From the NCBI GenBank assembly GCA_030625775.1, contig DAOUQC010000051.1, positions 1 through 36,708 of the forward strand: 36,708 nt of DNA, in the 5' to 3' direction. The translations under genes and the position numbers were made by a program. This DNA is from Verrucomicrobiota bacterium (GTDB lineage: Bacteria > Verrucomicrobiota > Verrucomicrobiia > Verrucomicrobiales > DEV007). The notes beneath the pieces were generated by a model that was given only the letters and a program-made list of their open reading frames with translations, was not told the origin of the DNA and made no database searches. Positions 1 through 36,708 of this stretch are shown in pieces (positions within the stretch are counted from its first letter, which is position 1; each line of letters begins with the position of its first letter).

Positions 1-1145
1 TCCACCCGACAAATCGAGTGATAAAATTTTCCATTATCCCCCTTGGGGATTTCATCCAGGTAGTCAATCTTCAAATCCTTCGGCAGGTAACCGAAATGAT
101 CACAAAAAACTGCATAAATTTCCTCGTCGATGGGCCTTTCCGCATCAATATTCACAGTAAAATCTTCAATCCCGTTCTGAATCACCTGGTACTGGCGCAT
201 GCCCGGCAAGTCCCGCAAGGCGTAGGACAGATCGGCAAACAAATGACGTTTGCCATCCCTGTGAACCAGGGCTCCACGCACTTTGCCATAAATTTTTTCC
301 AAAGCAGGCAAGGCCGATTGCCCACAAGGGCAGGTTCCCTTCACCGCATAGTCCCCAATTTCATAGCGAATAAAGGGAGACAGCCGGTTGGCATAATCCG
401 TGATCACCACCCGGCCCCGCTCACCTTCGGCAGCAGGCACATCTTCACCCTCACGCAAAACCTCAAGCCCCAGCCGGTGCGCCATGATGTGATGAAAGGC
501 CGGTTCATGCTGGCATTGCGCCGCAATCATACCGAATTCCATCGAACTGTAGGAAGTCCAGATCCGTGCATTGGGAAAAGCCCGCTGGACGATCTCGATC
601 TGGAAGGGCTCGACATTTTCCGAGAACAAACCAAAACGCTCGATAAATGAAACGTCGACCCCTTGCTTAAGAACTGCCCGCGCCAGCATGTCGGCATTGG
701 TCGGATAGGTAGTGATCGCAGTGATCTGCCCTTCCCGTCGTCGTTTGAGAATGTATTCCAACTGATCCGGTATAGGCAACTTTACATCCAAAAGGTTCGC
801 AGCGGTTTTTTTTGATTTCGGTAAAATAATTCGCAGACAGGAAAGCTTGCCGCCGAGCGCTTTCACGAATTTATTAACGTCACTTTGACCCATTTTGGCC
901 CGGTGCGGCGAATGAATATAACGAACCGGCACCCCGGTGGAGCCTGAAGTCTTTCCCGTAGAGGACCGTCCGTTGAGAATGGCCTCATTATTTTCGAGAA
1001 AAGTTTTTCGATCGAGAATCGGAACCTGATCAGGGTCTGCCAACCACTCGCGATAAAAGGGATTGTGCCGACGGGCATAGTCCACGATCTGCCGGAAATG
1101 CCTGGCAGCATAAGGTCGCTTGTTAAATGATTCAGGCACAGACAT
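1..1145 (-). CDS. PaaK/CapK-like adenylate-forming enzyme (partial, C-terminus beyond left edge)
   Basis: An open frame runs on the minus strand from an ATG at 1145 through base 1 without a stop, giving about 381 residues. It resembles the phenylacetate-CoA ligase / CapK family (COG1541), which activates a carboxylate as an acyl-adenylate. Visible motifs are the phosphate-binding TSGSTGVP (about residues 66-73), a YSSMEFG segment matching the usual Y-G-x-x-E region, RYEIGDYA (the R-Y-x-x-G-D signature) and a CPCGQ motif typical of the family. The family's N-terminal helix is present (FRQIVDYARRHNPFYREW). It begins about 90 residues later than in the homolog at 3793-5238, so this is a short-N-terminus variant. 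Divergent from the glycosyltransferases starting at 1306. CapK-type members often lie in capsule or exopolysaccharide loci. The acyl substrate is unknown. An upstream AAGGAT sits about 13 nt from the ATG, rather far for a ribosome site. Confidence 0.85.
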   Translation of the reverse strand, partial: MSVPESFNKRPYAARHFRQIVDYARRHNPFYREWLADPDQVPILDRKTFLENNEAILNGRSSTGKTSGSTGVPVRYIHSPHRAKMGQSDVNKFVKALGGKLSCLRIILPKSKKTAANLLDVKLPIPDQLEYILKRRREGQITAITTYPTNADMLARAVLKQGVDVSFIERFGLFSENVEPFQIEIVQRAFPNARIWTSYSSMEFGMIAAQCQHEPAFHHIMAHRLGLEVLREGEDVPAAEGERGRVVITDYANRLSPFIRYEIGDYAVKGTCPCGQSALPALEKIYGKVRGALVHRDGKRHLFADLSYALRDLPGMRQYQVIQNGIEDFTVNIDAERPIDEEIYAVFCDHFGYLPKDLKIDYLDEIPKGDNGKFYHSICRV

Positions 1146-1305
1146 GACAATAAAAAAACATCCTTAACCTCCACGCCCCTCGAAACAAATGTAATCTCCC
1201 TTAATCTTCCACCCGCCAGCAACCCAAAAACCAAAAAACTCTTCCCGAACAAAGCCCTGTCAAAAACAGCAATCTTGTTTACACTTCCCCCACTTTCCTT
1301 TCAAC

Positions 1306-2511
1306 ATGCGCATCCTCTTTCTGCACGACAATTTTCCAGCCCAATTCCCCCATGTCGCTACAGCGCTGGCAAAGGAAAAGGGCAACGAGGTGGTTTTTGG
1401 TTCCACTCGCAAGGAAGGTGAACTGCCCGGAGTCCGGCGAGTCACCTTCCAGAGTAAACGCAGCATCCATCAAAATACCCACCACTACCTGCACGGGCTC
1501 GAGCGCGCGGTGAATACCGGTGAGGCTGTTTATGCCCTGGGACAGCGCTTGAAAAAAGAAGGCTTCGTTCCCGATGTGGTCTACGGGCATTCCGGCTGGG
1601 GTCCGCCCCTCTTCATCAAGGACGTTTTTCCAAAAAGCCGCTTGCTCTGTTATTTCGAATGGTTTTACCACACCTATGGCTCGGATGTAGACTTTGATCC
1701 CGCTTACCCGCCCTCCGTCGATGACGAGGCTCGCATTCGGATGAAAAATACCCCCATCCTGCTCGATCTCGACAGTTGCGACCGGGGACTCTCCCCCACC
1801 CACTGGCAGCGCAATCAATTTCCGCAAGAGTGGCAGCCCAAGATTGATGTGATCAACGATGGATTCGACACCGATCTGTGCAAGCCTGCCAAAGGGGCAA
1901 AACTGAAACTTGACCGTATTGGCCTGGATTTATCTCAGGCAAAAGAACTGGTTACTTACACCGCCTGGGGCATGGAACCCTACCGCGGCTTTCCGCAATT
2001 CCTGCGCGCCATTGCCAAACTGCAAAGAACCCGGCCGGACATGCACGTAGTTATCGTCGGTGAAAACCGCACCGTTTATGGCCGGAAACGCGGTGACGGT
2101 AAAAGCTGGAAAGAGGAAATGCTCACAACTCTGGATCTCGATGAAAAGCGTATCCACTTCCCCGGTATGTTGCCCCATGAAGAACTCAGGCAGGTCTACC
2201 AGGCATCCTCAGCCCATGTCTATCTGACCCGTCCCTTCATCCTGTCCTGGTCGATGATGGAAGCGATGTCCAGCGGCTGCCTGCTCGTCGCCTCGGACGT
2301 GCCCACCGTGACTGAGGTCGTCACCGATAATGAAACCGGTTTGCTGGTTGATTTTTTCGACCCCAACGCCATTGCCGGACGAATCGAAGAAGCTCTTGCC
2401 AACTCGGATGACATGAAAAAAATTCGCAAAAAAGCCCGCCAACACATCATCGACCACTACAGCCTGAAAAAAAACCTACCCAAACACCTCGACTGGATCC
2501 GGGGAAAATGA
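1306..2511 (+). CDS. Family 4 glycosyltransferase (first of a tandem pair)
   Basis: 401 residues. The N-terminus MRILFLHDNFPAQFPH matches the GT4 subgroup with the Glyco_trans_4_3 type N-terminal domain. The C-terminal half is a GT-B donor-binding domain: VTYTAWGMEPYRGFPQF, VIVGENR, then the EAMSSGCLLVASD segment that carries the nucleotide-sugar binding Glu region, followed by TEVVTDNETGLLVDFF. No signal peptide or membrane span is seen, so it is probably cytoplasmic or membrane-peripheral and transfers a sugar from an NDP-sugar to a glycan or lipid-linked acceptor. The next gene is a close paralogue in the same frame order 44 bp downstream. The ATG is preceded by a pyrimidine-rich leader with no Shine-Dalgarno. 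It is divergent from the partial PaaK-like gene, with a 160 bp spacer that presumably holds both promoters. Donor and acceptor cannot be read from the sequence. Confidence 0.88.
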   Translation: MRILFLHDNFPAQFPHVATALAKEKGNEVVFGSTRKEGELPGVRRVTFQSKRSIHQNTHHYLHGLERAVNTGEAVYALGQRLKKEGFVPDVVYGHSGWGPPLFIKDVFPKSRLLCYFEWFYHTYGSDVDFDPAYPPSVDDEARIRMKNTPILLDLDSCDRGLSPTHWQRNQFPQEWQPKIDVINDGFDTDLCKPAKGAKLKLDRIGLDLSQAKELVTYTAWGMEPYRGFPQFLRAIAKLQRTRPDMHVVIVGENRTVYGRKRGDGKSWKEEMLTTLDLDEKRIHFPGMLPHEELRQVYQASSAHVYLTRPFILSWSMMEAMSSGCLLVASDVPTVTEVVTDNETGLLVDFFDPNAIAGRIEEALANSDDMKKIRKKARQHIIDHYSLKKNLPKHLDWIRGK

Positions 2512-2546
2512 ATTCTCAATTCTCAATTCCTAATTCCTAATTTTTA
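2512..2546. repeat. Heptanucleotide tandem repeat, five units
   Basis: Starting one base after the TGA of the first glycosyltransferase there are five direct 7-bp units in perfect register: ATTCTCA twice, ATTCCTA twice, then ATTTTTA. The tract fills most of the 44 bp gap and ends 9 bp before the GTG start of the second glycosyltransferase, where a ribosome-binding site would be expected. A related four-unit heptad tract lies at 28624-28651. The period is clear from the bases; any role (regulatory, structural, slippage-prone) is not known. Confidence 0.8.
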
Positions 2547-2555
2547 TTTTTCCCC

Positions 2556-3770
2556 GTGCGCATCCTCTTTCTCCATAAAAACTTTCCTGCCCAATTCCGT
2601 CACCTGGCCACCGCCATGGGCAAGAGTCTGGATCACACCGTGGTATTCGCCACCGGTCGCCGCGAAGGGGAAATCGAAGGAGTCGATAAACGGCTCTTCC
2701 GCAGTGAAATCGAAACGGTGCCCGAAACCCATGCCTTTGTCCAGGGCACCGAGAGCGCAGTAAAAATCGGCCAGGATGCCTACCGGATTGCCGCGCAGTT
2801 AAAAGAGCAGAACTTCGTGCCCGACATCATCTACGGGCACTCCGGCTGGGGGCCTACCCTGTTCATGAAGGATGCTTTCCCCCATGCAAAACTCCTGGCT
2901 TACTTTGAATGGTATTACCGGGCCGACAGTCCGCTCTACAACTTCGATGCAAGCAGCCCCCTCAAAGCCGGAGGAATCAAACACAGCCGCGTGCGCAACG
3001 TCCCTATCCTGACGGACCTCTACAGCTGCGACGCCGGCTTCAGTCCCACTGGATGGCAGCGGGACCAATTCCCCGGCGAATATCGAGACAAAATCAAAGT
3101 GCTGCATGACGGGGTGGACACGAATTTTTTCCGCCCCTGGCCCTATGGCCGCCGTCCACTCATCCTGCCGCGACTGGGACTCAACTTATCCGGGGCAAAG
3201 GAAATCGTTACCTACATCGCCCGCGGCATGGAGCCGATCCGTGGCTTTCCCCAATTCATGAAGACGGTCGAGATTCTACAAAAGCGCCGTCCCGATTGTC
3301 ATTTTGTCATCTGCGGAGATGACCGGGTCGCGTATGGCGATCCCCACCCGGAAGGAAAAACCTACAAAGAAGCTGCGCTGGAAGAACTGGACCTTGATCA
3401 ATCACGACTGCACTTCACCGGCTTGCTACCCTACGATGAATACGTACAGGTTCTGCAGGCCTCGTCTGCCCATGTCTACCTCACCTGGCCCTTTGTCCTC
3501 TCGTGGAGCACCATCGAGGCGATGTCCTGTGGTTGCCCGCTGATTGCCTCCGACACCGAACCCGTGCGTGAAGTGATCACTGATGGCGAGAACGGCTACC
3601 TGGTGGATTTTTTCGATACCGAAGCCATTGCCGCCAAAATAGCGGAAGTATTGGATGACCCTGACAAAAACAAAAAAATCCGTCAAGCCGCACGCAAAAC
3701 CGTGCTCGAAAAATACGACCTTGCCTACACCCTGCCCGAACATCTGGCCTGGCTGGAAAGCTTTTTCTAA
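2556..3770 (+). CDS. Family 4 glycosyltransferase (second of a tandem pair)
   Basis: 404 residues, starting at GTG 2556 (the N-terminus MRILFLHKNFPAQFRHLA aligns with residue 1 of the upstream paralogue, which fixes the start). Domain order is the same: N-terminal acceptor half with DIIYGHSGWGPTLF, then the donor half with VTYIARGMEPIRGFPQF, VICGDDR and EAMSCGCPLIASD. It and the gene at 1306-2511 clearly arose by duplication; they share long stretches such as YGHSGWGP and SSAHVYLT. Retention of both suggests two successive or alternative glycosyl transfers. There is no Shine-Dalgarno; the leader is T- and C-rich directly after the heptad repeats. The next gene, a PaaK-like ligase, starts 22 bp after the stop, so the three plus-strand genes are probably one transcript. 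Confidence 0.88.
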   Translation: MRILFLHKNFPAQFRHLATAMGKSLDHTVVFATGRREGEIEGVDKRLFRSEIETVPETHAFVQGTESAVKIGQDAYRIAAQLKEQNFVPDIIYGHSGWGPTLFMKDAFPHAKLLAYFEWYYRADSPLYNFDASSPLKAGGIKHSRVRNVPILTDLYSCDAGFSPTGWQRDQFPGEYRDKIKVLHDGVDTNFFRPWPYGRRPLILPRLGLNLSGAKEIVTYIARGMEPIRGFPQFMKTVEILQKRRPDCHFVICGDDRVAYGDPHPEGKTYKEAALEELDLDQSRLHFTGLLPYDEYVQVLQASSAHVYLTWPFVLSWSTIEAMSCGCPLIASDTEPVREVITDGENGYLVDFFDTEAIAAKIAEVLDDPDKNKKIRQAARKTVLEKYDLAYTLPEHLAWLESFF

Positions 3771-3792
3771 TCTGTGAGCCACCTCTCCACCC

Positions 3793-5238
3793 ATGACTCA
3801 CAGCCCAGAAGCTTCACCCACCACCCTTGAACAGGAACGTGAGGAGCAACTGCGATGGAAACTATTGCCCCAGTATTCAGGGCTGCCGCTATTTGATCGT
3901 CTGGTGGAAAATGAATTTCTACCTCAAGAAGTCCATCAGCAGCAGCAATTGCAACGCCTGCGGAAGATCATTCAGTATGCACGGGACTTCATCCCCTATT
4001 ATCAAACGGGTGATTCATCGATGTACCAGATCGGCAAGCTGAGCGACCTCTCGCGCTTGCCCATCCTCACCAAGCAAGAAGTCATCGATCACTTTAAAAC
4101 CCTACAATGCGCTCATCTTCCCCGGGGAGGAAAGGCAGGAGGTATCACCTCATCATCGGGAACTACCGGGCGGCCGGTCAGTGTTGCCCAGACTGAGCGT
4201 TCCATGCGGATGTTCAGCATATTTCGACAGCGGGAGGCTCGCTGGTTCCGGCAGGATCCAACTGCTCTGGCGGCCCGCATGCGTTTCCCGCAGACTTTCC
4301 CTCGCCAGAAAAATGGCTCTCTTCTTGCCAATGGTGAAACTTACACACGCAAGCGCTGGTCTCATCAAGGCCTATATTTTGAAACCGGACCAGAAGTTTG
4401 CTGCAATGTGGAAAATACACGTGAATGGCAGATCGAGTGGCTCAAAAAACACCGGCCAAAGTACCTGGAAAGTCCACCGACTATATTCGAAGAACTCATA
4501 ATGGCCAATAACCAGAAAAAGCCTGTGGACAGCTTGGAATGCCTTGTCGGTATAGGAACTGTTGTCACGGATTCGATGCGGTCAATCATCGAACGGATTT
4601 TTGAAATCCCGATTCATCAAAACTACGGTATGAACGAGGCGGGCATCGTTGCTGCTCGCTGTTCCGCGCAGCGCTATCACATCCACACCGAACATTGTTT
4701 TATAGAAATCGTTGACCAGGATGGCCTGCCCGTGAAACCCGGTGAGACCGGGCGCGTGATTGTAACACCATTCAAAAATCTCCAAATGCCCTTGTTGCGA
4801 TACGACACTGGAGACTTGGCCATAGCCGTTGAAGGAGCATGTCCCTGTGGCCGCACTTTACCCAGCATTGGTACTATTGTCGGTAGATACTGGAGATATG
4901 CTTCCCTGCCGGAAGGCAGTTTCAAACGCTTCATGGCAATTTACAATACCATGAAGTGGATGCCCCCTGAACTGCTGGTTAACCTTCGCCAGAACCAAGT
5001 ACACCTATATCGCGATATGCGTTTTGAAATTCGCCTGCGAACCGTTGGCCCGCTTTCACCTGAATTTTATAAACGTATCACTGCTCGATGGATTGAAGCC
5101 GCTGGTGAAAGCGAAAAAGAATTACTCAGTTTTAAGGAAGTTGACCACATTGAAGGATCCCCGGGCGGTAAGCATTTGGAATTTTCATCTGATTTTTTCT
5201 CCGATGAAGATCGTAAAATCACAAACGTCGATATCTAA
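3793..5238 (+). CDS. PaaK/CapK-like phenylacetate-CoA ligase family protein
   Basis: 481 residues, about the full length for the family. It should adenylate a carboxylic acid and pass it to CoA or another acceptor. Motifs: SSSGTTGRP at residues 120-128 (phosphate-binding loop), YGMNEAG at 278-284, RYDTGD at 336-341 and CPCGR at 350-354, followed by a C-terminal lid domain. It is a second, longer copy of the enzyme type found on the other strand at 1-1145. It follows the two glycosyltransferases by 22 bp, which supports a role in making or acylating a glycan, as for CapK-type members of capsule loci. This link is inference. No Shine-Dalgarno is seen before the ATG. Its TAA overlaps by 4 bp the TAG of the convergent GNAT gene (shared CTAA). 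Substrate unknown. Confidence 0.87.
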   Translation: MTHSPEASPTTLEQEREEQLRWKLLPQYSGLPLFDRLVENEFLPQEVHQQQQLQRLRKIIQYARDFIPYYQTGDSSMYQIGKLSDLSRLPILTKQEVIDHFKTLQCAHLPRGGKAGGITSSSGTTGRPVSVAQTERSMRMFSIFRQREARWFRQDPTALAARMRFPQTFPRQKNGSLLANGETYTRKRWSHQGLYFETGPEVCCNVENTREWQIEWLKKHRPKYLESPPTIFEELIMANNQKKPVDSLECLVGIGTVVTDSMRSIIERIFEIPIHQNYGMNEAGIVAARCSAQRYHIHTEHCFIEIVDQDGLPVKPGETGRVIVTPFKNLQMPLLRYDTGDLAIAVEGACPCGRTLPSIGTIVGRYWRYASLPEGSFKRFMAIYNTMKWMPPELLVNLRQNQVHLYRDMRFEIRLRTVGPLSPEFYKRITARWIEAAGESEKELLSFKEVDHIEGSPGGKHLEFSSDFFSDEDRKITNVDI

Positions 5239-6131
5239 CCCGGCTTCTTCAAATCACAGCCGTAGAGATGATTATTCACCAGCAGTTTGCCTCCAAAACG
5301 CCGGGCCAATTTGATGGTATCTTTGTGCAACTGGTCATCCCCTTCAAAATAAACCTTACCGATCCCCAGAGCTCTCAACTTTCTGGCAAAGGTGTACATC
5401 AAGGCCACATTGACCCAGGTTCCCCGGACCTCCGGAGCCACCACCCGGGAATCAATCACCAGACCTCTCTCTCCCTTGCGAATCAGTAACACTGCCACCG
5501 GGCCTGCCGCCGAACGAATCACCACCGAAAGCTTTGGCAGGAAACCGTTCGCTCCTCCCTGCAAACGACTGATCAGGGCATCCGGAATCCCTCCAAGATG
5601 CTCCAATACAAACTGATTAACCAGACGGGGTTTGGCCTGCTCAAGCGAAACAACCTCATAGCCCTTCGGCAACTTCTCTTTTTCAAAAAGCCTTTTTGCC
5701 AAGGGCGCAACAAAGGCCCAGGCATCGTCTGTTTTGATTTCGAAATACTGCAAAGTTCGCACAACCCTGAATCCATCCAATGATTCAAAAAAACGGCTCT
5801 CTTCGCTGTGCTCGGCAATTGGAATTCCGGCAAGCATCTTCCCCACGCCTTCTTTGACCGCGTGCCCGCTCATTGCCTGCATCAAAAAAGTGCCGCTTCC
5901 CTGACGGCGGAATTCAGGCAAAACAAAGAGCTGGAAACGCCCTGTTTTGTTCCCCTTTTTTCCCAGGATCCGTAAGGACCCCATCGCAATCACTTCCCCA
6001 TCGGTTTTATTTTCTGCCAGAAAAAACAAGGGGCGCGGCAAACTTAGAAAGGCCTGAGGCAACCACGAACGGAACTTTTCCAGATCTTCATCCTCCCCGG
6101 CAATACGAATCTGGATTATTTCAGTTTCCAT
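5235..6131 (-). CDS. GNAT-family N-acetyltransferase, apparently two GNAT domains
   Basis: 298 residues. The N-terminal half is a recognisable GNAT domain with the acetyl-CoA pyrophosphate loop RRQGSG at residues 75-80 preceded by the beta4 strand GRFQLFVLPEF. The second half (about residues 150-295) repeats the fold pattern, with VIDSRVVAPEVRG followed by WVNVALMYTFARKLRALGIGKVYFEGDD, but its loop is degenerate, so only the first half is likely to bind acetyl-CoA. The family transfers an acyl group to an amine; the target is unknown. The ATG (6131) lies inside the end of the upstream TIGR03032-type gene (11 bp overlap), so the two are almost certainly co-transcribed and translationally coupled. 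At its 3' end it overlaps the convergent PaaK-like gene by 4 bp. Confidence 0.75.
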   Translation of the reverse strand: METEIIQIRIAGEDEDLEKFRSWLPQAFLSLPRPLFFLAENKTDGEVIAMGSLRILGKKGNKTGRFQLFVLPEFRRQGSGTFLMQAMSGHAVKEGVGKMLAGIPIAEHSEESRFFESLDGFRVVRTLQYFEIKTDDAWAFVAPLAKRLFEKEKLPKGYEVVSLEQAKPRLVNQFVLEHLGGIPDALISRLQGGANGFLPKLSVVIRSAAGPVAVLLIRKGERGLVIDSRVVAPEVRGTWVNVALMYTFARKLRALGIGKVYFEGDDQLHKDTIKLARRFGGKLLVNNHLYGCDLKKPG

Positions 6132-7320
6132 CCTGGGAATCCAGCGGCTTTTTCTCTATCTCCTTATCCTTGCTCCTCGCTGCCAGGGACTTGCCCACCT
6201 CCACCTTCTTGGGAGCAGGATGAATCCCCTGCACCGGCTGGATGCTTATGCTTCTACGAATTTCATCGGTCAGAAACCCAACGGCCGAAGGGGCCCGTGT
6301 GTTCGGGATCGCCACCACATCGTATAACTCCCGCACATCCCCCTTCAACTCCAGAAAATGCACCGAATCCCCCGTGCGCAAATCGATCACCTGCAAACCC
6401 GCCCGCGCCTGCACCTTTTTCTCATCCAGCGCATCGTCCAGATTCAAGCCGGAAAAAGTCCGGTTCTCCCGGCACAAGGAGAGTCCCACAATGGCAAAGT
6501 CTCCAAAAAATCCCATTCCGCGGGCGTAGCCCGGCACAAAGGCAATCGGCTCGAACGTGCCCGACTTGCGGTCCACTTTACCAAAATACCCCTCCCCGGA
6601 ATTCAACACATAGAGTTCTCCATTGTGCAAGCGGGGCGAGTGCGGCATCGACAGGCCTTCGCATACAATATCATTGGTCCGCACATCAATCACCACCCCT
6701 CCATCGCGGCGATGCTCACGCCAGCCCCCATGCACGTCCGTGGTCGCAATCGCCGTTACGTAAGCCGGCTCGAAACCATCCATCGCCAGACCATTCAGAT
6801 GACAGCGATCCTCGGCTGCCAGACGTGAAATGAAGGGAGGTTTCCACACCGGAGCAAAGCTGCGTGACACGCTGGGGCGGGCGAGACAGGAAAACATCGT
6901 ATTCACAAAAATAGGCACGCCTTTTTCATCAATGGCAATATCGTGGGCATCCACGTCTCCGGTGATGTAGCTAACCTGTGGCACATAGAGTCTGTCGTAT
7001 GGCCCCGAAGTCTGACCCGGCTCCAGGGTATCCTCCAACCTCCACAGCTGGTACAGCGTACTCATCCACAAAGTGCCCGGTGACGGACAACACAGCCCCA
7101 TCACACGCTGGAAATTGCGGTTGAAAACCGTTACTTTGCCATCATTGGTCGAGCCAATAAAAAAAACCTTACCTGCTTGATAAGTGGTAAACGCCAGACT
7201 TAGATTCTGCTCCTGCAGCCATGAGGTGAACTGTCGGGAACAGGTCACATCCAATTGGATTTGCCCGGCCGGCCTGCCTGCTTTTTTCACTGCTATTTTT
7301 TTCTTTGGAACTTGCGCCAT
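6121..7320 (-). CDS. TIGR03032 (DUF4915) family protein
   Basis: 399 residues from the ATG at 7320. The same frame stays open to 7467, but the extra 49 residues (rich in C, H and D) do not look like the family and would run over the divergent gene start, so the internal ATG is preferred. The body matches my memory of TIGR03032: LCCPSPGTLWMSTLYQLWRL, YVPQVSYITGDVDAHDI, then AAEDRCHLNGLAMD, GLSMPHSPRLHNGELYVLNSG and FVPGYARGMGFFGDFAIVGLS. These repeated strand-rich blocks suggest a beta-propeller-like fold. No enzymatic function is established to my knowledge. The protein ends in a charged tail (KDKEIEKKPLDS). It overlaps the GNAT gene by 11 bp and is divergent from the CphA-like gene. A hairpin sits directly upstream of the ATG. 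Confidence 0.78.
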   Translation of the reverse strand: MAQVPKKKIAVKKAGRPAGQIQLDVTCSRQFTSWLQEQNLSLAFTTYQAGKVFFIGSTNDGKVTVFNRNFQRVMGLCCPSPGTLWMSTLYQLWRLEDTLEPGQTSGPYDRLYVPQVSYITGDVDAHDIAIDEKGVPIFVNTMFSCLARPSVSRSFAPVWKPPFISRLAAEDRCHLNGLAMDGFEPAYVTAIATTDVHGGWREHRRDGGVVIDVRTNDIVCEGLSMPHSPRLHNGELYVLNSGEGYFGKVDRKSGTFEPIAFVPGYARGMGFFGDFAIVGLSLCRENRTFSGLNLDDALDEKKVQARAGLQVIDLRTGDSVHFLELKGDVRELYDVVAIPNTRAPSAVGFLTDEIRRSISIQPVQGIHPAPKKVEVGKSLAARSKDKEIEKKPLDSQDGN

Positions 7321-7324
7321 AGCG

Positions 7325-7347
7325 GCCACTGTATACCAAACAGTGGC
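7325..7347 (-). promoter_or_regulatory. Inverted repeat/hairpin abutting the TIGR03032-type start codon
   Basis: GCCACTG (7325-7331) and CAGTGGC (7341-7347) form a perfect 7-bp inverted repeat around a 9-nt spacer containing GTATAC on the minus strand. Only 4 bp separate it from the ATG at 7320. It could be a repressor operator or an mRNA hairpin controlling translation of the TIGR03032-GNAT pair. It also lies within the 93 bp divergent spacer with the CphA-like gene. Confidence 0.45.
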
Positions 7348-7413
7348 TTTGTGAAGTGCGTTTAGAACAATAAATATGTCATTTCCCTCGATGTCTATTA
7401 CTCCAGCATTTTC

Positions 7414-9918
7414 ATGAAAATCACCCGCATCACAGCTCTCGCAGGCCCCAACCGTTACTGCAAACATCCCGTTCTACGAATCAGGTTCGATTTCCCTGAA
7501 CTCCAGCAAAGCCCGCGTCTGGCTGACCGGAATGCTCTCAATAAGGCCCTGTCGGAATTGATCACCGGTTTTGCCGAAATCGCTGACTCCGCTCAAGGGG
7601 ATCGCACCGGTATCAACGTCATCGATCTGATACCAGCCATTGCTCTGGCTCTACAAAACCTGACGGGGTGCCAGCTCAAATTTCAACAGAGTGCCCGGGT
7701 TGCCAGCCCCCATAACTCATCCACCTCTTTCGAAGCAGTTTTTGAATACGAATCCTCAACTATCGCCCGGCTCGCCACCCCCCTGAGTTTCAAGATTATC
7801 TTTGCCGTATTACAGCGCCGTTTTGGTATCACCCTTCCAGAAGCCCTGCAAGCCCCTGACAGTTTCAACATCGAGCAACAGATCACTCACTTCCTCAAAA
7901 CAACTGTTCAAGCTGCGCTGGATGACGATACCCGAACCCTCATCCAGGCCCTGGAAAAACGCCATATCCCCTGGCACCGGACAGATGATTCCTCGCGCAT
8001 CATTCAAGCAGGATACGGAGTGCATCGAAAGCTCGTTTACGGAACCATCACCAGTGACACAACGGTTCCGGGCAGCATGGTTTCACGTGACAAATTCCTA
8101 AGTAATACCCTGCTTAAAAATGCAGGTTTTCCCGTTCCCCGACAGGCTAGTGCCTCATCTTTGGAACAGGCCAAGTTGCATGCGCAGTCATTCGAGTATC
8201 CGGTAGTGGTGAAACCTGCCATGGGAGCAAAGAGCAACAAAGTCGCTTTTAAAGTTCCTAACGAATCAGAACTGGAAGCTGTTTTTGGTCGTATTCAAAA
8301 ACTATGTGAACAGATCATTATCGAAACCTTTATTCCCGGCGAAAACCACCGTTTTCTAGTTGTGGCAAACTCCGTCGTAGCTGTAGCACGCCGCAGGTCA
8401 AACCATGTGCACGGAGACCATGAACAAATGATCGACATGAACACGGATACCAGCTCGGTCGAGGTCATCGATCAGACCCATCCAGACAACATTGCCATGG
8501 CTGAACGGGTAGCCGCTGTGACTGGATTGGATATAGTCGGAGTTGATTTCATTTCGAGTGATATCTCCCGCTCCTACCTGGAAACGGGAGGAGGTATTTA
8601 CGCCATTAATCTCGGCCCCAGTTTGCGCCCCCACAGTGCCACCGAAGGAGGAAAAGCGGGGTCCATTCCCAGAACGATTGTCGAGCACCTCTTCCCGACA
8701 GTCATCACCTGCAATGGCCTTCCTCTCTGCGCTGCCATAACCGGCACCAATGGCAAAACCACAACCTGCCGAATGCTGGATGCCATCCTGCGCCAGGCTG
8801 GCCTGAATACCGGCATGGCAAACTCCGATGGTGCCTACATTAACGGTCACTTGGTTTTGCAAGGGGACCAGGCAGGGTTTAGCGGTGCCAGAACTGTTCT
8901 CAGTGATTCCAGACTGGAAGCCGCAGTGCTCGAAACCTCCCCGGAGGGCATACTCGAAAGCGGCATGGGCTTTTCCGCCTGCACCGTCAGTGCGGTATTG
9001 AACATCACTCCCGATTATCTCGGCTTTGATGGTCTTCACAGCCTGGAAGAAATGGCGGAGCTGCACCAGCTTGTTGCCGAGCTGTCCCAGGACACAGTCG
9101 TCTTGAATGCAGACGACCCTCTTTGCATCGACATGATTCAACATCTCGGTGAGCGCAAGCTCAGTCTGGTCACCCGCGACCCCGATAACAGCAGCATCAT
9201 GATTCCCATAGCCAATGTCGACAGTGTTGTCACCCTGGGGAAATCAAAAAACAAAAAAACGGAGCACATCGTCATCCGCGCCAACGGTGAAGAAACCATT
9301 GTGCTGAAGACCTGGGAAATCCCTGCCACCTTCGAGGGGCTGGCCCAACACAATATAGACAACGCCATGTCCGCTATCGCCCTTGCCCACAACATGGGAA
9401 TAACGATCGAATCCATCAGAACCGCACTGAGAAAATTTACCTGTAGCTTTGAAAACAGCCCCGGGCGAAGCAACATCATTCATGACAAGGATTTCACGGT
9501 CATGCTTGATTTCGCCCACAACCCGGAAGGGGTCAGAGCCATCGGCGAACTGGTGGAAAACATGGAGAGCGAAGGCAAACGCATCTGCATCCTGTCCAGC
9601 CCAGCCAACCGGAGAAGTGATCACTTCCTGGCAATGGCTGAAGCTGCAGCGGAAAGTTTTGATCATATCATTTGCTCAAACTGGTATGACCTACACGGCC
9701 AGCCACCGGAACTGGTGCCTGATAAATTTGAAGAAACCTTGAGAAATTGCGGCTTTAATCAGGATGAAATCACCGTCTGTAACGATGCCGGGCAGAGTAT
9801 CAAAACCGCAATTCAAAAACTCGAAGAGGAAGACATTCTAGTCATTTTTGGTGACCAGGCAGACCGCAGACGCCAACAAGTAATGGAAATACTGGGCACC
9901 TCTTCCGGGGATGAGTGA
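7414..9918 (+). CDS. Cyanophycin synthetase-like ligase (N-terminal + ATP-grasp + Mur ligase)
   Basis: 834 residues with CphA architecture: an N-terminal domain (MKITRITALAGPNRY, about 1-160), an ATP-grasp domain (about 180-410) and a Mur-ligase domain (about 430-834). CphA adds Asp and then Arg to a growing peptide polymer using two ATPs. The Mur half has an intact P-loop GTNGKTTT (444-451) and DFAHNPEG. Several usual CphA residues differ. The ATP-grasp metal motif E-x-N reads A-I-N (397-399), the long stretch normally between the GDG/HT loop and HPDN looks absent (only about 20 residues after HVHGD), the Mur motif N-x-x-x-D-H reads N-I-T-P-D-Y, and TARGG reads TSPEG. It may therefore make something other than cyanophycin. 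The start has no Shine-Dalgarno. It converges with the UbiB-like gene 15 bp away. The comparison is with family sequence from memory. Confidence 0.8.
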   Translation: MKITRITALAGPNRYCKHPVLRIRFDFPELQQSPRLADRNALNKALSELITGFAEIADSAQGDRTGINVIDLIPAIALALQNLTGCQLKFQQSARVASPHNSSTSFEAVFEYESSTIARLATPLSFKIIFAVLQRRFGITLPEALQAPDSFNIEQQITHFLKTTVQAALDDDTRTLIQALEKRHIPWHRTDDSSRIIQAGYGVHRKLVYGTITSDTTVPGSMVSRDKFLSNTLLKNAGFPVPRQASASSLEQAKLHAQSFEYPVVVKPAMGAKSNKVAFKVPNESELEAVFGRIQKLCEQIIIETFIPGENHRFLVVANSVVAVARRRSNHVHGDHEQMIDMNTDTSSVEVIDQTHPDNIAMAERVAAVTGLDIVGVDFISSDISRSYLETGGGIYAINLGPSLRPHSATEGGKAGSIPRTIVEHLFPTVITCNGLPLCAAITGTNGKTTTCRMLDAILRQAGLNTGMANSDGAYINGHLVLQGDQAGFSGARTVLSDSRLEAAVLETSPEGILESGMGFSACTVSAVLNITPDYLGFDGLHSLEEMAELHQLVAELSQDTVVLNADDPLCIDMIQHLGERKLSLVTRDPDNSSIMIPIANVDSVVTLGKSKNKKTEHIVIRANGEETIVLKTWEIPATFEGLAQHNIDNAMSAIALAHNMGITIESIRTALRKFTCSFENSPGRSNIIHDKDFTVMLDFAHNPEGVRAIGELVENMESEGKRICILSSPANRRSDHFLAMAEAAAESFDHIICSNWYDLHGQPPELVPDKFEETLRNCGFNQDEITVCNDAGQSIKTAIQKLEEEDILVIFGDQADRRRQQVMEILGTSSGDE

Positions 9919-9933
9919 AAGCAATCCACCCCC

Positions 9934-11598
9934 TCACTTTTTTGCTCGTTTTTTGCTTTTGCGAATCGTGCGTGACAGACGAAAGCCCATCCAAAAAGCC
10001 AACACACAACCTGTCGCTCCAAACAGGGAAACCCCCTTGAAGGTTGGTGGCGCGGCAGTACTCCACATCATCGCCGAGCCCACAAACAAGGCCGCTGTCA
10101 GCAATCCGGTCACCAGTCGATCCACCGTGCCCTCCAGTCGTCGATGCTCCAGCTGCACTTCAAAGGTCCCTTTGCGAACCCGGGCGATAATGTCCGTCAG
10201 ATCCCGCGGCAAAGCATCGGCCAGGCGTTTCCAGTCACGATAAGAGCGATGCACTTCACTCAGTAAACGTTTCGGTCTCAAACGCCGCTTGATCGCCTTC
10301 TTGTAATAAGGTTTGATCATCGATGCCAGACTGAAATTGGGTGTCAACAATCTTGATGTGCCATCCAGAGTCACCAGGGTTTTCAACAACAAGCCAAAAC
10401 TGGAGGGCATGATGATGTGAAAACCTCGAATCGCCTCGAGCAAACGGGTCATCGCCCCTGCGGTATCAAAATCAGCCATTGACTGGCCAACATAATCGGC
10501 AAGGAAATCACCGATTTCACTGCGCAACTCATCGCGATCTAATTCCGGCGGGGTCTGGCCAATCCTCATCACCTGCTCGGCCAGTTCATTTGAATCCCCC
10601 TCCACCGCTGCCAACAACATGTCTTCAATCCCCTCCCGGAGTTCGGCGTCTATCCTGCCCACCATGCCACAGTCAAGCACCCCCACAATCCCACCCTCGA
10701 GAAGCATCAGGTTGCCTGGATGCGGATCGGCATGGTAAAAACCATCCCGGAAAATCATGTCCAGGTACATGTTGGCCCCACAGTAGGCAAACTCACAAAG
10801 ATCCACCCCCGATGCTTTAAGCCCCTCTTCATCAGACACTGCCACCCCGCGCAACAGCTCCATCACCAACACCCGGCGCGAACAGTATTCTGCATAAACC
10901 TCAGGAAAATGCACCTGCGGATCATTCTGAAAATTTTTCGCAAAAGCCTCCAGGTGCCGTCGCTCATATTCAAAATCCATCTCCCTAAGCAGGGTTCGTT
11001 CGAAATACTTGGCATTGGCCACAGGTTGATACGAACTCAACTGGGTGGAATTTTTCTCAGCCAGTTCCGCCAGGCCGGAAAGAATCTCCAAATCCTGTTT
11101 CACCACCTCTTCAATGCCTTCGTGCAAAACTTTGACCACCACCTCCTGACCACTTTTCAAAACAGCCCGATGAACCTGACCTATTGAAGCCGACGCCAAG
11201 GCTTCGTGTTCGAAGCTCTCAAACAAGTCATCCGGGCTGCTTCCAAGTTCTGCTTTGATGGTTTTGGAAACCTGTTCATAATCATCAGCCGGAGTGTTCG
11301 ATTGCAGCTTAGACAACTCTTCGGTCAACTCGGCCCCAATCAGATCGGGCCGGGTACTGAGAATCTGCCCAATTTTGATGAAGCTGGTTCCCAACTCGGT
11401 CATCGACAAACGAATGCGCTGCGGAGTGGTCAGGTCTCGCATTTCTTCGATTTTGCCACCCTTCAAATAACGCTGCAGCCAGTCGTAATCCAAATGCGAG
11501 AGCCAATCCGCCAAGCCGTATTTTGCCAGTACCCCGACAATTTCAGCCACTCGTTTGGCACTTTGATCCAATCGCACAAGAGTGCTCAGCTTCATCAT
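9934..11598 (-). CDS. ABC1/UbiB (AarF) family kinase-like membrane protein
   Basis: 554 residues. UbiB/ADCK proteins are atypical kinase-like ATPases that support ubiquinone or isoprenoid-lipid metabolism at membranes. The signature KxGQ is K75-I-G-Q78, the Ala-rich loop is ALASASIGQVH (133-143), the catalytic and metal region is HADPHPGN (289-296), and the DFG equivalent reads D-C-G (309-311). Two C-terminal hydrophobic spans (about 490-512 and 520-543) followed by a basic tail RKSKKRAKK anchor it in the membrane. Two ATGs are adjacent (11598 and 11595). The AAAAGGA upstream has 4 nt spacing to the first and 7 to the second, so the second is equally likely. Alone between a convergent ligase and the end of the DUF1501 operon. 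The quinone link is family knowledge, not shown here. Confidence 0.88.
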   Translation of the reverse strand: MMKLSTLVRLDQSAKRVAEIVGVLAKYGLADWLSHLDYDWLQRYLKGGKIEEMRDLTTPQRIRLSMTELGTSFIKIGQILSTRPDLIGAELTEELSKLQSNTPADDYEQVSKTIKAELGSSPDDLFESFEHEALASASIGQVHRAVLKSGQEVVVKVLHEGIEEVVKQDLEILSGLAELAEKNSTQLSSYQPVANAKYFERTLLREMDFEYERRHLEAFAKNFQNDPQVHFPEVYAEYCSRRVLVMELLRGVAVSDEEGLKASGVDLCEFAYCGANMYLDMIFRDGFYHADPHPGNLMLLEGGIVGVLDCGMVGRIDAELREGIEDMLLAAVEGDSNELAEQVMRIGQTPPELDRDELRSEIGDFLADYVGQSMADFDTAGAMTRLLEAIRGFHIIMPSSFGLLLKTLVTLDGTSRLLTPNFSLASMIKPYYKKAIKRRLRPKRLLSEVHRSYRDWKRLADALPRDLTDIIARVRKGTFEVQLEHRRLEGTVDRLVTGLLTAALFVGSAMMWSTAAPPTFKGVSLFGATGCVLAFWMGFRLSRTIRKSKKRAKK

Positions 11599-11691
11599 GA
11601 TATCCTTTTATCGATTCCGGTCACATGACAAGTATCGGACACCGATTCAACCGAGTCGACCCCAATCTTTACCCAGCATATGGAAAAGAGC

Positions 11692-11735
11692 CTGGAACAG
11701 AAGCGTGGGACAGAACTCCGATTCTGTCATTCCAG
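11692..11735 (-). terminator. Possible terminator with two competing hairpins behind the DUF1501 gene
   Basis: Downstream (minus strand) of the DUF1501 stop, two stems compete. GACAGAA (11709-11715) pairs with TTCTGTC (11722-11728) over a 6-nt loop. Alternatively CTGGAACAGAA (11692-11702) pairs with 11722-11735 as 11 bp with a 3-nt bulge. In the minus direction the longer stem is followed by GCTCTTTTCC, a weak T-run. It sits in the 169 bp gap between the DUF1501 and UbiB-like genes. It may end the operon or act as an attenuator before the UbiB-like gene. Confidence 0.35.
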
Positions 11736-11767
11736 AGCAGCATTATCCACTCCCCAGGCATGCACCC

Positions 11768-13237
11768 TCAAGCCAGTACCCCCTTGATCAAAGGCGCATC
11801 CTCCACCCCGGTCAGACGGGCATCAAGCCCCTGGTGCTTGACACTGAATCGTTCGTGATCAATACCCAGTTGGTGCAAAATAGTCGCATTCAAAGAATGG
11901 ATATGCACCGGATCTTCAACGACATTATAACTGAAGTCATCTGTTTCACCGTGCACCACGCCCCCTTTCACACCACCTCCAGCCATCCAGATACTGAAAC
12001 AACGTGGATGATGATCCCGACCATAATTCTTTTTAGTCAGTCCTCCCTGGCAATAAATCGTGCGCCCAAACTCCCCACCCCAGATCACCAGGGTATCGTC
12101 CAGCAAACCCCGCTGCTTGAGATCCTGCACCAAGGCCCAACTCGCCTGATCCACATCCATGCACTGCTTGGGAAGGTCGCCCGGCAAATTGCCATGCTGA
12201 TCCCATCCACGATGAAAAATCTGGGTGAAGCGCACACCGCGCTCTGCCATCCGGCGAGCTAACAAACAATTATAAGCAAAAGTTCCGGGCTTCTTCGAAT
12301 CTTCACCGTAAAGCTCAAAGGTGCTTTTCGGTTCCGATTTCATATCGGTCAATTCCGGAACTGAAGTCTGCATCCGAAAAGCCATTTCATACTGGGCAAT
12401 CCGCGCCTGCGTTTCGGGATCCCCTCCGCGCAGATACTGGTTTTCGTTCATTTTCCTCAAACCATCGAGCATCATCCGGCGACGGTGAGAATCCACTCCC
12501 TTGGGATTGGAAAGATACAGCACGGGATCGCCCTGCGAACGCAAAGCCACCCCCTGGTGCTTGGATGGCAGGAAACCACTGCCCCACAGGCGTTCATACA
12601 AAGCCTGTGCTTCCTTTCTTCCGCTCCAGCTGGAGTTGAGTACCACAAAAGAAGGCAAATCCTGGTTTTCGCTGCCTAGACCGTAACTCAACCAGGATCC
12701 CAGACTCGGCCAACCCGGAATCTGTCTTCCCGTTTGGATATAAGTGATGGCAGGGTCATGATTGATCGCTTCCGTCCACATCGATTTCACCACCGCAATG
12801 TCATCGGTCATACGAGCGGTGTAGGGCAACAGCTCACTCACCCAGGTGCCCGATTGTCCATGTTGCTTGAAATCATAAATGGTCGGAGCAATAGGAAAAC
12901 GTTTCTGCTTCGACGTCATCGTGGTCAGACGTTGACCGTTGCGGATCGTCTCAGGCAAATCCTTGTCAAACCATTCCTTCATCTTAGGTTTGTAGTCAAA
13001 CAGATCCTGCTGTGCCGGCGCACCGGCCATGAACAGATAGATCGCCCGCTTAGCCTTGGGCGCAATGTGGCGAAATTCGCGCGGAATCGCACCACTACTG
13101 ACTTGCGGCTGCCCCACTGCCCCCGCTTGCCCCCTTCCCATGAGAGAAGCCAAAGCAGCTGTTCCCAGCCCCATCGCTGATTTGCCAAAAAACTGGCGGC
13201 GTGTTTCCTGCTGTATGTATTCGTTGATCGGATTCAT
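11768..13237 (-). CDS. DUF1501 domain-containing protein, Tat-exported
   Basis: 489 residues. The N-terminus has a twin-arginine signal, [23 protein letters not shown] (RR at 13-14), so it is exported folded. The body matches the DUF1501 family (alkaline-phosphatase/sulfatase-like fold) common in Planctomycetes and Verrucomicrobia. Recognisable segments are [78 protein letters not shown] and [43 protein letters not shown]. The H-x-x-x-D-Q-H and GGEFGRT motifs probably bind metal. It follows the PSCyt1/DUF1549/DUF1553 protein by 30 bp; this pairing is very frequent in the phylum group, although the biochemical job is unproven. No Shine-Dalgarno at the ATG. Last gene of the sigma-led operon. 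Confidence 0.9.
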
Positions 13238-13267
13238 TTTGATATTCAGTATATATTCAGCCAGCCC

Positions 13268-16200
13268 TCAATTTTTGTTAATCACTTCATCCAGATTCAA
13301 CATCTGATTCGCCAACATGACCCACGAGGCGATCTCCACCGGGGTCAATTTTCCACCTGCGGTGAGCGGCATCGATGCCAGTAATGCCCTGGCTGCGGCG
13401 GTATCCTGACGGTAACTATTCTTGAAGGCCTGATAAGAATCCTTCATGATCTCCAGATCATCGCCACTGAGCGGACGTGCCAACAACACCCTGGAAAGAT
13501 AGGCGATTCTCTCATCGGTATTTTTTCCATTGCGGATCGTCCTGGCTGCCAGCTGCCTTGCTGCATCGACATACTGGGGATCGTTCATCAACACCAGTGC
13601 CTGCAAGGGGGTATTAGTGCGCTCTCGAACCACCACACAACTCTCCCGGTTAGGAGCATTGAATAGACTCATATTTGGTGGTGGAGCCGTCCGTTTGATA
13701 AATGTATATATGCTGCGGCGGTAAATCGCCTTACCGTAATCCTGTGAAAAAGTCTGGGTATTACTGCCAGTGTATCCCACCGCAGCCCACAGTCCCGCAG
13801 GTTGATAGGGTTTCACCCCCGGCCCGCCGATTTTATTTACCAGCACCCCGCCAGCCGCCAGAGCCTGGTCACGAATCACTTCGGCATCTAGACGAAAACG
13901 TGGCCCCCGGGCAAGCATACGGTTCTCCGGATCTTTTTTTCTCAACTCTGGAGTCACCCGAGACGACTGCCGATAGGTGGCTGACATCATCAACTCCTTA
14001 TACATCGCCTTCACATCCCAGCCACCCTCCATGAAGTCGACTGCCAGCCAGTCGAGAAGTTCCGGATGACTTGGAGTCACTCCCTGGGCTCCAAAATCCC
14101 CAGCCGTTTTCACCAGTCCCATCCCAAACAACTCGGCCCAGAAATGATTGATCGTCACGCGGGCTGTCAGCGGGTTTTTCCGATCCACCAGCCAACGGGC
14201 AAGTCCCAGGCGATTCATCGGTGCCCCTTCGGGCAATGGGTTGAGAACGGCAGGAACGCCAGGTGATACTTTTTCCTTATGCTTGTCATACTCTCCACGA
14301 TCCAGCACATAAGCAAAAGGCTGCTCGTCTTTCTCCTTCCACACCAGGGTTTCGGCCACCCGGCTGATGATCTTACTCCTCTTCGCCTGCAAATCCGAAC
14401 GCTTGTAAAACAAGCGGCGGTAAGCTTCGTTTTTTTTCACCGCATAGATCTGCCACAAGGATTTATTCTCGGCATCGCTGCGCTTCCCCTTCTTCACCAG
14501 GCTGCTTGTGCGACGCAAGGTATAGAGCAAATCCATTTCCGCATCATTCAGCCTGCGGTCATAAATCTGAAGCTCTTTCACTGATACCGTGCTACCCCCT
14601 TCATCCGGTTTACCGCCAAGCTTCAGCGGTGCCTTAACATTAAAATCCCCTTCCATGGTATCTGCCCAGTTGCGCAAAAACCGGGTACCTGGAAATTTTC
14701 CATTATAGAAAAACCGAATCCCTTCCGACGTACCGGAACCATCATAGGTTATCACCACATCAGATTTCGATCCCTCCTTAAACCTGCGTGACGTGCCTCT
14801 CCTCAAAGTGAGGTCAGGCCACCGTTCAATCAGTTCCAGAGTCAGGCCTTGATCCTCCCATACCAGGCGATAACCACGTAATCCGTTTTTTGGATCGACC
14901 CGGGATAAAACCACGGCCCGTCCAGGCTCTGCCGGTACTTCGAGGTGCAAACTGATACTGAAAGCCTGGGATTTATTGAACCCGGCAATATCACCTAAAT
15001 TCAACGATTTGCCCTTCGCCTCCCAACTCATTGTTTTCTCAAGCAAGGCACCCGGCAAGCGCAATTCTTTGCCATCTTTTAAAACCTGCTGCTGGTCCTT
15101 CACCCAGGCCGCAAAGGCTTCCTTGTCTTTTTTTCTCAGCTCATCCAGTTCCTTGCCCTCGACAGCAATTTGCTGTTCCAGGCTCTTCGCTTCATTCTCG
15201 ACTTTTTTGGAAGGGTAGACCCGGATCGACGGCGGACTTTCAATCGAATTGCCGTCCATACCCGGTTGCGCGCTATTGTTGAAATAGGCAATCATTGAAT
15301 AGAATTCCTTCTGCTTGATCGGATCAAACTTGTGGTCATGACACTGGACGCATCCCAGGGTGAGCCCCAGCCACACCGATCCAGTGGTCGCCACCCGGTC
15401 GATCGCATAGCGGCTGAGAAACTCTTCCTCAATCGCTCCCCCTTCACTGGTGGTCACGTTGCAGCGATTGAAGCCCGTTGCCACCAACTGATCCTGGCTT
15501 GGATCCGGCAACAAATCCCCGGCCAACTGCTCGATGGTGAACTGGTCAAAAGGTAGATTGCGGTTGTAAGCCCGGATCACCCAGTCCCGGTAGGGCCAGA
15601 TGCTGCGGTAGTTGTCCAAATGCAAACCGTGGGTATCTCCATATCGAGCAGCATCCAACCAGTAGCGGGCGCGGTGCTCTCCATAACGTGGGGAGTCCAG
15701 CAAACGATCCAATAGTTTTTCGTAGGCATCATCCGAGCGATCAGCGACAAAATGCTCTACCTCTTCCGGCGTCGGAGGAAGCCCGGTGCTATCAAAAGTC
15801 ACCCGCCGGATCAAGGTGCGTCGATCCGCTTCCGGTGAGGGCGGTAAACCTTTTTTTTCCAGATTAGCCAGCACAAAACGATCAATCTCATTGACTCCCC
15901 ACTTGCCTTTCACTTTCGGAAGCTCTTCATTTTTGGGCGGGATAAAAGCCCAATGCGATTCCCACTCCGCTCCCTGCTCGATCCATTTTTTTATTTTGGC
16001 AATCTGCTGTGGCTTGAGAACCTTGTGAGAATTCCCCGGAGGCATCAAGTCATCCGGATCACGGGCAATCATGCGACGGTACAAGTCACTCTTGGCGGGA
16101 TCCCCGCGTTTGATCAATTCCGCTTTATCCTTCCCCCGATCAGCAAACACCTCTTCCGGCAGGTCAATGCGAAGATCCGCCTCACGGGATTTTTCATCCG

Positions 16201-16984
16201 GGCCGTGACATTGATAACAGTTGTCTGCCAGCAAAGGACGAATATCCCGGTTAAAGGAAACTTTTTCCGACTCACCCTGCTCACTGGAAAATGGTGTCGG
16301 AGGGCGCTTCAAGGATCCGGGTTGTACAGCAGTGAGTAACATCTCCTCATACTTGTCCATCGGATTGGAATCATGCGCTTCCTCCACTGCAACCACTTCC
16401 GGCTGCACCGGGGTCAGCTTTTTTTCTTCACCGGCTTTAAGCGTTTGCAATGCGGCAAGCTCTACAACTTTTTCCTCCCCGTCTGTCACCCCTGTATTTT
16501 CATCCTCCCCGGCTACCCTGGAGCTCTCCCCCGCTACTTCATCCGCGAGATCTCCAGGCACCACCACAAGCCTGTTGCCATCCGTCTTGGCTGACGACGC
16601 CAAGCTGGCCAAAGCTAACAAAGCCACGATTACAGCTGCAGCTGCCACGCTCCACCAAGCCTTCGACAAACCTGCCCTTTTCCCGTCAGTTGCCGCCACT
16701 GAAAGACCGGTTTCCATCGGCTTCTCCATCGAATTCCTCGGAAGATGTTCAGTCGATAAAGCCACCACATTTTCCGGCAGGCGGTTCCCGGCCAAGTCGC
16801 GATGCAAATCCCCGTCCGATTCCAGCACGGTGTTCAACTCGCAGTAGTCGAAATAATACGCTCTCGCCTGCTCGCTCTGCTTCAGCAATTCGACCAGCTC
16901 ATCCTCCCGGCCCACATCGAGCCCTCCAGCGAATTTTTCCGCTAATAAAGATTCTAATTTTTTCATCACCCCTTGCTTACTCAT
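13268..16984 (-). CDS. Anti-sigma-like N-terminus + PSCyt1 + DUF1549 + LamG + DUF1553 fusion protein
   Basis: 1238 residues from the ATG at 16984, which sits 2 bp after the sigma factor stop (an in-frame extension to 17056 would overlap that gene and is rejected). Residues 1-60 (LLAEKFAGGLDVGREDELVELLKQSEQARAYYFDYCELNTVL when read in pieces) resemble the cytoplasmic N-terminus of proteins encoded next to ECF sigma factors. A membrane span follows at about 110-131. The exported part has a Planctomycete cytochrome c domain with CYQCH (256-260) and LMPPG, DUF1549 (about 365-570, with a second haem-type motif CVQCHDHKFD at 545), a LamG/concanavalin-like domain (about 690-850) and DUF1553 (about 975-1210, with NHFWAELFGMGLV and ESCVVVRERTNTPLQALVLMNDP in pieces). 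It may sense or process an extracellular substrate and hold the sigma factor. The regulatory role is inferred. Confidence 0.87.
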   Translation of the reverse strand: MSKQGVMKKLESLLAEKFAGGLDVGREDELVELLKQSEQARAYYFDYCELNTVLESDGDLHRDLAGNRLPENVVALSTEHLPRNSMEKPMETGLSVAATDGKRAGLSKAWWSVAAAAVIVALLALASLASSAKTDGNRLVVVPGDLADEVAGESSRVAGEDENTGVTDGEEKVVELAALQTLKAGEEKKLTPVQPEVVAVEEAHDSNPMDKYEEMLLTAVQPGSLKRPPTPFSSEQGESEKVSFNRDIRPLLADNCYQCHGPDEKSREADLRIDLPEEVFADRGKDKAELIKRGDPAKSDLYRRMIARDPDDLMPPGNSHKVLKPQQIAKIKKWIEQGAEWESHWAFIPPKNEELPKVKGKWGVNEIDRFVLANLEKKGLPPSPEADRRTLIRRVTFDSTGLPPTPEEVEHFVADRSDDAYEKLLDRLLDSPRYGEHRARYWLDAARYGDTHGLHLDNYRSIWPYRDWVIRAYNRNLPFDQFTIEQLAGDLLPDPSQDQLVATGFNRCNVTTSEGGAIEEEFLSRYAIDRVATTGSVWLGLTLGCVQCHDHKFDPIKQKEFYSMIAYFNNSAQPGMDGNSIESPPSIRVYPSKKVENEAKSLEQQIAVEGKELDELRKKDKEAFAAWVKDQQQVLKDGKELRLPGALLEKTMSWEAKGKSLNLGDIAGFNKSQAFSISLHLEVPAEPGRAVVLSRVDPKNGLRGYRLVWEDQGLTLELIERWPDLTLRRGTSRRFKEGSKSDVVITYDGSGTSEGIRFFYNGKFPGTRFLRNWADTMEGDFNVKAPLKLGGKPDEGGSTVSVKELQIYDRRLNDAEMDLLYTLRRTSSLVKKGKRSDAENKSLWQIYAVKKNEAYRRLFYKRSDLQAKRSKIISRVAETLVWKEKDEQPFAYVLDRGEYDKHKEKVSPGVPAVLNPLPEGAPMNRLGLARWLVDRKNPLTARVTINHFWAELFGMGLVKTAGDFGAQGVTPSHPELLDWLAVDFMEGGWDVKAMYKELMMSATYRQSSRVTPELRKKDPENRMLARGPRFRLDAEVIRDQALAAGGVLVNKIGGPGVKPYQPAGLWAAVGYTGSNTQTFSQDYGKAIYRRSIYTFIKRTAPPPNMSLFNAPNRESCVVVRERTNTPLQALVLMNDPQYVDAARQLAARTIRNGKNTDERIAYLSRVLLARPLSGDDLEIMKDSYQAFKNSYRQDTAAARALLASMPLTAGGKLTPVEIASWVMLANQMLNLDEVINKN

Positions 16985-16986
16985 GA

Positions 16987-17559
16987 TTATAAATTTTTCC
17001 CTGCACCCTCTCCCTTCTCTTGCTGCATAACCAACTGCAGCCGTCGTGACACACACTTCATTAAATTTGTTTTTGTGCGGAAGAGCTGCTGCGATACCGC
17101 ATTGGCTGTTATTCCCACTTCTTTCGCGATCCGGCCCACCCCCTTCTGATCCACATAACGCTCAGCAAGCATGCTCTTAAGTTTATCAGGCAGAAGACGC
17201 ATGCACTCCCTAAGTGCTTCGCGACGGTCCTCAAAATGGTCGCTGCGCAGCTCGGCGGTTGTCGCCATTTTTTCTAATAAATCGGCATCAAACAAAATCC
17301 GCTCCCGCCCCATCGTTCGACGCTGGGTCAACACCTCAAAATAAGCCACCCTCCTCGCCCAGGCAGAAAAGCTGGTGCCCAGCTGGAAGTCTTTTGCTTT
17401 TTTCAACAATACCAGATTGGTTTGCTGCAAAACATCTTTGGCAACATCGGGATTCGATACCAAAGAGCGGATATAAGCCAGCAAACGTGTCTGGTGCGAG
17501 ACCATCAACTCGGTGAAATCCATCAATGTTTCAGGGTTGCATGTGGGCTCCGGTTTCAT
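16987..17559 (-). CDS. ECF RNA polymerase sigma factor, Rhodopirellula/Verrucomicrobium type
   Basis: 190 residues. Region 2 is about residues 15-85 (FTELMVSHQTRLLAYIRSLV, then VLQQTNLVLLKKAKDFQLGTSFSAWARRVAYFE). Region 4 is about 115-170, ending in a helix-turn-helix VGRIAKEVGITANAVSQQLFRTKTNL. The DVLQQTNLVLLKKA segment, in place of the DVTQEVFL type, is characteristic of the Planctomycete/Verrucomicrobial family (TIGR02989 type). Starts at 17559 (MKPEP) or at the internal ATG 17523 (MDFTE) are both possible. It heads the operon with the anti-sigma-like fusion and DUF1501 protein and probably controls that operon. Divergent from the SHD1-like secreted protein gene. Confidence 0.9.
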   Translation of the reverse strand: MKPEPTCNPETLMDFTELMVSHQTRLLAYIRSLVSNPDVAKDVLQQTNLVLLKKAKDFQLGTSFSAWARRVAYFEVLTQRRTMGRERILFDADLLEKMATTAELRSDHFEDRREALRECMRLLPDKLKSMLAERYVDQKGVGRIAKEVGITANAVSQQLFRTKTNLMKCVSRRLQLVMQQEKGEGAGKNL

Positions 17560-17788
17560 GAATGATCAATTCGAAATCATACGATTTACAAGGATAAAGC
17601 GTCATTACTCCAACTATGAACTCCAATATATTGCTATATCTTACGCAAAATTAACCTTTTTCTGTGAGTGTGCCTCTATAGAAGGCAAAAAAGCTTTATC
17701 CTGCAAGGATCACGGCAATGCTCCAGCCAGTCCTGCAATCAGATATTCAACGCTTCTGCTGCCCTGACTGTCGAATCAAAAAGAAACC
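17560..17788. promoter_or_regulatory. Divergent intergenic region between ECF sigma and SHD1-like genes
   Basis: 229 bp, visibly more AT-rich than its flanks. It must hold the promoter of the sigma operon and probably that of the SHD1-like gene. A 10-bp perfect palindrome CAATATATTG lies at 17624-17633. I could not pick convincing -35/-10 pairs. The ECF recognition motif cannot be read without comparing other targets. Confidence 0.4.
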
Positions 17789-18685
17789 ATGTCCTTTTTT
17801 TCCTCAACTCTGACGAATCACTTTCATCCACGCCTTATTGCGACTCTGTGCCTGGTGTTCTTTACCCCTGCGTGGCTTTGCCTGGCCGCCCAGGAAAAAG
17901 AATATCACCTCTTTACTGACAAAAAAGCGCAAACCATAGAGGCCAATTTACTTTCAATCAGCCAGGATAAAAGCAAAGCCACCATCCAGCGTAAAGATGG
18001 AAAAAAATTCGAACTGCCCATCCTCAGTCTCAGCCTTGATGATCAATTATTCATCAAAAACTGGCTGATAATCAATCCACTGCAATCGAATTATAATCTG
18101 GAAATCAATTTTATAAAACATCAGGAAAGTACCGAGCGGATCGAAGTTCTCAACTATGAATTCAAGTGGATCACTGATCCTACCTCTTTTGAAATTACCA
18201 TCAAAAACCTGTCCCGAATCCAGTTGGCTGGCGCCTCACTTGAGTATTACGTGATCGTTGAGCAAGCAGTGTACACCAACCCCCTCCCAATTGCCGACCA
18301 GAAGACATACGAAGTGAAGGAGTGGTGGTATTCCCATGAACCCACTACCCCGGTCAAACGCAGAAAAGGGAAAAAGCTTACTGCTCAAAAACCCCTGTGG
18401 CTGATTCATGGAGAAACAAAATTAGAAGATCTGGCCTACAATCACACCGAGAAGATCAAAACGCAGTCCTTTCCTGTTCGAGAAATTTCCCAAAGTACCA
18501 GCACAACTCCCCCTAGGGACAGCATCCTTGGTTCGATTATCAAAATTACCGATAAAGACGGCAACCTGATCAGTTTGCACCGTTCGTCTGACAACAAAAT
18601 ACTAAAACAAAGCTGGGAGAGCATCAGCAAAATGCCACCGGGTGATCGTTCGGGGGTCCCCCAGGCTGACCCAAATTCCCAGTAA
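17789..18685 (+). CDS. Secreted SHD1-like domain protein of unknown function
   Basis: 298 residues. A signal peptide is visible (LIATLCLVFFTPAWLCLAAQ, about residues 16-35). Residues about 38-92 form an SHD1-like domain: HLFTDKKAQTIEANLLSIS, then ATIQRKDGKKFELPILSLSLDDQLFIKNWL, the pattern frequently annotated as SHD1 in Verrucomicrobia and Planctomycetes. The rest (100-275) looks like a beta-rich domain unknown to me; it ends with SIIKITDKDGNLISLHRSSDNKILKQSW, a motif seen in similar secreted proteins. The tail (PPGDRSGVPQADPNSQ) is low in structure. The ATG is preceded by an A/G-rich AAAAAGAAACC. It overlaps an antisense open frame on the minus strand at its 3' end. Function unknown. Confidence 0.72.
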   Translation: MSFFSSTLTNHFHPRLIATLCLVFFTPAWLCLAAQEKEYHLFTDKKAQTIEANLLSISQDKSKATIQRKDGKKFELPILSLSLDDQLFIKNWLIINPLQSNYNLEINFIKHQESTERIEVLNYEFKWITDPTSFEITIKNLSRIQLAGASLEYYVIVEQAVYTNPLPIADQKTYEVKEWWYSHEPTTPVKRRKGKKLTAQKPLWLIHGETKLEDLAYNHTEKIKTQSFPVREISQSTSTTPPRDSILGSIIKITDKDGNLISLHRSSDNKILKQSWESISKMPPGDRSGVPQADPNSQ

Positions 18686-18891
18686 TCCGGCATACGCCTG
18701 CCTACAACCACGAAGCCAGACCCATCATCAAGTCTCTCCCCATCCGGGAGATCATTCAGAAAGGTTGCCCGCCACACAAAAACGAACCACTTGTTGTGAT
18801 AGGGACCCGAGTAATATTCGAGATGTCCCTGTGAGATTGAAAACAGGCCATTGATCTTCGCCTGGCACTTTATCGTATAACGAAATTCCAA
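18442..18891 (-). other. Questionable open frame antisense to the SHD1-like gene end
   Basis: A 149-codon minus-strand frame begins at a TTG (18891) just after the stop of the alpha/beta hydrolase gene and runs 244 bp into the antisense of the SHD1-like gene. Its first 70 residues (for example GHLEYYSGPYHNKWFVF and FLNDLPDGERLDDGSGF) look protein-like; the remainder, antisense to the SHD1 gene, is hydrophobic and looks like shadow. It could be a decayed gene remnant filling the 213 bp between two convergent genes, or chance. No family recognised. Confidence 0.2.
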
Positions 18892-18898
18892 CTTCGTT

Positions 18899-19840
18899 TT
18901 ACTTTAACAACACCTTGAACAGAAAGTCATTCGCATTGGCATACTTATCTGACTTGGACACCCCTTGAATAAGCAGGTGACATTCGTGCCCGACACCATC
19001 AGATTTTTCCTTCAGCTTCACCCCGTAAACCGGATGATGAATGCCGTGCCCTGAATTTTTTGAAGGTAAGGTCATGTCGTTACCGTAAGTCATTAACAAA
19101 GGCGGATCATCCTTGCTCACGTGATTGTAGGGTGAAAATTCAACAAAAAAAGCCTTGTGTTTGTCGTAATTTTCCAAAGCTCCCTCCATGGTCTCCTCCC
19201 CCACAGCCATATTGATCATGCGATGCTTGAGAACATTCGGCCCCAACCATGGTTCGATCACCTTGGGGTCAATCGACGTCTGCCCGCCCCTGACGGCAGC
19301 TCCCTGCACCCGGGTGGACTCACGTAGAACCGGATCCTTGGATTCTGGATCAGCCAGATCATCATGCAACAGGATCCACATCGAAGTGCAGGCCCCTGCA
19401 CTGCCACCAGTCAAAGCGATGCGGTTTTTATCAATGTTCCATTCCGTTGCTTTGGATCGAATAAACTGAATCGCACGAGCCGCATCGTGAACCGGTGCCG
19501 GCAATGGGGCCTCTCCGCTCAAACGATAGTTTACCGCCGCCACGGATATTCCTTTATCCAGAAAGGGTTTGATTCCTGGGCCAGACTTGGATTTGTCACC
19601 CCCCACCCATCCTCCACCGTGAATGTAAACCAATAGCGGTCGCGGTCCCTCACCCTCAGCTTTCCAGAAATCCAAGACGTTCATCTCATGAGGCCCATAG
19701 GAAACTTCCGCAACCGTTGGCGACAAAGCGACAGGTTCGTCAACGGCCTTAAGCGGACACGCACAAAAACCCAGTAAAAGAAGCGCAAGTACAGTCAAAT
19801 ATTTCATAGGAGGTAATAGAAAAAGGGATTTAAAATTCAT
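18899..19840 (-). CDS. Exported alpha/beta hydrolase, carboxylesterase (BD-FAE-like) type
   Basis: 313 residues from ATG 19840; the internal ATG at 19807 (MKYLTVLALLLLGFCAC) is an equally good start that places the signal peptide at residue 1. The hydrolase carries the oxyanion motif HGGGW (74-78) and nucleophile elbow GGSAG (145-149, Ser147). Candidate Asp and His lie in MTYGNDMTLP and in GVGHECHLL near the C-terminus. This is the arrangement of acyl-carbohydrate esterases and feruloyl/acetyl-xylan-esterase-like enzymes, so de-esterification of polysaccharides outside the cytoplasm is likely. The cysteine in GFCAC is not in a good lipobox. Divergent from the phosphate transporter and convergent with the SHD1-like gene. 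Substrate not determinable. Confidence 0.85.
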   Translation of the reverse strand: MNFKSLFLLPPMKYLTVLALLLLGFCACPLKAVDEPVALSPTVAEVSYGPHEMNVLDFWKAEGEGPRPLLVYIHGGGWVGGDKSKSGPGIKPFLDKGISVAAVNYRLSGEAPLPAPVHDAARAIQFIRSKATEWNIDKNRIALTGGSAGACTSMWILLHDDLADPESKDPVLRESTRVQGAAVRGGQTSIDPKVIEPWLGPNVLKHRMINMAVGEETMEGALENYDKHKAFFVEFSPYNHVSKDDPPLLMTYGNDMTLPSKNSGHGIHHPVYGVKLKEKSDGVGHECHLLIQGVSKSDKYANANDFLFKVLLK

Positions 19841-19948
19841 CGCGACACTTTAAGCAAGCGCCACCGGAAGAGTAAAGATATATAAATCACCTCTCCCCCG
19901 CGTAAACTTCATGTGTTGCCTCGGGCAGTGGAAGGCGACTGTCTCATC

Positions 19949-19960
19949 CCACAATTGTGG
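19949..19960. promoter_or_regulatory. Perfect 12-bp palindrome upstream of the Na/Pi transporter
   Basis: CCACAATTGTGG is self-complementary over all 12 bases. It lies in the roughly 190 bp divergent spacer between the esterase and phosphate transporter genes, about 75 bp upstream of the transporter ATG. A dimeric regulator site is possible. It does not resemble the direct-repeat Pho box. Confidence 0.3.
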
Positions 19961-20034
19961 AACTCGGATCATGGTGAATATTCCAACTTCTGGCTAGTGG
20001 ACATTTGACTCAATCAGAACGAATTTCACCAAAG

Positions 20035-21612
20035 ATGGAAGCACTTTTTCAGGCGATTGGAGGTTTCGGACTGTTCCTGTTCGGCATGGGCATCATGACC
20101 TCCGGTTTAAAAAATCTGGCAGGGAAACGCCTGGTCCAATGGCTGGGACGAGCCACTCGAACTCCCCTGTCAGGTTCGATCACTGGCGCCACCTTCACCG
20201 CTATCGTTCAGTCATCGAGCGCGACAACAGTGGTCGCGATGGGTTTTGTCGGAGCTGGCCTGATCACTTTCTCCCAATCACTCGGCATTCTCTTCGGAGC
20301 GAATATTGGCACCACGGTTACAGGATGGATCGTGGCAGTGGTGGGATTTAAATTGAAACTGGGAACGGCCGCGCTTCCTCTTCTCCTGATCGCCTCTTTT
20401 CTTTATATGGCAAAAAAACATCCTGTGCTCCGCGGATGGGGCAAAGCTCTGGCAGGATTCGCGCTGATTTTTTTAGGGATTTCCTACCTGCAAACCGGGC
20501 TGGCTGGTGCGCGCGACTGGATTGACCTCAGCGGCTTTGATGCGGGAAGCATCAGAGGGAGGGTGATTCTACTCTTACTCGGTGCTGCCCTGACACTTAT
20601 CACCCAGTCATCGAGCGCCACCGTCGCAGCCGCCCTGACAGCATTGCATACAGGTGTAATTGATCTGCCTCAGGCCGCAGCGGTCATCATCGGTGCAGAT
20701 ATCGGCACCACCGCGACGGCAGCTCTGGCCACCATAGGCGGCAACACAGGATCACGACGAACGGGTTTTGCTCACGTCATTTACAATCTTCTCACTGGTA
20801 TCGGGGCTTTTCTTTTTCTGCCTCTCTATCTCTGGTTATGGAAATCCTATGCCCCGGAAATGACGGAGAATTCACCTGAAATTGTCGCCGTCGCTTTCCA
20901 CACTGTATTCAATTTTATAGGTGTCGTCGTGGCACTGCCCTTCACAAATCAATTTGCCCGCTTCATAGAACGACTGTTTCCGAAGCGTGAGGACCCTTTG
21001 AGTGCTGCACTGAATCCAAAGTTGCTCGCAATTCCTGATGCCGCAATAGGTGCTCTTGAAACCTCCGCCCGCGCCGTAAGTTCAGCCGCTCTGCAACTGG
21101 CCGGCATCCTTTTGTCAGATGGAAATGTTCGCCAGGCAAATCACCCACCGAATGAGATACTGAAAGCAATCTCCAAAGCCCGGGCCTTCGCTGTCAGCAT
21201 AGGAAAATCAGCAAACGAAGAAGACCTCGATCTGAAAACCTTGTTCGCCTTGCTGCATGTCATAGATCATTGTGAACGCCTTACGGAACGCCTGCTGGAT
21301 TCGCGTTTTGATGACCTCGAACACCAGGAAAAATTTCAAGAAATCAGCAAAAGACTGGCAAAACTTTTCACAGATCTGGCAACAGAAATCGATGCGGCAC
21401 AGCCTATTAAAATGGAACCTGGACTCAATTCAACGGCCACTGAGTTAGAGCTCGACAAAAACCAAATCCGCTCCCATTTGATCAGCAGGGCTGCCAAAGG
21501 AGAACTGACGGATGATGAACTGGACCAGGCCCTTGATGGAGCGCGATGGCTTCGTCGCCTGGCTTACCACAGCTGGCGCATCGAAGCCTACTGGCGGGAA
21601 ATCCAAGGCTGA
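20035..21612 (+). CDS. Na+/phosphate cotransporter with C-terminal PhoU-like domain
   Basis: 525 residues from ATG 20035. A TTG at 20005 would add ten polar residues, but MEALFQAIGGFGLFLFGMGIMTSGLK matches the usual N-terminus of the family. Two inverted repeats carry the hallmark QSSSATT (59-65) and QSSSATV (191-197), each followed by GANIGTT or GADIGTT. About eight hydrophobic spans occupy residues 1-310. The C-terminal 200 residues are helical and PhoU-like (AIGALETSARAVSSAALQLAG). The family couples sodium entry to phosphate uptake or export across the inner membrane. It stands alone, convergent with the sulfatase operon 55 bp away. A palindrome lies upstream. The substrate call rests on family knowledge. 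Confidence 0.9.
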   Translation: MEALFQAIGGFGLFLFGMGIMTSGLKNLAGKRLVQWLGRATRTPLSGSITGATFTAIVQSSSATTVVAMGFVGAGLITFSQSLGILFGANIGTTVTGWIVAVVGFKLKLGTAALPLLLIASFLYMAKKHPVLRGWGKALAGFALIFLGISYLQTGLAGARDWIDLSGFDAGSIRGRVILLLLGAALTLITQSSSATVAAALTALHTGVIDLPQAAAVIIGADIGTTATAALATIGGNTGSRRTGFAHVIYNLLTGIGAFLFLPLYLWLWKSYAPEMTENSPEIVAVAFHTVFNFIGVVVALPFTNQFARFIERLFPKREDPLSAALNPKLLAIPDAAIGALETSARAVSSAALQLAGILLSDGNVRQANHPPNEILKAISKARAFAVSIGKSANEEDLDLKTLFALLHVIDHCERLTERLLDSRFDDLEHQEKFQEISKRLAKLFTDLATEIDAAQPIKMEPGLNSTATELELDKNQIRSHLISRAAKGELTDDELDQALDGARWLRRLAYHSWRIEAYWREIQG

Positions 21613-21667
21613 CACCCCCTCTTCAATGAAATATATCCTTACCATGAGCCGAGGCGAAGCTTGAGCT

Positions 21668-23215
21668 CTATTCCTTCATCGCTTTCCTCCACTGCGAAAA
21701 ACTCTTCAAATAGGACCAGCTAAAATCCTTCTGCCTGCGGTATTTCATATCTCGATTACCCAGTTGCTCCGCCACAAAAGCCTCCACGTTTTTCTGCTCA
21801 AGAAAGGGATCGCGTGTGTGTTTTTGAAGATCGACCAGCCCCTTGATCAAGCGGGCTTTGGTTTCAGCGTAAGCCGGATCATCCGCCAGATTATTCCATT
21901 CGTATGGATCCTCTTTTAGATCATAAAGCTCGTAACGCGGCGGACTCGACCAGAGGGCAAAGGCCTTTTTTACAGTGGGGCTCACGGTCGCCTGATCATC
22001 AGCGGTCGCTCCTGAAATAACAAAATGTTGATGTGATTCATCAAGATAACTACCGGAGATGAGATTTTTTGTGCCGGGCCTTGGACTCGAAATCAATTTG
22101 TAACGATCGTCACGAAGGGAATGTTGAATGAAACAATTGCGAGGGAAAGAACCGGTAGTAAACCCAAAAATATATTTACGCCACTTATCCGGCGTAGATC
22201 CAACTAACAAAGGTTTCAAATCCCAGCCTGGCAAATTGGAGGGTGCTGCGATCCCCGCTGCTGCCAGCGACGTCGGCAACAGGTCAACCGTAGAGACGAG
22301 TTCCTTTCTCACTAAGCCAGCCTTCGCCACACCCGGCCAGCGAACAATCAAGGGCACGCGCAAAGCGCCTTCATAAACCGATCCTTTGCCGCGAGGAAAC
22401 TGCGCCCCATGATCCCCAAAATAAAAAATAATCGTATTATCCGCCTGCCCCGTTTTTTCCAACTCGGCCAGCAGCAAACCCACACCATCATCGAGCCTGG
22501 CAAGGCAGTTATAATAATTAGCCACCTCTTCACGTAGCCGTGGCGTATCCACTCCCACCCAAGGCATGGCTTTCACATCTTTTTCCGATACCGGATCAAC
22601 CGGGCGGCCATTGATTTTTTTAATAAAAGGGTGATGCGCATCCGGATAATTTACTGAGAGAAACCACGGCTTGTCTCCACTGGCTTTAAAAAATCCGGCT
22701 GCCTCCGCCGCATATTCTTCAACCGTTTGTTTGCGATTAAAATTAGCCCCACGAATCGTATGGGAATCAAAAGGGAAAGCATCCTCCGGATTTACATGCA
22801 GTTTGCCGATCAATCCGGCACGATACCCCTTAGCTTTGAACAGAGTCGCGAAGTTCGGCGTATTTTTTTTATAAAGCGCAAACTTGTGAGTTGCCAGACC
22901 GATCTGACCGTTCTGGTGCGGATACAGACCGGTGAGAAAACAAGCCCGTGAGGGTGAACACACCGAATAAGGAACAAAAGCATTTTCAAAACGAACCCCT
23001 TCCGTGGCAAGTTTATCAAGATTGGGCGTTCTCGCATACGGATCGCCATAACAACCCAGCTCCGGCCCGTTATCCTCGGAGACAATCAAGAGGATGTTCG
23101 GTGTTTTTGCGGCAGCGGACAGGCTGGCAAATAGGCCTGCCAGAAAAAGAACAAAAGCGGCAGGGAGTTTAGGAAGAGGAAAACAAATAGTATTCATGAT
23201 TAAAAGGAGATTCAC
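21668..23215 (-). CDS. Exported type I sulfatase
   Basis: 515 residues from GTG 23215, or 509 from ATG 23197; both keep the signal peptide (AAFVLFLAGLFASLSAAA). The GTG overlaps the stop of the upstream gene as GTGA. Sulfatase motifs: TPNILLIVSEDNGPELGCYGD (metal-binding Asp/Asn), the maturation site CSPSR (Cys86 from the GTG) followed by LTGLYPHQNG, IGKLHV and FYFGDHGAQFPRGKGSVYEGALRVPLIV. The Cys is converted to formylglycine in active enzymes. It should hydrolyse sulfate esters in the periplasm or outside; the substrate is probably a sulfated glycan. Third gene after the cyclase and the HzsA-like/FGE-like fusion. It converges with the phosphate transporter. Subfamily not assignable by eye. 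Confidence 0.92.
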   Translation of the reverse strand: MNLLLIMNTICFPLPKLPAAFVLFLAGLFASLSAAAKTPNILLIVSEDNGPELGCYGDPYARTPNLDKLATEGVRFENAFVPYSVCSPSRACFLTGLYPHQNGQIGLATHKFALYKKNTPNFATLFKAKGYRAGLIGKLHVNPEDAFPFDSHTIRGANFNRKQTVEEYAAEAAGFFKASGDKPWFLSVNYPDAHHPFIKKINGRPVDPVSEKDVKAMPWVGVDTPRLREEVANYYNCLARLDDGVGLLLAELEKTGQADNTIIFYFGDHGAQFPRGKGSVYEGALRVPLIVRWPGVAKAGLVRKELVSTVDLLPTSLAAAGIAAPSNLPGWDLKPLLVGSTPDKWRKYIFGFTTGSFPRNCFIQHSLRDDRYKLISSPRPGTKNLISGSYLDESHQHFVISGATADDQATVSPTVKKAFALWSSPPRYELYDLKEDPYEWNNLADDPAYAETKARLIKGLVDLQKHTRDPFLEQKNVEAFVAEQLGNRDMKYRRQKDFSWSYLKSFSQWRKAMKE

Positions 23216-26200
23216 TCCTCAACAATCACCCGGAAACCTACATTGTAAATCTGCTGGAACTGTGGATAGGAAAGTCGGAAACTGGCGGTAGCCCGGTAAG
23301 GACGGTCATGCCATGAACCACCTCTTACCACCCGCTTGCCTGACCGTTTCCCATCGGGGGAATTGCGTCCATCTTCAGCATAGGGATAAGACTCAAAACG
23401 GGAACGAGTCCATTCGGCTACATTGCCGTGCATATCATACAGTCCCCAGGGATTCGGCTGATACCCCTTGGTCAACCGTGGCAGCAGAGACCCATCGTCC
23501 ACACTTGTATCCTTGGGTATGTAGTCCATGTATTTGCTGGGATTTTTTATTATTGTCTGCCTGGAGTATGCGTCCGTTGCCGTTTCCATCACCATCTCAC
23601 TGATCCGCTGATCGGCCAGATTGGCATATGTCGCAAAATCAGTGCCCATCGCTCCAAACCAGAAAGGTTCTGCTTTGCCTGCACGGCAGGCCCACTCCCA
23701 CTGGGCTTCCGTTGGCAAAGTCACCTTCCTGCCCGTTTTTTCTGACAACCAGTGACAGAAAGCCACTGCTTTTTCCCAACTAAGCCTTACCGCCGGCATT
23801 TCCGGCAGGTTCATGTCATAGCCTCGTGCCCCAAACTGATAACCTTTCCATGATTCATCCCGGCTGTCGTGATTACGGTCAAAACAGCGCATCTGGGCAT
23901 TGCTCACTTCGGCCTCCGCCATGAAATAGCCTTTGGATATTTTTACCCGGGACATCGGCAATTCATCCAAAGCACCACTGCCAGAGCCCATGTTGAACGA
24001 TCCTGAGGGAATATATACCAACTTGATTTTTTGCCCCTGCCCCAGGTCGATGATTTGTGCATCCTTGCTCTCTTTGGCAATCTCGAACCGGGCCGACAAA
24101 AGCCCCTTCTTGCGCAACTCATTTTGCTTGCTCTGGTTCGGCATGATCGATTTCGGTTTTATCGGCTCAGCAGCTTGATGCTGGTGAAAGGAATCCACCC
24201 CGGCATACTTTTGACTGAGCTCATTGGCTCGTGTCATCGAATTCATCACACGCTCATGTTTTTTTGGCAGCTTACCCAAAACATCCTTACGGTAACCATG
24301 ATAAGGGGCATTAAAATCGATCCAGCAGATCAGCCGCGACCACTCATCTCCGCTCAGCTTTACTCCGTGGTGACCTTTTCTGAGTAACTGTACCAGCTCT
24401 GTAGTATCAGCGCTGAACTCCTTGGGGGTCAGAATCCGCATATCGCTCTCAATCCCAGCTCGCCGCACAAAACGATGCAGCTCACTATAAGCTATACTGA
24501 AACGACCGGCGTAATCAGCATTGGCCCGTCCAGAGTAAGTCATATCCCAGTCGTCGATCAGCTCTGCACTGAAATGGGGAATTGGTTTATCCTGGTATTC
24601 CAGACGTCGGCTTTCATAACGACCATCCGCCGCTTTGCCATCGTGACAGGAATTGCACTTACGCTCCAGAACCGGCTGGATCTCATGACGAAAACTGAAG
24701 GGACGCTGCTTTCCCAGCCAGGGAGTGATCGCCTGAGGTTGCACTGTCGCAGCGAGTGACATTTTAGGCTGTGGAGCTTCTCGACTACTTTCATGACAAC
24801 CTACGCAGGAAACCCGCTCACCGGGACGCCCCACGAACCAGGAACGCATGGTTTGCAGGGCCTGGCCGCTCTTGTCCAAAGGCTGGAGAAAAATCGGTGT
24901 ATTGGCGGGAATCTCAAAGGTGGCTGAACCGTCCTTGAACACCGGCACCGTACCCAGCACCCGCTTGATGTCCCAGGGGCCATCCATTCCGAGAGTGCCA
25001 ATGAGACCTCCACTGCCGTGAGGAGAAAAATGATATGCCCCCACCCGAAGGGCATCCACTTCTCCCCGGGGAACTCCCTTGAGGCCGGGTCCCTGGTAGA
25101 TATCCTGAATATAGACTGTCGCCGTCTTTTTCTCAGGGTCTACTCTGTCTGCGATAATCGGTGCGCTCTTCTCCCTGCGTAATGGCACAGGCTCAAACAA
25201 ACCCTGCCCCTCCATTTCCTTGATCAGGGTAATGTTATCAAATACATCCACCAGATAAATGCCCCATAGGCTGCCTGCTTTGGGCTTCATTGAAACCAGA
25301 AAATATTTCCCTGCTCCACGATGGCTGCCTTTTTCAGCCAGTGGAAAAGGATGGAGGATCTGCGGCCATACCCCATCCACCAGACGGTCCTTGACTTCCG
25401 CTACAACTTTTTTTCCGCGACCCGGAATTTCACACACAACACCTTCCGCCTCCCTCGTGCCCAGTTGCGGGTCGATTACCAGCATTCGTCCGGAACGGGA
25501 CAAGCCGTGATGACCAGTAGCGATACCAACAATTTGCGTTGCATGCCCTGGAATCGGACGAGCATAGAAGAAAGAATTAGGGAAATAGGAATTACTTCCA
25601 TAGTAAGATTTCTGAGAAGTGCCGTCAGGATTCATACTCATGACGATGCGGCTATTGGAGTGCACCATATCCGCGTATTCCCAACGCAAATACATGACCC
25701 GACCGTCATTCATAACTGTCGGACACCAGTCACTGTCCTGCTCGAAACAAAGTTGGTCGATTTTTTTGCTCTGGGGATTGAGACGATAAATACTAGCCAT
25801 GCGGGGCTGACCGTCAATGCAAGGCATGCCGAGGAAAGTAGCCGTGGATGTGAAAACCACTTCATCATTGGGCAGGTAACAGGCATCGTAGTGATCCACA
25901 TCGTTCCCATCATCTGGAGAGAGCTGGTTCAGCTCCCCTCCGGACACCTGCTTCTCAAAAAGTCGCCACACGCCCTTTTCATTGACCCCCGAAAACATCA
26001 GTTTCTCACCCGAAACATGAAGATCCACATCTGAGATCAACCCCCCATGCCCGGATTTGTGAATGCTACGCAGCACAGCATTTTTTTGTAAAAAATCCTC
26101 CAACACCGCAACCTCATTATCCCACCCCTTGCGTTGAGTGTCGCTCATGGTCGAAAAATTTCCATTGGGCATCCCAATCCCGCGACCCATTTTCTGGCGA

Positions 26201-26640
26201 GCCCCATCACCCAGATTACGCCGGATCAGCAGGATTCCCTTGAAATCAAATAACGGATTACCAAGCAAAACAGCCTTTTGAAAGGCCAGCAATTTTTCAA
26301 CTTGTTTGAAAGCTTCCGGTTCCCCGGTTTTACAAGTCTCTCTCAGGCCGGGTAGATTTTTTACAATAACATCCAGCTTTTGAAGAAGTTCCCCTGGGTT
26401 TGCGTACCGCTCTGGGAACTCAACGGACAAGTCCGCAATCGCCAAACGCATTGCTTTTGGATTGAACAGTTCCAGCTGTTGCTGCAGTGACTCTTTATTT
26501 AATCGGGCTTCCTCCGCCTGCACGTCTACCTCCTCTGCCGAGACCTTGGCGAGCGGAGGTGCCCAGAGGTGGCCCGATATGCATAAACAGGCAAAAAAAA
26601 CCGTGGAACTTAACCGTCTCACATTCATAATGATATCCAC
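23212..26640 (-). CDS. Two-haem HzsA-like protein with C-terminal FGE/SUMF1-like domain
   Basis: 1142 residues from GTG 26640, which has AGAGG 4 nt upstream; ATG 26628 (MNVRRLSSTVFFACLC) is the alternative. A signal peptide is present. Residues about 190-600 form a propeller-like region similar to the hydrazine-synthase alpha-subunit type (LISDVDLHVSGEKLMFSG, DHYDACYLPNDEVVFTSTA). Two c-type haem motifs follow, CVGCH (612-616) and CNSCH (662-666). Residues about 864-1142 are a formylglycine-generating-enzyme-like domain (LVYIPSGSFNMGS, LPTEAQWEWACRAG, NPWGLYDMHGNVAEW, RGGSWHDRPYRATASFRLS). True FGEs carry two catalytic Cys in the RGGS segment; here none is seen there, so catalysis is doubtful. 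It overlaps the downstream sulfatase by GTGA. The overall function is unknown; hydrazine chemistry is unlikely. Confidence 0.8.
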   Translation of the reverse strand: MDIIMNVRRLSSTVFFACLCISGHLWAPPLAKVSAEEVDVQAEEARLNKESLQQQLELFNPKAMRLAIADLSVEFPERYANPGELLQKLDVIVKNLPGLRETCKTGEPEAFKQVEKLLAFQKAVLLGNPLFDFKGILLIRRNLGDGARQKMGRGIGMPNGNFSTMSDTQRKGWDNEVAVLEDFLQKNAVLRSIHKSGHGGLISDVDLHVSGEKLMFSGVNEKGVWRLFEKQVSGGELNQLSPDDGNDVDHYDACYLPNDEVVFTSTATFLGMPCIDGQPRMASIYRLNPQSKKIDQLCFEQDSDWCPTVMNDGRVMYLRWEYADMVHSNSRIVMSMNPDGTSQKSYYGSNSYFPNSFFYARPIPGHATQIVGIATGHHGLSRSGRMLVIDPQLGTREAEGVVCEIPGRGKKVVAEVKDRLVDGVWPQILHPFPLAEKGSHRGAGKYFLVSMKPKAGSLWGIYLVDVFDNITLIKEMEGQGLFEPVPLRREKSAPIIADRVDPEKKTATVYIQDIYQGPGLKGVPRGEVDALRVGAYHFSPHGSGGLIGTLGMDGPWDIKRVLGTVPVFKDGSATFEIPANTPIFLQPLDKSGQALQTMRSWFVGRPGERVSCVGCHESSREAPQPKMSLAATVQPQAITPWLGKQRPFSFRHEIQPVLERKCNSCHDGKAADGRYESRRLEYQDKPIPHFSAELIDDWDMTYSGRANADYAGRFSIAYSELHRFVRRAGIESDMRILTPKEFSADTTELVQLLRKGHHGVKLSGDEWSRLICWIDFNAPYHGYRKDVLGKLPKKHERVMNSMTRANELSQKYAGVDSFHQHQAAEPIKPKSIMPNQSKQNELRKKGLLSARFEIAKESKDAQIIDLGQGQKIKLVYIPSGSFNMGSGSGALDELPMSRVKISKGYFMAEAEVSNAQMRCFDRNHDSRDESWKGYQFGARGYDMNLPEMPAVRLSWEKAVAFCHWLSEKTGRKVTLPTEAQWEWACRAGKAEPFWFGAMGTDFATYANLADQRISEMVMETATDAYSRQTIIKNPSKYMDYIPKDTSVDDGSLLPRLTKGYQPNPWGLYDMHGNVAEWTRSRFESYPYAEDGRNSPDGKRSGKRVVRGGSWHDRPYRATASFRLSYPQFQQIYNVGFRVIVEE

Positions 26641-26690
26641 GATACCTCTTTTAGCGATGGATAAAACCGAAATCTGGCAGCCCCTTTTCC

Positions 26691-28568
26691 TCAGTGGCTT
26701 TGCGTGAGACCTGCCTCCCCTAGCGTCTCCAACAAATATGCCCGCACCTCACCTGTATAACCCTTTAGGCTCACATTCTCGAGTTCTTCTCCGCCCGCCT
26801 GTCCGGCAACCGCTTCCCAAGTCGTATCGTCCACCACAGCCTGCCCGGGTCCAGCCAGACCAGACAAACGCGCCGCACGGTTCACCCGCTCACCAATGAC
26901 CGTATAGTTCAGGCGATTCGTCGCTCCGATACAGCCCACCACCACACTGCCCGTTGCCACACCGATCCCAATTTCGAATGGCCGCTCGACTCCTTGATTG
27001 AGACGAGCTCGTTCTTCGATCATTTTCATCGCACACAAGGCTGCATTCTCAGCATCATCTCCATAGGTTTTCGGGGCACCGAAAACCGCCATGATTTCAT
27101 CACCCACAAACTTGTCGACCACTCCGCGATACTCATACACAATTCGTGTCATCGCTGTCATGTGGTCATTCAACATTTCGATCACATCCGTTGGTGCCAT
27201 ATTCTCACTCAGAGCCGTAAAACCACGGATATCACAAAATAAAATAGAGACCGTGCGCATCTCTCCTCCCAGTTCCAGACTACCACTGATCAAAGCCTCG
27301 GCCACCGCCTCATCCGCTACCTTGCCCAATACATCGCGAATCTGCTCTTTTGTCTTCAGTTCCCCCGCCATTTCATTGAAAGACATTGCCAGATCTCCAA
27401 GCTCATCTTTGGATCTGACCGGAATGTTCACTTCATAGTTTCCCTCACGAATTTCTTTCGTTGCGACCGCCAACTCGCGAATCGGACGAGCAAAACGCCG
27501 AGCCAGCAACCAGGCCAAAAACACACCGAACCACATCGCCGCCGCACCTACTCCGGATCCCTTGATACGCAAACTCATCAAATCCGATCGCAGCTGCGCC
27601 AAAGGATACAAAACCACCTGATACGCTGGAGGGAGAGTGCTGTCAGGATTCAATCTTTCATAAAACAATCGGTAGGATGACCCCTTATTTTTCACGACAA
27701 GTTCTTCCTGCAATCGATTCTCGCCTAATGGCAAAAGACCTTCATCAACCAGTTCTTTGATCCTGGCAATCATACCCTCTGACATGCTTTGTGAGAATAC
27801 TTCCCCCTCCGTCATCAAAGCGGAAAACATCTGCCCTCCCTTGCTCCCGGCTCGTCCCGCTTTCAACGATGGCATCTCACCCGGTTTCTTTTTTTGATGG
27901 GATCCTCCCATCACCACTTGCCCAAGCAAAACCGCACCTGAAACATCACCGCCGTCCAGCTTTTCCACAGGGGCCATCACTACTTCCACCAATTGATTTT
28001 GCTGATGATCAAATTCTACGATCAAATAACCTGCTTGGGTTTTATTAAAGTTATCAATCGTCCGCAATTCGCTCAATGCTTTGCTATTATCAGGCTTCCT
28101 TCGAAACCTCGTTTCACCAAGTGGATGAAGCTCTCCAGCCTGATCCACCAGACAAATCAGGCTCCTGTTTGCAGGAAGGGGAAAGGCTGATTTTTTGTTT
28201 GCCGGCCGACCTGCAAAGCGGAGTAATTTATCCGCCCCTTCCCGCAACCTGCCGCCCCCTGTTGCAATCTCCTTCACAATCACTCTCCCTAATTCAGTCA
28301 GTGAGGTTTGATTGAAATCACCCGTCGCCAGACGTTCTTTCACTATCTTCAACGACGCTATCTTTTCCAGCGAATTCTCCATACCCTCCAGCCTCACTTT
28401 TCTCATCTCGAGAAAATTTTCTACCTGTTCTTCAAACCTTTGCTCAGCTAACTGGCTGTAGGCATCCTTCACCTTGTCCTCGGTCATGGAAATCACCAAT
28501 GCTGTGACCAGTGCCGCCACCAGCGCCACCGCCAACATTAATTTGGTCTGAAATTTCAATCGCATCAT
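26691..28568 (-). CDS. Membrane class III adenylate cyclase with HAMP domain
   Basis: 625 residues from ATG 28568 (a second ATG at 28565 and a TTG at 28571 are adjacent; a weak TAGG precedes). It has membrane span 1 (about 8-28), a large extracytoplasmic sensor region (30-335), span 2 (about 338-357), HAMP (about 357-410, with SKDELGDLAMSFNEM) and a C-terminal cyclase domain (about 435-600). Catalytic residues are visible: metal Asp in FCDIRGF (D446) and DKFVGDE (D490), purine-recognising Lys486, Thr556 in NYTVIGE, and Asn563/Arg567 in RVNRAARL. Lys with Thr is the class IIIb adenylate cyclase signature, so cAMP is the expected product. It is 50 bp upstream of the HzsA-like gene on the same strand, probably one operon with the sulfatase. 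The signal sensed is unknown. Confidence 0.92.
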   Translation of the reverse strand: MMRLKFQTKLMLAVALVAALVTALVISMTEDKVKDAYSQLAEQRFEEQVENFLEMRKVRLEGMENSLEKIASLKIVKERLATGDFNQTSLTELGRVIVKEIATGGGRLREGADKLLRFAGRPANKKSAFPLPANRSLICLVDQAGELHPLGETRFRRKPDNSKALSELRTIDNFNKTQAGYLIVEFDHQQNQLVEVVMAPVEKLDGGDVSGAVLLGQVVMGGSHQKKKPGEMPSLKAGRAGSKGGQMFSALMTEGEVFSQSMSEGMIARIKELVDEGLLPLGENRLQEELVVKNKGSSYRLFYERLNPDSTLPPAYQVVLYPLAQLRSDLMSLRIKGSGVGAAAMWFGVFLAWLLARRFARPIRELAVATKEIREGNYEVNIPVRSKDELGDLAMSFNEMAGELKTKEQIRDVLGKVADEAVAEALISGSLELGGEMRTVSILFCDIRGFTALSENMAPTDVIEMLNDHMTAMTRIVYEYRGVVDKFVGDEIMAVFGAPKTYGDDAENAALCAMKMIEERARLNQGVERPFEIGIGVATGSVVVGCIGATNRLNYTVIGERVNRAARLSGLAGPGQAVVDDTTWEAVAGQAGGEELENVSLKGYTGEVRAYLLETLGEAGLTQSH

Positions 28569-28623
28569 CAAAGCCTACCAGAATAAAAACCCGCTGCACA
28601 CAACAAGTTGCGCCCTCTTCGTT

Positions 28624-28651
28624 GTCAATTATCCATTATCCATTGTCAATT
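28624..28651. repeat. Heptanucleotide tandem repeat, four units
   Basis: Four contiguous 7-bp units read GTCAATT, ATCCATT, ATCCATT, GTCAATT, so the order is symmetric (A-B-B-A). The tract lies in the 138 bp divergent spacer between the adenylate cyclase and the first plus-strand sulfatase, 56 bp before the latter's ATG. It resembles the five-unit tract at 2512-2546 (shared pattern of a pyrimidine-rich pair followed by AATT or CATT). Confidence 0.75.
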
Positions 28652-28706
28652 GATAGCCGCATACACGTACCTTGCTTCCTTCCCTCATCTCTGAATAATA
28701 ACCTTA

Positions 28707-30578
28707 ATGAAAACGTATCGTCTCTTTCTTGTCGTCGTCCTTTTCCTGATGACCTTCCCTCTGTTGGTCTCATCACAGGATCTCCCCAACATTCTCTGGA
28801 TCACCTCCGAGGACAACGGCCCGCAACTGGGCTGTTACGGAGACAAATACGCGATCACCCCCAACCTCGACAAGCTCGCGGCCAAAGGCATGCGCTACAC
28901 CCGGGCAAGCTCCACCGCTCCCGTTTGCGCTCCCGCTCGAACCACGATCATTTCCGGCATCTACCCACCGTCAAACGGAGGTGAGCACATGCGCTCGATG
29001 ACTCGTCTGCCTGACGGATTTAAGATGTACCCCGCTTACCTGCGTGAGGCTGGCTATTACTGCACCAATAACAGCAAGGAAGACTACAACATCGAAAAAA
29101 CCGGTGATGTCTGGGATCAGTCAGGAAGAAAAGCCCACTGGAAAAACCGACCAAAAGACAAACCTTTTTTTGCCATCTTCAACAGCACCATTTCCCATGA
29201 GTCAAAAATCCGCAATGACATCGCTGACAAAGACCGCATTCACGATCCCGCCAAAGCACGCATCCCGGCCTATCATCCCGATACCCCGATCGTACGCAAA
29301 GACTGGGCCCAGTACTACGACCGCATGACCCAGATGGACGTCATCAGTGGCAATGACTTGAAACAGATCCACGACGCCGGCCTCGACGACAATACCATCG
29401 TCTTTTACTATGGCGACCACGGTTCCGGTATGCCGCGCAGCAAACGCTGGCCTTATTTTTCCGGCCTCAATGTTCCACTCATCGTTTATTTTCCGGAGAA
29501 ATGGAAACACCTGGCACCCAAGGATTACAAGGCGGGCGGCACCAGTGACCGCCGGGTGGGTTTCATTGATCTAGCTCCAACCGTCCTGAGCATGGCAAAC
29601 ATCAAACCCAAATCATGGATGCAGGGCCATGCTTTTGCCGGGAAATTCCAGGCCAAAGACCAGCCCTACAGTTTTGGATTCCGTGGACGCATGGACGAAC
29701 GTTATGACCTGGTGCGCACCGTGCTTGGCAAACGTTACATCTACATTCGCAACTACATGCCGCACCGTATCTACGGACAGCACATCAACTACATGTTCCA
29801 GACACCGACCACCCAGCAGTGGTATGACCTCTACCACGCTGGAAAGCTCAACAAGGCGCAGTCCCATTTCTGGGAAAAGAAACCCTCGGAAGAACTCTAC
29901 GACATCGAAAATGATCGTGACGAGGTGAACAACCTTGCCCAGTCAGCCGAACACCAGGACACTCTGGAAAAAATGCGCAAGGCTCAACAGGATTGGGAGC
30001 TGAGCATCAAGGATGTCGGATTTCTGCCTGAAGCCGAAATCCATTCGCGTTCCGAAGGTTCATCTCCTTACGAGATGGGACACAACCCGGAAAAATACGA
30101 TTTTGATTCCGTTTTTGCCGCCGCCAATCTCGCCACCTCCCTAAATTCCGACGACCTGCCCGCGATCATCAAGCTACTGGATTCCAAAGACAGCGCAGTG
30201 CGTTACTGGGGGACGATCGGCTTGCTCTGCCACGAAAAATCCGGGTTAAAGGCCGGTCATGATGCGCTTATCAAAGCCTTGAAAGATCCATCGGGCAGCG
30301 TTCAGGTCATGGCCGCCGAAACTCTCGGCCGCTACGGATCCGATGCCGATGCTTCGAAAGCTCTCGATGTCATTATCAGTCATTGCAATGTCGAGACCGG
30401 TGATGTTTACGAAGCCATTCTCGCCGCCAACTCCCTCGACTACCTCGGTGAACGCGCCTTGCCAAAACTTGCAGAGATCAAAGCTCTTCCGTCAAAACCA
30501 AACAACGGCCCCGCGCGAGTCAGCGGTTATGTCGGCCGCCTGCTTCCTGAAATCATCAGCAAGCTTGAAAAGAAATAG
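28707..30578 (+). CDS. Exported sulfatase with C-terminal HEAT-like repeats
   Basis: 623 residues. A signal peptide (FLVVVLFLMTFPLLVSSQ) precedes a type I sulfatase domain: LPNILWITSEDNGPQLGCYGD, the maturation site CAPAR (Cys74) with IISGIYPPSNGG, NTIVFYYGDHGSGMPRSKRWPY and ELYDIENDRDEVNNLA. After about residue 470, roughly 130 residues contain HEAT-like helical pairs (AIIKLLDSKDSAVRYWGTIGLL, LIKALKDPSGSVQVMAAETLGRYG), a known add-on in Planctomycete/Verrucomicrobial sulfatases, possibly for protein or glycan binding. It should remove sulfate from a glycan outside the cytoplasm. The stop lies 2 bp before the next sulfatase's GTG, so both are one transcript. No Shine-Dalgarno seen before the ATG. 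Confidence 0.92.
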   Translation: MKTYRLFLVVVLFLMTFPLLVSSQDLPNILWITSEDNGPQLGCYGDKYAITPNLDKLAAKGMRYTRASSTAPVCAPARTTIISGIYPPSNGGEHMRSMTRLPDGFKMYPAYLREAGYYCTNNSKEDYNIEKTGDVWDQSGRKAHWKNRPKDKPFFAIFNSTISHESKIRNDIADKDRIHDPAKARIPAYHPDTPIVRKDWAQYYDRMTQMDVISGNDLKQIHDAGLDDNTIVFYYGDHGSGMPRSKRWPYFSGLNVPLIVYFPEKWKHLAPKDYKAGGTSDRRVGFIDLAPTVLSMANIKPKSWMQGHAFAGKFQAKDQPYSFGFRGRMDERYDLVRTVLGKRYIYIRNYMPHRIYGQHINYMFQTPTTQQWYDLYHAGKLNKAQSHFWEKKPSEELYDIENDRDEVNNLAQSAEHQDTLEKMRKAQQDWELSIKDVGFLPEAEIHSRSEGSSPYEMGHNPEKYDFDSVFAAANLATSLNSDDLPAIIKLLDSKDSAVRYWGTIGLLCHEKSGLKAGHDALIKALKDPSGSVQVMAAETLGRYGSDADASKALDVIISHCNVETGDVYEAILAANSLDYLGERALPKLAEIKALPSKPNNGPARVSGYVGRLLPEIISKLEKK

Positions 30579-30580
30579 CA

Positions 30581-31996
30581 GTGAGTAAAACACCCCAGAC
30601 CCTCATCGCCCTGCTGTGGTTCGGAGCAGCTTCGTTATTTGCAGGCGAAGCGCCCAATGTCATCCTGGTGATGTGTGATGATCTCGGCTGGGGGGACGTA
30701 GGTTTTAATGGCGGCAAGACCATCAAAACTCCACAGCTGGATGAGATGGCTGGCAACAGCCTCAAGTTCAACCGCTTCTATGCCGCAGCTCCGGTGTGTT
30801 CTCCGACCCGCGGCAGTGTGGTGACCGGACGCCACCCTTTTCGATACGGTATTTATTTTGCCAATACCGGTCACATGAAAAAGCAGGAGTTCACCCTCTA
30901 CGAAGCGCTCAAGACCAAAGGCTACCGCACCGGACATTTCGGCAAATGGCACATGGGAACCCTGACAACCAAGGTCGGGGATGCCAACCGTGGCAAGCCC
31001 GGGAATACCAAGGATTACTCCGCACCGTGGCATCATGGAGTGGAAACAACTTTTGTGACCGAATCCAAAACACCGACTTATGATCCGATGATCAAGCCGA
31101 AGGCAAAAGGTAAAGGTAGCTGGTGGCCCGCACTGACCGAAGGCGGAAAATCACAGCCATACGGAACCTGGTATTGGACTGGTGAAAACCAAAAAGTTGA
31201 TCCAGCTACGCTCAAGGGCGACGACTCCAAATTGATCATGGATCGCACTCTGCCCTTCATTGAAAAAGCGGCCACCGACAAAAAACCATTCTTTGCTGTC
31301 GTCTGGTTTCACACTCCACATTTACCAGTGGTCGCGGATGCAGAGCACAGAAATCTTTATCCCGGCACCAGCGGCTACGAAGCCAACTACTACGGCTGCA
31401 TCACCGCAATGGACGAGCAAATGGGTCGATTAAGAAAAAAACTTCGCGAGCTTGGCGTAGCGGAAAATACCCTGCTGGCGTTTTGCAGTGACAACGGTCC
31501 CGAAGGAAAAGAGGGTGCCGCTCCCGGCTCGGCAGCTCATTTCAAAGGAAGAAAACGCAGTCTTTACGAGGGAGGCATTCGCGTTCCAGGCTTGCTGGAG
31601 TGGCCGGCAAAAATAAAACAAGCTCGCAGCACTGACATAGCTGTCGGCACGGTTGATTATTTCCCCACCGTCATGGAAGTGGTTGGTTTTGATTTACCCG
31701 ATCCTGATCGCCCAATGGATGGCATAAGCCTGTTACCCTTGATCGAAGGAACAATGACCGAGCGCCCGTCTCCTCTGGGATTTCAATCATCGAAACAAAT
31801 CGCTCTCAGCGATAATCGCTACAAAATTTACTCGAACAACAAAGGCAAGACTTACGAACTCTATGACCTGATCGAAGACCCCTCGGAGACCAGAGACATG
31901 GCAAAACAAAAGCCTGGAATTTTGCAACAAATGATCAAAACCGTCGAAGCATGGAGAGCCTCGTGCAAAACCAGTGACGAAGGCAAGGATTATTGA
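30581..31996 (+). CDS. Exported type I sulfatase (arylsulfatase A-like)
   Basis: 471 residues from a GTG 2 bp after the preceding sulfatase stop. Signal peptide LIALLWFGAASLFAGE. The sulfatase features are PNVILVMCDDLGWGDVGFNGG (metal-binding DD), the maturation site CSPTR (Cys73) with VVTGRHPFRYG, GHFGKWHMG, HTPHLPVV and FCSDNGPEG, with GRKRSLYEGGIRVPGLLEWP after it. This is closer to the classic arylsulfatase A pattern than the two sulfatases at 21668 and 28707. The pair probably acts successively on one sulfated polysaccharide; that is inference. It converges with the AraC-type regulator 18 bp away, and no terminator hairpin is visible in that gap. Confidence 0.93.
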   Translation: MSKTPQTLIALLWFGAASLFAGEAPNVILVMCDDLGWGDVGFNGGKTIKTPQLDEMAGNSLKFNRFYAAAPVCSPTRGSVVTGRHPFRYGIYFANTGHMKKQEFTLYEALKTKGYRTGHFGKWHMGTLTTKVGDANRGKPGNTKDYSAPWHHGVETTFVTESKTPTYDPMIKPKAKGKGSWWPALTEGGKSQPYGTWYWTGENQKVDPATLKGDDSKLIMDRTLPFIEKAATDKKPFFAVVWFHTPHLPVVADAEHRNLYPGTSGYEANYYGCITAMDEQMGRLRKKLRELGVAENTLLAFCSDNGPEGKEGAAPGSAAHFKGRKRSLYEGGIRVPGLLEWPAKIKQARSTDIAVGTVDYFPTVMEVVGFDLPDPDRPMDGISLLPLIEGTMTERPSPLGFQSSKQIALSDNRYKIYSNNKGKTYELYDLIEDPSETRDMAKQKPGILQQMIKTVEAWRASCKTSDEGKDY

Positions 31997-32014
31997 TTCC
32001 CTATTCAGCTTCCT

Positions 32015-32782
32015 TCACTTTCTGCGGGAATACAGCACACGATATTGCTTCGGGGTAAGCCCTATGTGCAATTGAAACTGCCGGGTAAGGTAACTTTGGT
32101 CACAAAAACCACAATTCTGAGCGATCGCTGCAATGTCCTCGTCACTGCCGGAAAGTTGCTGACAGGCGACCTGTATCCTGGTTTTTAGAATAAATTTCAA
32201 GGGAGATAATTTAAAGGTGCTGGTGAAGGTTTCCCGAAACCGGCTTACGGAAAGATTGCTCATTGCCGCCAGTTCTCTAATACTGATTGGTTGATCATAG
32301 TTTTTCTTGATATGATCCATCGCCTTTGCATGTCGCCGATAGGGCTCAGGCACCATGTCGGCATGCTGCAAAACCCGTGTAGTCCCCATCAGCCCAGCGA
32401 CTGATCCATCCTTTTGATGCAGCGGCAATTTGTTTGTCGATACCCAGACAACCAGACCGTTTTCGTTCACAATCAACTCGATCCGATTGATAATCACCTG
32501 CCCCCGCTCCATCACCAAAATATCATCTGCGTGAATCGGATCTGCGAGTTTCTTTGGGAAAAAATCATACTCAGACTTCCCTAGAATCTCAGCTTTTTCT
32601 CTTATGCCGAACAGCTTCAAAGAAACCTGGTTGCACATAACCAACTTATAGTGCTCATCTTTTGCAAAAAAATAGATGTCGGGTAGATAATCAAACAGTT
32701 CCTCAAAATTACCGCCTCCATCCAGCGTAAGCTTGAACTGATCCACCATTGTTTGATAATTACTTCCTTTCTGCATATTCAT
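32015..32782 (-). CDS. AraC-family transcriptional regulator with N-terminal PAS domain
   Basis: 255 residues. A PAS domain occupies about residues 22-130 (LFDYLPDIYFFAKDEHYKLVMCNQ and FGIREKAEILGKSEYDFFP), with its PAC-like end DGSVAGLMGTTRVL. The AraC DNA-binding domain spans about 150-253 with both helix-turn-helices (ISIRELAAMSNLSVSRFRETF and IAAIAQNCGFCDQSYLTRQF). The PAS may bind a small ligand or a cofactor instead of the usual sugar-binding cupin. Start ATG 32782; a TATAAT at 32788-32793 would leave a very short leader. Divergent from the isomerase gene, its most likely target together with the downstream giant protein. Confidence 0.9.
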   Translation of the reverse strand: MNMQKGSNYQTMVDQFKLTLDGGGNFEELFDYLPDIYFFAKDEHYKLVMCNQVSLKLFGIREKAEILGKSEYDFFPKKLADPIHADDILVMERGQVIINRIELIVNENGLVVWVSTNKLPLHQKDGSVAGLMGTTRVLQHADMVPEPYRRHAKAMDHIKKNYDQPISIRELAAMSNLSVSRFRETFTSTFKLSPLKFILKTRIQVACQQLSGSDEDIAAIAQNCGFCDQSYLTRQFQLHIGLTPKQYRVLYSRRK

Positions 32783-32787
32783 GATTT

Positions 32788-32838
32788 ATTATACAATTTC
32801 ATCCTAGAATTACCTACTTATATGGCATACCTCCATAT
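32788..32838. promoter_or_regulatory. Divergent promoter/operator region of the AraC regulator and isomerase
   Basis: On the minus strand a perfect TATAAT (32788-32793) lies 5 bp before the regulator ATG; no convincing -35 partner is seen. An inverted repeat ATATGG (32820-32825) / CCATAT (32833-32838) with a 7-nt spacer lies in the middle of the 151 bp spacer. A dyad in a spacer shared by a regulator and a metabolic gene is the usual position for an operator. Confidence 0.4.
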
Positions 32839-32933
32839 TAGCAGGCTTTTTGTTATAAATTTCAAGCGGATTATTCAAGATTACCAATCCCTTGCCGTGT
32901 ATGTTCGAGACAAGTAAACATTCATCTTGTCAT

Positions 32934-33791
32934 ATGAACGACCATCACAAAATCAAAGTGGGCTGCTTCGCCCTTATCGATCCCTTCTGTTCTCTCGACC
33001 ACCAACTGGAACGAATTGCGAGTATGGGTTTTCACTGTGCGGACATTACAGACTCCCACTCAGGCGGGCTACTCAGCAGTGGCATCTTCCACGCGGCCGT
33101 CAGCCTCGATGACAACCCCTTCGATGTGAAGCGACAGTTTGATAAACATGGACTTGAGATCAGCTCCATGGCGGCTCATGCCCACCTGCTTGACCCTTCC
33201 ACTCCAGCTAAATACGGCAACACTGAGATCTTCAAAGCGATCAAACTTGCTGCTACCATAGATGTGAAATTCATTGTCACCACTGAACTAGAGCCGGAAA
33301 CCGAGTGGGGTAAAAAGCTCTCCTACGACCATCAAGTCATCATCGTCGCTGAGAAGCTTTATGAACCACTGCGCCTGGCACAGGATCTCGGCGTCAAACT
33401 TCTTCTCGAACCCCATGGGCCGCTCACCGGCAGCATCCAAGGCATCAAGGATATCATGGCAGCCCTCGACAACCACCCCGCCCTCGGTGTCAACCTCGAT
33501 ACCGGCAACTCCTGGCTCGGCGGGGCTGATCCGGTTGCCATGGCCAAAGAGTTCAAGGACATCATTGGTCATATCCACTGGAAGGATCTCGGTGCAGAGA
33601 TGGAGAAAAAACGAGGCACCCTGTATGGCTGCGGCTTTTCTACCATCGCCCTCGGTGAGGGTGTCATCGATGTCGCCGGTGTCTGCGAGGTGCTCAAGGA
33701 TGCTGGTATCGAATCCAGCACCTTTGAAATCATCGGGGAGGAAAACCTCAAGAAAAGCCACGAATTTCTCAAACAACAGGGCATTGCCTGA
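32934..33791 (+). CDS. Sugar phosphate isomerase/epimerase family TIM-barrel protein
   Basis: 285 residues from ATG 32934 (MNDHHKIKVGCFALIDP). An upstream in-frame TTG at 32892 and ATG at 32901 would add an atypical Cys- and His-rich segment, so they are rejected. The xylose-isomerase-like TIM-barrel family (AP_endonuc_2) is shown by metal-site strands: LLLEPHGPL, GVNLDTGNSWL, IGHIHWKDLG and STFEIIGEE. Such enzymes interconvert keto/aldo sugars or epimers, usually in the cytoplasm. No signal peptide. It lies 38 bp upstream of the giant ThuA-SGNH-TIGR02604 protein and is divergent from the PAS-AraC regulator, which suggests a small carbohydrate-use operon. The exact sugar is unknown. Confidence 0.88.
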   Translation: MNDHHKIKVGCFALIDPFCSLDHQLERIASMGFHCADITDSHSGGLLSSGIFHAAVSLDDNPFDVKRQFDKHGLEISSMAAHAHLLDPSTPAKYGNTEIFKAIKLAATIDVKFIVTTELEPETEWGKKLSYDHQVIIVAEKLYEPLRLAQDLGVKLLLEPHGPLTGSIQGIKDIMAALDNHPALGVNLDTGNSWLGGADPVAMAKEFKDIIGHIHWKDLGAEMEKKRGTLYGCGFSTIALGEGVIDVAGVCEVLKDAGIESSTFEIIGEENLKKSHEFLKQQGIA

Positions 33792-33829
33792 TTGCCCGAT
33801 CGTAAACATTATTCATACCCCCTGACGAA

Positions 33830-36708
33830 ATGCTTACCAAAAAAATCAGCCTTCTGTTGGCCTTGTTGCTCTTTTTCCCGCTCCTCTTGTCTGCCGGGGA
33901 AGGAATCACTTACGCAGGTGGAACAGGCCCGGGTTCGGGCAAACATATCGTTCTCATCAGTGGTGATGAAGAGTATCGCTCTGAGGAGTCCCTGCCGATG
34001 CTTGGCAAAATCCTCTCCCAACGCCACGGCTTCAAGTGCACCGTGCTCTTCGCGATCAACAAAAAAACCGGTGAGATCGATCCCGACACCCTCGACAACA
34101 TTCCCGGCCTCCAGGCCCTGGAGACCGCCGACCTCATGCTCATCAATACTCGCTTTCGCGACCTGCCCGACGAGCAGATGAATTTCATCCATACCTATCT
34201 CCAGTCAGGTAGGCCCGTCATCGGTATTCGCCCCGCTGTCGTTGCCTTCCGCCACAATAACAAAGGCCCATTCGATCAATACAGTTGCGGCAACAAGCTC
34301 AAGGGTGGCTTCGGCCTCAACATTCTTGGTGCCGACTGGAAATCACACCATGGGCATCACGGAAAAGAGAGTACCCGCGGCATCCCCGCGGCAAACCAGA
34401 AAAACCATCCCATTCTACGTGGTGTTAAAACAATGTGGGGTTCCACTGATGTTTATACCGTCAATACTCCCATTGACAGCCTCGAATCCATTCTCGTTCA
34501 TGGCCAGGTCCTCAAGGGCATGCAAGCCAGCGATCCGCCTGCAGACAAAAAACAAATGCCGCTTGCCTGGACCAGGCACTATTCCTCCCCCAAAGGTAAA
34601 ACACGCGTCTTCATGAGCACCATGGGCGATGCACGGGATTTTCTCGATGAGAATTTCCGCCGTCTTATCGTCAACGCTTGCTTCTGGGCGATTGGTCTCG
34701 AAGAAAAAATCCCTCGGCTCACCAATGTCGATTTTGTCGGTTCCTACCTTCCCTCTCCTTTTGGGTTCAAGCACTTTGTCAAAGGACGGCGTCCCGCTGA
34801 TCACGCCGTCGCCAAGCCCTTATTCAAAAAAGGTGACCGCATCAGTTTCATCGGTAACACTCTCACCGACCGAATGCAGCACCACGGTTGGACCGAAACC
34901 CTCCTCCAGGCCCGTCATCCAAATAAGAACCTGGCATTTAGAAACCTCGGCTTTTCTGCCGATGAACTCAACATCCGTCCGCGCTCACTCGATTTCGGTT
35001 CACCCGATTCCCACCTCTCCCACTCGAAGGCAGACATCATCTTCGCCTTCTTCGGATACAACGAATCCTTCAACGGAAAAGCTGGCCTCGCTTCTTTCAA
35101 AAAACAACTTACCACCTTCATCGACCACAGCCGCAGTCAGAAATACAATGGCGTATCTGCCCCGCGTCTGGTTCTTTTCTCCCCGATTGCCCACGAAAAT
35201 CTAAATGACCCCAACCTGCCCGATGGCGAAGAAAACAACCGCCGCCTTGCCCTTTATACCCAGGCAATGGCCGAGGTCACCGGTGAAAAGAACGCCTTAT
35301 TCATTGATCTCTTCACTCCCACCAAAAAACTCTACGCCGATCATTCACAGCCCCTGACCATCAATGGCATCCACCTCAATGGACAGGGATACCAACTGCT
35401 GGGACAGATTATTGCCGAAGCCCTATCCAGCAAGGCAAGCAACGCCAACCCGCGCCAGGCGGAGATAATCCGCCAAGCGGTCCTCGACAAGAACCTCCGC
35501 TGGTTCAACCGCTACCGCACAACCGATGGCTACAGCACCTACGGCAAGCGTGCCTACCTCAAATTTGTCAACAACCAGACCAATAAAGAGGTTATGGAAC
35601 GTGAACTCGCAATCATCGATGTCATGACCGCCAACCGCGACAAGCGTATATGGAGTCTCGCCCAGGGTAAGGACCTTCCTGTAGATGACAGCAATCTCCC
35701 CTCGCCCCTAGAAGTTAAGACCAACTTTGGCAGCCACCGGGCCAGTGGCAAGATCATCAAAGGCCAAAAACTCAAATACCTGGATGGCGAACAGGCTATT
35801 AACAAGATGAAGATCGCCAAGAATATGGAGATCAATCTCTTCGCCTCGGAAAAGGAATTTCCTGAACTGGTCAATCCCGTGCAGATGTCCTTCGATACCG
35901 ATGGCCACATGTGGGTCGCTGCCTGGCACACCTATCCACACTGGGATCCACTCAAACCACTCAATGACAAACTCCTCATCTTCCCGGATGAAAACGGCGA
36001 CGGCAAGGCGGACAGCTGCATCGTTTTTGCCGACGGACTCCACAACCCCACCGGCTTCGAATTCTGGAACGGTGGTGTCATCGTTGCCTGCCAGCCTGAG
36101 ATCCTATTCCTCAAAGACAGTGACGGCGATAACAAAGCCGACATCAAAATCCATCTTGTCAGTGGCATCGACTCTGCCGACACCCATTGTGGTGCCAACA
36201 GTTTTGTCTATGGCCCCGATGGCTACATGTATTTCTCTGAAGGCATCTTCCACTTCACCAACATCGAAACCCCCTGGGGCAAACCTCTGCGCACCAAGGC
36301 TCCCATGCTCTACCGCTTCAACCCGCGCACCCAGAAAATCGACGAACACTTTGTCATTAGCCCGAATCCCCACGGCGTCGTCATTGACTCTTGGGGCCGC
36401 CTCTATGCCACCGATGGAACCACTGGCCGAGGCTACTACGTCGGCTACCCTAAAGCGGGCACACCACATGAGCTATACAAAAAAAGGGTTCGACCTGTCG
36501 CCGGTTTTGGTCGTATCTCCGGCTCTCACTTTCCTCCTGAAAACCGTGGCAATCTTCTCATCTGCAACACCATCGGCTTCCTCGGTATTCTCCAGTATAA
36601 AGTGATCATCGACGGTGCGGATATTCACAGTGAGGAAATCGAACCCATCGTCGTCTCTACCGACACCAACTTCCGTCCTGTCGATGTCGAAATCGGAGCT
36701 GATGGTGC
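33830..36708 (+). CDS. ThuA-like + SGNH hydrolase-like + TIGR02604 dehydrogenase-type fusion (partial, C-terminus beyond right edge)
   Basis: An open frame of 959 codons runs from ATG 33830 to the right edge with no stop. It has a signal peptide (ISLLLALLLFFPLLLSAGEG). Domains: ThuA-like (about 37-250, KHIVLISGDEEYRSEESLPMLG and VIGIRPAVVAFRHN), SGNH/GDSL-like (about 335-530, GDRISFIGNTLTDRMQ, FFGYNESF, NGIHLNGQGYQLLG) and, from about 666, a propeller of the PVC-type membrane-bound dehydrogenase family (NLFASEKEFPELVNPVQMSFD, DENGDGKADSCIVFADGLHNPTGFEFW). Relatives usually continue with HEAT repeats and a CxxCH cytochrome, probably outside this window. In the SGNH block I the usual Ser reads Thr (G-N-T-L), as I recall for this subgroup. 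Likely exported and active on glycans or their esters, with sugar oxidation. Substrate unknown. Confidence 0.85.
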   Translation, partial: MLTKKISLLLALLLFFPLLLSAGEGITYAGGTGPGSGKHIVLISGDEEYRSEESLPMLGKILSQRHGFKCTVLFAINKKTGEIDPDTLDNIPGLQALETADLMLINTRFRDLPDEQMNFIHTYLQSGRPVIGIRPAVVAFRHNNKGPFDQYSCGNKLKGGFGLNILGADWKSHHGHHGKESTRGIPAANQKNHPILRGVKTMWGSTDVYTVNTPIDSLESILVHGQVLKGMQASDPPADKKQMPLAWTRHYSSPKGKTRVFMSTMGDARDFLDENFRRLIVNACFWAIGLEEKIPRLTNVDFVGSYLPSPFGFKHFVKGRRPADHAVAKPLFKKGDRISFIGNTLTDRMQHHGWTETLLQARHPNKNLAFRNLGFSADELNIRPRSLDFGSPDSHLSHSKADIIFAFFGYNESFNGKAGLASFKKQLTTFIDHSRSQKYNGVSAPRLVLFSPIAHENLNDPNLPDGEENNRRLALYTQAMAEVTGEKNALFIDLFTPTKKLYADHSQPLTINGIHLNGQGYQLLGQIIAEALSSKASNANPRQAEIIRQAVLDKNLRWFNRYRTTDGYSTYGKRAYLKFVNNQTNKEVMERELAIIDVMTANRDKRIWSLAQGKDLPVDDSNLPSPLEVKTNFGSHRASGKIIKGQKLKYLDGEQAINKMKIAKNMEINLFASEKEFPELVNPVQMSFDTDGHMWVAAWHTYPHWDPLKPLNDKLLIFPDENGDGKADSCIVFADGLHNPTGFEFWNGGVIVACQPEILFLKDSDGDNKADIKIHLVSGIDSADTHCGANSFVYGPDGYMYFSEGIFHFTNIETPWGKPLRTKAPMLYRFNPRTQKIDEHFVISPNPHGVVIDSWGRLYATDGTTGRGYYVGYPKAGTPHELYKKRVRPVAGFGRISGSHFPPENRGNLLICNTIGFLGILQYKVIIDGADIHSEEIEPIVVSTDTNFRPVDVEIGADG

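Follow-up and report, generated by a model that had tools for sequence, protein, structure and literature searches.

The window, meaning the whole stretch of 36,708 nucleotides that was analysed, is contig C56 in the assembly of an uncultured verrucomicrobial bacterium (G000; 4.88 Mb in 158 contigs, 96.4% complete). It encodes a protein derived from cyanophycin synthetase (CphA), here called P0001, among genes several of which recur at the corresponding loci of two congeners, G001 and G002. The following features are relevant:

1..1145 (-): second PaaK-like-related gene, cut by the contig start two codons before its end (BLAST; without a Pfam match)
1306..2511 (+): GT4-type glycosyltransferase, conserved in G001 and G002 (domain match, synteny)
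2556..3770 (+): GT4-type glycosyltransferase, conserved in G001 and G002 (domain match, synteny)
3793..5238 (+): PaaK-like adenylating enzyme (domain match)
5235..6131 (-): GNAT acetyltransferase, conserved near the locus in G001 and G002 (domain match, synteny)
6121..7467 (-): DUF4915/TIGR03032 protein, divergent neighbour, beside a CphA-like gene in G001 and G002 too (domain match, synteny)
7414..9918 (+): CphA-derived paralog P0001 of 834 residues, with N, G (ATP-grasp) and M (Mur) domains (domain matches, structure model)
8401..8448 (+): residues 330-345 of P0001, site of a net 57-residue deletion of the Gomega lobe, where a degenerate remnant of the Asp-binding loop, D341-T346, starts (alignment, pLDDT <50)
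8602..8610 (+): A397-I-N399, replacing the metal-binding E-x-N (alignment)
8743..8763 (+): intact Mur P-loop GTNGKTT, residues 444-450 (alignment)
8932..8949 (+): E507-T-S-P-E-G512, replacing ETARGG (alignment)
9013..9018 (+): D534-Y535, replacing D585-H586 (alignment)
9064..9066 (+): H551, replacing K602, a Lys in all 81 comparison proteins (alignment)
9934..11598 (-): ABC1/UbiB-like kinase, convergent neighbour, with the same junction in G002 contig C65 (domain match, synteny)

Residue numbers such as E450, H586 and K602 are those of TeCphA1/SuCphA1, and the roles of these residues in CphA1 are taken from PMC9427784 and PMC9262961. P0001 was compared with P0002 of G001, with P0003 and P0004 of G002, and with P0005, encoded on contig C136 of G000. 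P0002 is identical over 891 residues to a protein on JAADHD010000344.1, from a Verrucomicrobiota MAG. The start of P0001 is colinear with the homologous starts in G001 and G002.

The gene order ABC1, CphA-like, DUF4915, GNAT is common to G000 (with P0001) and G002 (with P0004), in the latter spanning two contigs, C65 and C4, whose ends overlap in the P0004 gene. The DUF4915 neighbour was not found among the examined CphA loci outside the genus, and a literature search for TIGR03032 returned no paper. A suggestion of the sequence-only reading, that P0001 ligates amino acids or acyl units onto the products of the neighbouring adenylating enzymes, found proximity as its sole link. In G001, the full-length CphA gene has the counterpart of the gene at 1-1145 immediately next to its stop, and the alignment puts window position 1 at 8 bases from this stop codon. 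A full-length CphA copy was found in none of the 158 contigs of G000, but its absence from that genome is unproven because the window contig starts where the 3' end of the copy would lie; if gene order is as in G001, the copy would possibly begin just off the contig. Elsewhere in the window, a 1142-residue protein (23212-26640, minus strand) combines a match to the middle domain of hydrazine synthase alpha with an FGE-sulfatase domain, and at the cluster end in G001 a 1089-residue RTX-type repeat protein (L021:14465-17734, plus strand) lies beside a methyltransferase gene.

P0001 matches ATP-grasp, Mur middle and Mur C-terminal domains, and cyanophycin synthetases are its best solved relatives by sequence. 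Its AlphaFold2 model (pLDDT 88.4, pTM 0.88) has the CphA fold, with TeCphA1 (7wae) as best PDB match (TMq 0.83), and the only segments of at least three residues with pLDDT below 50 are 330-345 and 832-834. The CphA domain order first proposed for this protein thus holds, with N, ATP-grasp and Mur domains in sequence. P0001 scores 596.9 bits on TIGR02068, below the equivalog cut-off of 850, and also falls under the PRK14016 cut-off; full-length P0002, at 778.5, is below 850 on TIGR02068 too. The N-domain motif Cx19HxxEH, which according to PMC9262961 occurs in 83% of CphA1 sequences and is not obligatory, is missing in P0001, with D-P-A at the three motif positions; HxxEH is present in 72 of the 81 comparison proteins.

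These 81 proteins are the CphA-matching ORFs longer than 750 residues of loci L045-L123 (L044 being left out). The 77 with a full-length Gomega lobe, which excludes L080 and three long ORFs matching mainly the Mur half, served as controls for the identity-ratio test and for near-invariant sites, defined as conserved in at least 95% of them. The 80 loci L044-L123 had been retrieved with the Mur-half patterns GKTTTCRM and [VI]VLNADDP, so that Mur P-loop conservation among them is partly due to selection; H586, R561 and K602 lie outside these patterns.

Erosion of the ATP-grasp half is borne out by the alignment, with both the metal-binding Glu and the Asp-recognition module lost. The E-x-N motif reads A-I-N at 397-399, Ala397 replacing a Glu that is present in 77 of the 81 comparison proteins. 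E450 is a Mg ligand according to PMC9427784, and it is Ala in P0001; the other metal ligand, D431, is kept as D378. The gap between GDH (334-336) and HPDN (from 356) is 19 residues, as against 76 (336 to 413) in P0002, which at 891 residues is 57 longer than P0001, and only 7 of 63 residues are left at positions 330-393. Complete removal of the R-T-x-N-x-S-T-G-G segment had been proposed; most of the Gomega lobe is indeed deleted, but the last part of the segment persists as a degenerate Asp-binding loop, D341-M-N-T-D-T346, aligned to N-L-S-T-G-G. The Asp-recognition residues carried by Gomega, N394 and S396 (PMC9427784), are Asp and Asn in P0001. The G-domain residues that remain are K227 (the invariant Lys equivalent to K220), K267, R313, R327, D378, N399 and R405, with equivalents of K261, R309, R323, D431, N452 and R458 among those retained; H267 is Lys, as it is in full-length P0002. 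In a control model of P0002 built from the same 32 rows, the ten-residue blocks of 331-400 have pLDDT 74-96, the Gomega lobe being confidently predicted.

From the G loop onwards, 14 of 25 near-invariant sites are kept in P0001 (with one gap), against 22 of 26 in P0002, which indicates that these losses are not due to chance; the first part of G keeps 23 of 30 and 26 of 30, respectively. When sites at least 60% conserved were considered, 13 in the G loop and after were kept by P0002 alone and none by P0001 alone (p 0.00024). The corresponding excess loss in Mcore was 10 versus 3 (p 0.09), significance being confined to the G loop and after. Near-invariant sites are kept in Mcore at 31 of 41 positions by P0001 and 36 of 41 by P0002, and in Mlid at 8 and 9 of 14.

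The Mur half retains its P-loop as first described, but is otherwise less intact than had been thought. TARGG reads T-S-P-E-G (508-512), R561 and G562 being replaced by P510 and E511, the D-H of N-x-x-x-D-H reads D534-Y535, and K602, presumably the counterpart of the carbamylated lysine of Mur ligases, is H551. H586, R561 and K602 are each invariant in all 81 comparison proteins. Equivalents of the P-loop K499 and of E558 (E507), and of R731 and H748 in Mlid (R685 and H702), are present; T522 is Ser, the same as in P0002. A D585A H586A double mutation inactivates the M domain of SuCphA1 (PMC9262961). The idea of a working reverse of CphA2, with a dead G half and a live Mur half, is not supported for P0001, given these three losses and the comparison with its eroded relative P0004, which has GQSS for ARGG, D-P for D-H and N for H748 and retains K602. 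The different letters of P0001 and P0004 at these Mur sites suggest relaxed catalytic sites rather than a re-tuned ligase.

At 1e-20, CphA matches were confined to 3 of 57 relatives, all in this genus and with the window's own genome counted among them. In G001 there is a single, full-length protein, P0002, in which Gomega, C-E-I-N, TARGG and D-H are intact and H748 is Asn. In G002, P0003 has an intact G half, a P-loop reading GAHGKTT and no Mur C-terminal domain, of which a relic follows the stop codon; P0004, read from two contig pieces of 763 and 107 residues with overlap, has Gomega deleted and C-A-I-K at the metal site, and is more eroded than P0001. There is thus no fully standard CphA1 known in the genus, P0002 having Asn for H748 and a score below the TIGR02068 cut-off, and P0003 lacking the Mur C-terminal domain besides its GAHGKTT loop. 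Trees group P0001 with P0004, with support of 100/100 for the N and G columns without the deleted stretch and 96/93 for all columns; Mur columns alone do not resolve this grouping, both proteins are long branches, and a grouping of P0001 with P0002 and P0003 was not rejected by an AU test (p 0.159 for all columns and 0.054 for N and G). A placement of P0001 in the CphA lineage of the rest of the order was rejected, the four genus proteins forming a set with support 100 in a quick tree, apart from the set of complete enzymes and partners of the order (98, same tree). Between P0002 and P0003 (L021:6173-8848 and L020:5963-8173, both minus strand) dS is 0.25-0.35 in N and G and about 0.9 in Mcore, which suggests a mosaic history.

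The P0001 gene looks like a retained duplicate, a doubly eroded CphA paralog, and not like fresh decay. The frames of P0001 and P0004 are both open, in two species. In a substitution-only neutral simulation from the P0002 coding sequence, 1 of 2000 runs kept an open frame at 0.1 changes per site, and none of 2000 did so at 0.2. Between P0001 and P0004, dN (NG86) is 0.28 in Mcore and 0.27 in Mlid, whereas N and G give 0.43-0.52; dS is high or saturated, so that dN/dS itself is not firm. The ratio of G to M identity for this pair is 0.73, a value as low as which was found in none of 2926 control pairs (minimum 0.80); the Mur half is thus the more constrained of the two. Since it is constrained and yet its catalytic residues differ between P0001 and P0004, a binding or scaffold role for P0001, unproven as it is, would fit better than a re-tuned ligase.

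Cleaner instances of a dead G half with an intact Mur half were found in other proteins. P0005 (L012:8645-11122, minus strand, on contig C136 of G000) has Gomega deleted and the G metal site changed, every checked Mur motif intact, and near-invariant sites kept at 38 of 41 positions in Mcore and 12 of 14 in Mlid; its gene lies near two sulfotransferases, glycosyltransferases and a hexapeptide transferase. With P0005 as query, 3 of 74 family genomes matched at 1e-40, its own included, all in this genus, and no close relative was found among 387 phylum genomes at 1e-60, where G000 itself, G249 and G730 matched, the last two at 33-34% over residues 341-805. L080 (5720-8212, plus strand), from an alphaproteobacterial MAG, likewise has Gomega deleted and the Mur half intact (Mcore 40 of 41). 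To judge from their motifs, P0005 and L080, rather than P0001, look like the reverse of CphA2. Other arrangements were noted in passing. The L080 gene adjoins those of a MatE transporter and a pterin-binding enzyme. A Rhodovibrionaceae MAG (L082:8001-12757, plus strand) has overlapping CphA genes, the second resembling CphA2 in that its G half is intact and its Mur P-loop missing. In 27 listed loci, from many proteobacteria and others, CphA1 has beside it a protein (449-674 residues) with matches to CphA in the Mur part alone; families were checked on L049 (10840-12546) alone.

The wider order was examined for paired CphA genes. In a search at 1e-30, 56 of 386 genomes matched, 53 of them outside the genus, and 41 of these 53 had two matches, two candidates being scored per genome; these 41 together with G249, noticed in the search of the class, make up the 42 two-gene genomes considered here (loci L125-L128, L142-L161 and L170-L207), the other 11 positive genomes not being included. 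In all 42, one copy is complete, with ARGG and the Mur C-terminal stretch, and one copy has neither (0 of 42 for each). HxxEH is present in none of the 42 complete enzymes and in 37 of the 38 partners whose N-terminus lies in the examined DNA, the N-terminus of the other four partners lying outside it; 36 of the 37 have the full Cx19HxxEH, the partner in G460 is cut by the edge, and the exception, in G602, reads Y-E-R. The two-gene genomes had been chosen by their two matches, so that the pairing is a product of selection, whereas the split of HxxEH is not. In most partners D431 and E450 are kept, while R323 is replaced by Gly and S396 falls in a gap; eight partners of one family (in G660, G574, G580, G642, G612, G685, G249 and G409) have neither E450 nor Gomega. 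On their motifs the partners would be unable to make polymer, and the distribution of sites points to a division of labour in these pairs, with primer making in one protein and polymerisation in the other. In a search of the class, 15 of 384 genomes matched P0002 at 1e-30, among them G415, whose single match is a complete enzyme that keeps HxxEH itself. Peptidase_S51 (cyanophycinase) matches were found in 2 of 17 searched genomes with pairs, both near the CphA pair; G000 and G001 had none, and the single match in G002 is interrupted by an internal stop.

We propose, with a probability of roughly 45%, that P0001 is a retained pseudo-synthetase partner, non-catalytic or ATP-binding. A cyanophycin-synthetase gene would have been duplicated in this genus, and in one of the copies the ATP-grasp half is now without its Gomega lobe and metal Glu; this copy would not add aspartate in the known way. 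The Mur half keeps its fold and P-loop under more constraint than the G half, but with the histidine of D-H, the arginine of ARGG and the lysine shared by all comparison proteins gone, it would probably not add arginine in the known way either. P0001 would then persist as a putative partner that might, for instance, form mixed oligomers with the second CphA copy, which in G002 lies at the same locus and in G000 possibly, by synteny, just beyond the contig start. The 42 two-gene genomes provide a precedent within the order for a complete copy paired with one without ARGG and the Mur C-terminal domain. The analogy is loose, in that those partners mostly keep the HxxEH of the N-domain, where P0001 has D-P-A. 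The partner reading was given less weight, and a ligase working through its Mur half and decay slightly more, since the genus has no known CphA1 that is fully standard. With the G-domain residues, Mur P-loop, E507, R685 and H702 kept, P0001 may still perform some ATP chemistry.

The main alternative, which we consider unlikely but worth weighing, is that the G half is now a scaffold and that the Mur half, with a rebuilt active site, adds a single kind of amino acid or another amine to a carboxylate acceptor. Retention of the P-loop and of the equivalents of E558, R731 and H748, the greater constraint on the M half, and the existence of P0005 and L080 as G-dead, M-intact CphA proteins are all consistent with such an enzyme. 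In G002, where P0003 has an intact G half but lacks parts of Mur, the two copies could have divided the work, P0003 serving the G-half reaction and P0004 the Mur-half one. The Mur-only reading is opposed by the Y, P and H that P0001 has at the invariant H586, R561 and K602, and by the different letters of P0004 (GQSS, D-P, and N for H748, with K602 kept), which leave no new consensus for a rebuilt site.

Slow decay, in which a redundant copy is on its way to becoming a pseudogene and has not yet been broken, is improbable. The losses in both halves of P0001, the still greater erosion of P0004, and the state of P0003, without a Mur C-terminal domain but with a relic past the stop codon, would be expected of such a history; a frame open in two species, the early closing of the frame in neutral simulation (no open frame among 2000 runs at 0.2 changes per site) and the constraint on the M half relative to the G half would not. 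That P0001 is a working cyanophycin-type synthetase with unusual active sites is very improbable. The fold is intact in the model and several ATP-contact residues remain, but the stretch of Gomega with N394 and S396 is deleted and its remnant altered, the Mg ligand E450 is Ala, the TIGR02068 score is 596.9 against a cut-off of 850, and no Peptidase_S51 match was found in G000. An origin of the deletion in assembly or sequencing scarcely deserves credence, in spite of the 158 contigs and 96% completeness of G000, since the frame is open through the deletion, substitutions are spread over both halves, and P0004, from a separate congener, is without the same lobe, so that the deletion is not unique to one assembly; the deletion and the site losses in P0001 are real.

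A broader proposal, which must be regarded as doubtful, is that synthetases of this order act with incomplete CphA partners, nearly all of them bearing the primer-making N-domain site no longer present in the complete enzyme, and that P0001 represents a second, independently derived kind of partner that keeps the ATP-binding Mur platform only. Among the matches listed in a literature search, which left subscription papers mostly outside, no report of the eroded copy or of the order-wide pairs was found. CphA1 combines two ligases, and often a primer-making hydrolase too, in one protein, and natural copies that lose single sites show which parts are dispensable and whether one subunit can supply a site that another lacks. 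With the eroded copy and the pairs seen across the order, cooperation of subunits in making cyanophycin becomes open to direct test.

P0001 shares with CphA1 (TIGR02068; 7wae, 7lgq, 7lgn) the N-G-M order, the fold, the Mur P-loop and several ATP-contact residues, but differs in being without Gomega and in the substitutions E450 to A, N394 to D, S396 to N, H586 to Y, R561 to P and K602 to H. CphA2 (7ta5, 8fxi) resembles it as a CphA in which one catalytic half has been lost, but the pattern is opposite: CphA2 is without the Mur P-loop and Mlid (PMC9427784), whereas P0001 has lost the G half and keeps the Mur P-loop and C-terminal domain. P0005 has a deleted Gomega and a changed G metal site in common with P0001, but its Mur motifs are intact and it forms a separate long branch of the tree. 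The partners of the order (e.g., L126:6836-8998) are, like P0001, paired and partly lost CphA copies of the same order, but nearly all of them keep HxxEH, all are without the Mur C-terminal domain, and they belong to another clade; P0001, without HxxEH and with a C-terminal domain, is not a partner of the HxxEH-bearing type.
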